From Streptomyces sp. NBC_01224 (GTDB taxonomy: Bacteria; Actinomycetota; Actinomycetes; Streptomycetales; Streptomycetaceae), in the NCBI RefSeq assembly GCF_036002945.1, contig NZ_CP108529.1, positions 2,604,001 through 2,668,000 on the forward strand: a DNA stretch of 64,000 nt, written 5' to 3'. Each line of letters opens with the position of its first letter. Position 1 is the stretch's first letter. Below, one piece after another: positions 1 through 64,000 of the stretch. Below the pieces are notes generated by a model. It did no database searches, was not told the DNA's origin, and was given only the letters and a program-made list of their open reading frames with translations. The position numbers were made by a program, and so were the translations under genes.

Positions 1-658
1 CGAGCTGCTCGACCCGGCCCCCGTTCATCACCGCGACGGTGTCGGCCATGGTCATGGCCTCCTCCTGGTCGTGGGTGACATGGATGAACGTGATGCCGAC
101 CTCGGTCTGGATGCGCTTGAGCTCCAGCTGCATCTGGCGGCGCAGCTTGAGGTCGAGGGCGCCGAGCGGCTCGTCGAGAAGGAGTACCTGCGGGTGGTTG
201 ATCAGGGCGCGGGCGACGGCGACGCGCTGCTGCTGGCCGCCGGAGAGCTGGTGCGGTTTGCGCTTGGCGAAGTCGCCGAGCTGGACGAGCTCCAGCATCT
301 CGTCGACCTGCTTCTTCACCGACTTGATGCCGCGCCGGCGCAGACCGAAGGCGACGTTCTCGGTGATGTCGAGGTGCGGGAAGAGCGCATAGCTCTGGAA
401 GACCGTATTGACGGGCCGCTTGTACGGGGGCAGGTCGGTGATGTCCCGGCCACCGAGCGAGACGGTGCCGGTGGTCGCCTCCTCCAGGCCCGCGATCATC
501 CTCAGGGTGGTGGTCTTGCCGCAGCCGGACGCGCCGAGCAGCGCGAAGAAGGAGCCCTGCGGGACGGTCAGATCGAGCGGTTTGACGGCGGCGAAGGAGC
601 CGTACGTCTTGCTGATCCCGGTGAGGCGGACGTCGCCGCCTGTCTGCTGCTGTGTCAT
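1..658 (-). CDS. potA: Spermidine/putrescine ABC transporter ATP-binding protein (3' end cut by window)
   Basis: This is the ATPase subunit of a polyamine importer and acts at the inner face of the membrane. The reverse-strand reading frame starts at ATG 658 ([14 protein letters not shown]...). It shows a Walker [10 protein letters not shown], a Q-loop segment [10 protein letters not shown], the signature [15 protein letters not shown], Walker [12 protein letters not shown] and the switch histidine in THDQEEA. The C-terminal regulatory (TOBE) part lies beyond the left edge. It sits 55 bases downstream of the PotD-type gene on the same strand, so the two are probably one operon, and permease genes are expected further left. 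The family assignment is firm. Polyamine specificity is inferred from the adjoining PotD and aldehyde dehydrogenase genes. Confidence 0.9.
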
Positions 659-713
659 GGATCGCGGTCCCATTGGTGTCAGGGGAGATCGGAAAAAGGA
701 AAACGCGCGGCGG

Positions 714-1964
714 TCAGGCACCGATGAGCTTGGCGAACTTCTCCTCGTACGCCGTCTCTTCCTCGGCCGTCAGGGAGCGGAAGGCGTGCGACTTGGCCGC
801 CATCTCCTTGTCCGGAAGGATCAGGACGTTGTCGGCCATCGCCTGGTCGATCTTCGCCAGTTCGTCGCGGACCCCGTCGACCGGACAGACGAAGTTGATG
901 TACGCGGCAAGCTGGGCGGCGACCGTCGGCTCGTAGTAGTAGTCGATGAGCTTCTCGGCGTTGGTCTTGTGCCTGGCCTTCACCGGGACGAGCAGGTTGT
1001 CGCTGGATATGACGTATCCGGCGGCCGGGACGGCGTACTTGATGTCCGGGTTTCCGGCCTGGAGCTGAATGATGTCACCGGCCCAGGCGACACAGGCGGC
1101 GATGTCGCCCTTGTCGAGATCGGCCGTGTAGTCGTTGCCGGTGAACCGCCGGATCTGGTTCTTGTCGACGCCCTTCTGGAGCCGGCCGATCGCGGCGTCG
1201 TAGTCGGCGTCGGTGAATGTGCCGAGGTCCTTGCCCATGTCGAGCAGGGTCAGACCGACGGAGTCGCGCATCTCCGAGAGGAAGCTGACCCGTCCCTTGA
1301 GCTTCGGGTCGTCGAGCAGCTGGCTGACGGAATCGACCTTGCGGCCCCCGGTCGCCTTGGAGTTGTAGGCGATGACGGCGGGGATGCCCGCCCACGGGTA
1401 CGAGTAGGCGCGGCCGGGGTCCCAGTCCGGGGAGCGGAACTGCGCCGACAGGTTGGCGTAGGCGTGCGGCAGGTGCGAGGGGTCGAGCTTCTGCGCCCAG
1501 CCGAGTCGGACGATGCGGGCGGCGAGCCAGTCGGTGACACAGATGATGTCGCGGCCGGTGTCCTGGCCGGCCGCGAGCTGCGGCTTGATCTTGCCGAAGA
1601 ACTCGACGTTGTCGTTGATGTCCTCGGTGTACTTGACCTTGATCCCGGTGCGCTCCGTGAACGCCTCCAGGGTGGGCCGGTGCTTGCCGTCGTCGGTGAC
1701 GTCCATGTACTCGGTCCAGTTGGAGAAGTTGACCTGCTTCTCCGTCGCCGAGTGGTCGTCGGAAGCCGCCGCGGCGTCCCCCTCCCGCTTCGCCGGCGGG
1801 ATGCCGCAGGCGCTCAGCGTGCCGAGACCGCCGATCGCGAGCGCCCCCATGCCGGAGGCGCGCAGCAGCGATCGGCGGGTCAGGGCGCCCCGGCCGCTGG
1901 TCAGACTGCGTCGCATCGCGGCCAGTTGGGCCGCGGAGAGACGCTCGGGCTCGTACTGCTCCAT
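714..1964 (-). CDS. PotD-type polyamine-binding lipoprotein (copy 1)
   Basis: This is the extracytoplasmic substrate-binding protein for the polyamine ABC transporter, 416 aa. I chose ATG 1964 because the signal region follows it: a twin-arginine-like RRSLLRASG near residue 30, a hydrophobic stretch, then the lipobox LSAC. The mature part has PotD-like blocks ([55 protein letters not shown]). An in-frame extension upstream to 2408 runs into the aldehyde dehydrogenase and is rejected. The gene lies between the dehydrogenase (40 bases upstream) and potA (55 bases downstream), so uptake and oxidation look co-transcribed. It is paralogous to the protein at 8862-10025. The exact ligand (putrescine, spermidine or cadaverine) cannot be read from the sequence. 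Confidence 0.9.
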
Positions 1965-2004
1965 GCGCGTTGCCCTTTCGGGTGTGTGGCCGGGGTCGGC
2001 CGGG

Positions 2005-3519
2005 TTATCGGTCCCCGAAGATCGTGCGGTGCCAGTCCTTCCGGGCGACCGCGGTGTTGTCGTACATGACGTGCTTGACCTGCGTGTACTCCTCGAAGGA
2101 GTACACCGACATGTCCTTGCCGAAGCCGCTGGCCTTGTATCCGCCGTGCGGCATCTCGCTGATGATCGGAATGTGGTCGTTGATCCAGACGCAGCCCGCC
2201 TTGATCTCGCGGGTGGCACGGTTCGCCCGGTACAGGTCGCGGCTCCAGGCGGAGGCGGCGAGGCCGTACGGGGTGTCGTTGGCGAGGCGGATGCCCTCGT
2301 CGTCCGTGTCGAAGGGCAGCACGACCAGGACCGGGCCGAAGATCTCCGACTGGACGATCTCGCTGTCCTGGGCGGCACCGGCGACCAGGGTCGGCCGGTA
2401 GTAGGCACCTGCCGCCAGTTCGCCGCCGGGGGCCTCGCCGCCGGTCACGACGGTGGCGTATGCGCGGGCTCGCTCGACGAATCCGGCGACCCGGTCCCGC
2501 TGGGCGTGGCTGATCAGCGGGCCGAGGTCGGTCGACGGGTCGAAGGGGTCGCCGAGCCGGACCGTTTCCATCAGCTCGGCGACGCCCTGCACGAAGGCGT
2601 CGTAGAGCGGGCGCTGGACATAGGCGCGGGTGGCGGCGGTGCAGTCCTGGCCGGTGTTGATGAGCGCTCCGGCGACCGCGCCGTGAACCGCGGCTTCGAG
2701 GTCGGCGTCGTCGAAGACCACGAAGGGAGCCTTGCCGCCGAGTTCGAGGTGGAGGCGCTTGACGGTGGAGGTGGCGATCTCCGCGACCCGCTTGCCGACG
2801 GCGGTGGAGCCGGTGAATGAGGTCATGACGACGTCCGGGTGGCCGACGAGATGCTCACCGGCCTCCTTGCCCGCCCCGGTGACGATGTTGATCACACCGT
2901 CGGGGATGCCCGCCTCCGTGGCCGCCTGGGCGAACATCAGCGAGGTCAGCGGGGTGATCTCGGCGGGCTTCAGCACGATCGTGTTTCCCGCGGCGATGGC
3001 TGGGAGGATCTTCCAGGCGGCCATCTGGAGCGGGTAGTTCCAGGGTGCGATGGAGCCGACGACGCCGATCGCCTCACGGCGTACGTAGGAGGTGTGGTCG
3101 CCGTCGTACTCGGCGGCCGACCTGCCCTCCAGATGGCGGGCGGCGCCCGCGAAGAAGGAGGTGTTGTCGACGGTGCCGGGCACATCGAACTCGGTGGAGA
3201 GCTTGATCGGCTTGCCGCACTGGAGGGACTCGACGTAGGCGAAGTCGTCGGCCTGCTCGGCGAGGACGGCGGCGAAGCGGTGCATCGCCTCGGCCCGCTC
3301 CGCCAAAGTCGCACCCGACCAGCCGGGGAACGCCTCACGTGCGGCGGCGACGGCCGCGTCGACATCGGCGGTGCCCGCCAGTTCGTAGGTGTAGACGGTC
3401 TCGCCCGTCGCCGGGTTCACCACCTCGTGATGACGTCCCGATGTACCGGACCGCAGCTTTCCGCCGATGAATTGTGCGCCGTCCGCGAAGCGGTCCCGCA
3501 CCTGGATGCCGTTGCCCAT
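2005..3519 (-). CDS. Aldehyde dehydrogenase, probably gamma-aminobutyraldehyde dehydrogenase (copy 1)
   Basis: NAD(P)+-dependent aldehyde dehydrogenase of 504 aa, which probably oxidises 4-aminobutanal from putrescine to GABA. Visible motifs are IAPWNYPLQMAAWK (cofactor-binding region), SFTGSTAVGKRV, the catalytic Glu in LELGGKAPFVVF and the catalytic Cys in NTGQDCTAATR. The end segment PHGGYKASGFGKDMS is typical of the family. I chose ATG 3519 (MGNGIQVRDRF), which follows GGAGGAGAG and removes an unrelated in-frame extension to 3645. It is the first gene of a leftward unit with the PotD- and PotA-type genes, which supports a role in polyamine catabolism. A second copy lies at 10241-11680. 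Confidence 0.9.
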   Translation of the reverse strand: MGNGIQVRDRFADGAQFIGGKLRSGTSGRHHEVVNPATGETVYTYELAGTADVDAAVAAAREAFPGWSGATLAERAEAMHRFAAVLAEQADDFAYVESLQCGKPIKLSTEFDVPGTVDNTSFFAGAARHLEGRSAAEYDGDHTSYVRREAIGVVGSIAPWNYPLQMAAWKILPAIAAGNTIVLKPAEITPLTSLMFAQAATEAGIPDGVINIVTGAGKEAGEHLVGHPDVVMTSFTGSTAVGKRVAEIATSTVKRLHLELGGKAPFVVFDDADLEAAVHGAVAGALINTGQDCTAATRAYVQRPLYDAFVQGVAELMETVRLGDPFDPSTDLGPLISHAQRDRVAGFVERARAYATVVTGGEAPGGELAAGAYYRPTLVAGAAQDSEIVQSEIFGPVLVVLPFDTDDEGIRLANDTPYGLAASAWSRDLYRANRATREIKAGCVWINDHIPIISEMPHGGYKASGFGKDMSVYSFEEYTQVKHVMYDNTAVARKDWHRTIFGDR

Positions 3520-3725
3520 GACGCTCTCCTCCGCCGCAGTCCCTGGAATGTGGGGCGGCGTAGCCTTTGCTCGATTTGAGTGCCGATCCTGACAGAGCGG
3601 ATCGACCCCAACAAGTGATTCCGTTGTTGCCTTTTGGTTACGCAACGGAATCTGTCGACCATGTGTCGCGTTCTTGCGGAATTCCCCGTACGGAGTGTCA
3701 GTGGCGGATGCCAGACTCGCGTGTC

Positions 3726-4274
3726 ATGGAACACATGCACGATCTCCTGGCTCGGACCGAGCGCGGCGAGAAGGTGAAGTACCTGCACTTCTGGGGGCAT
3801 CGCCCGCGGCCCGACGGCAGCATCGGTGCGAGCTGTCTCAGCCAGTGGTGGCCGGCCCCCTTCACGGTCGACGGGGTGACGTACGCGTCGGCCGAGCACT
3901 GGATGATGGCCGCCAAGGCGCGGCTCTTTGGCGACACGGAGTCGGAGGCCAAGGCGGTGGAGGCGAAGAGCCCGGCCCAGGCGAAGAAGGTGGGCCGGCT
4001 GGTCCGCGGTTTCGACGAGGCGGTGTGGGAGCGCGAGCGGTACGCACTGGTGGTGGCCGGCAGCGTCCACAAGTTCGCCCAGGCCCCGGAGCTGCGGGAG
4101 TTCCTGCTGAACACCGGGGACCGGGTGCTGGTCGAGGCGAGCCCGATGGACCGGATCTGGGGCATCGGGCTGGCGGCGGACGACCCGCGGGCGGAGAATC
4201 CGGCGACCTGGCGGGGGCTGAATCTGCTGGGGTTCGCGCTGATGGACGCGCGGGCGGAGCTGCGCGCTCCATGA
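3726..4274 (+). CDS. NADAR family protein (YbiA/DUF1768-like)
   Basis: A NADAR-family protein of 182 aa. Members act on ADP-ribose-type compounds; E. coli YbiA cleaves N-glycosidic bonds of early riboflavin intermediates. Family blocks are visible: LHFWGHRP near residue 19, SQWWPAPFTVDG, then ASAEHWMMAAKARLFGD. The C-terminal part contains WGIGLAADDPRAENPATWRGLNLLGFALM. The ATG at 3726 is used; in-frame ATGs at 3708 and 3735 are possible and no strong ribosome binding site decides. It diverges from the aldehyde dehydrogenase and converges on the DUF4190 gene. No DarT-type ADP-ribosyltransferase is next to it, so a housekeeping role is more likely than a toxin-antitoxin one. Confidence 0.85.
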   Translation: MEHMHDLLARTERGEKVKYLHFWGHRPRPDGSIGASCLSQWWPAPFTVDGVTYASAEHWMMAAKARLFGDTESEAKAVEAKSPAQAKKVGRLVRGFDEAVWERERYALVVAGSVHKFAQAPELREFLLNTGDRVLVEASPMDRIWGIGLAADDPRAENPATWRGLNLLGFALMDARAELRAP

Positions 4275-4290
4275 GGCGGCCGGGATGACC

Positions 4291-4329
4291 GATGGCCGGG
4301 CGGGCCGCAGTCCGGCCCGCCCGGCCATC
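4291..4329. terminator. Bidirectional terminator between convergent genes
   Basis: A perfect 16-bp inverted repeat (GATGGCCGGGCGGGCC and its complement) with a 7-base loop lies between the convergent NADAR and DUF4190 genes. There is no long T-tract, as is usual in Streptomyces. Confidence 0.75.
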
Positions 4330-4384
4330 GGGTGGGATACGGCACCGGCACCGCAAGGGATCCGGCACCGGCGCTCGACGTCGG

Positions 4385-5110
4385 CTATCGCGTGACGTCG
4401 ACGACCAGAGACGTGGAGTACGGGTCGTCGTTGTACGAGTTGTCGTTGAATTCATCGGCGTGGGTGGCGAACAGCCAGATGAAGAAGCTGATGATCGCCA
4501 CACCGAAAACGATGCCGATTGACCCCATGATGATCCCGGCGAGCGCCTGACCGCTGTTGGTCGCCTCGCCGCGCTGCACCCGCTTGCGGCCCAGGATGCC
4601 GAAGATCAGGGCGAGTACGCCCAGGATCAGGCTGGGTATCCCGTAGATGCAGAACAGGCAGATGGCCAGGATGCCGAGCACCATGGCTGCCGTACCCATG
4701 CCGTTGGACGGCGTGGTTCCGCCCCAGGGTGCCTGGTTGTAGCCGGTGTACCCCGGGTAGCTGCCGTACTGCGGAGCCGGCGCGGCAGGGTAGCCGTACT
4801 GCCCCGCGGCCGGCGGGACCTGCTGGCCCGGTCCGTTCGGTGCGATCGGCGGCGGCGGCACCTCCCCGGGGCCGAACCCGGCCCCGGAGCCGGACACCGG
4901 CCCGGTCTGCCCTCCCGGGCCGAACCCCGGTCCCGTGGCCGGCGTGGGGCCGTCCCCCACACCCGGCATCGAGGTCACCGTCGGCTGACCGTGCACAGCA
5001 GGCGGCCGGGGATCACCGGCCGGCTTCTCCAGCGGCACCCTGCTGTCCGGCGGAGCCCACGGATCGCGCGGCGCGGCCCCGCCCGCGGGCTGCTCTGTGT
5101 TGTCTGACAT
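4385..5110 (-). CDS. DUF4190 membrane protein with proline/glycine-rich N-terminus
   Basis: A 241-aa membrane protein. Residues 1-130 are a disordered Pro/Gly/Gln-rich region (repeated PGFGPGG-like and QYGSYPGY-like segments). They are followed by two hydrophobic segments: one around MVLGILAICLFCIYGIPSLILGVLALIFGILG, and one from AGIIMGSIGIVFGVAIISFFIWLFA. The RKRVQRGEATNSGQALAGI loop between them is typical of DUF4190. I chose ATG 5110 (MSDNTEQPAGG) over an upstream in-frame start. The function of the family is unknown. Such proteins are common in actinomycetes and show no operon link here. Confidence 0.8.
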   Translation of the reverse strand: MSDNTEQPAGGAAPRDPWAPPDSRVPLEKPAGDPRPPAVHGQPTVTSMPGVGDGPTPATGPGFGPGGQTGPVSGSGAGFGPGEVPPPPIAPNGPGQQVPPAAGQYGYPAAPAPQYGSYPGYTGYNQAPWGGTTPSNGMGTAAMVLGILAICLFCIYGIPSLILGVLALIFGILGRKRVQRGEATNSGQALAGIIMGSIGIVFGVAIISFFIWLFATHADEFNDNSYNDDPYSTSLVVDVTR

Positions 5111-5244
5111 GGGCCTCCCCCATCGTGATCCCGTCATGCTACGGCCCACCACCGTCCGGCAGGACCCGGCCTACGATGATCCCCGTCCCCTGCCCGGCCG
5201 ACCGCGCCCGGCACCCGAACCGTCCCACGCCCCCGGAGTATCCG

Positions 5245-6279
5245 ATGACCGATCTGCACCCCTTCATCGCGGGGCTGCCCAAGGCGGAACTGCATGTCCA
5301 CCACGTCGGGTCCGCCTCGCCCCGTATCGTCGCCGAGCTGGCCGCGCACCACCCCGACTCCAAGGTCCCCACCGACCCCGAGGCACTGGCCGACTACTTC
5401 ACGTTCACGGACTTCAGCCACTTCATCGACGTGTATCTCTCCGTCGTGGACCTGATCCGCACCCCGGAGGACGTCCGGCTGCTGACCTTCGAGGTCGCCC
5501 GTGACATGGCCCGGCAGAACATCCGTTACGCGGAGCTGACCGTCACCCCGTTCAGCTCGACCCGGCGCGGCATCCCGGAGCAGGGGTTCATGGAGGCGAT
5601 AGAGGACGCCCGCAAGGCCGCCGAGGCCGAGCTCGGGGTCGTTCTGCGCTGGTGCTTCGACATTCCCGGCGAGGCCGGGCTCGAAGCAGCCGAGGAGACC
5701 ACCCGGCTCGCCGTGGACCTCCGTCCCGAGGGGCTCGTCTCGTTCGGGCTCGGCGGCCCGGAGGTCGGCGTGGAGCGCCCGCAGTTCAAGCCCTACTTCG
5801 ACCGGGCGATCGCCGAGGGCCTGCACTCCGTACCGCACGCCGGGGAGACCACCGGGCCGCAGACCGTCTGGGACGCGCTGACCCATCTGCGCGCCGAACG
5901 CATCGGCCACGGCACCAACTCCGTCCAGGACCCGAACCTGCTGGCCCACCTCGCCGAGCACCGCATCCCGCTGGAGGTCTGCCCGACCTCGAACATCGCG
6001 ACCCGCGCGGTGGCCGACATCGAGCAGCACCCGGTCAGGGAGATGGTGCAGGCGGGCGTCCTGGTCACCATCAACAGCGACGACCCGCCGATGTTCGGCA
6101 CGGACCTCAACAACGAGTACGGGGTGGCCGCCCGTCTCCTCGGTCTCGACGAGCGGGGTCTCGCGGCGCTGGCGAAGAACGCGGTCGAGGCGTCGTACCT
6201 CGACGCGGCCGGCAAGCGGACGCTGGCCGCCGAGATCGACACGTACACGACGAACTGGCTGGAGCGCACCGGCCGCTGA
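5245..6279 (+). CDS. Adenosine deaminase family enzyme, probably 6-aminodeoxyfutalosine deaminase
   Basis: Zinc-dependent deaminase of the amidohydrolase superfamily, 344 aa. Metal and catalytic motifs are visible: HVHHVGSAS near residue 16 in place of the usual HLHLDGS, then HAGE, ERIGHGTN and the SDDPPMFGTDL motif near the C-terminus. The start ATG 5245 follows a GGAG. From memory, streptomycete members of this cog1816 branch deaminate 6-aminodeoxyfutalosine in the futalosine route to menaquinone rather than adenosine. The altered HVHHVGS motif fits a non-canonical substrate. The family is certain; the substrate is inferred. Confidence 0.85.
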   Translation: MTDLHPFIAGLPKAELHVHHVGSASPRIVAELAAHHPDSKVPTDPEALADYFTFTDFSHFIDVYLSVVDLIRTPEDVRLLTFEVARDMARQNIRYAELTVTPFSSTRRGIPEQGFMEAIEDARKAAEAELGVVLRWCFDIPGEAGLEAAEETTRLAVDLRPEGLVSFGLGGPEVGVERPQFKPYFDRAIAEGLHSVPHAGETTGPQTVWDALTHLRAERIGHGTNSVQDPNLLAHLAEHRIPLEVCPTSNIATRAVADIEQHPVREMVQAGVLVTINSDDPPMFGTDLNNEYGVAARLLGLDERGLAALAKNAVEASYLDAAGKRTLAAEIDTYTTNWLERTGR

Positions 6280-6301
6280 CCCCGGTGGCCACAATGGCCC
6301 C

Positions 6302-7006
6302 ATGGCCACCACTGTCACCGCCGTAGCCCATCGCGGCGATCCGTACCGTGTCCGCGAGAACACGCTGCCCTCGATCCGCTCCGCCCTCGAACGGGGGGCG
6401 GACGCGGTCGAGGTCGATGTGCGTGTCACCCGCGACGGTGTACCGGTCCTGCTGCACGACTCCACGCTGGAGCGGCTGTGGGGCCATGACGTGCGTCTCG
6501 ACCGACTGACCCACGAGGAGCTCATCGAGCTGACCGCGGGCGGTGTGCCCACATTGCGCGACGCGCTGCTCGCCGCGGGGACGCACCGCGTCATGGTTGA
6601 TCTGCCCGGCTCCACCGGTGATTCGGTACGCAGGATCGTCGGCGTGGTGCGCGAGTGCGGGGCAGGTGAGCGGGCGTACTACTGCGCAGGCCCGGATGCC
6701 ATGCTGCGGGTGCGCGCCGCCGATCCGTCCGCGGAGATCGCCCTGACCTGGACGACACTCGCGCCACCACGCGCCGCGCTGCTCGACGCGGTGAGGCCGA
6801 GGTGGCTGAACTACCGGTTCGGCCTGGTGGACCGGGAGCTGACGGACCGTCTCCACCAAGACGGACTGCTGGTCTCCGCCTGGACGGCAGACACCAAGCG
6901 CACCATGCGCCGCCTCGTCCGGCAGGGAGTCGACTCGATCACCACCAACCGGGTCGACGCCCTGCAGAGCGTTCTCACCAACTCCTCGGCCACCGGCTCC
7001 ACTTGA
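6302..7006 (+). CDS. Glycerophosphodiester phosphodiesterase family protein
   Basis: A GDPD-family phosphodiesterase of 234 aa, which would hydrolyse glycerophosphodiesters to glycerol-3-phosphate and an alcohol. The N-terminus has the family signature AHRGDPYRVRENTLPS, with active-site His and Arg at residues 9-10. It continues with GADAVEVDVRVTRDGVPVLLHD (metal-binding Glu/Asp and the second His). The end has SAWTADTKRTMRRLVRQGVDSITTNR. No signal peptide is seen, so it is probably cytoplasmic. It begins 22 bases after the deaminase gene and may share its transcript. The substrate is not predicted. Confidence 0.9.
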   Translation: MATTVTAVAHRGDPYRVRENTLPSIRSALERGADAVEVDVRVTRDGVPVLLHDSTLERLWGHDVRLDRLTHEELIELTAGGVPTLRDALLAAGTHRVMVDLPGSTGDSVRRIVGVVRECGAGERAYYCAGPDAMLRVRAADPSAEIALTWTTLAPPRAALLDAVRPRWLNYRFGLVDRELTDRLHQDGLLVSAWTADTKRTMRRLVRQGVDSITTNRVDALQSVLTNSSATGST

Positions 7007-7072
7007 TCGGTCCGGCATCATGGACAGCCGCATCCGCCGTGATGCCAGGCCGGGAGCCAGAGGAGCAGAGAC

Positions 7073-7873
7073 GTGACCGAAGCCCGCACCACCCTTCACA
7101 ACGACCGCATCCGTTCCGACATCGCCCACAACGCGCGGGTCTGGAACTACTGGCTCGGCGGCAAGGACAACTACCCCGTGGACCGCGCCGTCGGCGACCA
7201 GGTCACCGGCATGTATCCGAGCATCGGTGAAGTGGCACGCGCCGACCGGGCGTTTCTGGGGCGGGCCGTCCGGTATCTCGCCGGTGACGCGGGGATCGGC
7301 CAGTTCCTCGACATAGGCACCGGCCTGCCGACCGCCGACAACACGCACGAGGTCGCCCAGCACACCGCCCCCGACTCCCGCATCGTGTACGTCGACAACG
7401 ACCCGATCGTGCTGGCGCACGCCCGCGCGCTGCTCACCAGCTCACCGGAGAGCGCGACCGAGTACATCGACGCGGACGCGCGCCACCCGGAGCAGGTCCT
7501 GCGGGCCGTCGAACCGACGCTGGACCTGAAGAAGCCGGTCGCGGTCATGCTGCTCGGCATCCTCAACTTCGTCCTCGACGCGGACGAGGCGCAGCGCATC
7601 GTCCGGACGCTGATGGACGCGATGCCGTCCGGCAGCCATCTGGTGCTCACCCACCCCACGCTGGAGCTGGGCGGCGAGGGCAACGAGGCGGCGATGCGGT
7701 TCTGGAACGAGAACGCCACCCCGCCGATCACCGCGCGCAGCCGCGCCGAGTTCGCCGCGTTCCTGACGGGGCTCGAACTCGTGGAGCCGGGCATCGTGTC
7801 GTGCGCACGCTGGCGCGCCGAGCCCGGTGCGATGGAGGTCGCCCAGTTCGGCGCGGTGGCGCGGAAGCCGTAA
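7073..7873 (+). CDS. SAM-dependent methyltransferase (Methyltransf_19/DUF574 type)
   Basis: A 266-aa protein of the actinomycete-specific S-adenosylmethionine-dependent methyltransferase family. Diagnostic parts are the N-terminal NARVWNYWLGGKDNYPVDR, the SAM loop FLDIGTGLPT and VYVDNDPIVLAHARALL. The end has the usual DFAG-type region, here SCARWRAEPG. The GTG start at 7073 is supported by GAGGAGCAG just upstream. The substrate is unknown for most members of this large paralogous family. It is followed without a gap by gene debris (7873-8264). Confidence 0.85.
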   Translation: MTEARTTLHNDRIRSDIAHNARVWNYWLGGKDNYPVDRAVGDQVTGMYPSIGEVARADRAFLGRAVRYLAGDAGIGQFLDIGTGLPTADNTHEVAQHTAPDSRIVYVDNDPIVLAHARALLTSSPESATEYIDADARHPEQVLRAVEPTLDLKKPVAVMLLGILNFVLDADEAQRIVRTLMDAMPSGSHLVLTHPTLELGGEGNEAAMRFWNENATPPITARSRAEFAAFLTGLELVEPGIVSCARWRAEPGAMEVAQFGAVARKP

Positions 7874-8085
7874 TGGACATACGTGGGGTGTGGGCGCGCG
7901 CCCGGGAGCTGTGGAACACCGGCCCCTGGGCGACGGACATCGGGGTGGCCCCGCTGGTGCAGGCCGCCTGTCGATGCCGTGGGTCGTCCCCCGGGATCCC
8001 CCGTCTGGAGCCGGCGACGGCGTATCTGCTGACCACCCTCACCGTGGTGCCGCTGGTGTGGCGGCGTCGTGGCGGCTGGGCGGCC
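7873..8085 (+). pseudogene. Fragment resembling the N-terminus of a two-component histidine kinase
   Basis: The ATG at 7873 overlaps the stop codon of the methyltransferase. The frame reads MDIRGVWARARELWNTGPWATDIGVAPLVQ and, after a scrambled stretch, LEPATAYLLTTLTVVPLVWRRRGGW. This looks like the first membrane segments of a streptomycete sensor kinase. The frame then runs out of similarity and stops at 8178 with no kinase domain. I read it as a decayed, deleted kinase gene. The homology is judged by eye, so confidence is moderate. Confidence 0.5.
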
Positions 8086-8264
8086 ACGAGGTCTGGGGCA
8101 AGACCGGTGGCCGCTGGGGTTACAACGCGGGAACAGGGGGCACCCGCGATCTCTCCCGCACCCTCGTCCACAGCGTGAACTCCACGGACGCGAAGGGGCA
8201 GGGCACCAACGACGTCGTGGTGGGCCTGATCGTCAGCGCCTTCGGAGCCCCGGCGCGGGAGTGA
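8076..8264 (+). pseudogene. C-terminal fragment of a serine hydrolase (beta-lactamase/DD-peptidase family)
   Basis: In a different frame from the kinase-like piece, the sequence reads LGGHEVWGKTGGRWGYNAGTG, then TRDLSRTLVHSVNSTDAKGQ, and ends IVSAFGAPARE. This is the typical end of a secreted class C beta-lactamase/D-alanyl-D-alanine carboxypeptidase, including the HxGxxxGY-like block. The front two thirds, with the SxxK and YxN motifs, are missing. The fragment joins the kinase fragment at about 8076-8085, so the site carries a deletion junction between two unrelated genes. Confidence 0.55.
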
Positions 8265-8265
8265 C

Positions 8266-8808
8266 TCAGACGGCCGTCGCGGCGGAGAGCGGTTCCGGTG
8301 ACGGTGTCTGCGGCAGGGCCTCCAGCCGCTTGATCATGCGGCGTACGACGAGCAGCGGGATCATCCCGAAGACCCCGAACGACATGTCGATGACCGACCA
8401 CCACAAGGGGATGTCCCGGATCGGTCCGCAGATCAGGGCGAGCGGGATGATCCCCGCGCAGGCGATCATGCCGAACTCGACGACCCAGATGTTGCGGACC
8501 GGGTCTCGGTAGGGGCCGTAGAAGGCGACCGCGATCACGAGGTGCGCGAAGGCCAGCCAGTCGGTGCCGTACAGCACGAAGGGGTACTTCGCGTCTGCCT
8601 CGTCGAGACCGGTGCGGACCCGGGTGATCCACTCCATCAGGGCCGGGAAGTGCTCAGGTACCGGAGAGGCCGAGGACTTCAACAGGTCCTCGGCCCAGTG
8701 GAGTTCATGGACGAGCGGGAAGGCGGTCAGCCCGCTCAGCGCCAGACAGACGACAAAGGCGACCAACCACACGCGTATGTGCCTCAGCAGGGCGCTTCGC
8801 TCGCTCAT
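8266..8808 (-). CDS. Conserved hypothetical membrane protein
   Basis: A 180-aa protein with about four hydrophobic segments: VWLVAFVVCLALSGLTAFPLV near the N-terminus, then WLAFAHLVIAVAFYG, IACAGIIPLALICG and WWSVIDMSFGVFGMIPLLVV. There is a conserved-looking loop YGPYRDPVRNIWVVEFG. The ATG at 8808 is the only good start. No functional domain is recognised. It stands alone, with the pseudogene debris ending 2 bases from its stop codon. Confidence 0.75.
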   Translation of the reverse strand: MSERSALLRHIRVWLVAFVVCLALSGLTAFPLVHELHWAEDLLKSSASPVPEHFPALMEWITRVRTGLDEADAKYPFVLYGTDWLAFAHLVIAVAFYGPYRDPVRNIWVVEFGMIACAGIIPLALICGPIRDIPLWWSVIDMSFGVFGMIPLLVVRRMIKRLEALPQTPSPEPLSAATAV

Positions 8809-8861
8809 GTCTGCAGCGTACGCCCGTATTTACCGGCTCTTTACGCCACCCCCGATACGGC

Positions 8862-10025
8862 TCACAGGCCGACTACGGAGTTCCACTTCTTGGCGAACTC
8901 GGTGCGCTCCTCGGACGTGATGTCGCGGGCGATCGCCAGCCGTCTGCGCATCGCGTCGTCGGGGAAGATCAGCGGGTCCTCGGCCAGCGCGGCGGCCTCC
9001 TCGTCCTTGGAGGAGGCCAGCACCTCGCGGGCGGCCGGGACGGGGCAGACGTAGTTCACCCAGGTCGCCAGCTCCGCGGCCACCTCCGGCTCGTAGTAGT
9101 AGTCGATGAGCTTCTCGGCGTTGCGCTTGTGGCGGGCGAGGTTGGGGATCATGAGGGACTCCGCCCAGAGTTCGGCGCCCTCCTCGGGCACCACGAACTC
9201 GATCTCCGGGTTGTCTGCCTGGAGCTGGATGACATCGCCGGAGTAGGCCTGGCAGGCGAGCACATCGCCGGTCGACAGGTCCTTGATGTAATCGTTGCCG
9301 GTGAAGCGGCGGATGTGCCTCTTCTTCACCAGCTTCTCCACCTGCTCGCACACCTCGTAGAAGTCGTCCCGCTTCCAGCGGGTGATGTCGACGCCGTTGC
9401 CCTGCATCAGAAGGGCGAAGGACTCGTCGAGCCCGGACAGCAGCGTCACCTTGCCGCGCAGGTCGTCCGCCCACAGATCGCTCAGGTGCTTGATCTCCCG
9501 ACCGAGCTTCTTGCGGTTGTACGCGATGCCGGTGATCCCGGACTGCCAGGGGACGCTGTGCATCCGGCCCTTGTCGAAGGCGGGCGAACGCAGCTGCGGA
9601 TCCAGGTACTTGGCGACGTTGGGCTGCTCGGCCCGGTCCATCTCCTGCACCCAGCCGAGCCGGACGAACCGGGCGGCCATCCAGTCGCTGATGACGATCA
9701 GGTCCCGGCCGGTCTCCTGGTGGTTCATCAGGGCCGGGCTGATCTTTCCGAAGAACTCGTCGTTGTCGTTGATCTCCTCGGTGTACGTGACGGAGATCCC
9801 GGTCCGCTTGCTGAACGCGTCGAGTGTGGGCCGCTTCGACGTGTCCTCGTCGTCGGTGTCGATGTACAGGGGCCAGTTCGCGAAGTGCAGGAAGTGGTCA
9901 CGCGCCGATGTGTCGCGACCGGCGCGGTCACCGGGCTCCACATAGGCGGCGGGCACTCCGCAGCCGGCCAGCGTGACGCCGGCCGCTGTGGCCCCGAAGG
10001 CGCGCAGCAGGGACCGGCGGGACAT
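8862..10025 (-). CDS. PotD-type polyamine-binding lipoprotein (copy 2)
   Basis: A second extracytoplasmic polyamine-binding protein, 387 aa from ATG 10025. An in-frame GTG at 10049 would add 8 residues, and neither start has a strong ribosome binding site. The N-terminus is MSRRSLLRAFGATAAGVTLAGCG, with a twin-arginine-like signal and the lipobox LAGC. The mature part matches copy 1 at 714-1964 block by block: [64 protein letters not shown]. It lies downstream of aldehyde dehydrogenase copy 2 but is separated from it by a hairpin and a hexanucleotide repeat. No ATPase or permease adjoins it, so it may feed another transporter. Confidence 0.88.
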   Translation of the reverse strand: MSRRSLLRAFGATAAGVTLAGCGVPAAYVEPGDRAGRDTSARDHFLHFANWPLYIDTDDEDTSKRPTLDAFSKRTGISVTYTEEINDNDEFFGKISPALMNHQETGRDLIVISDWMAARFVRLGWVQEMDRAEQPNVAKYLDPQLRSPAFDKGRMHSVPWQSGITGIAYNRKKLGREIKHLSDLWADDLRGKVTLLSGLDESFALLMQGNGVDITRWKRDDFYEVCEQVEKLVKKRHIRRFTGNDYIKDLSTGDVLACQAYSGDVIQLQADNPEIEFVVPEEGAELWAESLMIPNLARHKRNAEKLIDYYYEPEVAAELATWVNYVCPVPAAREVLASSKDEEAAALAEDPLIFPDDAMRRRLAIARDITSEERTEFAKKWNSVVGL

Positions 10026-10148
10026 GAGGTTCTTCGGGGTTGCTCGCACCTGCGCAGGATGCCGGTCGGGCGACGGCGGGGGCAATGGACCAACCGTCCA
10101 GCGGCACACGCTCCGTCCGCACACCCTGTCGATGCCGTCGCCGGTGCC

Positions 10149-10184
10149 GATGCCGATGCCGATGCCGATGCCGATGCCGATGCC
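10149..10184. repeat. Hexanucleotide tandem repeat (GATGCC)x6
   Basis: Six perfect copies of GATGCC run from 10149 to 10184, preceded by one diverged copy (GGTGCC, 10143-10148). The array lies in the gap between aldehyde dehydrogenase copy 2 and the start of the PotD copy 2 gene, about 100 bases upstream of that start. It is therefore in the 5' region of the binding-protein gene. Such arrays can vary in copy number by slippage. Confidence 0.9.
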
Positions 10185-10193
10185 GAACGGAAA

Positions 10194-10219
10194 CGGCCCC
10201 GGACTCATGCCCGGGGCCG
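10194..10219 (-). terminator. Hairpin after aldehyde dehydrogenase copy 2
   Basis: A 9-bp perfect stem (CGGCCCCGG with CCGGGGCCG) with an 8-base loop lies 22 bases beyond the stop codon of the leftward dehydrogenase gene. It would end or attenuate that transcript before the PotD copy 2 gene. Confidence 0.65.
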
Positions 10220-10240
10220 CTCACCGCAACTGACGAAGAC

Positions 10241-11680
10241 TCAGCCGTCGAGCGAGGTCATGACGTGCTTGATGCGGGTGTAGTCCTCGAAGCCGTACGC
10301 GGAGAGGTCCTTGCCGTAGCCGGACTTCTTGAACCCGCCGTGCGGCATCTCGGCGACGAGCGGAATGTGGGTGTTGATCCACACACAGCCGAAGTCGAGG
10401 TTCTTGGACATCCGCATGGCGCGGGAGTGGTCCTTGGTCCACACCGAGGAGGCCAGGGCGTACTCGACACCGTTGGCGTACTCGACGGCCTGGGCCTCGT
10501 CCGTGAACTTCTGGACGGTGATGACCGGGCCGAAGACCTCGTTCTGGATGATCTCGTCGTCCTGCTGGAGGCCGGAGACGACGGTCGGGGCGTAGAAGTA
10601 GCCCTTCTCTCCGACCCGGTGGCCGCCCGCCTCGACCTTGGCGTGGGCGGGGAGCCGCTCGATGAAGCCGCTGACCTGCTTCAGCTGGTTGGCGTTGTTG
10701 AGCGGGCCGTACAGCACGTCCTCGTCGTCCGGCTGCCCCGTCTTGGTGTCGGCGGCGGCCTTGGCGAGGGCGGTGACGAACTCGTCGTGGATCGACTCGT
10801 GGACCAGGACGCGGGTCGCGGCCGTACAGTCCTGGCCCGCGTTGAAGTAGCCCGCGACGGAGATGCCCTCGACGGCCTTGGCGATGTCGGTGTCCTCGAA
10901 CACGACGACCGGGGCCTTGCCGCCGAGCTCCAGGTGCACCCGCTTGACGTCCTTGGCGGCGGACTCGGCGACCTGCATGCCGGCCCGTACCGAACCGGTG
11001 ATGGAGGCCATCGCCGGGGTCGGGTGCTCGACCATCGCGCGGCCGGTGTCGCGGTCGCCGCAGATGACGTTGAAGACGCCCTTGGGGAGGATCTGGCCGA
11101 TGATCTCGGCGATCAGCACGGTCGATGCCGGGGTGGTGTCGGACGGCTTGATGACGACGGTGTTGCCCGCGGCGAGCGCCGGGGCGAACTTCCAGACGGC
11201 CATCATCATCGGGTAGTTCCACGGCGCGACCTGTGCGCAGACGCCGACCGGCTCGCGGCGGACGATCGAGGTGAGGCCCTCCATGTACTCGCCGGCCGAG
11301 CGGCCCTCGAGCATCCGCGCGGCACCCGCGAAGAAGCGGATCTGGTCCACCATCGGCGGGATCTCTTCGGTGCGGGTGAGCTCGATCGGCTTGCCCGTGT
11401 TCTCCGACTCGGCTGCGATGAGGTCCTCGGCGCGCTCCTCGAAGGCGTCCGCGATCTTCAGCAGGGCCTTCTGGCGCTCGGCGGGCGTGGCGTCGCGCCA
11501 GGCGGGGAAAGCGGCCGCGGCGGCGTCCATCGCGGCATCGACATCGGCCTGGCCGGAGAGCGGCGAGGTCGCGTAGACCTCTTCCGTCGCCGGATTGACC
11601 ACGTCGATGGTCCGCCCGTCAGCGGCGTCCCGGAACTCTCCGTTGATGTAGTTGCGCAGACGGCGCACCTCGGTGGTCAC
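10241..11680 (-). CDS. Aldehyde dehydrogenase, probably gamma-aminobutyraldehyde dehydrogenase (copy 2)
   Basis: NAD(P)+-dependent aldehyde dehydrogenase of 479 aa. Motifs are VAPWNYPMMMAVWKFAPALAAGN, the catalytic Glu in HLELGGKAPVVVFED, the catalytic Cys in NAGQDCTAATRVLVHE and the C-terminal PHGGFKKSGYGKDLS. I chose GTG 11680 because AGGAGG precedes it at good spacing; the in-frame extension to 11758 covers the regulatory region. The gene diverges from the Lrp/AsnC gene, which is followed by a class III aminotransferase. Together an aminotransferase and this enzyme would convert putrescine to GABA through 4-aminobutanal. Confidence 0.9.
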   Translation of the reverse strand: MTTEVRRLRNYINGEFRDAADGRTIDVVNPATEEVYATSPLSGQADVDAAMDAAAAAFPAWRDATPAERQKALLKIADAFEERAEDLIAAESENTGKPIELTRTEEIPPMVDQIRFFAGAARMLEGRSAGEYMEGLTSIVRREPVGVCAQVAPWNYPMMMAVWKFAPALAAGNTVVIKPSDTTPASTVLIAEIIGQILPKGVFNVICGDRDTGRAMVEHPTPAMASITGSVRAGMQVAESAAKDVKRVHLELGGKAPVVVFEDTDIAKAVEGISVAGYFNAGQDCTAATRVLVHESIHDEFVTALAKAAADTKTGQPDDEDVLYGPLNNANQLKQVSGFIERLPAHAKVEAGGHRVGEKGYFYAPTVVSGLQQDDEIIQNEVFGPVITVQKFTDEAQAVEYANGVEYALASSVWTKDHSRAMRMSKNLDFGCVWINTHIPLVAEMPHGGFKKSGYGKDLSAYGFEDYTRIKHVMTSLDG

Positions 11681-11802
11681 AACCACCCCTCCTGTCGACA
11701 CGTCCAATGGATGAGATGACCAGCCTAGTCGCTCAGGTATCGCTTTCGACATGCCCAACCGCCGTGAACTTCGGATTCAGTGAGATCTGGACCCTCAGAC
11801 AA

Positions 11803-11819
11803 CGAATTTCATCGATTCG
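11803..11819. promoter_or_regulatory. Inverted repeat in the divergent regulator/dehydrogenase promoter region
   Basis: CGAAT and ATTCG, separated by 7 bases, form a short inverted repeat in the 178-base region between the divergent aldehyde dehydrogenase and Lrp/AsnC genes. Lrp/AsnC proteins often bind such AT-richer palindromes near their own promoter. This is a candidate only. Confidence 0.3.
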
Positions 11820-11858
11820 GGGTTGCCAGACCGACGAGTCCCGGTGCACAGTGGATGC

Positions 11859-12350
11859 GTGGCCAGTCGCAGCGCAGACTCCAGGACCGGGAGCGGATCG
11901 TCCCCAGCGGTCGATGCCGTATCCCTCGCAATCATCGAGCAGCTCCAGGAGGACGGGCGTCGTCCGTACGCCGCGATCGGCAAGGCCGTCGGCCTCTCCG
12001 AGGCGGCCGTGCGGCAGCGTGTCCAGAAGCTGCTCGACCAGGGCGTGATGCAGATCGTCGCCGTCACGGACCCACTCACCGTGGGATTCCGACGACAGGC
12101 GATGGTCGGCATCAATGTCGACGGCGACCTCGATCCCGTCGCCGAGGCGCTGTCGGCCATGGCCGAGTGCGAGTACGTGGTGATGACCGCGGGCTCCTTC
12201 GACCTGATGGTGGAGATCGTCTGCGAGGACGACGACCACCTGTTGGAAACGATCAACAAACGCATCCGGGCCATCCCCGGTGTGCGCTCCACCGAGAGCT
12301 TTGTGTACCTGAAGCTCAAGAAGCAGACCTATATGTGGGGAACCCGATAG
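11859..12350 (+). CDS. Lrp/AsnC family transcriptional regulator
   Basis: A 163-aa feast/famine regulator. A winged helix-turn-helix spans residues about 22-65 (IIEQLQEDGRRPYAAIGKAVGLSEAAVRQRVQKLLDQG). It is followed by the RAM ligand/oligomerisation domain (AMVGINVDGDLDPVAEAL, YVVMTAGSFDLMVEIVCEDDDHLLE, STESFVYLKLKKQTYMWGTR). The GTG at 11859 is used; an in-frame ATG at 11823 would add 12 unrelated residues. It is divergent from aldehyde dehydrogenase copy 2 and 2 bases upstream of the aminotransferase. It probably controls both in response to an amino acid or polyamine. Confidence 0.88.
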   Translation: MASRSADSRTGSGSSPAVDAVSLAIIEQLQEDGRRPYAAIGKAVGLSEAAVRQRVQKLLDQGVMQIVAVTDPLTVGFRRQAMVGINVDGDLDPVAEALSAMAECEYVVMTAGSFDLMVEIVCEDDDHLLETINKRIRAIPGVRSTESFVYLKLKKQTYMWGTR

Positions 12351-12352
12351 CC

Positions 12353-13714
12353 GTGAGCAAGGACCTCAGCCGAACCGCGTACGACCACCTGTGGATGCAT
12401 TTCACCCGCATGTCGGACTACGAGAACGCGCCCGTTCCCACCATCGTGCGTGGCGAGGGCACCTACATCTACGACGACCAGGGCAAGCGCTACCTCGACG
12501 GCCTGTCCGGCCTGTTCGTGGTCAACGCCGGTCACGGCCGTCACGAGCTCGCCGAGGCGGCGTACAAGCAGGGCCAGGAGCTGGGCTTCTTCCCGGTCTG
12601 GTCCTACGCCCACCCGAAGGCCGTCGAGCTCGCCGAGCGCCTCGCCGACTACGCGCCGGGCGACCTCAACAAGGTCTTCTTCACCACCGGTGGCGGCGAG
12701 GCCGTGGAGACCGCCTGGAAGCTGGCCAAGCAGTACTTCAAGCTCCAGGGCAAGCCGACCAAGTACAAGGTCATCTCGCGTGCGGTCGCCTACCACGGCA
12801 CCCCGCAGGGCGCCCTGTCGATCACCGGCCTGCCGGCCCTGAAGGCCCCCTTCGAGCCGCTGGTCCCCGGCGCGCACAAGGTGCCGAACACGAACATCTA
12901 CCGCGCCCCGATCCACGGCGACGACCCGGAGGCCTTCGGCCGCTGGGCCGCCGACCAGATCGAGCAGGAGATCCTCTTCGAGGGACCGGAGACGGTCGCC
13001 GCGGTCTTCCTGGAGCCGGTACAGAACGCAGGCGGCTGCTTCCCGCCGCCGCCCGGATACTTCCAGCGCGTGCGCGAGATCTGCGACAAGTACGACGTGC
13101 TGCTCGTCTCCGACGAGGTCATCTGCGCCTTCGGCCGTCTCGGCACGATGTTCGCCTGCGACAAGTTCGGCTACGTGCCGGACATGATCACCTGCGCCAA
13201 GGGCATGACCTCGGGCTACTCCCCGATCGGTGCCTGCATCGTCTCGGACCGCGTCGCCGCGCCGTTCTACGAGGGTGACAACACCTTCCTGCACGGCTAC
13301 ACCTTCGGTGGCCACCCGGTCTCCGCGGCGGTCGGCCTCGCCAACCTCGACATCTTCGAGCGCGAGGGCCTCAACCAGCACGTCCTGGACAACGAGAACG
13401 CCTTCTACACGACGCTGCAGAAGCTGCTCGACCTGCCGATCGTCGGCGACGTCCGCGGCAACGGCTTCTTCTACGGCATCGAGCTGGTGAAGGACAAGGC
13501 TACCAAGGAGACCTTCACCGACGAGGAGACCGAGCGCGTCCTGTACGGCTTCCTCTCCAAGGCGCTGTACGACAACGGCCTGTACTGCCGGGCCGACGAC
13601 CGCGGCGACCCGGTCGTCCAGCTCGCGCCGCCGCTGGTCTCCGACCAGTCGACGTTCGACGAGATCGAGGGCATTCTGCGGACCGTCCTCACCGAGGCGT
13701 GGACCAAGCTCTGA
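12353..13714 (+). CDS. Class III PLP-dependent aminotransferase, probably polyamine/omega-amino acid:pyruvate aminotransferase
   Basis: Fold type I, class III aminotransferase of 453 aa. It has LDGLSGLFVVNAGHGR in the N-terminal part, TTGGGEAVETAWKLAKQY (phosphate binding), VSDEVICAFGRLG and ITCAKGMTSGYSPIGA, which holds the Schiff-base lysine. GTG 12353 is chosen; a GTG 18 bases upstream is in frame but has no ribosome binding site. It follows the Lrp/AsnC gene by 2 bases and is opposite a 4-aminobutanal-type dehydrogenase. By that context it would transfer the terminal amino group of putrescine or a related diamine to pyruvate. Beta-alanine or GABA as donor is also possible. Confidence 0.88.
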   Translation: MSKDLSRTAYDHLWMHFTRMSDYENAPVPTIVRGEGTYIYDDQGKRYLDGLSGLFVVNAGHGRHELAEAAYKQGQELGFFPVWSYAHPKAVELAERLADYAPGDLNKVFFTTGGGEAVETAWKLAKQYFKLQGKPTKYKVISRAVAYHGTPQGALSITGLPALKAPFEPLVPGAHKVPNTNIYRAPIHGDDPEAFGRWAADQIEQEILFEGPETVAAVFLEPVQNAGGCFPPPPGYFQRVREICDKYDVLLVSDEVICAFGRLGTMFACDKFGYVPDMITCAKGMTSGYSPIGACIVSDRVAAPFYEGDNTFLHGYTFGGHPVSAAVGLANLDIFEREGLNQHVLDNENAFYTTLQKLLDLPIVGDVRGNGFFYGIELVKDKATKETFTDEETERVLYGFLSKALYDNGLYCRADDRGDPVVQLAPPLVSDQSTFDEIEGILRTVLTEAWTKL

Positions 13715-14048
13715 CCGGCGGTTCGATCGGCTGACCGGCCACGGACCGGCCGGCCGATCGCCCCTGTCCGCCCGTCCGCCCGACGGGCCAGGATCTGTCC
13801 GGCCGTGATCCGCCGGACGGCCCTGTGGCTTGACCACCGGCTGACCACCGCTTGACCGGCTTCCAGCGGTCATTTCATACGGTCCACACGGCCCGGATGC
13901 GCCCATTCGAGTGGGATGGAGCGCACCCGGGCCGTGTGCTGTGCCCACACCGCGGTTCGAATCCTTACGGTGCCGAGTGACCGATCGGCCCCCTCTTCGT
14001 TCCCCCGTAAGGGGGACGGGACATACGATCTGAACCGAGGTGTACGCC
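13715..14048. other. Intergenic region holding a terminator and a possible promoter
   Basis: This 334-base stretch has no convincing gene. Its first part is rich in short GACCGGCC-like repeats. A large hairpin is listed separately. Near its right end a CCCCCGTAAGGGGG palindrome (14004-14017) precedes a TACGAT box (14024-14029), about 20 bases before the next start codon. That box could be a -10 element, but no convincing -35 is seen. Confidence 0.5.
13885..13938. terminator. Strong hairpin downstream of the aminotransferase gene
   Basis: CACACGGCCCGG (13885-13896) pairs perfectly with CCGGGCCGTGTG (13927-13938). Inner pairs (TGCGC/GCGCA and CCCA/TGGG) extend the stem. It probably ends the Lrp-aminotransferase transcript. 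Confidence 0.7.
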
Positions 14049-14786
14049 ATGGTGGCCCCGCCGGACAACGACGTGATCTGGGCGCGTTCCCTGCACCACT
14101 CCCACAACGGCTCACCCGCGCTCGGTGGCGTCTCCATGGGTGTCCACGACGGCGAGATCCTCGCCGTGACCGGCCCCAGGGGCAGCGGCAAGACGACCCT
14201 GCTGCACTGCCTCTCCGGTCAACTGGTGCCCCAGCAGGGCGAGGTGTGGTTCAACAGCGTCCCCGTCCACACCATGGGCCCCCGCTTGCGCGAACGGCTG
14301 CGCCGCGACAAGTTCGGCTGGATCGCCCCCGAGCCCCAGCTCGTACCGGAGCTGAACACCTGGGAGAACGTGGCTCTTCCGCTGCTGCTTCGCGGCGCCT
14401 CGCACCGGGAGGCGAAGAAGACCGGCCTGGAGTGGCTGGAGCGGCTGGACATCGGCGCGTGCGCCAAGAAGCGACCGCACACGCTGGTCCAGGGGCAGCG
14501 CCAGCGGATCGCCGTGGCCCGCGCGCTGGCTGCCTCCCCCTCGGTGATCTTCGCCGACGAGCCGACCGCGACCCTGCACCGCACCGACCGGACGCATGTG
14601 CTGCGCACCCTCACCAGCGCGGCCCGCTCGCACGGCATCACGGTCGTGCTCGCCACCCATGACGCGGAGGTCGCCGCCCTCGCCGACCGTACGGTCCCGC
14701 TGCTGGACGGCCGCCCCGTCGCCACCGTCGCCCTGCCCGGAGTATCCGATGCGGAGGGCAGGGCGGCGTGCTCGCTCTCCGTCTAG
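14049..14786 (+). CDS. ABC transporter ATP-binding protein with a degenerate signature motif
   Basis: A 245-aa MacB/LolD-like ATPase. Walker A is GPRGSGKTT near residue 42 and Walker B is VIFADEPTATL, followed by the switch ATHDAEVAAL. The LSGGQ signature is degenerate, reading HTLVQGQRQRIAVARAL. ATG 14049 follows a CGAGG; GTG 14040 in frame is possible. The end overlaps the next gene, a membrane protein, by 19 bases. The pair thus resembles a two-gene FtsX/MacB-type exporter or a mechanotransmission complex. The substrate is unknown. Confidence 0.82.
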   Translation: MVAPPDNDVIWARSLHHSHNGSPALGGVSMGVHDGEILAVTGPRGSGKTTLLHCLSGQLVPQQGEVWFNSVPVHTMGPRLRERLRRDKFGWIAPEPQLVPELNTWENVALPLLLRGASHREAKKTGLEWLERLDIGACAKKRPHTLVQGQRQRIAVARALAASPSVIFADEPTATLHRTDRTHVLRTLTSAARSHGITVVLATHDAEVAALADRTVPLLDGRPVATVALPGVSDAEGRAACSLSV

Positions 14787-15952
14787 CCCGGGGTTCCCAT
14801 CCGCTGGTCCTGATGCGGCGGCTGCTGGTCGCGGCCGCCTCCGCCGGGGTCGGCTTCCTGCTGCTGTGTGCCCTGGGCTACGCATCGGGGCACCCGGCGC
14901 ACTCCGCTGCGGCCGGGCTGCGGCTGCTGTGGTGCTTCGTACCGCTCGCCGCCACCGTGCAGCTCGCGGTCGCGGTGGCCCGTACGGACCCGAGCACCCG
15001 GCCACGCTCCGGGCTGTCCGCCGTGGGCCTCGGGCCGGTCAGGCTCACGGCGCTCGCCGCGGTCTCCACAGCCGTCTCCTGCACCCTCGGCTCGATGGTG
15101 GCGCTGCTGTTCTTCCTGCATCTGCGCGGCGATCTGTCCGGGCTGCCGTTCGACGGTGCGGCAGCAGGGCTGCTCGACGCGGACGCCCCGCTGCCGCTCG
15201 CAGCCGTGCTCATGCTGCTGGCCCTGGTCCCGGTGGCCGCGGCGACGGCGTGCGGGCTGGCGCTGCGCACCCGGCCGGTCCAGGCAGCGGTCCCGGACAA
15301 CGTCTCCTCGGACGACGCGCCGGAGCACCGGCCACCCACTCCGGCGGCGCCCCCGACCGGGCTGCCGTGGGGGGTGGCGCTGATCGCGGCCGGTCTCGCC
15401 GTAGAGGCCTACCTGAGCCGCGGCGACGGGCGCAGTCTGCTCCCGCTCCCCGGCAGGTTCAACGCCACCCCGGCCGGAGTGCTGGCGGGGTGGATGCTGA
15501 CGGCGATCGGCCTGGCCGTGGCCGGATCCGGCCTGGCATATCTCTGCGGGCGGCTGCTGCAGGCGGTGCGCCCCGGCGCCGTACGGCTGCTGGCCGGCCG
15601 CGTGCTGATGGGCGAGGCGCGCCGGATCGGCGGGCCGCTCGGTGTGGTCTGCGCGGTGCTCTCCGCGATGATCGCCGCCTACGCGCTGTACGGGACGGGG
15701 CCACGCCCCTTCGGCCCGCTCACGGCACTGGGAGCGGTGCTCGTCCTCGGCTGTACGTCGGCGACGCTGCTGACCTCGGCGTTGGAGGCGAAGCAGGCCC
15801 GCACCCGGACGGCGCAGGCGCTGTCGCGGCTGGGTGCCCCGGCCTCGGTGCTGTGGGCCGCGACGGCCCTTCGCGCCGCCGCGCTGCTGGTCGTCTTCGC
15901 CCCGTTGACCTGGCTGGTCGCCGAGCTGGCGGCGCTGCCGCTGACGGCCTGA
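14768..15952 (+). CDS. Multi-pass membrane protein partner of the ABC ATPase
   Basis: A 394-aa protein with about eight hydrophobic segments (for example residues 17-38, 50-66, 94-117, 136-160, 198-213, 232-256, 290-310 and 370-390). A polar Pro-rich loop lies near residues 170-195. The GTG start at 14768 lies inside the end of the ATPase gene, so the two are translationally coupled. It looks like an FtsX-like permease: two groups of membrane helices and an ARRIGGPLG / AKQARTRTAQALSRLGAP segment resembling coupling helices. No ligand is predicted. Confidence 0.75.
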   Translation: MLALRLARGSHPLVLMRRLLVAAASAGVGFLLLCALGYASGHPAHSAAAGLRLLWCFVPLAATVQLAVAVARTDPSTRPRSGLSAVGLGPVRLTALAAVSTAVSCTLGSMVALLFFLHLRGDLSGLPFDGAAAGLLDADAPLPLAAVLMLLALVPVAAATACGLALRTRPVQAAVPDNVSSDDAPEHRPPTPAAPPTGLPWGVALIAAGLAVEAYLSRGDGRSLLPLPGRFNATPAGVLAGWMLTAIGLAVAGSGLAYLCGRLLQAVRPGAVRLLAGRVLMGEARRIGGPLGVVCAVLSAMIAAYALYGTGPRPFGPLTALGAVLVLGCTSATLLTSALEAKQARTRTAQALSRLGAPASVLWAATALRAAALLVVFAPLTWLVAELAALPLTA

Positions 15953-15995
15953 GGGCACCGCGTCCCGGCCACGCCCGTGCACCTCGGCCGCTACG

Positions 15996-16010
15996 TAGCA
16001 TGACAACGTG
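15996..16010 (+). promoter_or_regulatory. Possible -10 box of a leaderless LOG-family gene
   Basis: TAGCAT at 15996-16001 ends 6 bases before the GTG start at 16008, and there is no Shine-Dalgarno sequence. This spacing would give a leaderless mRNA. No clear -35 box is present. Confidence 0.3.
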
Positions 16011-17132
16011 GACAACCCGGACGACAGCAATCCCGTACCCGGCCCGGAGATCGAGTCGCTCGCCGAATTCGACGCGGCGGTCGCCTCCGGGAGGCTGGCC
16101 GGACACCGGGTCCAGTCCGTCGACCTGACGGACCGGGGCGCCGCCCTGCTGGCCGCCGATACGGCCGGTACCGTCTTCCTCGGCTGTCTGATGACGCCCG
16201 GAACGGCCGCGAAGGTACGGGCCGACGGTGCGTTCGTCTTCCCGCCGGTGCCCGGACTGCCCTTCGATCCGTACCGCGGCCTGCTCTACTCCCCCGACGC
16301 GCTCTACGAAGGGCTTACGGACGGCGGCTACGCGGCGACGCCCGATGCCCGCGCGTACCGCTGGTTCCAGGAGACCCGGGCGAGCGGCGACACCTTCGCG
16401 TCGATGCTGCGTGCGCTCCACGACGACGCGGTCTCCGACGCGCTGGACGAACACCTCGTCGGCGCTTCTGTCGTCGGGGTGATGGGCGGCCATACGACGG
16501 CCCGCGGCAGCGCGGAGTACGCGGCCGCGGCCCGGCTGGGCCGGACGCTGGCCCGGAGCGGCCTGACGGTGGCCACCGGTGGCGGGCCGGGCGCGATGGA
16601 GGCCGCGAACCTCGGGGCGTACGCGGCGCCGCACCCCGATCCGATGCTGGACAAGGCCTGCGAACTCCTGGCCGCCACCCCCTCGTTCACCCCGTCGGTC
16701 ACCGACTGGGCGCTGGCCGCCTTCGCCGTACGGGAGCGCTGGCCGGGTGGCGGCGGCTCGGTCTCGATCCCCACCTGGTTCTACGGACATGAGCCGCCGA
16801 ACCCGTTCGCGGATCACATCGCCAAGTACTTCGCCAACGCACTGCGCGAGGACGGGCTGCTCGCCCGCTCCTCGGCGGGCGTGATCTTCCTGCCGGGCGC
16901 GGCCGGCACCGTTCAGGAGATCTTCGACAACGCGACGCCGAACTACTACGGCTCCCGAGGCAGGCCGGCCCCGATGGTGCTGGTCGGCCGCGCGCACTGG
17001 ACGAGGGAGCTGCCCGCGTGGCCACTGCTGCGCGCACTGGCCGACAGCCGGCCGATGGAGTCCCGTATCGCGCTCGTCGACACGGTGGACGAGGCCGCCG
17101 AGGCACTCGCCCGGTTGTCTGCGAAGCGGTAG
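16008..17132 (+). CDS. LOG-family Rossmann-fold nucleotide-binding protein
   Basis: A 374-aa protein whose C-terminal half is a lysine-decarboxylase-like LOG domain. It has VGVMGGHTTARGS, the motif TGGGPGAMEAANLGAY near residue 192, and PGAAGTVQEIFDNATPNYYG, matching the PGGxGTxxE motif with one Gly changed to Ala. Small LOG proteins release cytokinin-type bases from nucleoside monophosphates. This longer form has an extra N-terminal domain of about 140 residues and may be a distinct nucleotide hydrolase. GTG 16008 is the only suitable start. It converges on the AHSA1 gene with 12 bases between the stop codons. Confidence 0.8.
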   Translation: MDNPDDSNPVPGPEIESLAEFDAAVASGRLAGHRVQSVDLTDRGAALLAADTAGTVFLGCLMTPGTAAKVRADGAFVFPPVPGLPFDPYRGLLYSPDALYEGLTDGGYAATPDARAYRWFQETRASGDTFASMLRALHDDAVSDALDEHLVGASVVGVMGGHTTARGSAEYAAAARLGRTLARSGLTVATGGGPGAMEAANLGAYAAPHPDPMLDKACELLAATPSFTPSVTDWALAAFAVRERWPGGGGSVSIPTWFYGHEPPNPFADHIAKYFANALREDGLLARSSAGVIFLPGAAGTVQEIFDNATPNYYGSRGRPAPMVLVGRAHWTRELPAWPLLRALADSRPMESRIALVDTVDEAAEALARLSAKR

Positions 17133-17144
17133 GCCGAGGCCGGT

Positions 17145-17597
17145 TCAGAGGGACGCGAGACGGGCCACGAGCGCGTCGAAGAAGGCCTCCCAGCCGTCCT
17201 CGGCGGCTGCGTACTGCTCTGCCGTGAGGTTGCCGCCGCGCTGCTTGAAGACCATTTCGGTGGTCTTGTCGCCGCGGTCGGTGAAGGTGACGGTGACGGT
17301 CTCGCCCTCGACGTCGGCGGGTGCGGTGGCGTCCTTCAGCGTGAACACCAGCCGCTCGGGGGCAAGGACCTCGCGGTAGACCCCGTGGAAGGGCATCTCG
17401 GTGCCCGGCACCACGATGACCAGGCTCCAGGCGCCGCCCGGCCTGACATCCATCGACACCCGCTCGAGCGGCACCTCGGCGTCCCCGCCGTACCAGGCGG
17501 CGAAGTGCTCGGGCGTCGTCCAGGCCTCGAAGACCAGTTCCCGCGGGGCGTCGAGGACGCGGGTGATGTCGATGCCCTCGCGTGCTGACTCAGTCAT
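17145..17597 (-). CDS. AHSA1/SRPBCC domain protein
   Basis: A 150-aa START-like (AHSA1, Aha1 C-terminal type) protein. It has ITRVLDAPRELVFEAWTTPEHFAAWYGG at the start, VRPGGAWSLVI and FTDRGDKTTEMVFKQRGG. It ends in a typical AEDGWEAFFDALVARL helix. The ATG at 17597 is used. An AGGAGG followed by an ATG at about 17637 opens a 15-codon frame that overlaps the start, which could be a coupling leader or a trace of the ArsR gene often found upstream of such proteins. The ligand is unknown. Confidence 0.82.
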   Translation of the reverse strand: MTESAREGIDITRVLDAPRELVFEAWTTPEHFAAWYGGDAEVPLERVSMDVRPGGAWSLVIVVPGTEMPFHGVYREVLAPERLVFTLKDATAPADVEGETVTVTFTDRGDKTTEMVFKQRGGNLTAEQYAAAEDGWEAFFDALVARLASL

Positions 17598-17805
17598 TGT
17601 TCCCGTCCTTCTCGGAGTCGTTCCGGATCTGCCGCATGTCCTCCTACAGCTTGCACGGACACCACTGCGCAGACCCGCCGCGTGTGATTCGGTCCGGGCC
17701 GCTCCAGCAGTTCCGGAGGCCGGGAGACGGCGGGCGGGATCGTCGGATACGGCTCGGCCGGTCAAGTGAACCTGGCCACGTCCTTTGCCGGAGGCGCGAG
17801 GCCGG

Positions 17806-18831
17806 TCAGAAGACGGCGGGCAGGACGACGGTCTCCGCCGCGTCGAAGCCGACCCCGACCGTCGCGCCCTCCTGCGGGGCCTCCCGCAGCGCACACTCCG
17901 CCTCCAGGACCGGACCGACCACCGGCGTCAGCTGTACGGCGACGTGGTTGCCCCGGAACGTTCGCGCCCCGACCGTGCAGCGCAGCCCCCCGTCCGGGGA
18001 ACCGATCCGGACCCCGGCCGGGCGCACCAGCAGATCGCACGCCCCCTGCGGCGAGCCCGTGGGCACCGGCACCTTGCCCCACACCGTGTCGGCGGCCGTG
18101 CCGGCCACCGTCGCCTCCACCACGTTGTCGAAGCCGAGGAACCGGGCGACGAAGGCGGAGGCGGGCTGCTGCCAGACCTCCATCGGCGTGCCCACCTGGG
18201 CGATCCGCCCGCCGCGCATCACCACCACCCGGTCGGCGAGGGCGAACGCCTCGCTCTGGTCATGGGTGACGGCGAGCACCGTCGTACCCAACTGCCCGAA
18301 GAGCGTGCGCAGTTCGACGACGAGCCGTTCACGCAGGCCGCGGTCGAGCTGGCCGAGCGGCTCGTCCAGCATCAGCAGCTTCGGGCTCGGCGCGAGCGCC
18401 CGCGCGAGGGCGACGCGCTGCTGCTCACCGCCGGACAGCGCGGCGACGGCCCGCCGTTCGGAGCCGGGCAGGCCCACCAGGTCGAGGAGTTCACCGACTT
18501 TGCGCTCCTGATCGCGCCGCGACACCCCGCGCATCCGCAGCCCGAAGGCGACATTGGCGCCGACATCCCGGTGCGGGAAGAGCTGGTGGTCCTGGAACAT
18601 CAGGCCGAGTCCGCGCCGGTGCACCGGCACCCCGGCCTGGTCCGCGCCGTCCAGCAGCACCCGGCCGCCGTCCGGCGGGTGCAGTCCGGCGACCACCCGC
18701 AGCAGGGTCGACTTGCCGCTGCCGCTCGGCCCCAGCACGCACACGATCTCGTGCTCGGCGACCTCCAGATCCACCCTGTCGAGTGCCGCCCGCTCACCGA
18801 AGCGGACCGTGGCCGATTCCAGTGTCAGCAT
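17806..18831 (-). CDS. thiQ: Thiamine ABC transporter ATP-binding protein
   Basis: A 341-aa ATPase with Walker A GPSGSGKST near residue 36, the Q-loop MFQDHQLFPH, signature LSGGEQQRVALARAL, Walker B LLMLDEPLGQLD and switch THDQSEA. A C-terminal TOBE-like region of about 100 residues follows. The ATG at 18831 is 2 bases from the stop of the permease gene. It is the third gene of a unit preceded by a TPP riboswitch, so thiamine or a precursor is the cargo. The gene is longer than the enterobacterial thiQ, which lacks the extra domain. Confidence 0.88.
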   Translation of the reverse strand: MLTLESATVRFGERAALDRVDLEVAEHEIVCVLGPSGSGKSTLLRVVAGLHPPDGGRVLLDGADQAGVPVHRRGLGLMFQDHQLFPHRDVGANVAFGLRMRGVSRRDQERKVGELLDLVGLPGSERRAVAALSGGEQQRVALARALAPSPKLLMLDEPLGQLDRGLRERLVVELRTLFGQLGTTVLAVTHDQSEAFALADRVVVMRGGRIAQVGTPMEVWQQPASAFVARFLGFDNVVEATVAGTAADTVWGKVPVPTGSPQGACDLLVRPAGVRIGSPDGGLRCTVGARTFRGNHVAVQLTPVVGPVLEAECALREAPQEGATVGVGFDAAETVVLPAVF

Positions 18832-18833
18832 TT

Positions 18834-20630
18834 CTAGAACTCCCCGGATCGGTCGGTGCGGATACGTTCGAGCAGCAGCAGCGAGAGGGCGCAGACCACC
18901 ATCAAAATGGTGCTGAGGGCCATTGCCTGGCCGTAGTTGAGCTCCCCGGCCCGTCCCAGCAGCCGGGCCACGGCCACCGGCAGCGTCGGGCGGTCGGGCC
19001 GTGCGATGAACACCGTCGCGCCGAACTCACCGAGCGACACGGCGAACGCGAAGCCGGCCGCGACCAGCAACGCCCGCCGCACCAGCGGCAGATCGACCTC
19101 CCGCCAGGCCCGCAGGGGTGACGCCCCGAGCACCGCGGCCGCCTCCCTCAGCCGTCCGTCCACCGCCCGCAGGACCGGCAGCATGGTCCGTACGACGAAG
19201 GGCACACCGACCAGCGCCTGGGCGAGCGGCACCAGAATCCATGACGTCCGCAGGTCCAGCGGTGGCTTGTCCAGGGTGATCAGAAAGCCGAACCCGACGG
19301 TGACCGCGGACACCCCGAGCGGCAGCATCAGCAAGGCGTCGAAGCCGCGAACGAGCCGCCCCGCGCGCCGGGTCAGCGCCGCGGCGGCGAGCCCGCCGAT
19401 GACCAGCGCGATGACGGTCGCGACCAGTGCGTACTGAGTTGAGTTCCAGATCGCTTCGAGCGGGGGGACCAGGAACGTACCGCCGCCGGCGTCGGCGGAC
19501 CGCAGGGCGCGGTAGAAGTCGAAGCCATGGCCGCCGGGTGTGTCCAGTGAGCGCTCGACCAGCACCCCGAGCGGCAGCAGTATCAGCACGAGCACGGTCA
19601 GCAGCACCCCGCAGAGCAGCGCCCACTGCCCGGCGCCGCGCGGCCTGCGGGCAGTCTGTGCCGGGTCGACCAGCTTCAACGCGGTCTCCCTGCGCCGTAC
19701 GGTCCACGCGTGGACGGCGAGGATCGCGCCGACCGCGGCGAACTGCACCAGCGTCAGCACGGCGGCTGTCGGCAGGGCGAGCAGTTGGGCGGTCTGCCGG
19801 TAGATCTCCACCTCCAGCGTGGAGTACCCCGGGCCGCCGAGGATCTGTACGACCCCGAAGGAGGTGAAGGTGAAGAGGAAGACCATCAGCGCGGCGGCGG
19901 CCACGGCGGGCGCGAGGGCCGGCAGGGTGACCCGCCGCCAGGCGGCGAACCGCCCGGCGCCCAGCACCCGGGCGGCCTCCTCCTGCCGTGGGTCGAGTTG
20001 TGACCACAGCCCGCCCACGGTCCGTACGACCACCGCGTAGTTGAAGAACACATGGGCGAGCAGAATTGCCCAGACGGTGGTGTCGAGCCGTACGCCCCAG
20101 AGTTCGTCGAGGAAGCCGCCGCGTCCCAGCAGCGCCAGGAAGGCGGTCCCGACGACAACGGTCGGCAGGACGAACGGCACGGTGACGACCGCCCGCAGCA
20201 GTTGTTTGCCGGGGAAGTCGAAGCGGGCGAAGACATAGGCGCCGGGCAGCGCGATCAGCATGGTCAGCGCGGTCGAGGCGAGCGCCTGCCAGGTGGTGAA
20301 CCAGAGGACGTCGCGAATGTCCGGCCGGGTCAGCACCTCGCCGATCCGGCCGAACTGCCAGACACCGTCCACCTTCAGCCCGCGGCCGACGATCGCGGCG
20401 ACGGGGTAGGCGAAGAACAACGCGAAGAACGCGACAGGCACGGCCATCAGGCCGAGCCGCACCGCGCTCGCACGCCAGGCCTTTGCGCGCGCCGAGTTCG
20501 CGTGCCCGGAGCGGGCGCGCGGCCTCTTCCCGCGCGCCCCCTCCCCGTGCTCGCTCTTCCCGCCCGCGTCCGTTCCGCGTACGGGAGTCTTCGCTACTTC
20601 ACTACGAGCGAGGACCACGACTGGACCCAC
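18834..20630 (-). CDS. thiP: Thiamine ABC transporter permease
   Basis: A 598-aa permease made of two fused transmembrane domains of about six helices each. The EAA-type cytoplasmic loops are EEAARVLGAGRFAAWRRVTLP in the first half and REAAAVLGASPLRAWREVDLP in the second, the arrangement typical of ThiP and iron permeases. The first about 55 residues are polar. GTG 20630 and GTG 20618 are both in frame and overlap the end of the binding-protein gene by 37 or 25 bases. An internal start near the first membrane segment is also possible. It is coupled to the ATPase gene downstream. Confidence 0.85.
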   Translation of the reverse strand: MGPVVVLARSEVAKTPVRGTDAGGKSEHGEGARGKRPRARSGHANSARAKAWRASAVRLGLMAVPVAFFALFFAYPVAAIVGRGLKVDGVWQFGRIGEVLTRPDIRDVLWFTTWQALASTALTMLIALPGAYVFARFDFPGKQLLRAVVTVPFVLPTVVVGTAFLALLGRGGFLDELWGVRLDTTVWAILLAHVFFNYAVVVRTVGGLWSQLDPRQEEAARVLGAGRFAAWRRVTLPALAPAVAAAALMVFLFTFTSFGVVQILGGPGYSTLEVEIYRQTAQLLALPTAAVLTLVQFAAVGAILAVHAWTVRRRETALKLVDPAQTARRPRGAGQWALLCGVLLTVLVLILLPLGVLVERSLDTPGGHGFDFYRALRSADAGGGTFLVPPLEAIWNSTQYALVATVIALVIGGLAAAALTRRAGRLVRGFDALLMLPLGVSAVTVGFGFLITLDKPPLDLRTSWILVPLAQALVGVPFVVRTMLPVLRAVDGRLREAAAVLGASPLRAWREVDLPLVRRALLVAAGFAFAVSLGEFGATVFIARPDRPTLPVAVARLLGRAGELNYGQAMALSTILMVVCALSLLLLERIRTDRSGEF

Positions 20631-21703
20631 TGCTCACGGTTCTTGGAGATCTTGTCGGGGGCGACGGTCGTCGGCTTGTCCACCGTCACGCCGAACTTCG
20701 TGAAGAGTTCCGGCAGTTCCGCGCTCTTGGTGACCGGGTTCACGAACATGTTGAGTGGCATGTCCTCCTGGAACTTCTTGCTGATCAGGAAGTCCAGCAG
20801 GGCCTTGCCGCCCGCCTCGTTCTTCGCGCCGTTCAGCAGACCCGCGAACTCGATCTGGCGGAAGCAGGTCCCGGTGGCGACCCCGGTCGGGGCCTCGGCC
20901 GGCTGCGGCTTCGCGTACAGCACCTCGACGGGCGGGCTGGAGGCGTACGAGACGACGAGCGGCCGGTCGGCCTTGGCCTTCTTGCCGCCCGCGGAGCCGG
21001 AGAACTCCTCGTTGTACGCCTGCTCCCAGCCGTCGACGACCTTGACGCCGTTGCTCTTCAGCTTCTTCCAGTAGTCCTGGTAGCCCTTCTCGCCGTAGCT
21101 GGCGACGGTACCGAGGAGGAAGCCGAGGCCGGGCGAGGAGGTCCCGGCATTCTCCGTGACGAGGAGGTTCTTGTACTCGGGCTTCGCCAGGTCGTCGAAG
21201 GACTGAGGCGGCGCGAGCTTCTTGTCGGCGAAGTACTTCTTGTCGTAGTTGACGCAGATATCGCCGGTGTCGACCGGGGTGACCCGGTGCTCGGCGTCCA
21301 ATTGGGTGCCGGCCGCCACCTGGTCGAGGCCCTTCGCCTCGTACGGCGTGAAGAGACCGCTGTCGAGAGCGCGGGAGAGCAGGGTGTTGTCGACGCCGAA
21401 GAACACATCGCCGCGCGGGGAGCCCTTGGTCAGGATCTCCTGGTTGAGCGCAACACCCGCGTCACCGCTCTTCAGCACCTTGACGGTGTAACCGGTCTCT
21501 TCGGTGAACTCCTTGAGCACATCCTTGGAGGCGTTGAAGGAGTCATGGCTGACGAGAGTCACGGTCTTCGAACCGGAGCTCTTCGTGGAGCCGGAACCGG
21601 AGTCCGACTTGTCGGAACTCCCGCATCCGGCAAGTGCCGTGACACCGAGCGCGGCGGCGACAGCCGTCGCCGCAAGCTGCTTGGTTCTGCGTGTGGTGCT
21701 CAT
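20594..21703 (-). CDS. thiB: Thiamine-binding lipoprotein of the ABC transporter
   Basis: A 369-aa extracellular binding protein of the ThiB/iron-binding family. The N-terminus is MSTTRRTKQLAATAVAAALG, followed by the lipobox LAGC and a Ser/Gly-rich linker. The body has TLVSHDSFNASKDVLKEF, GDVFFGVDNTLLSRALDSGLF and SYASSPPVEVLY, as in thiamine-binding ThiB. ATG 21703 has an ideal AGGAGG. The TPP riboswitch lies 88-187 bases upstream, so expression should fall when thiamine diphosphate is plentiful. Confidence 0.92.
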   Translation of the reverse strand: MSTTRRTKQLAATAVAAALGVTALAGCGSSDKSDSGSGSTKSSGSKTVTLVSHDSFNASKDVLKEFTEETGYTVKVLKSGDAGVALNQEILTKGSPRGDVFFGVDNTLLSRALDSGLFTPYEAKGLDQVAAGTQLDAEHRVTPVDTGDICVNYDKKYFADKKLAPPQSFDDLAKPEYKNLLVTENAGTSSPGLGFLLGTVASYGEKGYQDYWKKLKSNGVKVVDGWEQAYNEEFSGSAGGKKAKADRPLVVSYASSPPVEVLYAKPQPAEAPTGVATGTCFRQIEFAGLLNGAKNEAGGKALLDFLISKKFQEDMPLNMFVNPVTKSAELPELFTKFGVTVDKPTTVAPDKISKNREQWVQSWSSLVVK

Positions 21704-21790
21704 TGTGGATTCCTCCTGGGTTTTGGCCAGGAAGAGACGCGGCCCCACCCCTGGAGAAGCGGGCAGGGCGCAACAGCATGAGTTGATGAC

Positions 21791-21890
21791 CGAACTTCCT
21801 ACCCGGAATGACCCGGGCGAGGTTCAGAGGGTCTGCGGCCGACCTGTTCTCGGTGCCGCACTCTCAGCGCTGTGGCGCTCCCCTGTCGGA
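21791..21890 (-). promoter_or_regulatory. TPP riboswitch (THI element) controlling the thiBPQ operon
   Basis: Read on the reverse strand, the sequence contains the conserved TPP-aptamer blocks in order. They are GGGGAGCGCC, then GCTGAGAGTGCGGC, then ACCCTCTGAACCTCG, then CCGGGTCATTCCGGGTAGGAAG. The CTGAGA and TGAACCT motifs hold the pyrimidine and the CGGGTAGGAAG arm closes the pyrophosphate side. It precedes thiB, so ligand binding should repress the transporter. The expression platform is probably in the 87 bases before the thiB start codon. Confidence 0.95.
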
Positions 21891-21935
21891 ATATGAAGTT
21901 GATTTCAGGCCCAGGCTACACGGGCCGTTCCGGCC

Positions 21936-23042
21936 TCAGCGCTCGGCTGCCGCCAACTGCCCGCAGGCCCCGTCGATCTCCTGACCGCGGGTGTCCCGCA
22001 CGGTCACCGGCACTCCGTGTGCCGCGATCGCTTCGACGAACGCCTTCTCGTCCTCGGGCCGCGAGGCGGTCCACTTGGAGCCGGGCGTCGGGTTCAGCGG
22101 GATCAGGTTGACGTGCACCCGCTTGCCCTTGAGGAGCCGGCCGAGCCGGTCACCGCGCCACGCCTGGTCGTTGATGTCCCGGATCAGCGCGTACTCGATG
22201 GAGATGCGGCGGCCGGACTTCTCTGCGTACTCCCACGCGGCGTCCAGCACCTCGCCCACCTTCCAGCGCGTGTTCACGGGGACGAGCGTGTCGCGCAGCT
22301 CGTCGTCCGGTGCATGCAGGGAGACGGCGAGGCGGCACTTGAAGCCCTCGTCGGCGAAGCGGAGCATCGCGGGCACCAGGCCCACAGTGGAGACGGTGAT
22401 CCCGCGCTGCGAGAGCCCCAGCCCGTCCGGTTCCGGGTCGGTCAGCCGGCGGATCGCGCCGACCACTCGGTTGTAGTTGGCGAGCGGCTCGCCCATGCCC
22501 ATGAAGACGATGTTGGAGAGCCGCGCCGGACCACCGGGGACCTCCCCGTCGCGCAGCGCGCGCATGCCGTCCACGATCTGGTGGACGATCTCCGCGGTCG
22601 ACAGATTGCGGTCGAGACCGGCCTGGCCCGTGGCGCAGAACGGGCAGTTCATCCCGCATCCCGCCTGCGACGAGATGCACATCGTCACCCGCTCCGGGTA
22701 ACGCATCAGGACGGACTCGACGAGTGTCCCGTCGTGCAGCTTCCACAGCGTCTTACGGGTGGTGTCGTCATCACAGCTGATGTGGCGGACCACCGACATC
22801 AGGTCGGGGAACATCGCCTCGGCGAGCTTGTCCCGCGAACCGGCCGGGATGTTGGTCCACTCGGCCGGGTCGTGCGCGTACCGCGCGAAGTAGTGCTGTG
22901 AGAGCTGCTGGGCGCGGAACGGCTTCTCGCCGATCGCGGCGACGGCTTCCTTGCGCTCGGCGGGCGTGAGGTCGGCGAGGTGCCGCGGTGGCTTCTTGGC
23001 TCCGCGGGGCGCGACGAAAGTGAGTTCTCCGGGCTTAGGCAT
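21936..23042 (-). CDS. rlmN: 23S rRNA (adenine(2503)-C(2))-methyltransferase
   Basis: Radical SAM methyltransferase of 368 aa that methylates A2503 of 23S rRNA and A37 of some tRNAs. The iron-sulfur ligands are C129, C133 and C136 (CGMNCPFC). The [10 protein letters not shown] segment binds SAM. Near the C-terminus C360 in IDGACGQL is the second methyl-transfer cysteine. Length and motifs match the family. The neighbouring cdsA gene ends 102 bases upstream. Confidence 0.96.
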
Positions 23043-23144
23043 GGTTCATCCAGTGTCGCAGACAGAACAGTGAGGGCCCGCCGCCCTGTGGACAACGGAC
23101 CCTCACCGGCAAAAGCCCAGGTCAGGGACGGTAGAGCTCGGGGA

Positions 23145-24230
23145 TCAGCCGGAACCCACGAACAGCACCAGCAGCAGCCAGACCACCGGGGCGGTCGGCA
23201 GCAGCGAGTCCAGCCGGTCCATGATGCCGCCGTGGCCCGGCAGCAGCGTGCCCATGTCCTTGATCCCGAGGTCCCGCTTGATCATCGACTCGCCCAGGTC
23301 ACCGAGAGTGGCACTGACCGCGACCGCGAGCCCCAGCAGCAGTCCCTGCCACCAGGAACCGCCGTCGATCAGGAACTGCATGCACAGCGCACCGGCGACC
23401 ATCGCGAAGGCGACGGCCCCGAACAGGCCCTCGCGGGTCTTTCCGGGGCTGATGCGCGGCGCGAGCTTGTGCTTGCCGAAGCGCCAGCCGACGGCGTACG
23501 CACCCGTGTCGCTGACCACGGTCAGCAGGAGGAAGGTGAGCACCCGCTGAGGGCCGTCGTCCGCGGTCAGGAGCATGGCGACGAAGGTGGCCAGGAACGG
23601 TACGTAGAACGCGGCGAAGACGCCGGCCGTAACGTCCTTGAGGTAGCCCTCGGGAGGCTCGGTCATCCGCCAGACGAGCACCGCGAGTGCGGTCAGCGCC
23701 ATCGCCACCCAGGCGCCCTCGGCACCCCGTGCGTATCCGGCCACCACCATCGCCGCGCCACCGACCGCCAGCGGGATGAGCGGCGCCTTGATGCCCTTGC
23801 GCTCCTCCAGCCGGGAGGTGAGCTCCCACAGCCCCACGACGACGGCGACGGCGATCACACCGACGAAGACGGCCTTCACGATGAACAGCGAGGCGACGAT
23901 GACGGCGCCGAGCCCCACACCGACCCCTATTGCGGATCGCAGATCACGGCCCGCACGTTTCTTCTGCGGGGGCGGTGGCGCGGTGGACATGGGCTCCTGC
24001 GGCTTCTCGTCACGGAACAGGGGGCCGCCGCTCAGGCGTGCGGCCCCCTGGTCCCGGTCATCACGGTCGTCAGCGTCTCTACCTGCGTCGGGACCGTCCG
24101 GCACTATGGGCATGGGCCGAGTCTGCTGGGCGTCATGCACATCGTATGCAGGACCCGCCGGGGCGGCCTGCATCTCGGGCGCACCCCAGCGGCCGGCTCC
24201 CTGCGGGGCGCCCCAGGAAGAGTCGTTCAT
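23145..24230 (-). CDS. cdsA: Phosphatidate cytidylyltransferase
   Basis: Integral membrane enzyme of 361 aa that makes CDP-diacylglycerol from CTP and phosphatidic acid. Residues 1-100 are a polar Pro/Ala/Asp-rich extension. Then come about eight membrane segments, and the CDP-alcohol signature SATLGDLGESMIKRDLGIKDMG, then LPGHGGIMDRLDSLL at the end. Its ATG overlaps the frr stop codon as ATGA, so translation is coupled. The long hydrophilic N-terminus is typical of actinobacterial forms. Confidence 0.95.
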   Translation of the reverse strand: MNDSSWGAPQGAGRWGAPEMQAAPAGPAYDVHDAQQTRPMPIVPDGPDAGRDADDRDDRDQGAARLSGGPLFRDEKPQEPMSTAPPPPQKKRAGRDLRSAIGVGVGLGAVIVASLFIVKAVFVGVIAVAVVVGLWELTSRLEERKGIKAPLIPLAVGGAAMVVAGYARGAEGAWVAMALTALAVLVWRMTEPPEGYLKDVTAGVFAAFYVPFLATFVAMLLTADDGPQRVLTFLLLTVVSDTGAYAVGWRFGKHKLAPRISPGKTREGLFGAVAFAMVAGALCMQFLIDGGSWWQGLLLGLAVAVSATLGDLGESMIKRDLGIKDMGTLLPGHGGIMDRLDSLLPTAPVVWLLLVLFVGSG

Positions 24231-24787
24231 CAGACTTCGAGCAGCTCGGCTTCCTTGTGCTTGAGCAGCTCGTCAACCTGTGCGACGTACTTCGCGGTGG
24301 TGTCGTCGAGCTCCTTCTCAGCGCGACGCACCTCGTCCTCGCCGGACTCCTTGTCCTTGACCAGCTTGTCGAGCGTCTCCTTGGCCTTGCGGCGCACGGC
24401 CCGGATGGAGATCTTGGAGTCCTCGGCCTTCGTCTTCGCGACCTTGATGTAGTCGCGGCGACGCTCCTCGGTGAGGTCCGGGAAGGTCACCCGGATGATA
24501 TTTCCGTCGTTGCTCGGGTTGACGCCGAGGTCCGAGTCGCGGATGGCCTGCTCGATGTTGCGCAGCGCGGTCTTGTCGAACGGCGTCACGACGGCCATGC
24601 GCGGCTCGGGCACCGAGAACGAGGCGAGCTGGTTGATCGGGGTCAGCGCGCCGTAGTAGTCGGCGACGATCTTGTTGAACATCGCCGGGTGCGCACGGCC
24701 GGTACGGATCGCGGCGAAGTCCTCTTTCGCGACGACGACGGCCTTCTCCATCTTCTCCTCGGCCTCAAGGAGGGTTTCTTCGATCAC
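24230..24787 (-). CDS. frr: Ribosome recycling factor
   Basis: A 185-aa protein that splits post-termination ribosomes together with EF-G. Family features are [46 protein letters not shown] and [15 protein letters not shown]. The GTG at 24787 gives the standard 185 residues starting [13 protein letters not shown]; a second GTG one codon earlier is in frame. It overlaps cdsA by 1 base and follows pyrH by 180 bases, which include a hairpin. Confidence 0.97.
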
Positions 24788-24930
24788 CACGTGCTCCTGC
24801 GTGTCTTGAGTGGGCCCGGCGTGCTCGGGCCCGGCGGGTCCTGCGTCGCGTCCTCACCTGCACGGTGTCCGACCGGCAGGCCGTTGTCCATCCTTCGGGA
24901 CCTGTCCCGGGGTGTTCCCCGCAGGCCCCG

Positions 24931-24958
24931 GACCTTCCCTCGACTTCCCGGGAAGGTC
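24931..24958 (-). terminator. Hairpin between pyrH and frr
   Basis: GACCTTCCC (24931-24939) pairs with GGGAAGGTC (24950-24958), and flanking GGGG/CCCC bases extend the stem. It lies just after the pyrH stop codon on the transcribed strand. Confidence 0.55.
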
Positions 24959-24967
24959 CCCCGGTTC

Positions 24968-25744
24968 TCAGGCCCGGGTGCCCTGGTCACTCACGAGCGT
25001 GCCGATCTTCTCACCCTTGACCGCGCGGGCGATATTGCCCGTGGCGGTCAGCTCGAAGACGAGGATCGGCAGCTGGTTGTCACGGCAGAGCGTGATGGCG
25101 GTGGCGTCGGCGATCTTGAGATCGCGGGCGAGCACCTCGCTGTACTCAAGGGCGTCGAACTTCACCGCGTCGGGGTTGGTCTTCGGGTCGGAGTCGTAGA
25201 CCCCGTCCACCCCGTTCTTGCCCATCAGCAGACCCTGGGCGTCGATCTCCAGGGCGCGCTGGGCGGCAGTGGTGTCGGTGGAGAAGTACGGCATCCCCAT
25301 GCCGGCGCCGAAGATGACGACACGGCCCTTCTCCAGATGGCGCACGGCGCGCAGCGGGATGTACGGCTCCGCGACCTGTCCCATGGTGATGGCGGTCTGG
25401 ACGCGGGAGTCGATGCCCTCCTTCTCCAGGAAGTCCTGGAGTGCCAGGCAGTTCATGACCGTGCCGAGCATGCCCATGTAGTCGGAGCGGGCCCGGTCCA
25501 TGCCGCGCTGCTGGAGCTCGGCACCGCGGAAGAAGTTGCCGCCGCCGATGACGACCGCGATTTGCGCGCCGTCGCGGACGACTGCCGCGATTTCCCGGGC
25601 GATGGCGTGTACGACGTCGGGGTCGACACCGAGACCCCCGCCGCCGGCGAACGCCTCTCCGGACAGCTTCAGCATGAAGCGCCCGGGTACCTTGCCGTCG
25701 TCGCGCTTGTGGTCACCTGTTGCGGCGTCCGCGCCCTTGTTCAT
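24968..25744 (-). CDS. pyrH: UMP kinase
   Basis: Amino-acid-kinase-fold enzyme of 258 aa that phosphorylates UMP to UDP. Motifs are [55 protein letters not shown] and the C-terminal [10 protein letters not shown]. The ATG at 25744 follows GAGGAGAATCTCC. An in-frame extension to 25825 crosses the terminator hairpin and is rejected. Confidence 0.96.
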
Positions 25745-25772
25745 GGAGATTCTCCTCGTGCACATACGAAGA

Positions 25773-25816
25773 AGGCCATTGCCGGTGGGTCTGGTGTCCC
25801 TCAGCGGCAATGGCCT
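25773..25816 (-). terminator. Hairpin between tsf and pyrH
   Basis: AGGCCATTGCCG (25773-25784) and CGGCAATGGCCT (25805-25816) form a perfect 12-bp stem. It lies after the tsf stop codon and probably terminates the rpsB-tsf transcript before pyrH. Confidence 0.75.
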
Positions 25817-25904
25817 CCTCGTCAAGATCTGCGGTCGTACGGCATGTGTGCGGCCGACGACTGCACCAGACCCTATCGGGGTCCACCGTTGTTCGCGGAC
25901 GGAC

Positions 25905-26741
25905 TCAGATGCCGACCTTGATGCGCGAGAAGCGCTTCAGGGTGACACCGGCCTCGTCCAGAACCTTCTGGACGGACTTCTTGTTGTCCTTGGCGAACGC
26001 CTGCTCCAGGACGACGACGTCCTTGAAGAAACCGTTGACGCGGCCCTCGACGATCTTCGGAAGGGCGGCCTCGGGCTTGCCCTCCTCGCGAGAGGTGGCC
26101 TCGGCGACACGACGCTCGTTCTCGACCGTCTCGGCCGGGACCTCGTCGCGGTTGAGGTACTTCGGGGCGAAGGCGGCGATGTGCTGCGCGACGTCCTTGG
26201 CGACCTCGGCGTTCTCCTTGTCGAGCTCGACCAGGACGCCGACCTGCGGCGGGAGGTCGGGCATCGTGCGGTGCATGTACGCAGCCACGTAACCGCCGGT
26301 GAACTGCGCGAAGCGGTCCAGGACGATCTTCTCGCCGAGGTTGGCGTTGGCCTCGTCGACGTATGCCTGAACGGTCTTGCCGGCCTCGATCTCGGAGGCG
26401 AGCAGCGCGGCCAGGTCGGCAGGGGAGGTCGCGGCGACGTGGGCGGCGAGCGTGTTGGCCACGGTCTGGAACTTCTCGCCCTTGGCGACGAAGTCCGTCT
26501 CGCACTTCAGCTCGAGCAGAACGCCGGAGGTCTTGTCCTCGGAGATGAGGGAGACGACGGCGCCGTTCTCGGCAGAACGGCCCTCGCGCTTGGCGACGCC
26601 CTTCTGACCCTTGATACGGAGCGCCTCGACGGCCTTGTCGACGTTGCCCTCGGCCTCGTCGAGCGCCTTCTTGCAGTCCATCATGCCGGCGCCGGTCAGC
26701 TCGCGGAGCTTCTTGACGTCAGCGGCGGTGTAGTTCGCCAT
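25905..26741 (-). CDS. tsf: Translation elongation factor Ts
   Basis: A 278-aa nucleotide-exchange factor for EF-Tu. The N-terminal UBA-like domain reads [36 protein letters not shown]. The core contains [19 protein letters not shown], the motif that contacts EF-Tu. The end is [22 protein letters not shown]. It lies 102 bases downstream of rpsB, the usual arrangement. Confidence 0.97.
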
Positions 26742-26783
26742 GAGTCTGTGTTTCTCTCTCGAAGTCTGAAAGATCTACGGGTG

Positions 26784-26821
26784 GACGGCGGGGGCAGTGC
26801 TCGTGGCACCGGCCCCCGCCG
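26784..26821 (-). terminator. Hairpin between rpsB and tsf
   Basis: ACGGCGGGGGC (26784-26794) pairs with GCCCCCGCCGT (26811-26821), an 11-bp perfect stem with a 16-base loop. It may act as an attenuator that lowers tsf relative to rpsB. Confidence 0.6.
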
Positions 26822-26843
26822 TCATTCAGCCGTGACGGAGGTG

Positions 26844-27767
26844 TCAGGCCTGCTCGGCGTCCGCGGCCGGAGCCTCGGCAGCGGGGGCCTCGGCAGCAGG
26901 GGCCTCGGCAGCGGCCTCGGCCGGCGTCTCGGCGGCGTCCGCGACCTTTTCGGTCTCAGCAGAGGTCTGCACCTCGGCGTCGGCCTTCTTGTCGCCCTCG
27001 AGCAGGTCGCGCTCCCACTCGGCGAGCGGCTCGCCGGCAGCCTTCTCGCCCGGCTTCGAGTCACCGGTGGCGGCACCGGAACGGGCGATGAGGCCCTCGG
27101 CGACGGCGTCGGCGATCACGCGGGTGAGCAGGGTGACGGAGCGGATCGCGTCGTCGTTGCCCGGAATCTTGTAGTCGACCTCGTCGGGGTCACAGTTGGT
27201 GTCGAGGATCGCGACGACCGGGATGTGGAGCTTGCGCGCCTCACCGACGGCGATGTGCTCCTTCTTGGTGTCGACGATCCAGACGGCGCTCGGCACCTTC
27301 TGCATCTCGCGGATACCACCGAGGGTCTTCTCCAGCTTGGCCTTCTCGCGGGAGAGAACCAGGAGCTCCTTCTTGGTGAGGCCGGAGGCGGCCACGTCCT
27401 CGAAGTCGATGAGCTCGAGCTCCTTCAGACGCTGAAGGCGCTTGTAGACGGTGGAGAAGTTGGTGAGCATGCCACCGAGCCAACGCTGGTTGACGTACGG
27501 CATGCCGACGCGCGTCGCCTGCTCGGCGATGGCCTCCTGCGCCTGCTTCTTGGTACCGACGAACATGATGGAACCGCCGTGGGCGACGGTCTCCTTGACG
27601 AACTCGTAGGCGCGGTCGATGTACGACAGCGACTGGAGCAGGTCGATGATGTAGATGCCGTTGCGCTCGGTGAAGATGAAGCGCTTCATCTTCGGGTTCC
27701 AGCGACGGGTCTGGTGACCGAAGTGGACGCCGCTTTCCAGCAGCTCCCGCATCGTGACGACGGCCAT
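26844..27767 (-). CDS. rpsB: 30S ribosomal protein S2
   Basis: A 307-aa ribosomal protein. Signature segments are [27 protein letters not shown] and [19 protein letters not shown]. The last about 60 residues are a low-complexity Ala/Glu/Pro tail with [11 protein letters not shown] repeats; such tails are common in Streptomyces S2 and absent from E. coli. ATG 27767 follows AAGGAGTACG. The 277 bases up to the divergent M23 gene must hold the rpsB promoter, but no box was convincing. Confidence 0.97.
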
Positions 27768-28044
27768 GGCCGTACTCCTTGAGGTGCTCGGTTGTCGCGA
27801 CCGCAGGATTGCTGTCGCGCCTGACGCCCCGACGCGCCGTGCCACAAGGGACCGAGGAGCGCGGCCACCGTCCGCAGAGTGGGAGGTGGCGGGGCGTGCG
27901 AAGTCGACCCGGTGACCCGGATCGCCATAGGAAGTGTACGGGACAGGTCGGGTGCCGGGTGACGGCGCTGTCCACAACCGGTCGGTAGTCCACAGATCCG
28001 GTTCATGATCCCCGCGATCCCGGGCGGTGCGGGACGGTTCTGCC

Positions 28045-29070
28045 ATGCGATGCACAACGGATCCGACCGTTTCCCTTTTCAGGCACAGATTCCGCTTCTG
28101 CGACGCCGCGCTCGTGGCGCTGTTGGTCCTTCTCTCAGCGCTGTGCGGCGCGCCGGTCGCGGCAGCCGAGGAGTCGGCGCCCGCGCCTGTTCCCGCGCCC
28201 GCGCCCCCACCGGAGCCCCGGCCGGACGGTGACCGGTTGTGGCCGCTTGCCGGGCGGCCTGCGGTCGTACGGGGATGGGAGCCGCCGGCGAGTGCCTACG
28301 GACGAGGCCACCGCGGGGTGGATCTTGCCGCAGAGCCGGGCACGGCGGTGCTCGCCGCGGTCTCGGGCCGGGTCTCGTTCGCAGGGCGTGTGGCGGGGCG
28401 TGGGGTGATGGCGATCGAGGTGGCCGGGACCGGCGCTCCGCCGCTGCGGACCACGTACGAGCCGGTGCGCGCGCTGGTCGCGAAGGACGAGAAGGTGACG
28501 GCAGGACAAGTAGTGGCGGTCGTGGAGGCGGGGCCCTTCCACTGCACATCGGGCTGTCTGCACTGGGGACTGCGGCGCGCTGACGCATATCTGGATCCGC
28601 TGTCGCTGCTGCCGCCGGAGCTGCTGCGACGGGGCCCGTCCCGGCTGCTGCCGGTGTTCGGCGTGCCGGAGCCCCGGCCCTCGGCCGAGGGGGCCGGGGA
28701 GGGGGACGGACTCGCCGCCCCCGGCGTTCTGTTCGTCGGTGCCGCGGCGCGGCACCGACGTCAGTCCAGTACGCCCTGTACGCCTCGCAGGACCATGGCG
28801 ACGGCGGTGTCCGCGATCACGGCCGGCTCCTCCGCCACGCCGAGTTCGATACGCCTCACCGCGGCGTCCACCGAGCCCTGCAGCAGCATCGCCGCCAGTC
28901 TCGGCTGCTCGTGGCCGAGATCGCCGAGCGCCTCGACGATCATGGCGATGAGCCCGCCGTGCGCGGCCCGGATCTTCTCGCGTGCGCCCGCGTCCAGCTC
29001 GCTCGCCGAGATCGCGACGACCGCTCGGTGGCGGCGGTCTCCGACGAGGTCGAGCTGCCGTCGTACGTAG
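28045..29070 (+). CDS. Secreted M23-family protein with degenerate metal site and run-on C-terminus
   Basis: A 341-aa frame from ATG 28045 (GTG 28027 is also possible). Residues 1-45 are a signal peptide ([22 protein letters not shown]), followed by a Pro-rich linker. A LytM/M23 fold covers residues about 65-205. The HxxxD motif is present ([12 protein letters not shown]), but the usual second His of HxH is Cys ([12 protein letters not shown]) and the YxH region is YEPV, so peptidase activity is doubtful. Homology ends near [16 protein letters not shown]. The frame then continues for about 120 codons, of which 310 bases are antisense to the TetR gene. The tail is probably a run-on after loss of a stop codon or a frameshift. 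Confidence 0.7.
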
Positions 29071-29351
29071 GCCTCGATCTTTCCCACGGGCGTGGCGGCC
29101 TGCTCCATCGCGTTCTCGACCTCGGCCGCCCAGACGGGGAAGTCGACGGCGCAGAGCTCTTCGACGACGGCCGCACGGGAGCGGAAGTACTCATAGACGG
29201 AGGACCGGGCGAGGCCCGTGCGTTCGGCGAGGGCGGGGAAGGTCAATGCCTCCGTCCCCCCCTCGGACAGCAGGGAGCGGGCAGCGTCCAGGAGGGCGCC
29301 GCGCTGCATGGTCCGGTGCTCGGCCACCGAGGCCGCTCGAATCCTGGGCAC
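28761..29351 (-). CDS. TetR family transcriptional regulator
   Basis: A 196-aa regulator. The N-terminal HTH spans residues about 15-60 (RGALLDAARSLLSEGGTEALTFPALAERTGLARSSVYEYFRSR). The C-terminal ligand domain is all-helical, with [28 protein letters not shown]. Start ATG 29351. It lies between whiG and the M23 gene, convergent with and overlapping the extended frame of the latter. The target and ligand are not predicted. Confidence 0.88.
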   Translation of the reverse strand: MPRIRAASVAEHRTMQRGALLDAARSLLSEGGTEALTFPALAERTGLARSSVYEYFRSRAAVVEELCAVDFPVWAAEVENAMEQAATPVGKIEAYVRRQLDLVGDRRHRAVVAISASELDAGAREKIRAAHGGLIAMIVEALGDLGHEQPRLAAMLLQGSVDAAVRRIELGVAEEPAVIADTAVAMVLRGVQGVLD

Positions 29352-29444
29352 GCATCCACTCTACGGCGACCGGTGTTCGGGAGGGCGGGTGCGGCCCCGA
29401 TCAGTGGCCGAAGCAGCCATGGCCGTCAGCGGCCACTGGTGGCA

Positions 29445-30281
29445 TCAGCGTCCGGCGTCGGCCAGTTTCGCGCGCAGTTGCAGCACCGACTTGGTGTGGA
29501 TCTGGCTCACACGGCTCTCGGTCACCCCGAGCACATTGCCGATCTCGGCGAGGGTGAGGCCCTCGTAGTAGTAGAGCGTGACGACCGTCTTCTCGCGCTC
29601 CGGAAGCGTATTGATCGCCCGGGCGAGCAGCCGTCTGAGCTCACGGTCCTCGGCGACCTCCACCGGATTGTCGGCGGCGGTGTCCTCCAGCGTGTCCATC
29701 AGGCTCAGCCGGTCACCACCCTCGCCGCCGACATGCAGCAGTTCCTCCAGCGCGACCACGTTCGCCAGCGACAACTGGCTGAAAACCGCGTGCAGTTCCT
29801 CCAGCGCAATGCCCATCTCCGCAGCGACCTCCGGCTCGGAAGGCGTGCGTCGCAGCTGCGCCTCCAGCGTGGCATAGGCGCGTTCCACGGCCCGCGCCTT
29901 CTGGCGCACCGAGCGTGGGATCCAGTCCAGCGCACGGAGTTCGTCGATCATCGCGCCACGGATGCGGGTGATCGCGTACGTCTCGAACTTGATCGCGCGC
30001 TCGATGTCGAACTTCTCGATCGCGTCGATCAGTCCGAACACCCCTGAGGAGACGAAGTCCGCCTGCTCGACATTGGAAGGCAGGCCCACACTCACCCGGC
30101 CCGCGACGTACTTCACCAACGGCGAGTAGTGCAGGATCAGCTGCTCCCGCAGCCGCTCGTCGCCCGTGGACTTGTATGAACGCCACAACTCGTCGAGCGA
30201 GGAGGGGGCGGGGGGGCGCACAGTGCCACGCGCAGCCGGTGGTACTGCCGCGCGGTCAGACCCGGAGGTGTGCTGGGGCAT
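29445..30281 (-). CDS. whiG: RNA polymerase sigma factor WhiG, sporulation-specific
   Basis: A 278-aa sigma factor of the FliA/motility type, which in Streptomyces commits aerial hyphae to sporulation. Region 2 is [25 protein letters not shown] and [41 protein letters not shown]. Region 3 is [21 protein letters not shown]. Region 4 is [44 protein letters not shown] 30281 ([15 protein letters not shown]) is chosen; an upstream in-frame stretch to 30422 does not look coding. In known species its activity is restrained by the anti-sigma factor RsiG with c-di-GMP. That partner is not in this window. Confidence 0.96.
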
Positions 30282-30523
30282 GTGGTGCCTTGAGCCGTTC
30301 TGCTGTGAAGTGCTGGGGGACTTATGTCTGAGTCGGAATTCATGTGAGCGTAGCGTGACTGAAGCGTCGCGGTCCGCGCAGGACAGTGGATCGGCGCTGT
30401 GCGATTCCGGCCGATCGAACATGACTGAGGTCCGAGGCCGTCGCCACGTGCGCCGGCCCCGGAGGCGTCACTGAAGGATCCGCCGAGGTCATCGGCATCA
30501 CCTTTTCACCCGAATGCTCCAGG

Positions 30524-31768
30524 TCAAGTACCGCCTCGCCGCGCGTCGCCATTGCATGTCGGTCTCGGCGTCAACCGCCATCCATCGCCATCACGTTCGA
30601 CGAACCCCAGTGAGTGCAGTTCGTACAGTCTGCCGAGCGCTTCATCGATGCTGGTTCCCGCACCGCGGGCCACATCGCGCCCGCCGACGGCGCCGCGGGA
30701 CGGCAGCGCGTCGAGAACCCTGGCGGAGACCTCGTCCAGCAGGTCCCTGGGGTGTACGGGGCCGCGTCTGGCCGGAGCGAGTTCGCCGATGTCCCCCACC
30801 AGTTCGGCGACTTCCGAGGCATCCGTCACCAGGATGCCCTCCCCCCGGAGGAGTTCATGGACTCCTGCTGACAACCCGCTGGTGGCGGGGCCCGGCACGC
30901 CCATGGTGAAGCGGCCGAGCCGCAGCGCGCTGCGCGCGGTGACCAGCGAACCGCTGCGGTATTCGGCCTCGACCACGACCGTCCCGCGCGTCAACGCGGC
31001 GATGACCCGGTTCCGAAGAATGAATCTGCGGCTGGTCGGATGATCGGACGGTGGTAATTCGCCGATGACGAGCCCCTGTTCCGCCATGCGTCCGATCAGC
31101 TCGGCATGTCCCCGGGGATAGGCGACGTCCACCCCGCAGGCCAGGACCGCCATCGTCGCCCCGTCAACGGCGAGCGCACCACGATGGGCTGCCCCGTCCA
31201 CCCCGAACGCCGCTCCCGACACGACCACCCATCCCAGCTCCGCGAGCCCCGCGCCGAGGCTCGCCGCCATATGGGATCCGTACGGTGTGCAGGCACGGCT
31301 GCCGACCACGGCGACCGAGCGCAGCGCCCAGAGCCGCAGATCGCGCGGCCCCCGCACCCAGAGGCCGGTCGGCCTGGCGTCTGCCAGGTCGTCGAGCTGG
31401 CTGGGCCATTCCCGGTCGCCGGGGCAGACGAACCGCCCGCCGAGCGCGGCGACCACCGCCAGGTCCCGCTCGGGCTCGGCGCTCTCGGCCCGTAACCGGT
31501 ATCCCTCCAGACGTTTCGGAGTCATTCCGCTCAGCCGCTCCGCGGCCCCGTCCCTGGTGGTGATCCGCCGTAACAGTTCGACGGCACCGCACTCGCGCAG
31601 CCAGCGGCCGCCGCGCTCGTCCCCCGGCTCCAGAATGCGGGTCAGCGCAGCACGCGCCAGCCGTTCCCGATCGCTCACCGCCGCCCCCGGCCGCGTGCCC
31701 CGCTCCGGGTCCCGCGCCGGAAGGCACCCCGGTTCCTGCCCCTGCCCAGGGTCCGGCCGCGGATTCAT
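30524..31768 (-). CDS. dprA: DNA-processing protein DprA
   Basis: A 414-aa DprA/Smf protein, which loads RecA on single-stranded DNA during transformation or recombination. The Rossmann core has SVAVVGSRACTPYGSHMAASLGAGLAELGWVVVSGAAFGVDGAAHRGALA, then PRGHAELIGRMAEQGLVIGELPPSDHPT and FILRNRVIAALTRGTVVVEAEYRSGSLVTARSAL. A C-terminal winged helix ends in LYELHSLGFVERDGDGWRLTP. ATG 31768 overlaps the stop of the upstream gene as ATGA. The arrangement yraN-yifB-dprA is conserved in actinomycetes. Confidence 0.95.
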   Translation of the reverse strand: MNPRPDPGQGQEPGCLPARDPERGTRPGAAVSDRERLARAALTRILEPGDERGGRWLRECGAVELLRRITTRDGAAERLSGMTPKRLEGYRLRAESAEPERDLAVVAALGGRFVCPGDREWPSQLDDLADARPTGLWVRGPRDLRLWALRSVAVVGSRACTPYGSHMAASLGAGLAELGWVVVSGAAFGVDGAAHRGALAVDGATMAVLACGVDVAYPRGHAELIGRMAEQGLVIGELPPSDHPTSRRFILRNRVIAALTRGTVVVEAEYRSGSLVTARSALRLGRFTMGVPGPATSGLSAGVHELLRGEGILVTDASEVAELVGDIGELAPARRGPVHPRDLLDEVSARVLDALPSRGAVGGRDVARGAGTSIDEALGRLYELHSLGFVERDGDGWRLTPRPTCNGDARRGGT

Positions 31769-33390
31769 GACGCTCCGGCCTTCGTCAAGGCGCCCCGTGG
31801 GATCCCGGTCCGCAGTTCCAGCGCCACCGCGATGTCGGAGGCGTCCGGGCGGTCGGCACCGCGCAGATCGGCGACCGTCCACGCCACCCTGAGCACCCGG
31901 TCCAGGCCCCGTGCGGTGAGCGCGCCCCGTTCCATGTCCCGTTCGGCCTCCATCAGCGCGCCCGGCGCCACGACCAGCCGGGTCCGCAACTCATGGCCGG
32001 GCACCTCGCTGTTGGTGGTCCACACGGTGCCGGCCAACCGGTCCGCCGCCCGCGCCCTGGCCTCCCGGACCCGGGCCGCGACGGTGGCCGTCGACTCACC
32101 CCTGCCGCCCTGCCCCATCAGGTCCTCGCGCCTGACCGGGTCGACAACCACCCTCAGATCCACCCGGTCCAGCAACGGTCCGGAGAGTCTGGCCTGATAG
32201 CGCCGGACCATCGAGGGCGCGCACTCGCAACCGGCACCGCTGAGGGTGTGCCGGCCGCACGGGCAGGGATTGGCGGCCAGCACCATCAGGAATCTGGCGG
32301 GCAGCCGCACCACCCCGGCGCTGCGTGCCACCACCACATGCCCCGACTCCAGCGGCTGGCGCAGCGCATCCAACGCCCGCACGGAGAATTCCGGCGCCTC
32401 GTCCAGAAAGAGAATGCCCCGGTGGGCCAGAGAGACCGCACCGGGCCGCGGCAGCCCGTTTCCCCCGCCCACCAGCGACTGCATGGTCGCCGAGTGGTGC
32501 GGTGCGCAGTACGGCGCCCGGGTGACCAGTGGTTCCCCCGGCGGCAGAATGCCTGCCACCGAGTGCACCGCGGTGACTTCCAGGGACTCCTTCCTGGTCA
32601 GCATCGGCAGAATCGCCGACAGCCTTTCGGCCAGCATGGTCTTGCCGGCGCCCGGCGGTCCGGAGAGCAGCAGGTGGTGACCGCCCGCCGCGGCGACCTC
32701 CAGCGCCTTGCGGGGCCGCTCCTGCCCCGCCACATCCGCCAGATCCGGCGGGTTGCCATCACCCTGCCCGGGCACCCGGGCGAGCCCGGTGCCGATACCC
32801 GCGCCGGGCACCATCAGCCCGGCCAGCATGGTGTCGGGGCGCCCTTCGTCGTGTGCCTGCCGCTCGTCCGGCACCGGCTCGTCGCAGAGCACCGCGATCA
32901 GCTGCCGCAGGCTCCGTACCCCGAGGACCGAGACCCCGGGCACCAGCGCCGCCTCCCCCGCGGTCTGCTCGGGCACGACGACCTGGCGGTACCCGGCCTC
33001 TGCCGCGGCGAGCACGGCAGGCAGCACGCCGCGCACCGGCCGCACCCTGCCGTCCAGCCCGAGCTCACCGATCATCACCACATCGGCGATGGAGGCCGGG
33101 TCGATCCGCTCGGCCGCGCCCAGCACCGCACAGGCAACCGCCAGATCGAAACCGGAGCCGCCTTTGGGTACGGAGGCCGGTGACAGGCCCACCGTGAGCT
33201 TCTTCTGCGGCCACTCGGCCCCTGAGTTCGCAACCGCGGCCCTGACCCGGTCCCGGCTCTCCACCAGGCTCTTGTCCGGCAGCCCCACCAGGGTGAATGC
33301 GGCCACCCCCGCCTCCAGGTCCGCCTGGACCTCCACCACCACACCCTCGACGCCGACGAGCGCCACCGAACACGCCCGAGCGAACCCCAT
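31765..33390 (-). CDS. YifB-family Mg-chelatase-like AAA ATPase
   Basis: A 541-aa ATPase of the YifB/ComM family; ComM acts in branch migration during natural transformation. The N-terminal Lon-like domain has VGLPDKSLVESRDRVRAAV. The AAA core has Walker A LLSGPPGAGKTMLAERL, Walker B ILFLDEAPEF and the zinc-binding segment NPCPCGRHTLSGAGCECAPSMVRRYQARLSGPLLDRVDL. It overlaps dprA by 4 bases and yraN by 1 base, so the three are coupled. Confidence 0.94.
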   Translation of the reverse strand: MGFARACSVALVGVEGVVVEVQADLEAGVAAFTLVGLPDKSLVESRDRVRAAVANSGAEWPQKKLTVGLSPASVPKGGSGFDLAVACAVLGAAERIDPASIADVVMIGELGLDGRVRPVRGVLPAVLAAAEAGYRQVVVPEQTAGEAALVPGVSVLGVRSLRQLIAVLCDEPVPDERQAHDEGRPDTMLAGLMVPGAGIGTGLARVPGQGDGNPPDLADVAGQERPRKALEVAAAGGHHLLLSGPPGAGKTMLAERLSAILPMLTRKESLEVTAVHSVAGILPPGEPLVTRAPYCAPHHSATMQSLVGGGNGLPRPGAVSLAHRGILFLDEAPEFSVRALDALRQPLESGHVVVARSAGVVRLPARFLMVLAANPCPCGRHTLSGAGCECAPSMVRRYQARLSGPLLDRVDLRVVVDPVRREDLMGQGGRGESTATVAARVREARARAADRLAGTVWTTNSEVPGHELRTRLVVAPGALMEAERDMERGALTARGLDRVLRVAWTVADLRGADRPDASDIAVALELRTGIPRGALTKAGAS

Positions 33391-33749
33391 CAGGCCACCC
33401 CCCGTGCATGCTGGGCGACGGGTGCTCCGCGCCTGGGCAGCACGACGCCGACCAGGTCGATCCGGACCCCACCGGGCGGCGGACCGCCGTGCCGGTGGAG
33501 CCAGATCCCGGCCAGCCTCCGCAGCCGCTCAGCCTTGACCGGTGTGACGGCTGCCATCGGATGCTCGAAGGCACCTGCCCTGCGGGTCTTCACCTCGCAG
33601 ACCACGAGTGCGTCGCCGTCCATCGCAACGATGTCGATCTCACCGGCACGACAGCGCCAGTTCCGTTCCAGTACGGACATGCCGGCGTCGGTCAGCAGCC
33701 GCGCCGCCAGATCCTCGCCGTACCGCCCGAGTGCCCCCCGTGCGTTCAT
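33390..33749 (-). CDS. YraN family (UPF0102) nuclease-fold protein
   Basis: A 119-aa protein with the restriction-endonuclease-like core of the UPF0102 family. It has the N-terminal [39 protein letters not shown], and EVKTRR, which holds the E-x-K catalytic residues. The start ATG 33749 and the overlap with the next gene fit the conserved operon. The biological role is not established, though its constant place beside yifB and dprA suggests DNA recombination. Confidence 0.9.
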
Positions 33750-33875
33750 ATCGGCACCACCTCCGGCACCGACTCTGACGCGTCCGGTCCCAGCTGGTGG
33801 ATCTTGGTGGACAACTCCGGGATTGTGGATAACTCAGCCACCCGGAAGTGGGAATCAATCCCCCGGAAAAAGGGC

Positions 33876-34184
33876 TCAGCCACCCGGAAGTTCGAGATCG
33901 CTCTTGTTGAGCTCCTCGATGTTGACGTCCTTGAACGTCAGCACCCGTACCTGCTTGACGAACCGTGCGGGCCGGTACATGTCCCAGACCCAGGCGTCCG
34001 CCATGGATACTTCGAAAAACACCTCACCCTGAACCGAGTGCACCTGCATCTCGTAGTCGTTGGTGAGGTAGAAGCGCCGTTCGGTCTCGATCACATATTT
34101 GAACAGACCGACGACATCTCGGTACTCCCGGTAGAGCTTCAGCTCCATCTCGGTCTCGTACTTTTCGAGGTCCTCGGCGCTCAT
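33876..34184 (-). CDS. DUF2469 family protein
   Basis: A highly conserved actinobacterial protein of 102 aa with unknown function. It begins MSAEDLEKYETEMELKLYREYRDVVGLFKYVIETERRFY and ends VLTFKDVNIEELNKSDLELPG. ATG 34184 is chosen; ATG 34190, two codons earlier, lies only 4 bases after AAGGGGA. The gene stands between the NUDIX gene and yraN and probably belongs to the operon that starts with sipZ. Confidence 0.92.
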   Translation of the reverse strand: MSAEDLEKYETEMELKLYREYRDVVGLFKYVIETERRFYLTNDYEMQVHSVQGEVFFEVSMADAWVWDMYRPARFVKQVRVLTFKDVNIEELNKSDLELPGG

Positions 34185-34248
34185 TGGCATGTTCCCCTTC
34201 AGCCGTACGTGCCCCCATTGTGCGCCAGGCTCCGGTGCCCCTGGGCAC

Positions 34249-34737
34249 TTAGGCGATTTCGGGAGCCAGAACCAGTGGCGTACGCGGAGGACCCTCGTCG
34301 AGCAGCGTGCGCAGCAGCTCGGCGAGTCTGGTCGGGTACACCGTCTCACGCGCCACCGACAGTTCGGCGGAGGTCCACCACCTCAGACCCGCGACGCTGC
34401 GCTGCTCCAGCCCGGTCAGCCCACTGGTATCGGTGTCGGTCTGCGTCGTACGGGCCAGGAAGTACCACTCGTCCTGGTTCCAGCGTCGCCCGTCGAACGG
34501 GAACGAGCACATCCGCTGCCAGAGCAGCGGGCCCAGCTCGACATCGGTGATCCCGGTCTCCTCCGCGAGCTCCCGCAGCGCGGCCTGTTCCCGGGTCTCG
34601 TCGCCCTCCAGACCGCCGCCGGGGGTGAACCACCAGGTGCTCTCGGGGTCCTCCGGCTCGAACCCGTGTATCAGGAGAATGCGGTCATCAGGGTCCAGGA
34701 GCACCACCCTGGCGACCTTCCGCTCCTCAACGCGCAC
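34249..34737 (-). CDS. NUDIX hydrolase
   Basis: A 162-aa MutT-type hydrolase. The NUDIX box is complete: GGGLEGDETREQAALRELAEETGI, with the metal-binding REXXEE as RELAEE. GTG 34737 is chosen (MRVEERKVARVVLLDPDDRILLIHG), which overlaps the end of the signal peptidase gene by 11 bases. From memory, in S. lividans sipZ is also followed by a mutT-like gene and two unknown genes, matching this order. The substrate is unknown. Confidence 0.92.
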   Translation of the reverse strand: MRVEERKVARVVLLDPDDRILLIHGFEPEDPESTWWFTPGGGLEGDETREQAALRELAEETGITDVELGPLLWQRMCSFPFDGRRWNQDEWYFLARTTQTDTDTSGLTGLEQRSVAGLRWWTSAELSVARETVYPTRLAELLRTLLDEGPPRTPLVLAPEIA

Positions 34738-35473
34738 CGGCAGGCACCCTTTCGCGCCTGTTCCGTGCCGACCGCGCGGACCGTGCCGCGATCGGGCCGG
34801 ATGCGGCACCGACGAGGATGAGCGCCACACCCGCCACCACGGCCCCGAGCTGCAGCCGCAGCGGTCCGGGCGACGACACCCCACCGGGGAAGGAGGCGAA
34901 GATCCGCGGCCGTCCGACCATGCCGCCCAGCGGCCAGGCGATGGCGTCCACCCGGGCCTGCACCGCGCTGCGCGGCACGGAGCCCTGCCCCGGGTCGTCC
35001 AGGTGGACCCGGGAGTCCAGCGAGGCGCTGCGCTCGTCCCCGAGCAGGAAGAGCTGCCCCTTGGGAACATCGGCGGTGAAGTCGTTCACCGAAGCGAGGC
35101 CCTTGGTCTGCAGATACGGTTCCTCAATGGGTTTGCCGTTGACGGTGAGCCGGCCCTTGTCGCAGCAGGCGATCTTGTCGCCGCCGATCCCGACAACCCG
35201 CTTCACCATCGGCATGTCACCCCATACCGGATCGGTGAAGACCACCACGTCGCCCCGGTGCACCTCGCTGCCGTCGATCCGCTGTGCGAGCACCCGGTCA
35301 CCGGCGTGCACCGTCGGTGTCATCGACTCGGTCGGCACGGTGTACGGCTTGTACACCACGGCTCCCCAGGCGAAGCCGCCGAGGAAGAGCACACAGCCGA
35401 CGGCCACGGCCAGCCCCGACAGCATGCTGCCGAGCCGGCCGTGGCCGCCATCCGTACGTCCTGTTCCACTCAT
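34727..35473 (-). CDS. sipZ: Type I signal peptidase, SipZ-like
   Basis: A 248-aa membrane serine protease that removes signal peptides from secreted proteins. One N-terminal membrane segment (LSGLAVAVGCVLFLGGFAWG) is followed by the catalytic Ser in VPTESMTPTV and the general-base Lys in MVKRVVGIGGDKIACCD. Box E is LGDERSASLDSR. A C-terminal hydrophobic anchor (LQLGAVVAGVALILVG) precedes an Arg-rich tail. ATG 35473 is used; TTG 35503 would add 10 residues. It heads the downstream NUDIX-DUF2469 unit, which identifies it as the SipZ position. Confidence 0.92.
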   Translation of the reverse strand: MSGTGRTDGGHGRLGSMLSGLAVAVGCVLFLGGFAWGAVVYKPYTVPTESMTPTVHAGDRVLAQRIDGSEVHRGDVVVFTDPVWGDMPMVKRVVGIGGDKIACCDKGRLTVNGKPIEEPYLQTKGLASVNDFTADVPKGQLFLLGDERSASLDSRVHLDDPGQGSVPRSAVQARVDAIAWPLGGMVGRPRIFASFPGGVSSPGPLRLQLGAVVAGVALILVGAASGPIAARSARSARNRRERVPAGAR

Positions 35474-35524
35474 CCCAGCGTCCCCCACCTCGGAGATCGA
35501 CAATCGCTGATCCGAGTCGGCACC

Positions 35525-36439
35525 CTACCCGGCGGTACGCCTGCTGGTCAGCCTCCGCCTGCGCCGGATCACGATCGGCACAGCGCCGGCGATACCGATC
35601 GCACCGGGCGCCGCGGCCGCCGCGGCACTCAGACCCGGCTGGTCGAAGGTGTCCGGGACCGGCAGCGTCGCCCAGCGGTTGATCGGCCACGCCACCACTA
35701 CGGCCCGCCCCACGACGTCCTTGACGGGTACAAAGCCCTTGGTCGCATCCTCGGTGTGATAGCGCGAATCCCAGGAGTTCTGCCGGTGGTCGCCCATCAC
35801 CCAGATCTTGCCTTCGGGCACCTTGAGCGGCCCGAAGGGCATGTCGTCGCACGCCGTGTCACCTGGGAAGATGTACGGCTCGTCGAGCGCCTTCCCGTTG
35901 ACCTTGATCGGGCCACCCTTCGCGCACTCCACGGTGTCGCCACCGACCGCGATCGTCCGTTTGATCAGGTCCTTCTCCTTGGACGACGGCATCAGACCGA
36001 TGAAACTCAGAAAGTCCTGCACCACGTTCGGCTCAGGAGTCGGCTCCCCGTCCAGCCAGTTGTCCGGATCATGGAACACGACCACCTCACCACGATCGGG
36101 CTCCCCGCCGAACCACGGTGTCAGCTTGTCCACCAGCACCCGGTCGCCACGCTGCAGCGTGTCCTGCATCGAGTCCGACGGAATCGAGAACGCCTGCAGC
36201 AGAAACGTCTTGATCAGCAGCGCGAGAACCAGCGCAATACCGATGAGCAGGGGCAGCTCCTTCCAGAAGGAACGCTGCTTCCCTACTCCCTTGCCGCCCC
36301 CGTCCGCAGCGTGGGCATTCGCGAGCGCGTCTGGATCCCGTGTCTCTCCTTCAGGATCGACGGCAGACTCAGCGGGCTGCTCGGGCCTCTTCGTGGGCTC
36401 TCCATGTCCAGGTCGTGCACCGGCAGCCACGTCGCTCAC
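35525..36439 (-). CDS. Type I signal peptidase, extra SipY-like paralogue
   Basis: A 304-aa signal peptidase. A polar N-terminus of about 55 residues is followed by the membrane segment LPLLIGIALVLALLIKTFLLQAF. The catalytic Ser is in IPSDSMQDTL and Lys in DLIKRTIAVGGDTVEC. Box E is MGDHRQNSWDSR. There is a C-terminal anchor (AAAAAPGAIGIAGAVPIVI) and a basic tail. It is very similar along its whole length to the SipY protein at 37328-38239 (identical runs such as QDTLQRGDRVLVDKLTPWFG), so it is a local duplicate. It makes five sip genes here instead of the four I recall as usual. Confidence 0.92.
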   Translation of the reverse strand: MSDVAAGARPGHGEPTKRPEQPAESAVDPEGETRDPDALANAHAADGGGKGVGKQRSFWKELPLLIGIALVLALLIKTFLLQAFSIPSDSMQDTLQRGDRVLVDKLTPWFGGEPDRGEVVVFHDPDNWLDGEPTPEPNVVQDFLSFIGLMPSSKEKDLIKRTIAVGGDTVECAKGGPIKVNGKALDEPYIFPGDTACDDMPFGPLKVPEGKIWVMGDHRQNSWDSRYHTEDATKGFVPVKDVVGRAVVVAWPINRWATLPVPDTFDQPGLSAAAAAAPGAIGIAGAVPIVIRRRRRLTSRRTAG

Positions 36440-36755
36440 ATCCAGTCCTCACTCTGCGTCCACACCTGCCCTCTGGGCCCTGTCCATTCACAGACCCACT
36501 GCCCCGAACAACGAGCGGGAGTTCCCCAGGGCTACTGCTTGTCCGACCACCTTGCCGTCTGCGGGCTGCCTGGCATCCCGGCCCACCCACCACCGACAAC
36601 CGCCCTCCGGTTGCTCAGCGTGCTCGTCGAGCAACCGGAGGGCGGTTCATCGTGCCATCTGGTACCCGCGTCACGGGCACCAGCATCCTTTATCGCGTAC
36701 CGGACGGCCTGGGCTGTCCGGCCCATCTCCGACCAGCGGAGACGGGGGACCGGGT
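36440..36755. other. Intergenic region upstream of the extra signal peptidase
   Basis: This 316-base gap has no gene. It holds the 19-bp-stem terminator at 36598-36647 and presumably the promoter of the extra signal peptidase, but no convincing -10/-35 pair was found. Confidence 0.5.
36598..36647. terminator. Long perfect hairpin terminator
   Basis: AACCGCCCTCCGGTTGCTC (36598-36616) and its exact reverse complement (36629-36647) form a 19-bp stem with a 12-base loop. It follows the small secreted-protein gene and insulates the extra signal peptidase downstream. Confidence 0.85.
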
Positions 36756-37163
36756 TCAGGTCGTGCCACACACCCAGCCGGAGGCGAACCCGCCGATCTC
36801 ACCGGTGGACGGGTGGCCGAGGCCGGCCTTGATGCAGATCTTCACGCCCTCCGGGAAATTGTGACTGTCTTCCTTCTTCGTGGTGCCGTTGCCGTTGCTG
36901 TTCCACACCATGAAGTCGTAGCCCTCGCCCGTCTTGATGGGCGCCACGTCGACCTTGAGAGCGGCGGAGAAGCCGTCCGCACACGTGTCCTTGAGGTACA
37001 GCGTGTCCCCGTTGCTGATGAACCAGCCGTCGGACGTGTGGGTGCAGGAGCCGTAACCGTAGGAGTGCCCCGTGTCGGCGGTAGCCGGAGAGCTCGCAAC
37101 TGCCACGCCTACGACGGCCGCGGCAACAGCGCCCATGACCTTCAACCGAGAAATACGTGCCAC
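36756..37163 (-). CDS. Small secreted protein of unknown function
   Basis: A 135-aa protein with a clear signal peptide (MARISRLKVMGAVAAAVVGVAVASSPATA, cleavage probable after ATA). The mature part of about 105 residues has four or five cysteines (YGSCTHTSDG, LKDTCADGFS, VKICIKAG, ASGWVCGTT), enough for two disulfides. It is rich in Gly, Asn and aromatic residues, suggesting a small beta-rich extracellular protein. I do not recognise the family. It lies between two SipY-type signal peptidase copies, with a strong terminator after it and an AT-richer 164-base upstream region. It therefore looks like an independent cassette brought in with the duplication. Confidence 0.8.
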   Translation of the reverse strand: MARISRLKVMGAVAAAVVGVAVASSPATADTGHSYGYGSCTHTSDGWFISNGDTLYLKDTCADGFSAALKVDVAPIKTGEGYDFMVWNSNGNGTTKKEDSHNFPEGVKICIKAGLGHPSTGEIGGFASGWVCGTT

Positions 37164-37327
37164 ATCTTCCCCCTTGAGCAGCTGTACTGAACGGTCTTCA
37201 AGATCCTATGAAGAGCAGTCCTGCGAGCAACTCCACATCTACCTAATTTTGCTGTTGCTTTGATCACGACTTCACGGCGGCATCCTGCCAAATCAACGCG
37301 AATCAAAAGATCATGACAGTCCGTCAG

Positions 37328-38239
37328 TCAATTCTGCCGTCCGGAATTCAGGCCGGCCCGCCTGCGCCAGATCACGATCGGCACGGCGGCGGCGAGGCCG
37401 ATCGCACCGGGCGCCGCGGCCGCCACGGCACTCAGGCCCGGCTGGTCGAAGGTGTTCGGGACCGGCAGGGTCGCCCAGCGGTTGATCGGCCATGCCACGA
37501 CGATGGCCCGGCCGACGACCTCGTCGTTGGAGACCGTGCCGCTGCCCGGCAGTTCCTGGTGGTATCGGGAGTCGCGGGAGTTCTGGCGGTGGTCACCCAT
37601 CACCCAGATCCGGCCCTCAGGCACCTTGATCGGGCCGAACGGCTCGTCGTTGCAGGGCGTGTTACCCGGGAAGATGAACGACTTCTCGTCCAGGGCCTTG
37701 CCATTGACCACGACAGGGCCGTTCTCCTTGCACTCCACCGTGTCGCCGCCGACGGCGATGACCCGCTTGATCAGGTCCTTCTCCTCGACGGAGGGCATCA
37801 GTCCGATGAAGCTGAGGAACTTCTGCACCACATTCGGATTGGGCGTCTGGGTTTCCTCCAGCCAGCCGCCCGGGTCGTGGAAGACCACGACCTCGCCGCG
37901 CTTGGGCTCCGCGCCGAACCAAGGGGTCAGCTTGTCGACCAGCACCCGGTCGCCCCGCTGGAGCGTGTCCTGCATCGAGTCCGAGGGGATCGAGAACGCC
38001 TGCACCAGAAACGTCTTGATCAGCAGCGCGAGAACCAGCGCGATACCGATGAGCAGGGGGAGCTCCTTCCAGAAGGAGCGCGGCTTCCTCATGGCCCCAA
38101 CAGCGCCCTCCGGAGAGTCGCCGTCACTCCCCGTGCGGCCCGTCGTCCCGGCAGACTCGGCATTCCCCGAATGGTCCGGCCGGTCCTCGGGTTCCTCGTG
38201 TCCGGATCGTGCGCCGACCGCCAAATCCCCCACATCCAC
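37328..38239 (-). CDS. sipY: Type I signal peptidase, SipY-like
   Basis: A 303-aa signal peptidase. The membrane segment is LPLLIGIALVLALLIKTFLVQAF near residue 55. The catalytic Ser is in IPSDSMQDTL and Lys in DLIKRVIAVGGDTVEC. Box E is MGDHRQNSRDSR, and the C-terminal anchor is AAAAPGAIGLAAAVPIVIW. ATG 38239 has a good AAGGAG. This start lies 116 bases inside the sipX frame, an unusually large overlap. By position it is sipY, the third gene of the sipW-sipX-sipY unit. Confidence 0.92.
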   Translation of the reverse strand: MDVGDLAVGARSGHEEPEDRPDHSGNAESAGTTGRTGSDGDSPEGAVGAMRKPRSFWKELPLLIGIALVLALLIKTFLVQAFSIPSDSMQDTLQRGDRVLVDKLTPWFGAEPKRGEVVVFHDPGGWLEETQTPNPNVVQKFLSFIGLMPSVEEKDLIKRVIAVGGDTVECKENGPVVVNGKALDEKSFIFPGNTPCNDEPFGPIKVPEGRIWVMGDHRQNSRDSRYHQELPGSGTVSNDEVVGRAIVVAWPINRWATLPVPNTFDQPGLSAVAAAAPGAIGLAAAVPIVIWRRRAGLNSGRQN

Positions 38240-39200
38240 TCCTTACTCCGTGCCACCGCCTGCGCCCTAGCCGGTGCAGGCCCACCACTCCCATAACGAG
38301 CGGGAGTTCCGCAGGGGTCGGGAGAGGGATCATTCCGTTGGGATCCTTGGACAACACACTATTCGACGGGCCCGACGCAGCAGCCGTCCCGGCGCGCGCG
38401 TCAGGGATCGAGTCGAATGTCGCTGGTTCCTCCAGTTCTCGCCAGTGACCGAAGGGCCAGGCGATCACCACAGCCCGTCCCACGACCTCGTCCTCGGAAA
38501 CCGTGCCGTGTTCCGGCTCGTCCAGGTGATAGCGCGAATCGGCCGAATCGGACCGATGGTCGCCCATCACAAAGATCCGGCCGGCCGGAACCTTTACCTC
38601 GAATTTGATGAGGGAGGGCGGATTACCGGGATGCAGATAGGGCTCATCGAGGGGCACGCCATTGACGGTTATCCGGCCGTCCTTGTCGCAGCACTTCACC
38701 GTGTCGCCGCCGACGGCGACCACCCGCTTGATCAGATCCTGTTCGTCGTCGGACGGCAGCAGCCCGATGAAGGTCAGTGCCTCCTTCAGCTGCTTGACGA
38801 CGACGGGCGGGTTCTTCTTGCCGGTCTTCTCCTGCTTCAGCCAGCGGCCCGGGTCCTTGAAGACGACGACATCGCCGCGCTGGGGCCTGGATCCGAACCA
38901 GGGCGTCAGCTTGTCCACGAGCACCCGGTCGCCGATCCGGATGGTCTGCTCCATCGACCCCGACGGGATCACGAAGGCCTGCACCAGGAAGGTCTTGAGC
39001 ACGAGCGCGATCAGCAGCGCCACAGTGATGAGAAGGGGGATCTCCCGCACCGCCGACCTGCGCCGCCGCCGCTTGACCTTGCGGGCCAGCTTGCGCCGCT
39101 CCGCCCTGGTCGGCAGTGAGCGCGTGGCCGTCGGCCGGCTGCCGGTCGGCACCGGTATCTCGGGGTCGGACCCGCCCTGCCGCCGCCCGCGGTTACCCAT
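38124..39200 (-). CDS. sipX: Type I signal peptidase, SipX-like
   Basis: A 358-aa signal peptidase with a strongly basic N-terminus (RRKLARKVKRRRRRS) before the membrane segment IPLLITVALLIALVLKTFLVQAF. The catalytic Ser is in IPSGSMEQTI and Lys in DLIKRVVAVGGDTVKCCD. Box E is MGDHRSDSADSR. A weak C-terminal hydrophobic segment (LPLVMGVVGLHRLG) is followed by about 40 Gly/Arg-rich residues. These are encoded over the start of sipY in another frame, so the tail may be a recent extension. ATG 39200 overlaps sipW by 8 bases. Confidence 0.9.
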   Translation of the reverse strand: MGNRGRRQGGSDPEIPVPTGSRPTATRSLPTRAERRKLARKVKRRRRRSAVREIPLLITVALLIALVLKTFLVQAFVIPSGSMEQTIRIGDRVLVDKLTPWFGSRPQRGDVVVFKDPGRWLKQEKTGKKNPPVVVKQLKEALTFIGLLPSDDEQDLIKRVVAVGGDTVKCCDKDGRITVNGVPLDEPYLHPGNPPSLIKFEVKVPAGRIFVMGDHRSDSADSRYHLDEPEHGTVSEDEVVGRAVVIAWPFGHWRELEEPATFDSIPDARAGTAAASGPSNSVLSKDPNGMIPLPTPAELPLVMGVVGLHRLGRRRWHGVRSGCGGFGGRRTIRTRGTRGPAGPFGECRVCRDDGPHGE

Positions 39201-39963
39201 GGGCCCCGCCCGTCGCCCGCACACCGGCGAAGGCGGCACTGTCCGGCAGCGAGCCCAGCCGGGCCGGCGGCCAGCCGATCCAGTCCACCCTGCCGATCAC
39301 CATGTCGACCGGGACCATGCCACCGCCCGGTTCTCCCAGGTGGTCACGTGAGTCGCGGGAATTGCTGCGGTGGTCGCCCATCATCCACAGCGTGCCGTCG
39401 GGAACGACGATGTCGAAGCGCACCCCGGACGGCGCATCTCCCGGATACAGGTAGCCCTCGTCGACCGGCCGGCCGTTCACCTCGACCCTTCCGCGCTTGT
39501 CGCAGCAGACCACCCGGTCGCCTCCCACGCCCACCACCCGCTTCACGTAGTCGGTCTCGGCAGGCTCTGCCAGCCCGAGGGACGCTGCCACACCGTGCAG
39601 CAGCCCGGTGACGGGATTCACCTGGGGAGCTTCCTGCACGAACGATCCGGTGCCGTCGAAGACCACCACATCGCCGCGCTGCGGTACGGAGCCGAAACGG
39701 TACGCCAATTTATTGACCAGCACCCGGTCCCCCACTCGCAGTGTGGGCTCCATCGAACCGCTGGGAATCAGGAAGGGCTGCACCACGAAGGCGCTGAGGA
39801 GCAGCACGAAGACCGAGCAGACCGCTCCGAGTGCGGCGGTCCGCCGCCACGAGATCGAGGCGGTCAACCGGTCCGGAATACGCGAGGAGCGCGACCTCTC
39901 CTCCGACCCTGCTGCGGGTGCGGAGGAGCGGTCGCGCTCCGAGGGCTTGGCTTCCGTGTCCAT
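39193..39963 (-). CDS. sipW: Type I signal peptidase, SipW-like
   Basis: A 256-aa signal peptidase. The membrane segment is TAALGAVCSVFVLLLSAFVVQPF near residue 45. The catalytic Ser is in IPSGSMEPTL and Lys in DYVKRVVGVGGDRVVCCD. Box E is MGDHRSNSRDSR. The protein ends soon after the catalytic domain with no C-terminal anchor, as I recall for SipW in other streptomycetes. It begins 45 bases after rplS and overlaps sipX, so it heads the sipW-X-Y unit. Confidence 0.92.
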   Translation of the reverse strand: MDTEAKPSERDRSSAPAAGSEERSRSSRIPDRLTASISWRRTAALGAVCSVFVLLLSAFVVQPFLIPSGSMEPTLRVGDRVLVNKLAYRFGSVPQRGDVVVFDGTGSFVQEAPQVNPVTGLLHGVAASLGLAEPAETDYVKRVVGVGGDRVVCCDKRGRVEVNGRPVDEGYLYPGDAPSGVRFDIVVPDGTLWMMGDHRSNSRDSRDHLGEPGGGMVPVDMVIGRVDWIGWPPARLGSLPDSAAFAGVRATGGAHG

Positions 39964-40008
39964 CGGGGCCAGAGCTTATCCGGCCGTCCTGTGGACCTCG
40001 GAGTCAGC

Positions 40009-40359
40009 TCAGTTGTCGCGCTTCTCCTTGATCTTCGCGGCCTTGCCGCGCAGCTCACGGAGGAAGTACAGCTTGGCGCGACGGACGTCACCGCGGGTGA
40101 CGAGCTCGATCTTCTCGAAGATCGGGCTGTGCACCGGGAAGGTGCGCTCGACGCCGACGCTGAAGGAGACCTTGCGGACCGTGAAGGTCTCGCTGACGCC
40201 CGAACCCTGGCGACGGATGACTACGCCCTTGAACTGCTGGATACGGGAGCGGTTGCCCTCGATCACTCGGACGTGGACGTTGACGGTGTCACCGGGGCGG
40301 AACGCCGGGACGTCGGTACGCAGCGATGCGGCGTTGACGCCATCGAGCAGGGAAGCCAT
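40009..40359 (-). CDS. rplS: 50S ribosomal protein L19
   Basis: A 116-aa ribosomal protein at the 30S-50S interface. It has the family core [54 protein letters not shown] and [28 protein letters not shown] 40359 ([14 protein letters not shown]) is used; the longer frame to 40386 has no better start. It follows trmD by 129 bases. Confidence 0.97.
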
Positions 40360-40488
40360 GTTGTCTGCTTTCTTCGCCGATGCCACAGGTCATCGACGGG
40401 AGATAGTAAGGAGATGGGGGTGCTGATCGCGTCGGGCGGGCGTCGTTCCCCCTGTGGCAGGGGCGCACGCCGGACGTACAGCAGCGGC

Positions 40489-41310
40489 CTATTCTTCCAC
40501 GGCCTCGGGCCTGCGCCAAAATCGGCCACCGGGCTCCGGGGACCAGCCGAGGATGGAGAGGATCTCACGGTCCTTCTTGTCGAAGCCGCTCGCCTCGCAG
40601 CGCTCGATGAGATCGGGCCGGTTGAGCGCGGTACGACGGAACGCCTCGTCCCGCCGCCAGCGTGCGATCTTCCCGTGGTGACCGCTGAGCAGGACGTCCG
40701 GGATGCCCCTGCCGCGCCACTCGGGCGGCTTGGTGTAGACGGGTCCCTCCAGCAGATTGGCCATCTCGCCGGGGGCGAAGGAGTCGTCCCGATGCGATTC
40801 GGCGTTGCCGAGCACGCCGGGCAGCAGTCGGGCCACCGCCTCCGTGATCACCAGCACCGCGGCTTCCCCGCCGGCCAGCACATAGTCCCCGATGGACACC
40901 TCGACGACCGGCATGCGGGTCGCGTACTCGTCCATCACCCGCCGGTCGATGCCCTCGTAGCGGGCCGGTGTGAAGATCAGCCAAGGCCGCTCGGAGAGCT
41001 CGACGGCGAGCTCCTGGGTGAACGGGCGGCCGCTGGGTGTGGGCACCACGAGTACCGGGGAGTGCGCCCCGGCCTCGTACCCGCCCGCCAGGGCGTCGTC
41101 CAGCGCCTCGCCCCACGGCTCGGTCTTCATGACCATGCCGGGGCCGCCGCCGTAGGGGGTGTCGTCGACCGTGTTGTGCCGGTCGTACGTCCAGTCCCGC
41201 AGGTCATGCACGTGCACATCCAGGCGACCGCGCGCGCGGGCCTTGCCGACGAGCGAGACGTTCAGCGGTTCCAGGTACTCCGGGAAGATCGTGACGACGT
41301 CGAGGCGCAT
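40489..41310 (-). CDS. trmD: tRNA (guanine(37)-N(1))-methyltransferase
   Basis: A 273-aa SPOUT methyltransferase that methylates G37 of tRNAs. It has RLDVVTIFPEYLEPL at the N-terminus, DDTPYGGGPGMVMK, FTPARYEGIDRRV and the SAM-knot residues in VSIGDYVLAGGEAAVLVI and LLPGVLGNAESH. It overlaps rimM by 1 base, so the two are coupled. Confidence 0.97.
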   Translation of the reverse strand: MRLDVVTIFPEYLEPLNVSLVGKARARGRLDVHVHDLRDWTYDRHNTVDDTPYGGGPGMVMKTEPWGEALDDALAGGYEAGAHSPVLVVPTPSGRPFTQELAVELSERPWLIFTPARYEGIDRRVMDEYATRMPVVEVSIGDYVLAGGEAAVLVITEAVARLLPGVLGNAESHRDDSFAPGEMANLLEGPVYTKPPEWRGRGIPDVLLSGHHGKIARWRRDEAFRRTALNRPDLIERCEASGFDKKDREILSILGWSPEPGGRFWRRPEAVEE

Positions 41311-41894
41311 CAGGCATCCCTCCCGGGCTCGGGCGCCTCGTCCCCGTCGCCCTCTTCGTCGCGCGAGGAGTCGATCACGGCCTGGCTCTCATCGATCAGA
41401 CCGGGCGGCGGGGTGATCACCGCACGCTGCTCCTCCAGATCGATCTCGGTGACGATCTCCTCGACGAACGGAATCATCACCTCGCTGCCGTCCGGCCGCT
41501 CGACGATGAAGAGATCCTGGGACGGCAGATGCGTGATCTCGGTGATCCGGCCGATCTCGGTGCCGTCGGCGAGGACCACGTCGAGGTCCATGAGCTGATG
41601 GTCGTAGAACTCCTCGGGGTCCTCGGGGAGTTCCGCCGGGTCGACCTCGGCGATCAGGAGCGTGTTACGCAGGGCCTCGGCAGCCGTACGGTCGCGTACG
41701 CCCTCGAAGCGGAGCAGCAGCCTTCCGCTGTGCACCCGGCCGGTCTCGATCGTCAGCGGTCCGGCGGTGGCCGGTTCGGTGGCGAGTACGGCCCCGGGCG
41801 CGAGCCTCAGCTCCGGCTCGTCCGTACGCACCTCGACGGTGACCTCGCCCTTGATGCCGTGGGCACGGCCGATCCGCGCGACTACCAACTGCAC
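41310..41894 (-). CDS. rimM: 16S rRNA processing protein RimM
   Basis: A 194-aa assembly factor for the 30S head. The N-terminal domain has [33 protein letters not shown]. The PRC-barrel part has [49 protein letters not shown], with an acidic tail. It is placed between the KH protein and trmD, as in other bacteria. Confidence 0.96.
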
Positions 41895-41919
41895 CTTGTG
41901 TCTCTCCTGTCATACGACG

Positions 41920-41957
41920 ACGGGCCGGGGCGGGCGCATTGGCCCTCCCCGGCCCGT
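41920..41957 (-). terminator. Hairpin between the KH-protein gene and rimM
   Basis: ACGGGCCGGGG (41920-41930) and CCCCGGCCCGT (41947-41957) form an 11-bp stem in the 80-base gap. It could act as a partial terminator or processing site within the rpsP operon. Confidence 0.5.
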
Positions 41958-41974
41958 GCCGGTGTTCAACTCTG

Positions 41975-42214
41975 TCAGCGAACCTGGTCCACATCGACGA
42001 GGTCGACGCGGATGCCACGGCCGCCGATGGCGCCCACGACGGTTCGCAGTGCGCGTGCGGTGCGGCCGTTGCGGCCGATCACCTTACCGAGGTCGTCGGG
42101 ATGGACCCGGACCTCGAGTACGCGACCACGGCGCAGGTTGCGCGAGGCGACCTGCACATCGTCGGGGTTGTCGACGATGCCCTTCACGAGGTGCTCGAGA
42201 GCCTCCTCGAGCAT
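41975..42214 (-). CDS. KH-domain RNA-binding protein KhpA
   Basis: A 79-aa single KH-domain protein. It has the core DVQVASRNLRRGRVLEVRVHPDDLGKVIGRNGRTARALRTVV, with GKVIGRNG as the GxxG loop. It starts 2 bases after the rpsP stop codon. KhpA proteins bind RNA broadly, often with KhpB/Jag; the role in streptomycetes is not established. Confidence 0.94.
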   Translation of the reverse strand: MLEEALEHLVKGIVDNPDDVQVASRNLRRGRVLEVRVHPDDLGKVIGRNGRTARALRTVVGAIGGRGIRVDLVDVDQVR

Positions 42215-42216
42215 GC

Positions 42217-42660
42217 TCAGGCCTCGGTCGACTCGGCGGGCGCGGCGGCGTCAGCAGCCTCGTCCGCCTTCTTGTCGGCCTTCTTCGCCTTCTGCGTGAT
42301 GGCCTCGCCCTTGGACTCCTCGCCGGTGTCCTTGGCCAGGGCCTCGAACAGGGCGCGCTTGTCGGCCTTGGGCTCCGGCTGCAGCAGCGGCGCGGGGGCC
42401 GGGAGACCCTTGTGGGCCTGCCAGTCACCGGTGAGCTTCAGGATCGCGAGAACCGGCTCGGTCGGCTGGGCGCCGACAGACAGCCAGTACTGCGCACGCT
42501 CCGAGTTGACCTCGATGCGCGAGGGGTTCTGCACCGGGTGGTACAGGCCGATCTCCTCGATGGCCCGGCCGTCACGGCGGGTACGGGAGTCGGCGACGAC
42601 GATGCGGTAGTGAGGCGAACGGATCTTGCCCAGACGCTTCAGCTTGATCTTGACTGCCAC
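42217..42660 (-). CDS. rpsP: 30S ribosomal protein S16
   Basis: A 147-aa ribosomal protein beginning [36 protein letters not shown]. About 80 residues of S16 are followed by an Ala/Lys/Glu-rich tail ([21 protein letters not shown]), typical of actinobacteria and absent in E. coli. It heads the rpsP-KH-rimM-trmD operon. Confidence 0.97.
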
Positions 42661-42817
42661 GGAAGTGGTGTCTCCTGGTCTATGACGTGGTTGGGCACAA
42701 CGAAGATGCCACGTGGGGTTGCGGTACTCGGGTGCCCGATGGACGCGTCAGCCGGAGGAGAGAGGGGTCCTGTGCGACTGTCGAGTACAGCTAGCCATTG
42801 TGCCACACCACATCGGG

Positions 42818-43411
42818 TCACCCCACCGCGACCGCGGCTTCCGGGATGCGGAACGGCTTTCCGCAGCCACCGCAGACGATCGGAGCCTGCGCCAGGACCG
42901 ACGGGACGACGCGCACATTGCGTCCGCAGTCGCAGACGGCCTTGACGCGGACGCCTCCGCCGGAGGAGCCGTGCCGGGCGGCCGGGCCACGGAAGGAACG
43001 CTTGGTGTCGGCGGCGGTGGCGACCGTATGCGCCTTGAGGGCGCGCTGCAGCCGCTCGATCGTCGGGCGGTACCTGCGCTTGGCCTCGGGGTTGAGCGTG
43101 ACCAGCGAGAAGCCACTGCTGGGGTGGGGCTCCTCGGCATGGTCGAGGCCCAGCTCCTCGGCGATCGCGAGGAATCGACGGTTGTGGTAACGGCCGGCTC
43201 GTGAGGTGTCGCGGACACCTCTCGCGGCGGCGATGCCATGGACTGCCTCGTGCAGCAGTCGTTCGAAGGAGAGCTCGGCGCCACAGGCGGACGAGGACTC
43301 TCCGATCAGGGACTCGGGCGCGGCTAGATCCGGCAGCTCGGGGTGGTACCGCTGAATGTCGGCCCACGCCTGCGCCAGCTCTGCGGCAAGTACAGGTGGT
43401 GTCGTGCTCAC
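42818..43411 (-). CDS. SprT-like metallopeptidase-domain protein with C-terminal zinc ribbon
   Basis: A 197-aa protein from GTG 43411 (a GTG at 43474 is in frame). It contains LLHEAVHGIAAARGV, an HExxH zinc motif near residue 60. A later YHNRRFLAIAEELGLD segment is as in SprT-like proteins. The C-terminal 45 residues carry CDCGRNVRVV and CGGCGKPFRI, a four-cysteine zinc ribbon. SprT/Spartan relatives cut DNA-protein crosslinks, but this branch is found mostly in actinomycetes and phages and its role is unknown. It is a single gene, 157 bases upstream of rpsP. Confidence 0.7.
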   Translation of the reverse strand: MSTTPPVLAAELAQAWADIQRYHPELPDLAAPESLIGESSSACGAELSFERLLHEAVHGIAAARGVRDTSRAGRYHNRRFLAIAEELGLDHAEEPHPSSGFSLVTLNPEAKRRYRPTIERLQRALKAHTVATAADTKRSFRGPAARHGSSGGGVRVKAVCDCGRNVRVVPSVLAQAPIVCGGCGKPFRIPEAAVAVG

Positions 43412-43626
43412 GTCGTGACAACGAGCGCGAGTGCCCAGGTGTTCCGATTCCGGGCCATCCCAAATAATTTGCACGTACCAGTCAGTTGCCGTTGATGCGT
43501 CCTGACGAGGGCGGGTGCGCAGATCTGCGGAGAAGTCTCACAGCTCACACCAAGGTGGTACGTAGCGACCCGTACGCCCGGACGCGTAGGCGGCAACCGT
43601 ACGCCGGAGTGCCGAGCGGCTCCGCG

Positions 43627-45042
43627 TCAGTAGGCACGGGCCACCAGGGCGACAGTACCGGGGGCGTCGTCCGCGTCCGGCACCGACCCGTCCTCGGCGA
43701 CCAGACACCGTACGGACACCCCGTGCTCCGCGAGCCGGGCCTCCCCCGCCGCGCCGAGGGCCGACCAGTCGATACGCGCCCAGCCGCCCGCGGCCGTCGC
43801 CTCCACGGCCTCGTCGACGGACGCGACCTCGCTGGTGGACGACTCGCGCCGGCTCCGGGACTCCCTCAGCAGCGTCGCCTGGTCCTCCTCGAGAACCGCC
43901 GGAAGCAGCGCGGGCAGGGCCTCGATCGCGACCGGCTCCTTCCCGCCGGGGATACGCCGGGCCAGCATCGCGGTGCCGTTCTCCAGATCGCGCGGGCCGA
44001 TCTCGATCCGTACCGGCACGCCCTTCAGCTCCCAGTCGACCGCGCGGCGGCCGAACGGGGTGTCGGTGCGGTCGTCGACCTCGGTCCTGATCCCCGCGGC
44101 GCGCAGCCGCTCCCCGATGGACCGGACCGCGGTCAGCACCGCCTCGTCGCCCTTGATCGCGAGGACGACCGCCTGGACGGGCGCGAGCCGCGGCGGCACC
44201 CGGAGGCCGTGATCGTCGCCGTGCGCCATGATCAGCCCGCCGACCATGCGGGTCGACGAGCCCCACGAGGTCTGCCAGACCAGTTCCTGCCTGCCTTCCC
44301 TGGACAGGTAGCTGGTGTGGAAGGCCTTGGCGAAGTTGGTGCCGAGCTCATGGCTCGTACCCATCTGCAGGGCCTTGCCGTCCCGCATCATCCCTTCGAG
44401 CGTCAGGGTGTTGACGGCCCCGGCGAACCGCTCGGCGGGGGTCTTGCGGCCGAGGACCACATCGATGCCGAGTACCTCGACCATGAAGTCCGCGTAGACG
44501 TCCCGTTGGATGTACGCCGCGTACTCCCGGGCCTCCTCGTAGGTGGCGTGGGCGGTGTGGCCCTCCTGCCAGAGGAATTCCGTCGTACGGAGAAAGACCC
44601 GCGGGCGCATCTCCCAGCGCACGACGTTCGCCCACTGGTTGATCAGCAGCGGCAGATCCCGGTAGCTCTGCACCCACTTCGAGAAGTACTCGTTGATGAT
44701 CGTTTCGGACGTCGGCCGCACCACCACGGGCTCTTCGAGCTCTTTTCCACCGGCGTGGGTCACGATCGCGAGCTCCGGCTCGAAGCCCTCGACGTGCTCG
44801 GCTTCGCGTGTCAGGTAAGACTGGGGGATGAAGAGCGGGAAGTAGGCGTTCCGGGCGCCCGCCTGTTTGATACGGGCATCCATCTCCTGCTGCATCCGCT
44901 CCCACAGGCCGTATCCGTACGGCCGGATGACCATGGTGCCGCGCACCGGACCGTTGTCCGCGAGTTCGGCCTTGTTGATCAGATCCTGGTACCAGCGGGG
45001 AAAGTCCTCGGCCTGGGGCGTGAGAACGGGTGCCTTTGCCAT
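43627..45042 (-). CDS. proS: Prolyl-tRNA synthetase, short (archaeal/eukaryotic-type) form
   Basis: A class II synthetase of 471 aa that charges tRNA-Pro. Motif 2 region has VVRPTSETIINEYFSKWVQSYRDLPLLINQWANVVRWEMRPRVFLRTTEFLWQEGHTAHAT, and motif 3 region has LVWQTSWGSSTRMVGGLIMAHGD. It lacks the about 180-residue editing insertion of the bacterial type and has the short C-terminal extension of the archaeal/eukaryotic type. ATG 45042 is used. From memory, streptomycetes carry a full-length bacterial ProRS elsewhere, so this may be a second copy. A resistance or specialised role is possible but not shown by the neighbourhood. Confidence 0.9.
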   Translation of the reverse strand: MAKAPVLTPQAEDFPRWYQDLINKAELADNGPVRGTMVIRPYGYGLWERMQQEMDARIKQAGARNAYFPLFIPQSYLTREAEHVEGFEPELAIVTHAGGKELEEPVVVRPTSETIINEYFSKWVQSYRDLPLLINQWANVVRWEMRPRVFLRTTEFLWQEGHTAHATYEEAREYAAYIQRDVYADFMVEVLGIDVVLGRKTPAERFAGAVNTLTLEGMMRDGKALQMGTSHELGTNFAKAFHTSYLSREGRQELVWQTSWGSSTRMVGGLIMAHGDDHGLRVPPRLAPVQAVVLAIKGDEAVLTAVRSIGERLRAAGIRTEVDDRTDTPFGRRAVDWELKGVPVRIEIGPRDLENGTAMLARRIPGGKEPVAIEALPALLPAVLEEDQATLLRESRSRRESSTSEVASVDEAVEATAAGGWARIDWSALGAAGEARLAEHGVSVRCLVAEDGSVPDADDAPGTVALVARAY

Positions 45043-45247
45043 GGCGCGCATCGTACGGCGATACCGCCCACCACACAGGGCGACGGGCCCTGCTTCCACG
45101 GGCCGTCCCCACGGGCTCACCACCGGAGCACGAAAGCATTGCCATCAGCCCCCTGGACGCGGGCGCGGATGCGCAGTTCTCTGACATACGGGGGGTGCGG
45201 GCGCACACGCACAGGGGGACATCCACTCGGGGCACGACCGATCGGAC

Positions 45248-46141
45248 ATGACCGACCTCTCGGCGGATTGGGGCGCTTCCATGACACCAACGCTCGTCCG
45301 GCACCACAGCTACGCGCACACGGACACCCCGGTGGACTCCGGTAACCGTGCCCGGGACTGGGCCGAGATTCAGGAGCGGATGCTCGCACCGCTGTACGAA
45401 GCGGTGTACGAGCGGCTCGAAGTGGGAAACGGCAGCCGGCTGCTCTCCCTCGGCTGCGGCTCCGGTCTCGCGCTGCTGATCGCGGCCGCGCGCGGAGCGC
45501 TCGTCACCGGCGTCGACACCGACCCCGAACGGCTGGCACTCGCCCGGGCCCGGCTGCTGCCCGGTCCGGGGAGCGACCCCGGGCCGCCGACCGGGCATCC
45601 GCGGCTCCTGGACGGCGATCCGTCCGCGGCCGCCCCTGCCGACGGAACGCCGTACAACCTGCTCACCGCGTTCACCCCGATCGGCTGCTCGCCCGGCGAC
45701 GGGGAAGGGCTCGTGGACGCGCTGCGGTCCGCCGTACCGCTGGCCGCCCGGGGCAGCACGGTCGTACTGACCGGGTGGGGTCCGCCGGAGCGGTGCGCGA
45801 CGGCGCCGGTGCTGCGGGTGGCGGGCCGGCTCTCCGACGGGTCGCGGGCGCCGCGCACGGGCGGCTGGCGGCCGTGGAGCCGGGACGATCTGGAAGAAGT
45901 GGCGTTCCGGGCCGGTCTGAATCCGGATGGCTCCGGCCGGGTCGCGTGCCCGTTCGGGTACGCGGACATGGACAGTGCGGTGCGGGGGCTGCTGTCGACG
46001 CGGCTCTTCGATACGGCGGTGCGGGCGACGGACCGGGACCAGGTGGCCAAAGAGGTCGCGGAGGCCCTGCACCCGCACCGGCGCCGGGACGGCACGATCT
46101 GGATGCCGAACGTCTTCCGCTATCTCGTGTGCACCACCTGA
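45248..46141 (+). CDS. SAM-dependent methyltransferase
   Basis: A class I methyltransferase of 297 aa. Motif I is LLSLGCGSGLALLIAAARGALVTGVDTDPERLALA near residue 70, and VVLTGWGPPERCA follows at the position of motif IV. No substrate-specific domain is recognised. ATG 45248 is used; ATG 45281 (MTPTLVRHHS) is an alternative. It diverges from proS and converges on the ftsH gene with 31 bases between stop codons. Confidence 0.8.
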   Translation: MTDLSADWGASMTPTLVRHHSYAHTDTPVDSGNRARDWAEIQERMLAPLYEAVYERLEVGNGSRLLSLGCGSGLALLIAAARGALVTGVDTDPERLALARARLLPGPGSDPGPPTGHPRLLDGDPSAAAPADGTPYNLLTAFTPIGCSPGDGEGLVDALRSAVPLAARGSTVVLTGWGPPERCATAPVLRVAGRLSDGSRAPRTGGWRPWSRDDLEEVAFRAGLNPDGSGRVACPFGYADMDSAVRGLLSTRLFDTAVRATDRDQVAKEVAEALHPHRRRDGTIWMPNVFRYLVCTT

Positions 46142-46172
46142 GCCGTTCCGTGAACCTCATGTGCACCGGCCG

Positions 46173-48086
46173 CTACTTGCCCAGACGGGTGATACCGGCC
46201 GCACGGTAGGCCGCGGCCTCGTCCAGCGTCTCGCTGTCCAGCAGCGCCGCGGCCAGCGAGTCCAGCCTGTCCCGGTTCTCGCCCAGGAGCCGACACGCCA
46301 CCTCGTAGCACTCGTCGACGATGCGCCGCATCTCGCCGTCCACCGCGTCGAGCGTCGCCGGGGCTGCGGAGAGTCCGTACGCCTGCTGTGCATCGCTCGG
46401 GATCGCCGTCAGCCTGCCCACCTTGTGGCTCATGCCCCAGCGGCCGACCATGCCGCGGGCCAGGTTGGTGACCTGTTCCAGGTCGCTCTCCGCACCTGTG
46501 GTGACCATGCCGAAGACCACCTGCTCGGCAGCCATGCCGCCGAGCGCACCGATGATGCGGCCACGCAGATACTCCTCGGTGTACGCGTACTTGTCGGCGT
46601 CCGGCGTCGAGATGGTGACGCCCAGGGCCCGGCCGCGCGGCACGATGGTGACCTTGCGGACCGGGTCGGCGCCCGGCTGGACCATGCCGAGCAGGGCGTG
46701 CCCGCTCTCGTGGTACGCGGTCCTGCGGCGTTCCTCGTCCGACATGACCAGTGAGCGCTCCGCCCCCAGCTGGACCTTCTCCAGGGCGTCCGAGAGATCG
46801 GACTGGCCGACCTCGGACTGCCCGCGCTTGACCGCGAGCAGCGCGGCCTCATTGGCCAGGTTGGCGAGATCGGCGCCCGTCATACCGGGGGTCGTACCGG
46901 CGACCTGGGCCAGGTTCACATCCTCGGCAAGCGGGATCTGCCGGGTGTGGATCTCCAGGATCGCCTCTCGGCCGCCTCTGTCCGGCGGGCTCACCTGAAC
47001 GATCCGGTCGAAGCGGCCGGGCCGGGTGAGGGCGGGGTCGAGGACGTCGGCGCGGTTGGTGGCGGCGAGGACGACGACGCCCTCCGAACCGGAGAAACCG
47101 TCCATCTCGGTGAGGATCTGGTTGAGCGTCTGCTCGCGCTCGTCGTGGCCGCCCATGCCGGAACCGCCGCCACGAGCCCGGCCGATGGTGTCGATCTCGT
47201 CGATGAAGACGATGGCGGGGGCGACCTTGCGTGCCTCCGCGAAGAGTTCCCGCACCCGGCTCGCGCCGACGCCGACGATCATCTCGATGAATTCGGAGGC
47301 CGATGCCGAGAAGAACGGCACCCCGGCCTCACCCGCGACGGCCCGTGCGAGAAGTGTCTTGCCGGTGCCGGGCGGTCCGGCGAGGAGCACTCCCCCGGGC
47401 ATCCGGGCGCCCATCTTCCGGTACGCCTGCGGGTTCTTGAGGAAGTCCACGACGTCGTTGAGCTCGCCCTCGACCTCGTCGATCCCGGCCACGTCCTGGA
47501 AGGTGGTGCGCTTCCCGCCCTCCAGCTCGACGGGCTTGGGCGGCGCCTTGCGCCCGAAGCCGCCCATCCCGCCGCCCATGCCCCTGGACATCCGCCGGGC
47601 GATGAACACCCAGAGCAGGACGAGCAGCAGCATAGGGGCCAGCGAGATCAGCAGATTCGCGAGGAAGCTGCGCTGCTGGACGACCGGCTCGGCGGTGACC
47701 GTGACGTCGCCCTTGACCAGTTCGGCCCAGAGGTTGTCGTCCGCGAAGGCAGGCCGCTGAGTGACGAACTTGGTGTATTTCTTGTCGCTCCCCGGGACCT
47801 TCGCCTCCTTCTTGAGCTGTCCCTGGATGGCATCGCCCTTGGAGTAGATCTTGGAGACATTGCCCGAGGTGACCTGTTTGCTGAACTCCGTGTACGCGAT
47901 CGTCCGCTCCTCCGCCCCGTTGAAGAAGGACAGCACCAGATTGGCGATCAGATATACGGCGAGCGCGGTCAGCAGCAGCCCGCCCCAGCCTCCCGGCATC
48001 TTGCGGCCCGGCGGTGGGGGCGGCGGTGCGCCCTCGGAGCGCCACGGCTGATCGGTTCGATCGCGGGGAGGTACGGGGGTGGTCAC
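46173..48086 (-). CDS. ftsH: ATP-dependent zinc metalloprotease FtsH (paralogue)
   Basis: A 637-aa membrane-anchored AAA protease that degrades membrane and regulatory proteins. Membrane segments are at about 34-54 and 142-163. Walker A is GPPGTGKT at 236-243, Walker B is IVFIDEID, the SRH contains [18 protein letters not shown], and the zinc site is HESGH at 459-463. GTG 48086 follows GAGGAG; the longer frame to 48173 has no support. I recall a separate main ftsH near hpt and folE in Streptomyces, so this would be a second copy. It is divergent from yhfZ with 165 bases between starts. Confidence 0.94.
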
Positions 48087-48215
48087 GCGCGCTCCTCTGC
48101 CGACAGCCAGTGAATGTGACATTAGATGAGAAACCGACCCAAAGCTCCCCGTGGACCCTTTCAGTGGGCCCACAGAGGGAAGCGGCGCCCGACGGATGAG
48201 TCCCTTGCGAACCCC

Positions 48216-48251
48216 TTGTCAATATCCAGAATCCTGTTTACTGTTTGATTC
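48216..48251 (+). promoter_or_regulatory. yhfZ promoter, probably leaderless
   Basis: TTGTCA (48216-48221) and TACTGT (48239-48244) are separated by 17 bases, a good sigma-70/HrdB-type pair. The GTG start at 48252 follows the -10 box by 7 bases and has no Shine-Dalgarno, so the mRNA is probably leaderless. The 19-bp palindrome covers the spacer and -10. Confidence 0.6.
48226..48244. promoter_or_regulatory. Operator palindrome 1 (probable YhfZ site)
   Basis: CCAGAATCCTGTTTACTGT, a 19-bp imperfect palindrome, lies over the -10 of yhfZ. It matches 17 of 19 bases of the element at 49239-49257. Repetition only at the two promoters of the yhf locus points to the local regulator YhfZ. Confidence 0.65.
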
Positions 48252-49190
48252 GTGAACGATTTCGATGACCGTTTCCTCACCCGGAACGGCCTCGCCGCCC
48301 GGCAGCTCGCCGTCCTGCTGCTCAACCATGAGCCGGACACCCGCCTGCCCCGAGTGCGCGACTTCGCCGAGGAGCTGGGCTGCGGAAACGGGACCGTTCA
48401 GGCGGCCCTGCAACTGCTGGAGGATTCCGGGGCGATCGAGACGACCGCCCGCGGCCATCTGGGCACGTTCCTCGTCCGCTCGGACCGCTCCGTCCTCTGG
48501 CGGCTGTCCGGACTCGGCACACTGCTCGCCGCGATGCCGCTCCCGTACTCACGCAGGTACGAAGGCCTGGCGACCGGGCTGCGCGGCGCCTTCGAGAAGG
48601 CGGGCGCCCCGTTCGCGATCACGTTCATGCGGGGCGCCGGAGCCCGTACGGCCGCGCTGCTGGAGGGCAAGGTCGACCTCGTCGTCCTGTCCCGCTTCGC
48701 GGCCGACCAGCTGATCGCCGAGCACCCGGTGGAGCTGGTCGCCGACCTGGGCCCCGCCACCTACGTCGGCGCGCACGGCATGCTGCTGCGGCACGGCGTC
48801 GACCTGGACTCCCCCGGGCTGCGGGTGGCCGTCGACCACGCATCCGAGGATCTGCGGATGCTCGTGGAGCGGGTCTTCGCCGGCCGGCAGGACATCGAAT
48901 GGCTGGAGGTCTCGTACATGCAGCTGCGTGATCTCTTCGCCCGCAACGAGGTCGACGCCACCGTCTGGAACCTGGACGAGGTGCAGGACCGGCTCGGGCT
49001 CGGCGTCGACGTGCTCCCGCTCGGCGACGAGGTCACCCGGGAGCTGTCGCTGCGCAACTCCAGTGCTGCCGTCATCGGCCGGACCGACGGGGCGAAGGCC
49101 CTCGCCGCGGTCCGGGACTCGCTCGACCTGTCCCTGGTGACCCGGCTGCAGAGCGAAGTACTGCGGGGCGAGCGCGTGCCCTCGTACTGA
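48252..49190 (+). CDS. yhfZ: YhfZ family transcriptional regulator
   Basis: A 312-aa regulator. A GntR-like winged helix covers residues about 10-75 (HEPDTRLPRVRDFAEELGCGNGTVQAALQLLEDSGAIET, then GHLGTFLV). It is followed by a YhfZ-type domain that looks like a periplasmic-binding-protein fold (ITFMRGAGARTAALLEGKVDLVVLSRFAAD, VAVDHASEDLRMLVERVFAG, ATVWNLDEV). That domain suggests a small effector is sensed. It is the first gene of the locus and is transcribed from its own promoter. Its likely sites are the two palindromes at 48226 and 49239. The effector is unknown. Confidence 0.85.
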   Translation: MNDFDDRFLTRNGLAARQLAVLLLNHEPDTRLPRVRDFAEELGCGNGTVQAALQLLEDSGAIETTARGHLGTFLVRSDRSVLWRLSGLGTLLAAMPLPYSRRYEGLATGLRGAFEKAGAPFAITFMRGAGARTAALLEGKVDLVVLSRFAADQLIAEHPVELVADLGPATYVGAHGMLLRHGVDLDSPGLRVAVDHASEDLRMLVERVFAGRQDIEWLEVSYMQLRDLFARNEVDATVWNLDEVQDRLGLGVDVLPLGDEVTRELSLRNSSAAVIGRTDGAKALAAVRDSLDLSLVTRLQSEVLRGERVPSY

Positions 49191-49228
49191 CCGGCGGGTC
49201 GGGTGACGTAGATCTCGCGGGACGCCCG

Positions 49229-49257
49229 TGATCAAAATACAGAATCCTGGTTACTGT
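49229..49257 (+). promoter_or_regulatory. Promoter of the yhfYUTVSXW operon
   Basis: TGATCA (49229-49234) and TACTGT (49252-49257) are 17 bases apart. The start codon is at 49277 after an ideal AGGAGG (49265-49270). The second palindrome covers the spacer and -10. Confidence 0.55.
49239..49257. promoter_or_regulatory. Operator palindrome 2 (probable YhfZ site)
   Basis: ACAGAATCCTGGTTACTGT is a 19-bp palindrome of the form ACAGWAWCCWGGWTWCTGT. It nearly repeats the element in front of yhfZ and lies in the same place relative to the -10 box, so both promoters are probably controlled together. Confidence 0.7.
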
Positions 49258-49276
49258 TGATTTTAGGAGGATCACC

Positions 49277-49663
49277 ATGGACGACCAGCTCGCACTGCGG
49301 ATCCAGCTCTTCCGCGAAGGCGGTCAGGTCCGGCCCGAGGTGGCCGACTTCGTCGCCGCCGAGCTGACCGCCCTCGAAGCCGACGGCCGCACCGTCACCG
49401 AAGCGACCGCGGGCATGCTGACCAGCCATCTGATGATGGCGCTCACCCGGCTGCTCGACGGCGAACCGATCGAACAGTTCCTCACCGACGACCAGGTCGC
49501 CGCCGAGCTGGCCGGACACCCCGACGCCGTCGAACGCGCCCGCGCCGTATCCGCGCGGGCCGAGCGGGAGCTCGGCGCCGCGCTCCCCGACTCGGAGGTC
49601 AACTTCCTCGGCATGCACCTCGCCGTCCTGGCCCAGCAGTCACCGGCCACCCCCACTTCGTGA
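49277..49663 (+). CDS. yhfY: YhfY family PRD-domain protein
   Basis: A 128-aa protein made of a single PTS-regulation-type domain (PRD). It contains TVTEATAGMLTSHLMMALTRLLDGEPIEQF and SEVNFLGMHLAVL, with histidines in the positions usual for PRDs (TSHLMMAL, GMHLAVL). There is no DNA-binding or EII part. It matches the E. coli yhfY product in type and size. It is the first gene of the seven-gene operon. Its partner is unknown; phosphorylation by HPr is conceivable but not shown. Confidence 0.8.
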   Translation: MDDQLALRIQLFREGGQVRPEVADFVAAELTALEADGRTVTEATAGMLTSHLMMALTRLLDGEPIEQFLTDDQVAAELAGHPDAVERARAVSARAERELGAALPDSEVNFLGMHLAVLAQQSPATPTS

Positions 49664-49730
49664 CCGGTCCCGGCGCACGGAACAGACACGCCCCGGCACG
49701 CGGAAACAGACACAGAGAGAAGAGACAGCC

Positions 49731-50087
49731 ATGACGAAGATCCTCACCGGCGGAGTCGGCAAGGTCGAGGTCGCCCAGGCCATCGGCAAGCTCGGGATCG
49801 ACTCCCTCGACGTCGTCACCTCCAGCGACATGGACGCAGCGATGAAGCTCCGTGTCGGGCAGGCCGACTACTTCCTCGGTACGTGCCACACCGGTGCCGG
49901 TGCCTCCCTCGGCGTCCTCGTCGGCCTCATGGGCAGCGCCGCCTGCCACACCTTCGGCCGCAGCGTGCCCACCGAGGAGGCGATCAGCGCCCTGATCGCC
50001 GACGGCAAGAAGGTCTTCGGCTTCTCGATGGACCAGATCGACGCCATCGCCCCACTCATGGCGCGCGCCATCGCCGCCCGCGGCTGA
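49731..50087 (+). CDS. yhfU: YhfU family (DUF2620) protein
   Basis: A 118-aa glycine-rich protein of the DUF2620 family. It reads ILTGGVGKVEVAQAIGKLGIDSLDVVTSSDMDAAMKLRVGQADYFLGTCHTGAGASLGVLVGLMGS. Members are small and cytoplasmic and have no known activity. The CHTGAGASLG segment resembles a nucleotide- or phosphate-binding loop. The start ATG follows GAGAGAAGAGACAGCC. It is directly upstream of the transporter gene, as in E. coli where yhfU and yhfT adjoin. Confidence 0.85.
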   Translation: MTKILTGGVGKVEVAQAIGKLGIDSLDVVTSSDMDAAMKLRVGQADYFLGTCHTGAGASLGVLVGLMGSAACHTFGRSVPTEEAISALIADGKKVFGFSMDQIDAIAPLMARAIAARG

Positions 50088-50128
50088 CCCGGCCGCATCT
50101 CCCCGTCCCGGGCACGAAGGAGTGATTC

Positions 50129-51463
50129 GTGAGCACCACACTCGCCGCCGGTACCAGCCTTGATTTCACGCTGGCCCAGCAACTGACCGTAATAGCCCTC
50201 TGTGCGCTGACGGCATACATCTCGCACATGGCTCTGGCCGTCTTCAACGACGGCGTACGTCCGTTCCTGCTGGACTTCATCCAGGGGCGCACCACCCGCA
50301 GCGCCACGACGGCGGTCTCCTTCGGCCTCTCCGCCGGGTTCATCTTCGGACTCGGCGCCCCGATGGCACTCTCCACCGGCGTGCTCAACCCGTGGCTCGT
50401 CTTCCTGCCCACCGACATCCTCGGCATGCTCGCGCCGAAGAAGTGGCTCGCGCCGATCCTCGGCGGCGCTTGGGGCGCGGTCGTCGTCTTCGGACTGAAC
50501 GGCGCCAACAACGTCGCGCACGACCTGCCCGTCGACTTCATCACCGCCATGCAGCAGATGTCGACGCCGATCCTCTTCCTCTTCACGCTGTTCCCGGTGC
50601 TCGCCATCACCAAGCAGTTCGGCCGCAAGTGGGGCAGCATCGCCGGAGTCCTGGAACTCGCCCTGGTGGTCATGACCATGAAGGTCTGGCCGAAGATGTT
50701 CGCCGGGGCGCTGGCCATGGCCGTCGGCGTGCTGATGCTGATCGCCCTGGCCGTCGCCAAGGACATGAAACAGCGCAGGGCCGACCGGGCCGCGGGTGTC
50801 ACCGAGGTCGTCCTGGAGGACGACCCGATGGCCTCGCTCTTCAGCGCCAGCGCGGCCCGCCTGCGCAAGTACCTCCCGCTGTTCATGGTGCTCGGCGCCG
50901 GAGTCTGCGTGCTGGCCCAGATGCACATATTCGGCGGCGGCGAAGCGACCAGCTTCCTGATCGCCAAGGGGCAGTACTCCGAGGCCGCCCAGGTCGACTT
51001 CTACCGGGTCTTCGGCTTCATCCCGCTGATCGCGACGACCGCGCTGGCCTCCGGCGCGTACGGCATCGCGGGATTCACGCTGGTGTACCCGATCGGCTAT
51101 CTGATGCCGAACCCGTTCCTGGCAGCGGTCGTCGGCGCCGTCGTCTTCGCCGCCGAGGTCCTGGCCCTCTCGTACATCGGCAAGGTCCTCGGCAAGCTCC
51201 CCAGCGTCCGTGACTCCTCGGAACACCTGCGCAGCGCCATCGGGGACACCCTGCAGCTCGCGATCCTCTTCGGCTCGCTGATGGCCGCCAACGCCATGGG
51301 CGGCGGACTCGGCATCCTCGTCGTCGGCGGGCTCTACCTGCTGAACGAGGCGATGGGCCGGCCGGTCGTGAAGATGGCCGCCGCTCCCGCCGCGGTGATC
51401 GTCGGCGGCATCCTCCTCAACGTCCTGTACTGGCTCGACCTGTTCACCCCGATCAAGGGCTGA
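50129..51463 (+). CDS. yhfT: YhfT family membrane transporter
   Basis: A 444-aa integral membrane protein with about 10-12 hydrophobic segments, of the YhfT family. Visible conserved parts are AYISHMALAVFNDGVRPFLLDFIQGR, GAPMALSTGVLNPWLVFLPTDILG, GLNGANNVAHDLPVDFITAMQQMSTPILFLFTLFPVLA and NPFLAAVVGAVVFAAEVLALSYIGK. The GTG start follows AAGGAGTGATTC. Co-occurrence with hydrolase and PLP genes suggests it imports the substrate of the pathway. The substrate is unknown. Confidence 0.85.
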   Translation: MSTTLAAGTSLDFTLAQQLTVIALCALTAYISHMALAVFNDGVRPFLLDFIQGRTTRSATTAVSFGLSAGFIFGLGAPMALSTGVLNPWLVFLPTDILGMLAPKKWLAPILGGAWGAVVVFGLNGANNVAHDLPVDFITAMQQMSTPILFLFTLFPVLAITKQFGRKWGSIAGVLELALVVMTMKVWPKMFAGALAMAVGVLMLIALAVAKDMKQRRADRAAGVTEVVLEDDPMASLFSASAARLRKYLPLFMVLGAGVCVLAQMHIFGGGEATSFLIAKGQYSEAAQVDFYRVFGFIPLIATTALASGAYGIAGFTLVYPIGYLMPNPFLAAVVGAVVFAAEVLALSYIGKVLGKLPSVRDSSEHLRSAIGDTLQLAILFGSLMAANAMGGGLGILVVGGLYLLNEAMGRPVVKMAAAPAAVIVGGILLNVLYWLDLFTPIKG

Positions 51464-51498
51464 GGCCGGGTACGTACACGAAGAAGGAACCCCCCACG

Positions 51499-52455
51499 AT
51501 GAACCACCCCGCACCGCCCGTCCTGCGCACCGTCGTCGGCGATCTCGCAGCCGATTCCGTGGCCGGCCCCGCCCTCGCCCATGAGCACCTCGTCCTCGAC
51601 CTGGACCACAAGGGCGACGGCGCGGCCGTCCTCGACCCGGAACTCCACTCCGCGGCGGTCACCGCCGAGCTCGCCGCGCTGCGCGCCGAGTTCGGTCTCT
51701 CCCTCGTCGTCGAGCTGACCTGCCGCGGCATGGGCCGCGACGTACGCGCCCTGGCCCGCATCGCCCGGGACGCGCGTATCGCCGTCGTAGCCGCGACCGG
51801 CTGGTACTACGAACCGTTCCACACCCCCGAGATCGACGGCAGCAGCGTCGAGGAGCTCACCGGCGCGCTCGTCCAGGAGATCGACGGCGGTATCGGTGCC
51901 ACCGGCATCCGCCCCGGTGTTCTCGGCGAGATCGGCAGCCACGGCGACACCCCGACCACGCCCGAGGCCAAGGTGCTGCGCGCCAGTGCGCGGGCCGCCC
52001 TCGCCACCGGCCTCTCCGTCGCCACCCACGCCCAGCTCGGCCGCGGCGGAATCGCCCAGCTGGAGCTGCTGACCGGAGAGGGCCTGCCGGCCCATCGCAT
52101 CAGCATCGGCCACCAGGATCTGCTCGACGACCCCGCCGTCCACAAGGAGCTCGCGGCGAGCGGGGCGTACGTCGCGTTCGACACCGTCGGCAAGGACGGC
52201 TACCAGAGCGACGACACCCGGCTGCGACTGCTGCTCGCCCTCGTCGAGGCCGGGCACGCCGACCGGGTGCTGCTCAGCTGCGACATCTCCCGCCACGGCT
52301 ACCTCCTCGACGAGGGCGGCCGGGGATACGGACATCTCTTCCGGAGCTTCCTGCCCAAGGCCCGCGCGGCCGGTGTCGACGACGACCTGATCGACCTGAT
52401 GACCCGCCGTAATCCGCTCTGCTTCCTGACCGGCGCCCGCGTGGAGGAGTTCTGA
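51499..52455 (+). CDS. php: Phosphotriesterase-homology protein (YhfV/Php)
   Basis: A 318-aa amidohydrolase-superfamily enzyme. Metal ligands are visible in order: AHEHLVLDL (HxH) near residue 30, GVLGEIGSHGD with a Glu in the bridging position where phosphotriesterase has a carboxylated lysine, ATHAQLG, SIGHQDLLDD and the catalytic Asp in LLSCDISRHGY. The Glu bridge is a known feature of PHP in E. coli, which lacks phosphotriesterase activity. It is likely a lactonase, carboxyesterase or phosphoesterase on an unknown compound. The following yhfS gene starts 2 bases after its stop codon. Confidence 0.88.
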   Translation: MNHPAPPVLRTVVGDLAADSVAGPALAHEHLVLDLDHKGDGAAVLDPELHSAAVTAELAALRAEFGLSLVVELTCRGMGRDVRALARIARDARIAVVAATGWYYEPFHTPEIDGSSVEELTGALVQEIDGGIGATGIRPGVLGEIGSHGDTPTTPEAKVLRASARAALATGLSVATHAQLGRGGIAQLELLTGEGLPAHRISIGHQDLLDDPAVHKELAASGAYVAFDTVGKDGYQSDDTRLRLLLALVEAGHADRVLLSCDISRHGYLLDEGGRGYGHLFRSFLPKARAAGVDDDLIDLMTRRNPLCFLTGARVEEF

Positions 52456-52457
52456 CC

Positions 52458-53573
52458 ATGAGCCCTGTACTTCCGCAGACCTTCCCGCTCGCGACGGTGG
52501 AGCTGGACGACGCGATCGCCAGACAGTTCCGGCTCCTGGAGGCCACCGCCGCGCACTTCGAGGGCCCCCAGCTCTTCGACGCGGACGCCGGAGTCGTCCC
52601 AGGTCTCGGCCGCCCCCGCACCACCGCCCGCGTCGAAGCCGTACTCGCGGACTTCTTCGGCGCCGAGGACGCCGCCTTCGTCCAGGGCGCGGGCACCGGC
52701 GCGATCCGCGCCGCCCTGGGCGCCGCCGTACGGGCGGGCGACCCGCTGCTCATCCACCGGGCCCCTGTCTACCGCACCACCGAGGTCACGCTGCGCGGCA
52801 TCGGTGTACGGACCGCCGAGGTCGACTTCAACGACGCGCGGGCGCTGCACGAGGCCCTGGAGTCCGGCCGGTTCCGGTGGGCCTACGTCCAGCACACCCG
52901 GCAGCGGCTCGCCGACTCGTACGACCCCGCGGAGGTCCTCGCCGCCTGCCGGTCCGCCGGAGTCCGCACCCTCGTCGACGACAACTACGCCGTCATGCGC
53001 ACCCCCGCCTCGGGGGTGGAGCTCGGCGCCGACGCCTCCTGCTTCTCCCTGTTCAAACTGCACGGCCCAGAGGGCGTCGGCATCGTGGTCGGCGCCCGCG
53101 ATCTGGTCGGGCGCATCCGCCGCGACAACTACTCCGGCGGCGGACAGGTCCAGGGCCATCAGGCGCTCGACGCCCTGCGCGCCCTCACCCACGTACCGGT
53201 CATGTGGTCCGTGCAGTCCCGGGTCGGCGCCGAGGTCGCCGAGCGGCTGGCCGCGGGCGAAGTGGACGGCGTCGCCGAGGTACGGATCGCCAACGCCCAG
53301 GACCGCTGCCTGCTCGTCCGCCTCGACCGGCCGGCCGCGAAGGAACTGCCCGCCGTCGCCGCCCGCTTCGGAGCCGCTCCCTACCCCGTCGGCTCCAACT
53401 CGCGCTACGAGATCGCGCCGCTCTTCTACCGGATGTCCAGCTCCGCCCTGGACGACTCCCCCGAGCTGGCCGACTGGACCGTACGCATCAACCCGATGCG
53501 GGCGGGCGCGGATCTCGTCATCGACATCCTGCGCCGCTCGCTCGACGTGTTGAACGACCCGAAGGACGACTGA
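52458..53573 (+). CDS. yhfS: YhfS family PLP-dependent protein
   Basis: A 371-aa fold-type-I PLP enzyme. It has RPRTTARVEAVLADFFGAEDAAFVQGAGTGAIRAALGAAVRAGD (phosphate-binding part), VRTLVDDNYAVM (Asp for the pyridine nitrogen) and SCFSLFKLHGPEGVGIVVG, which holds the presumed Schiff-base Lys. It resembles threonine-aldolase/cysteine-desulfurase-type proteins and matches E. coli yhfS in size. Start ATG 52458 is 2 bases after php, and yhfX begins 2 bases after its stop codon. The reaction is unknown. Confidence 0.86.
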   Translation: MSPVLPQTFPLATVELDDAIARQFRLLEATAAHFEGPQLFDADAGVVPGLGRPRTTARVEAVLADFFGAEDAAFVQGAGTGAIRAALGAAVRAGDPLLIHRAPVYRTTEVTLRGIGVRTAEVDFNDARALHEALESGRFRWAYVQHTRQRLADSYDPAEVLAACRSAGVRTLVDDNYAVMRTPASGVELGADASCFSLFKLHGPEGVGIVVGARDLVGRIRRDNYSGGGQVQGHQALDALRALTHVPVMWSVQSRVGAEVAERLAAGEVDGVAEVRIANAQDRCLLVRLDRPAAKELPAVAARFGAAPYPVGSNSRYEIAPLFYRMSSSALDDSPELADWTVRINPMRAGADLVIDILRRSLDVLNDPKDD

Positions 53574-53575
53574 CC

Positions 53576-54739
53576 GTGTTTCTCGACACCGTGCTCACCC
53601 GCAACCCCGAGCTCGTCGACGCCGCGGCCACCCTTCACCGGCGCGGCGAGATCCCGCCCGACACCTACGTGATGGACCTCGACGGCGTCGAGGCCAACGC
53701 CGCGCTGCTGGCGGCCGAGGCCGAACGGGTCGGCATCGGCCTCTGGTTCGTCGTCAAACAGCTGGGCCGCAACCCCGAGCTGATCAGGGCCGTCGCCCGG
53801 CACATCCCCAGGTTCGCCGCCATCGACCCACCCGAGGCCCGCACCCTGCACGCCGCGGGCGCACAGGCCGGCAACCTCGGCCACCTGGTCCAGATCCCCC
53901 GCCGCGCACTGCCCGAAATGCTGGCCTGGCGCCCCGAGACCGTCACCGTGTTCGACCTCGCCAACGCCCGGGCCGTGTCCGAGACCGCCCAGCGGCTCGG
54001 CTTCGTCCAGGACGTTCTCGTACGCCTCGAAGGCGCCGAGGGCGCCGTCTACCCCGGCCAGGAGGGCGGCGTCCCGCTCGGCCGCCTCGACTCGTTCGCC
54101 GAAGCGGCCGAGCAACTGCCCGGCATCCGGATCGCGGGCGTCACCGCTTTCCCCTGCGTCCTGTGCGACCCGGCAACCGGCGTCCCCCGCGCCACCCCCA
54201 ACTTCGCGCTCGCCCTCAAGGCCCGAGAAGTCCTGGCCGCCCGGGGACACGAACACCTGAAGCTGAGCGCCCCCAGCGCCACCTCGATGGCGTCCCTCCC
54301 GCTGCTCGCCGAACTCGGCGCCACCCACGGCGAACCCGGCCACGCCCTCACCGGCACCACCCCGCTGCACGCCCTCGACCCGCAGCAGCCCGAGAAGCCC
54401 GCGTACGTGTACGTCAGCGAGATCGCCCATACCCTCGACGACGGCCGCCCGGCGATCCGCGGCGGCGGCTTCTACGCCCGGTCCCACATCCGCAGCGCTC
54501 TGCTGCCGCGCACCGGCGCACGCCTCGGCGTACAGGACGCACCCGCCGAGAACATCGACTACTACCGGCTGCTCGACGCTCCCGCCGACGGCCAGGACGT
54601 CCGGCTCGGCGACACCGCACTGCTCGCCTTCCGTACCCAGATCTTCGTCACGCGCTCGACCGTTGCCGTCGTCTCCGGACTCGCCTCCGGCACACCCCGG
54701 CTGAGCGGGCTGTACGACGCCCAGGGCCGGGCCCTGTAA
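53576..54739 (+). CDS. yhfX: YhfX family PLP-dependent (alanine-racemase-like) enzyme
   Basis: A 387-aa fold-type-III PLP enzyme, a TIM barrel plus C-terminal beta domain like alanine racemase. The N-terminal part has PPDTYVMDLDGVEANAALLAAEAERVGIGLWFVVKQLGRNPELI, in which the Lys of VVKQ is the probable Schiff-base residue. Later SAPSATSMASLPLLAELGATHGEPGHALTGTTPLHA and IRGGGFYARSHIRSALL follow. The GTG start at 53576 lies 2 bases after yhfS. Length agrees with E. coli YhfX. A racemase or epimerase role is likely; the substrate is unknown. The stop codon TAA is the edge of an inserted inverted-repeat element. Confidence 0.87.
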   Translation: MFLDTVLTRNPELVDAAATLHRRGEIPPDTYVMDLDGVEANAALLAAEAERVGIGLWFVVKQLGRNPELIRAVARHIPRFAAIDPPEARTLHAAGAQAGNLGHLVQIPRRALPEMLAWRPETVTVFDLANARAVSETAQRLGFVQDVLVRLEGAEGAVYPGQEGGVPLGRLDSFAEAAEQLPGIRIAGVTAFPCVLCDPATGVPRATPNFALALKAREVLAARGHEHLKLSAPSATSMASLPLLAELGATHGEPGHALTGTTPLHALDPQQPEKPAYVYVSEIAHTLDDGRPAIRGGGFYARSHIRSALLPRTGARLGVQDAPAENIDYYRLLDAPADGQDVRLGDTALLAFRTQIFVTRSTVAVVSGLASGTPRLSGLYDAQGRAL

Positions 54740-54876
54740 CGACCTCGCCCACGATTGGCAGTGGGAGAGGGAGCGGCGTCCGGGACCTCCGCCTCGGCGT
54801 TGTCGTCAGTCGCCGACGCCGGAGGCGGAGGTCCCGGACACCGCGACGCCGCTGACAATCGCGGGCGAGGTCGTAA
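54737..54876. mobile_element. MITE-like terminal-inverted-repeat element between yhfX and yhfW
   Basis: The ends CGACCTCGCCCACGATTG and CAATCGCGGGCGAGGTCG are complementary except for one base. They bound a 134-base element (54740-54873). Further inner arms pair (GCGGCGTC with GACGCCGC, and CGGGACCTCCGCCT with AGGCGGAGGTCCCG), so nearly the whole element folds into one hairpin. It is flanked by the direct repeat TAA on both sides (54737-54739 and 54874-54876), like a 3-bp target duplication; the left copy is the yhfX stop codon. It has no gene. A transcription-attenuating hairpin is an alternative reading. Confidence 0.6.
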
Positions 54877-54902
54877 GGCCGACCCCTGAATAGGAGGCAC
54901 CC

Positions 54903-56144
54903 ATGGCCAAGACCGTCATCGTCGTCATCGACGGATTCGGCATCGGCGCCATGCCCGACGCGGGCACCCTGCGCCCCGGCGATCTCACCGCCGACACCTG
55001 CGGACACGTCCTCGACCACTGCCGCGTGGCCCTCGGCCGGCCGCTGCGCCTGCCCGTGCTCGGCGCGCTGGGTCTCGGCCTGGTCCACCCGCACCAGGAC
55101 CTCGCCCGCCGTACCCATCTGCCCGTCGCCGCGGGCCGCGCCGCGCTCGGCTATCCCGGCGCCGACACCTTCGCGGGCCACCAGACGATGATGGGCGCCG
55201 ACTTCAGCCGGGTCACCGTGGCCCGGCTCGCCGACCATCTGGCCGCGGTGGCCGCCGCCCTCGAAGCGGCCGGCCACCGCGTCGAACCGCTGGACGGCAA
55301 GCCGCTCCTCGTCGTCGACGGCACGGTCCTCGTCCACGACAACCTGGAGGCCGACCCCGGGATCAACTGGAACGCCTCCGGCCGCCTGGACGACCTGTCC
55401 TTCGACGGCCCCGGCGGAATCCTCTCCGTCGCCCGTACCGTCCGCGCGGTCGCGCCCGTCGCCCGGGTCATCGCGGTCGGCGGCCACGCGGACGGCCCGC
55501 TGAGGCAGTTCGTGCGCCCCGGCGATGCGGGAACCGTCGGACTCGACACCCCCGCCACCGGCTTCTACCGCAACGGCGGCCTGGAAGTTCAGCACCTGGG
55601 CGCCGAGCTCGACCACACCCGCCAGCTCCCCGGTCTGGCCGCCCGCGCGGGCATCCCGGTCACCCTGGTGGGGAAGGCCGCCGACATCCTGGCCTGCGAG
55701 GCGGCGCGGCGACACCCGGCCGTGAAGACGGCCGACGTGCTCTCCCACACCCTCGAAGCGGTACGCGCCCCCGGCGACGCGCTCGTCGTCGCCAACGTCC
55801 AGGAGACCGACCTGGCGGGGCACCAGCAGGACACCGAGTGCTACGGACACCTCCTGGAGCAGGTGGACTCCGGGCTCGCCGGGCTCGTGGCGCTGCTCGA
55901 CAGCCCCGGCGACCGGCTGATCGTCACCGGCGACCACGGGAACGACCCCACGATCGGGCACGCCTACCACACCCGCGAGTACGTGCCGGTGCTGATCCAC
56001 CGGCCCGGCACGGACGGCGTGGAACTGCTGCCGGACGCGGACAGCCTCGCGGATGTGGGCGCCACCGCGGCCGCATCGCTGTCCCTGGACCCGGCGGGGC
56101 TGGCCAACGGCACGACGCTGCGGCCGGGACGGCACGCAGCATAG
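54903..56144 (+). CDS. yhfW: YhfW family phosphopentomutase-like enzyme
   Basis: A 413-aa metalloenzyme of the alkaline phosphatase superfamily. It has AKTVIVVIDGFGIGAMPDAG (metal Asp), DTFAGHQTMMGAD (nucleophile Thr region), VGKAADILACE and the metal cluster VTGDHGNDPTIGHAYHTREYVPVLIH. In phosphopentomutase (deoB) the last motif is usually GTDHTRE; here it is GHAYHTRE, so one ligand position differs and the reaction may not be pentose phosphate isomerisation. ATG 54903 follows TAGGAGG. It is the last gene of the yhf operon and converges on ffh. Confidence 0.85.
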   Translation: MAKTVIVVIDGFGIGAMPDAGTLRPGDLTADTCGHVLDHCRVALGRPLRLPVLGALGLGLVHPHQDLARRTHLPVAAGRAALGYPGADTFAGHQTMMGADFSRVTVARLADHLAAVAAALEAAGHRVEPLDGKPLLVVDGTVLVHDNLEADPGINWNASGRLDDLSFDGPGGILSVARTVRAVAPVARVIAVGGHADGPLRQFVRPGDAGTVGLDTPATGFYRNGGLEVQHLGAELDHTRQLPGLAARAGIPVTLVGKAADILACEAARRHPAVKTADVLSHTLEAVRAPGDALVVANVQETDLAGHQQDTECYGHLLEQVDSGLAGLVALLDSPGDRLIVTGDHGNDPTIGHAYHTREYVPVLIHRPGTDGVELLPDADSLADVGATAAASLSLDPAGLANGTTLRPGRHAA

Positions 56145-56147
56145 AAG

Positions 56148-56192
56148 CGTGCGCAAGGGGCGCCCACCGGCGGTGGGCGCCCCTTGCGCACG
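56148..56192. terminator. Bidirectional terminator between yhfW and ffh
   Basis: A nearly 22-bp perfect inverted repeat (CGTGCGCAAGGGGCGCCCACC with its complement) has a very short loop. It lies 4 bases after the yhfW stop codon and 12 bases from the ffh stop codon and should stop both transcripts. Confidence 0.85.
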
Positions 56193-56203
56193 TTCCCGGG
56201 CGA

Positions 56204-57754
56204 TCAGCCCATGAACTTCTTGAACTCGTCCGGCAGCTCGAAGTTCTTGTCCTCCTGCGCCGGCAGACCGAACGCACCGCCCTGAGCCGCCGCCTGCTCG
56301 CGACGGGCCGCCGCGGCCTGCTCCTCGGCCTTGCGCTTCATCGGGTTGCCGCTCTTGCGCTTGCCCTTGGCCTGCTTGATCTGCTTCTTCTGCCGGCCGG
56401 GACCGCCACCCATGCCCGGCATCCCGGGCATCCCCGGCATGCCGCCGCCCTGCGCCATCTTCGACATCATCTTGCGCGCGTCGAAGAACCGCTCCACCAG
56501 GTTCTTCACTGCGCTGACCTCGACACCGGAGCCCTTGGCGATACGGGCCCGGCGCGAGCCGTTGATGATCGTCGGCTCGGCGCGCTCCTTCGGGGTCATC
56601 GACTTGATGATCGCGGCGGTACGGTCCACGTCGCGCTCGTCGATGTTGTTGATCTGGTCCTTGATCTGCCCCATGCCGGGCAGCATCCCGAGCAGCTTGG
56701 AGATGGAGCCCATCTTCCGGACCTGCTCCATCTGGGCCAGGAAGTCGTCGAGCGTGAAGTCCTTGCCCTTGCTGGACGCCAGCTTGGAGGCCATTTTGGC
56801 GGCCTCTTCCTGGCTGAAGGTCTTCTCCGCCTGCTCGATCAGGGTGAGCAGGTCACCCATGTCGAGAATGCGGGACGCCATGCGGTCGGGGTGGAAGGCG
56901 TCGAAGTCCTCGAGCTTCTCACCGTTCGACGCGAACATGACCTGCTTGCCCGTGACGTGGGCGATCGACAGGGCCGCACCACCGCGGGCGTCACCGTCGA
57001 GCTTGGAGAGCACCACGCCGTCGAAGCCGACACCGTCGCGGAAGGCCTCGGCGGTGTTGACCGCGTCCTGGCCGATCATCGCGTCGACGACGAAGAGGAT
57101 CTCGTCGGGGCTGACGGCGTCGCGGATGTCCGCGGCCTGCTGCATCAGCTCCTGGTCGATGCCGAGGCGGCCGGCGGTGTCGACGATCACGACGTCGTAC
57201 TGCTTGGAGCGGGCGTGCTCGATCGAGTCCTTGGCGACCTGGACCGGGTCACCGACGCCATTGCCCGGCTGCGGCGCGTACACCGCGACACCGGCGCGGT
57301 CGGCGACGACGCTGAGCTGGTTGACGGCGTTGGGGCGCTGGAGGTCACAGGCGACGAGCAGCGGGGAGTGGCCCTGGCCCTTGAGCCAGAGGCCGAGCTT
57401 TCCGGCGAGGGTGGTCTTACCGGCACCCTGGAGACCGGCGAGCATGATCACGGTGGGCGGGTTCTTGGCGAACCGCAGCCGCCGGGTCTCGCCGCCGAGG
57501 ATGCCCACGAGCTCCTCGTTGACGATCTTGACGACCTGCTGGGCGGGATTCAGCGCCTGGGAGACCTCGACGCCGCGCGCCCGCTCCTTGACGTTGCCGA
57601 TGAAGGCGCGGACGACGGGCAGCGCGACATCCGCTTCGAGCAGGGCGATACGGATCTCGCGGGCCGTGGCGTCGATGTCCGCCTCGGACAAGCGGCCCTT
57701 GCCCCGGAGGTTCTTGAAAGTCGCGCTAAGGCGGTCGGAGAGAGTATCGAACAC
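56204..57754 (-). CDS. ffh: Signal recognition particle protein Ffh
   Basis: A 516-aa SRP54 GTPase that targets nascent membrane and secreted proteins. The N domain is at 1-85. The G domain has GLQGAGKTTLAGKLG, DTAGRLGID and LSKLDGDARGGAALS. The Met-rich M domain contains GLMxx-type helices and ends in MPGMPGMPGMGGGPG-rich and Lys/Arg-rich stretches. Length and order are as usual for streptomycetes. It reads leftward from glnD, from which it is separated by a hairpin. Confidence 0.96.
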   Translation of the reverse strand: MFDTLSDRLSATFKNLRGKGRLSEADIDATAREIRIALLEADVALPVVRAFIGNVKERARGVEVSQALNPAQQVVKIVNEELVGILGGETRRLRFAKNPPTVIMLAGLQGAGKTTLAGKLGLWLKGQGHSPLLVACDLQRPNAVNQLSVVADRAGVAVYAPQPGNGVGDPVQVAKDSIEHARSKQYDVVIVDTAGRLGIDQELMQQAADIRDAVSPDEILFVVDAMIGQDAVNTAEAFRDGVGFDGVVLSKLDGDARGGAALSIAHVTGKQVMFASNGEKLEDFDAFHPDRMASRILDMGDLLTLIEQAEKTFSQEEAAKMASKLASSKGKDFTLDDFLAQMEQVRKMGSISKLLGMLPGMGQIKDQINNIDERDVDRTAAIIKSMTPKERAEPTIINGSRRARIAKGSGVEVSAVKNLVERFFDARKMMSKMAQGGGMPGMPGMPGMGGGPGRQKKQIKQAKGKRKSGNPMKRKAEEQAAAARREQAAAQGGAFGLPAQEDKNFELPDEFKKFMG

Positions 57755-57832
57755 GGCGCTCGTCGGTCCTCAGGGTCGGGGGCGGGGCAGGTCAGTCGTC
57801 CCCAAGGGTATCCGGACCCCGGGAAACACAAA

Positions 57833-57865
57833 GCCCTCGCCCGATTCTCGTTGACGGACGAGGGC
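57833..57865 (-). terminator. Terminator after glnD
   Basis: GCCCTCG (57833-57839) and CGAGGGC (57859-57865) form a stem. On the transcribed strand it is followed by a T-rich run (TTTGTGTTT), as in an intrinsic terminator. It lies 22 bases after the glnD stop codon. Confidence 0.7.
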
Positions 57866-57886
57866 CTGCGGGCGCGGCAGCGTGGC

Positions 57887-60346
57887 TCAGCCCAGCGCCT
57901 TCTCGACCTCCCGGGCCACCTCCGCGGCCCGTACCTCGGGCAACGGCTCACCGTCCGTATCCGTGACGTAGAACGCGTCCACCGCGTTCGCACCCAGCGT
58001 CGAAACATGTGCGCTGCGCACCCGTACGTCGCACTGCTCCAGCGCCCGGCCGATCCGGTGCAGCAGTCCCGGGGCGTCCTGGGCCCGTACCTCGATCACC
58101 GTCGCCAGCTGTGAACCGGCCGCCGCGACCGTCACCCTCGGCGGCGGGGCCTTCACCCCGCGCCGCCTCGGGTAGGCGGCCTCGCGTTCGGCGAGGCGGG
58201 CCCGGATGTCGAGGGAGCCGTCCAGGGCGCGTACGAGGTCGGCGCGGAGGCGGGTGGCCTGCGGCAGGGAGCCGTACTCGGCCGCGACCCGCCAGCTGAG
58301 CAGCAGCAGGTCGGTGGATTCGCCCTCGCCGAGCTCGGTGGGGAGTTCCACGGCCCGCAGGTCGGCTGCTCGCACGGTGAGGCGGTGCAGGGCGAGGACG
58401 CCCGCCGCCGCGGGCAGCACGCCGGGGCGGTCGGGCAGGGCGATGAGGAGTTCGACGCCGACGGGTTCCGGTTCGCCGTCCCCGTTCGGGGTCTCGGCCT
58501 GAGCGTGCAGGGCGAGGACGGGTTCGCCGGTGCGCAGGGCCTCGATGGCGAGGCGTTCCTGTTCGGCACTGGGGGCGGCAGGTTCCGGTTCCTCCGGGGC
58601 CTGGCCGGCGAGCACGGCGGTGACGCGTTTGACGAGATCGGCGACGAGGGAGGCGCGCCAGGTGGACCAGGCGGCGGGCCCGGTGGCGAGTGCGTCGGCC
58701 TCGGTGAGGGCGTGCAGGAGCTCCAGGGTGGAAGTGGTGGAGACGGCGGTGGCGACGGAGCGCACGGTCGCCGGGTCGTCGAGGTCGCGGCGGGTGGCGG
58801 TCTCGATGAGCAGCAGATGGTGGCGTACGAGGGTGGCGATGACGCCCACGTCGTGCTGGTCGAAGCCGATCCGGGCCGCCATGTCGCGGGCGATGACCTC
58901 CCCGGCGGCGGAGTGGTCGCCGGGCCAGCCCTTGCCGATGTCGTGCAGGAGTGCGGCGACGAGGAGGAGGTCGGGGCGGCCGACGCGGCGGGTGAGGGAG
59001 GAGGCGCGGACGGCCGCTTCGACGAGGTGGCGGTCGACGGTCCAGGTGTGGACGGGGTTGCGCTGGGGGCGGCAGTGGACGCGTTCCCAGTCGGGGAGCA
59101 GCCGGGTGATCAGTCCTTCGGCTTCGAGTGCTTCCCAGACGGGGACGGTGGCCTCGCCCGCGCCGAGGAGGGTGACGAGTTCCTCACGGGCCTCGGCGGG
59201 CCAGGGCACCGGCAGCGGGCGCGCGGCGGTGGCGAGGTGGCGTACGACGTGGCGGGAGAGCGGGAGTTCGGACTGGGCGGCCGCTGCGGCGGCGCGCAGT
59301 ACGAGCACGGGGTCACGTTCGGGGCGGGCGGAGCGGGCGAGGACGACTTCGCCGTCGGCCTCGACGACACCCTCGGCGAGCGGGGTGCGTTCGGTGGCGG
59401 CGGTCTTGCCGCCACCGAGAATCGCGCGGAGCCGGGGGCGCGCCGAGCGGGCGCGCAGGACGCGGTTGACCTCGCGCCAGGTGACGTCGGTTGCGTAGGA
59501 GACGGTGCGGGCGGCCTCGTACACCTGGCGGAGCAGGGCGTCCGCGTCGAGGAGCCCGAGGGCGGTGGCGACCTGGTCCTGTTCCTGAAGGGCGAGGCGG
59601 TCGGTGGCACGGCCGGTGGTGAGGTGGAGCGCGTCGCGGGCGTCGAGGAGGAGGCGACGGGCTTCGGCGAGGCCTTCGCGGGGGGCGTCGGCCACCCAGG
59701 AGGCGGCGACGGCGCGCAGGGCGGTGGCGTCGCGCAGTCCGCCGCGGGCCTCCTTGAGGTCGGGTTCGAGGAGGAACTGGAGCTCGCCCTGGCGTTCGGC
59801 GCGTTCGCGGCAGAGCTCATCGAGGGCGGGGAGGCGTTTGGGAGCCTGGTTGCGCCAGTCGGCGAGGATCGCGGTGCGCATACCGGCGACGAGGCCGAGG
59901 TCTCCGGCGACGGGCCGGGCGTCGAGCAGTCCGAGTTGGACCTTGAGGTCCTCGCCGGCCGTTTTCCGGGCTTCGGCGGGGGTGCGTACGGAGTGGTCGA
60001 GAGCGAGGCCGAGGTCCCAGACGGGGTACCAGATGCGGTCGGCGAGGGAGGCGATGGCCCCGGCGTCGGCGTTGCCGTCGTGCAGGAGCAGGAGGTCGAG
60101 GTCGCTGCGCGGGGAGAGTTCACCGCGGCCGTAGCCGCCGACGGCGACGAGGGCGGCGCCGCGGACGCCGGTCTGTTCGGCCGCGGCGGTGAACAGCGTG
60201 GTGAGCCAGTCGTCGGTGAGCGAAGCGAGGGCCGCACGGCGCGGCGGCCCGGACTGCGCCTTCTCCTGGAGGAGGCGCAGCCGGGCCGCCGCGTAGCTGC
60301 TGGGTTCCGAGTCATCGGATTCGGTGGTCACTTCGGTGCTCGTCAC
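57887..60346 (-). CDS. glnD: PII nucleotidyltransferase GlnD
   Basis: A bifunctional nucleotidyltransferase of 819 aa that modifies GlnK according to nitrogen supply. From earlier work in S. coelicolor, this class adenylylates Tyr51 of GlnK rather than uridylylating it. The nucleotidyltransferase domain has VGGYGRGELSPRSDLDLLLLHDG near residue 70. The HD domain has LLVAALLHDIGKGWPGDHS near 455. Two C-terminal ACT domains include IEVRAQDAPGLLHRIGRALEQCDVRVRSAHVSTLG. It is the third gene of amtB-glnK-glnD. Confidence 0.95.
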   Translation of the reverse strand: MTSTEVTTESDDSEPSSYAAARLRLLQEKAQSGPPRRAALASLTDDWLTTLFTAAAEQTGVRGAALVAVGGYGRGELSPRSDLDLLLLHDGNADAGAIASLADRIWYPVWDLGLALDHSVRTPAEARKTAGEDLKVQLGLLDARPVAGDLGLVAGMRTAILADWRNQAPKRLPALDELCRERAERQGELQFLLEPDLKEARGGLRDATALRAVAASWVADAPREGLAEARRLLLDARDALHLTTGRATDRLALQEQDQVATALGLLDADALLRQVYEAARTVSYATDVTWREVNRVLRARSARPRLRAILGGGKTAATERTPLAEGVVEADGEVVLARSARPERDPVLVLRAAAAAAQSELPLSRHVVRHLATAARPLPVPWPAEAREELVTLLGAGEATVPVWEALEAEGLITRLLPDWERVHCRPQRNPVHTWTVDRHLVEAAVRASSLTRRVGRPDLLLVAALLHDIGKGWPGDHSAAGEVIARDMAARIGFDQHDVGVIATLVRHHLLLIETATRRDLDDPATVRSVATAVSTTSTLELLHALTEADALATGPAAWSTWRASLVADLVKRVTAVLAGQAPEEPEPAAPSAEQERLAIEALRTGEPVLALHAQAETPNGDGEPEPVGVELLIALPDRPGVLPAAAGVLALHRLTVRAADLRAVELPTELGEGESTDLLLLSWRVAAEYGSLPQATRLRADLVRALDGSLDIRARLAEREAAYPRRRGVKAPPPRVTVAAAGSQLATVIEVRAQDAPGLLHRIGRALEQCDVRVRSAHVSTLGANAVDAFYVTDTDGEPLPEVRAAEVAREVEKALG

Positions 60347-60375
60347 CCGGCTGCCTTTCGTTTCGGGACCGTGGG

Positions 60376-62230
<1,855 letters not shown>

Positions 62231-62274
62231 GTCGCCATGAACCGGCCGTGGCGTATCCGGGGCCGGGGCTACTC

Positions 62275-62303
62275 TGCGGCCGCGGCCTCATGCCGCGGCC
62301 GCA
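62275..62303 (-). terminator. Terminator downstream of nsdA
   Basis: TGCGGCCGCGGC and GCCGCGGCCGCA form a perfect 12-bp stem with the loop CTCAT, placed 138 bases after the nsdA stop codon. The rest of the 371-base gap 62070-62440 holds the GlnR boxes and the amtB leader, with no gene. Confidence 0.7.
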
Positions 62304-62440
62304 TACGGTGCGGTTATGACTCTCCCGTACGGGAACGGCAACGCGAACCGGCCACGCCGACCACCCACTGACCTGGCAATTGGGGGAGCCGAAGTCGGTC
62401 TGTGCGGGGTGGTCGCCGTGGCCGGGGCCTGGGGTGCGGC

Positions 62441-63916
62441 TCAGACCGCTTCTGCGGTCTCGGGCAGCTGCTCGGTGAGGAGATCGGTGAGCCTGGCGAC
62501 TTCGGGAATGTCCCCGAAGTCCCTGGCAGCGGTGTCGACGGTCTTGCGGAGCCGGGTGTTGACGCGCTCGGAGCGGATCTTCTTGGCGACGCGCAGCGCC
62601 TTCTCGGCCAGCACCGCGGACTGCTCGGGCTCGCGCTGGAGGAGGTGGACGGTGGCGAGGCCGACCAGGTTGAGTGCGTACGACCGCTGGTGCTCGTCGT
62701 CCTCGCCGAAGAGCTGGACGGCTTTCTCCATGAGGGGTTCGGCGAGCGTGGCGTACGTGGGGCTGCGGCCCGCGACATAGGCGAGGTCGCGGTACGAGTG
62801 GGAGTTCTCGCCGTCGAGCTCGGCCGCGGAGAAGAACCGGATCCAGTCGGGCTCGGGCTCGCCGTCGATCCCGACATCGAGGAAGGTGTCCTCGGCCATC
62901 CGGACGGCTCGTTTGCACTTGCTGGGCTGGCCCATGTTGGCGTAGGCACGAGCCTCCATCGCATACAGCATGGCCTGGGTGCGCGGAGTGGCGCAGTCCC
63001 TGCTGCCGTACTGCGCGAGATGGATCAGTTCGAGGGCGTCGTCGGGCCGTCCGAGGTGGATCATCTGGCGGCTCATGCTGGACAGAACATACGAACCGAG
63101 CGGTTTGTCGCCGGCCTCTTTCGAGGCGTGGAGCGCGAGAACGAAGTACTTCTGGGCGGTGGGCTGGAGGCCGACGTCGTAGCTCATCCAGCCCGCCAGC
63201 TCCGCCAGTTCGGCCGCGCAGCGGAAGAGCCGCTTCGCGGTGGCCGCCGGCTGCGGTTCCTGCAGCAGGTCGGTGACCTCGTGGAGTTGACCGACGACGG
63301 CCTTGCGGCGCAGTCCGCCGCCGCACTGCGCGTCCCACTGGCGGAACATCGCGGTGGTCGACTCCAGCAGGTCGAGCTCGGGGCTGGAGAGCCGGGAGGG
63401 TCGGCGGGCCGCGGCAGCCGACTCCGGCTGTGCGGGTCCGGTGGCGGCGACGGGCACCAGCCAGCGCTGCATGGGCTCGATCAGGGCGGGTCCTGCGGCG
63501 AGCGCGAGCGAGGAGCCGAGAAATCCGCGGCGGGCGAGCATGAGATCGCTGCGGGAGAACTCGCTGAGCAGGGCGACGGTCTGCGGGCCCGCCCAGGGCA
63601 GGTCGACGCCGGACACGGATGGTGACTGATGCGCCGCGCGCAGTCCGAGGTCCTCGATGGCGACGACGGAGCCGAAGCGCTCCGAGAAGAGTTCGGAGAG
63701 GATGCGCGGGATCGGCTCGCGCGGCTGTTCACCGTCGAGCCAGCGCCGCACCCGGGAGGTGTCGGTGCTGATGTGGTGAGCGCCCATCTGGCGCGCCCGG
63801 CGGTTCACCTGCCGCGCCAGCTCACCCTTCGACCAGCCGCTGCGCACGAACCACGAGCCCAATTGCCCGTTGGGGCGCTTACCGGCATTCGTGTCGCCTG
63901 CGCCGCTGCCACTCAC
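62441..63916 (-). CDS. nsdA: NsdA-like negative regulator of sporulation and antibiotic production
   Basis: A 491-aa regulator. The N-terminal about 100 residues contain an HTH-like segment (GWSKGELARQVNRRARQMGAHHISTDTSRVRRWLDGEQPREPIPRIL). A short hydrophobic stretch GFLGSSLALAAGPAL follows. The rest is helical with TPR-like repeats (DALELIHLAQYGS, LYAMEARAYANMGQPSKCKRAV, SYALNLVGLATVHLLQREPEQSAVLAEKAL). Position next to amtB and the sequence style match nsdA of S. coelicolor as I remember it, a protein that delays sporulation and actinorhodin production. ATG 63916 is used. The 84 bases to the window end hold its promoter. Confidence 0.88.
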   Translation of the reverse strand: MSGSGAGDTNAGKRPNGQLGSWFVRSGWSKGELARQVNRRARQMGAHHISTDTSRVRRWLDGEQPREPIPRILSELFSERFGSVVAIEDLGLRAAHQSPSVSGVDLPWAGPQTVALLSEFSRSDLMLARRGFLGSSLALAAGPALIEPMQRWLVPVAATGPAQPESAAAARRPSRLSSPELDLLESTTAMFRQWDAQCGGGLRRKAVVGQLHEVTDLLQEPQPAATAKRLFRCAAELAELAGWMSYDVGLQPTAQKYFVLALHASKEAGDKPLGSYVLSSMSRQMIHLGRPDDALELIHLAQYGSRDCATPRTQAMLYAMEARAYANMGQPSKCKRAVRMAEDTFLDVGIDGEPEPDWIRFFSAAELDGENSHSYRDLAYVAGRSPTYATLAEPLMEKAVQLFGEDDEHQRSYALNLVGLATVHLLQREPEQSAVLAEKALRVAKKIRSERVNTRLRKTVDTAARDFGDIPEVARLTDLLTEQLPETAEAV

Positions 63917-64000
63917 TGGAACGCCCCCATCCGCTGAATACTGTCGCGCGAACCACTATCAGATTGCCCTGATCCGGTACTGCCCATACGGAGGTTGCGC

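Follow-up and report, generated by a model that had tools for sequence, protein, structure and literature searches.

The 64,000-nucleotide stretch of Streptomyces sp. NBC_01224 DNA analysed here (the window) carries, around the element described below, genes whose products match the YhfT, PTE (php), YhfS-like_C, YhfX-like_C and PRK12383 phosphopentomutase family models, and which were assigned as yhfT, php, yhfS, yhfX and yhfW, respectively. On the forward strand, yhfX (positions 53576–54739; composition-based gene call, YhfX-like_C and Ala_racemase_N models) is followed by yhfW (54903–56144; open reading frame list, PRK12383 model above cut-off), which retains an AGGAGG motif (54892–54897) upstream of its start codon. 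A reading of this locus from the sequence alone (the sequence-only reading) had described 2-base gaps in the php–yhfS–yhfX part of the operon, and such gaps indeed separate php from yhfS (open reading frame list) and yhfS from yhfX (composition-based gene call). The gap between yhfX and yhfW is 163 bases long; without a 134-bp element and one flanking TAA triplet (137 bases together), it would be 26 bases long, as had been estimated.

The element (54740–54873, forward strand) was assigned, on the basis of its ends, its fold and its copies in the same genome, as a rearranged copy of a MITE with ends that we call class A. As the sequence-only reading had stated, it is flanked by TAA on both sides, at 54737–54739 and 54874–54876, and the left TAA is at the same time the stop codon of yhfX. 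Sequence, empty sites and a survey of flanks identify these two triplets as a target duplication. The 18-bp terminal inverted repeats, located at 54740–54757 (CGACCTCGCCCACGATTG, forward strand) and 54856–54873 (reverse strand), are complementary with one mismatch, and the repeat extends to 26 nt at 88% identity. The internal self-complementarity that had been noticed corresponds to a second, nested inverted repeat of 23 nt at 96% identity, the left and right arms of which occupy 54773–54795 and 54822–54844 of the forward strand. The predicted DNA folding energy of a 181-nt stretch with the element is -73.4 kcal/mol, as compared with -42.3 kcal/mol (sd 3.5) for shuffled sequences (z -8.9; none of 200 shuffles equal), while the element alone folds as RNA at -110.8 kcal/mol (z -12.1 versus shuffles).

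A search of the same genome (10 Mb) for further copies with these ends, which the sequence-only reading had proposed, revealed 22 complete copies with class A ends, in addition to fragments. The length between the flanking triplets is 160 bp in 16 of them, 109 bp in three, and 159, 154 and 134 bp in one each. Sixteen of the 22 copies have identical flanking triplets, which are TAA or TTA in all but one of these; the triplets of the remaining six are unequal, which we read as decay. In genomes of such composition TAA and TTA are rare within genes. Stop codons may thus serve as natural, harmless targets. Six of the 22 copies (L001, L006, L015, L018, L019 and L021) have a flanking triplet that doubles as the stop codon of an adjacent gene, with genes called by composition. 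Exact TAACGACCTCGCCC sites number 18 in this genome. Two of these lie within derivatives reduced to about 40 and 37 bp (L062:4259-4298 and L063:4471-4507), which comprise barely more than both ends and are both located at TAA. The three 109-bp copies (L012, L017 and L019) lack the conserved core described below as a result of a deletion between GGCGGAGG repeats; we did not take them as proof that movement needs no core, since this deletion may have recurred in place.

An orphan end at C1:1684383 of the same genome led to plasmid-borne insertion sequences (IS) of Streptomyces, L298 and L299, of about 1.1 kb, with the ends CGACCTCACCCGCGATTG, from which the ends of the window element differ at 2 of 18 positions on the left and 1 of 18 on the right. 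The 325-aa frame of L298 matches PF13359 (DDE_Tnp_4; 5.6e-16) and PF13613 (HTH_Tnp_4; 2.5e-11), while in L299 the transposase gene is annotated as a shorter frame and a separate small frame. Both flanks of L299 are TTA; those of L298 are unequal (TAA on the left, TTA on the right), and the right end of L298 contains further differences. The window element thus resembles the IS5-type IS (transpos_IS5_4; DDE_Tnp_4 with HTH_Tnp_4) in its ends (1–2 differences in 18) and its 3-bp TNA-type flanks, but differs from them in the lack of a transposase and of a common interior, and the transposase of the partner IS scores only 35 bits with the nearest IS5 model, transpos_IS5_4, against a cut-off of 140. 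The same IS is present in the genome of the window strain in two pieces (L267), one of 1013 bp with 91% identity and one of 114 bp with 89%. The region L267:4384-10376 (C1:1684383-1690375) represents a class A-ended IS interrupted by about 4.9 kb of foreign DNA, with frames that we name IS4-like or otherwise transposase-like. This insert truncates the 3' part of the transposase gene of the interrupted IS, and no intact autonomous copy was found in this genome. The IS4-like gene within the insert was rejected as a partner because only two class A-like ends occur in 19 kb, neither of them adjoining it. In this genome, the surroundings of all 19 DDE_Tnp_4 matches and of 30 among the 87 DDE_Tnp_1 matches contained one degenerate right end (L225), but no pair of class A ends around a gene.

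The ends nearly common to the MITE and the IS might indicate that the MITE arose by a simple internal deletion of its IS, and IS elements are named as the main source of bacterial MITEs in sections of a review (PMC10969869). We consider this origin unlikely, since past about 21 bp of the ends the MITE has only short, scattered matches to L298 and L299, judged to be probable chance matches in GC-rich DNA, and since the interior of its ordinary copies is common to elements with other ends. The element also shares with REP/REPIN sequences, moved by RAYT (Y1/HUH) transposases, its short, palindromic, extragenic and multi-copy character. Its 18-bp terminal inverted repeats, its 3-bp flanking duplications (identical flanks in 16 of 22 copies), its ends nearly identical to those of a DDE-type IS and the 20–40 bp span ascribed to REPs in parts of PMC3733652 make such an assignment very improbable.

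Further evidence for insertion comes from the corresponding sites of related genomes. A comparison of the yhfX–yhfW junction, which had also been suggested, was based on a search of 100 genomes, 10 of which matched; one of these was the window genome itself and another (G028) matched on the yhfW side alone. The element is missing from the junction in all eight congeners that cover it. In two of them (L303 and L304) the junction reads GCCCTG-TAA-GGA, with one TAA that is the stop codon of yhfX, as compared with GCCCTG-TAA-[134 bp]-TAA-GG in the window. The sequence-only reading had regarded conservation of the hairpin in other actinobacterial yhf loci as favouring a regulatory structure; in the eight congeners that we looked at, no such conservation was found. 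A native attenuator or terminator of the yhf operon, formed with no insertion, would fit a very stable hairpin between two operon genes, but it is highly improbable in view of these eight unoccupied junctions, of the 21 further complete copies elsewhere in the genome and of consensus scans of 54600–55000, which say little but gave neither terminator-like nor sigma-70 promoter-like sites. An element with the core and ends of class B provides a further case of insertion: it is present in one Streptomyces atratus plasmid, while another plasmid has a clean single TAA at this site with flanks of 99.9% identity, so that the element must have been recently inserted (or precisely lost). A second polymorphic plasmid site (L372 versus L401) was left uncounted, as its unoccupied form is not clean.

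Taken together, the ends, the duplication, the empty sites, the copy number, the matching plasmid-borne IS and its interrupted relative in the same genome lead us to conclude with very high confidence that the window element is a non-autonomous IS5-type MITE, with ends nearly those of a DDE_Tnp_4/HTH_Tnp_4 IS, inserted at the stop codon of yhfX. The miniature transposon considered in the sequence-only reading is therefore well supported. We infer that the element was probably mobilised by a transposase of L298 type. Acting in trans, this enzyme would have placed a copy into a target of TNA type, in this case the TAA stop codon. The duplication of three bases would retain the stop codon of yhfX, and yhfW would be displaced by 137 bases. 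In the transcript, the hairpin, predicted at -110.8 kcal/mol, may reduce or uncouple the expression of yhfW.

In its size (within 50–500 bp), terminal inverted repeats, flanking direct repeats and hairpin-forming transcript, the element agrees with bacterial MITEs as characterised in sections of review PMC10969869. According to the same sections MITEs are typically AT-rich, whereas the Streptomyces elements are GC-rich and most of their copies keep a folded core common to different end types; in the main text of this review the words Streptomyces and actino are absent.

The window copy itself is rearranged. Its direct matches to an ordinary copy (L003) comprise 54739–54784 (with one mismatch) and 54816–54876, while the region 54778–54819 matches the reverse complement of L003 in two exact runs, and the middle of the element (54785–54815, reverse strand) is present in L003 as the reverse complement only. 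The left part of the conserved core is lost. The pattern of matches is as predicted by fold-back templating, and suggests that a reverse-complement copy of the right half replaced the left inner half, either before or after the insertion, which would have removed the left part of the core that the sister copies carry.

In undamaged copies, the core consists of AAGGCGGAGGAGGGAG, a hairpin with a GGA loop, and GACGACAACGC. It is found repeatedly across Streptomyces and, in divergent form, in other actinobacterial families, within elements that have many different ends. When an ordinary 166-bp copy was used as a query, matches at E<=1e-6 (best two candidates per genome) were obtained in at least 169 of the 295 genomes searched in the genus, that of the window strain among them, and most of the matches listed span the middle alone. 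The elements around the core start differently, many with CTAGGGCCTGTC, others with GACCGACCGGCAAATGG, GAGCCTGTCGGGTGACC and more, and clear complementary ends were found in 145 of the 156 elements examined. A loose automatic grouping of these ends gave 16 groups, which is not an exact count, as it splits class A. The genome of the window strain alone contains core-bearing elements of at least three end classes (A, B and C). Ends like those of the CTAGGGCC class (differing at 3–5 of 20 positions) occur in this genome on L252 and L259, the first frame of which matches a different IS5 model above cut-off (DUF4096, transpos_IS5_3); with an IS5 model cut-off of 110, scores of 135 and 142 bits were obtained for IS with ends like class E. 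The various ends resemble those of at least two IS5 types.

A set of at least 119 stretches (genome_contigs) was picked by the exact core pattern and therefore overstates the conservation of the core; the loci of the genus search with the 166-bp query and of the phylum scan with a covariance model were not picked in this way. Among 408 proteins encoded within 2 kb of the core at the genome_contigs loci, the largest groups are represented at 10, 6 and 5 loci; no transposase is evident among the 12 groups listed (judged from one member per group), and no protein partner of the core was found in genes within 2 kb. A whole copy had no match in phage records, and the core patterns had no exact match in viral contigs.

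Several observations suggest that the core is maintained as a fold of one strand. In the consensus fold of 24 elements of diverse ends, 48 of 58 pairs show at least one compensatory change; much of this compensation is expected of any inverted repeat, and the core hairpin is more telling. Its stem varies (CGACGC/GCGTCG, CAACGC/GCGTTG, GATGGC/GCCATC, ATAGC/GCTAT, CGGGCC/GGCCCG and ATGCCT/AGGCAT), while its loop is GGA in 38 of 44 aligned rows, the others being GTA (2), AGC, GGG and AGA, with the hairpin of L345 unaligned. All eight pairs of this hairpin have changes on both sides in the alignment of 44 sequences. In the whole of this alignment, 91.9% of cells pair, while shuffles reach 66.1% (sd 0.9). 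The covariation score is 0.625; shuffles give 0.176 (sd 0.012) and slid alignments no more than 0.138. These figures lean toward structure, however, as related sequences were used and their alignment had been fitted to it. The covariance model gave matches, at E<=1e-4 and with the best 20 candidates per genome scored, in at least 12 of 198 genomes of the phylum (8 of 147 genera). Five of these belong to the genus of the window strain (own genome included) and six to three other families (f30, f37 and f38). The remaining match (L351) resembles coding sequence and was treated as probably false.

The distribution of mismatches between the arms of the elements points in the same direction. We scored G-T and A-C mismatches alike in 75 arm pairs, obtained from 91 clusters of 160 elements after 16 had been dropped due to poor arm alignment. 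The ratio of G-T to A-C mismatches is 212:4 within 15 nt of the core, 34:11 in the middle and 42:30 near the ends, these counts being not independent as the elements are related. Over the 30 pairs of the model, 16 positions contain G-T and 11 contain A-C (164 versus 23 cells), and the contrast is thus weaker by position than by cell. Since G-T and A-C should be equally frequent if a DNA palindrome decayed symmetrically, the G-T excess near the core argues for selection on a single-stranded fold. This pattern suggests that the fold of the core strand is under selection, most simply as RNA and less likely as single-stranded DNA, and that the ends have a symmetric DNA role. A search of Rfam with eight loci at E<=1 gave four matches, all far under the gathering scores (three to microRNA models, from the rearranged window copy, and one to Actino-pnp, off the core in L073), and ten loci with divergent members gave none.

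The core lies just behind gene ends on either strand, with medians of 12–25 nt to 3' ends and 91.5–140 nt to 5' ends (approximate bounds). When genes were called by composition and element bounds were fixed (n=145), no sense bias versus the flanking genes was found: 32 cores were sense and 43 antisense in tandem contexts, 41 lay between convergent and 28 between divergent genes, and one was inside a gene. A cis-acting 3'-UTR role in one orientation is therefore unsupported. In the genome of the window strain, 28 of 41 core places (49 matches less 8 second pieces) are opposed to the replication fork and 13 have the same direction (p 0.028), a weak bias calculated with an origin whose position, near 4.6 Mb, was guessed from clustered DnaA boxes.

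Bacterial MITEs are usually seen as decayed insertion sequences. The yhf insertion is an ordinary, well-supported MITE, the twist being a TAA stop codon that served as the landing site and outlasted the insertion. The core-bearing family is unusual in that its fold is retained while stems and transposon ends change. We see about an even chance that the window element represents a damaged copy from a widespread superfamily of actinobacterial MITEs. In such a superfamily, replication would really concern a one-strand-folded module, and the repeatedly exchanged ends would be interchangeable vehicles for different IS5-type transposases. Such a module would most simply be a structured RNA, predicted to comprise a long stem, a CAAGGCG/CAACGC internal loop and a variable stem closed by the GGA loop. 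The window element itself is best classed as an ordinary IS5-type MITE; its family merits attention because it may carry a new conserved folded module. If the core is an RNA, Streptomyces and relatives would possess a common structured RNA with no Rfam match in the loci searched, and the question would arise of why a mobile element needs it. Among the open PMC papers listed in literature searches, no title or abstract start describes this core-bearing MITE family, and four core strings do not occur in the open PMC texts searched.

Variants of the core were also observed. At several loci of the genome of the window strain (L328–L331, L333, L334 and L338), other sequence extends the core hairpin or the right half or takes its place. 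In several cases this sequence has the form GGGGTCCCCC..CTTGGGGGAG or GGGGTCCCCC..TATGGGGGAG and seems to be a second repeat that is nested within the core. At L326 (C1:5067390 and 5067622 of the same genome), two core places lie side by side at a distance of about 230 bp, the first being a class C element, and two core elements 2 kb apart (L136:1823-1926 and 3827-3930) are present in a contig of a metagenome-assembled Nocardioides. Actinobacteria of another family, G349 (L347, L355, L363 and L367) and G400 (L348, L354, L359 and L364), contain divergent core elements in multiple copies, the ends of which mostly start with CTAGTGCTCC.
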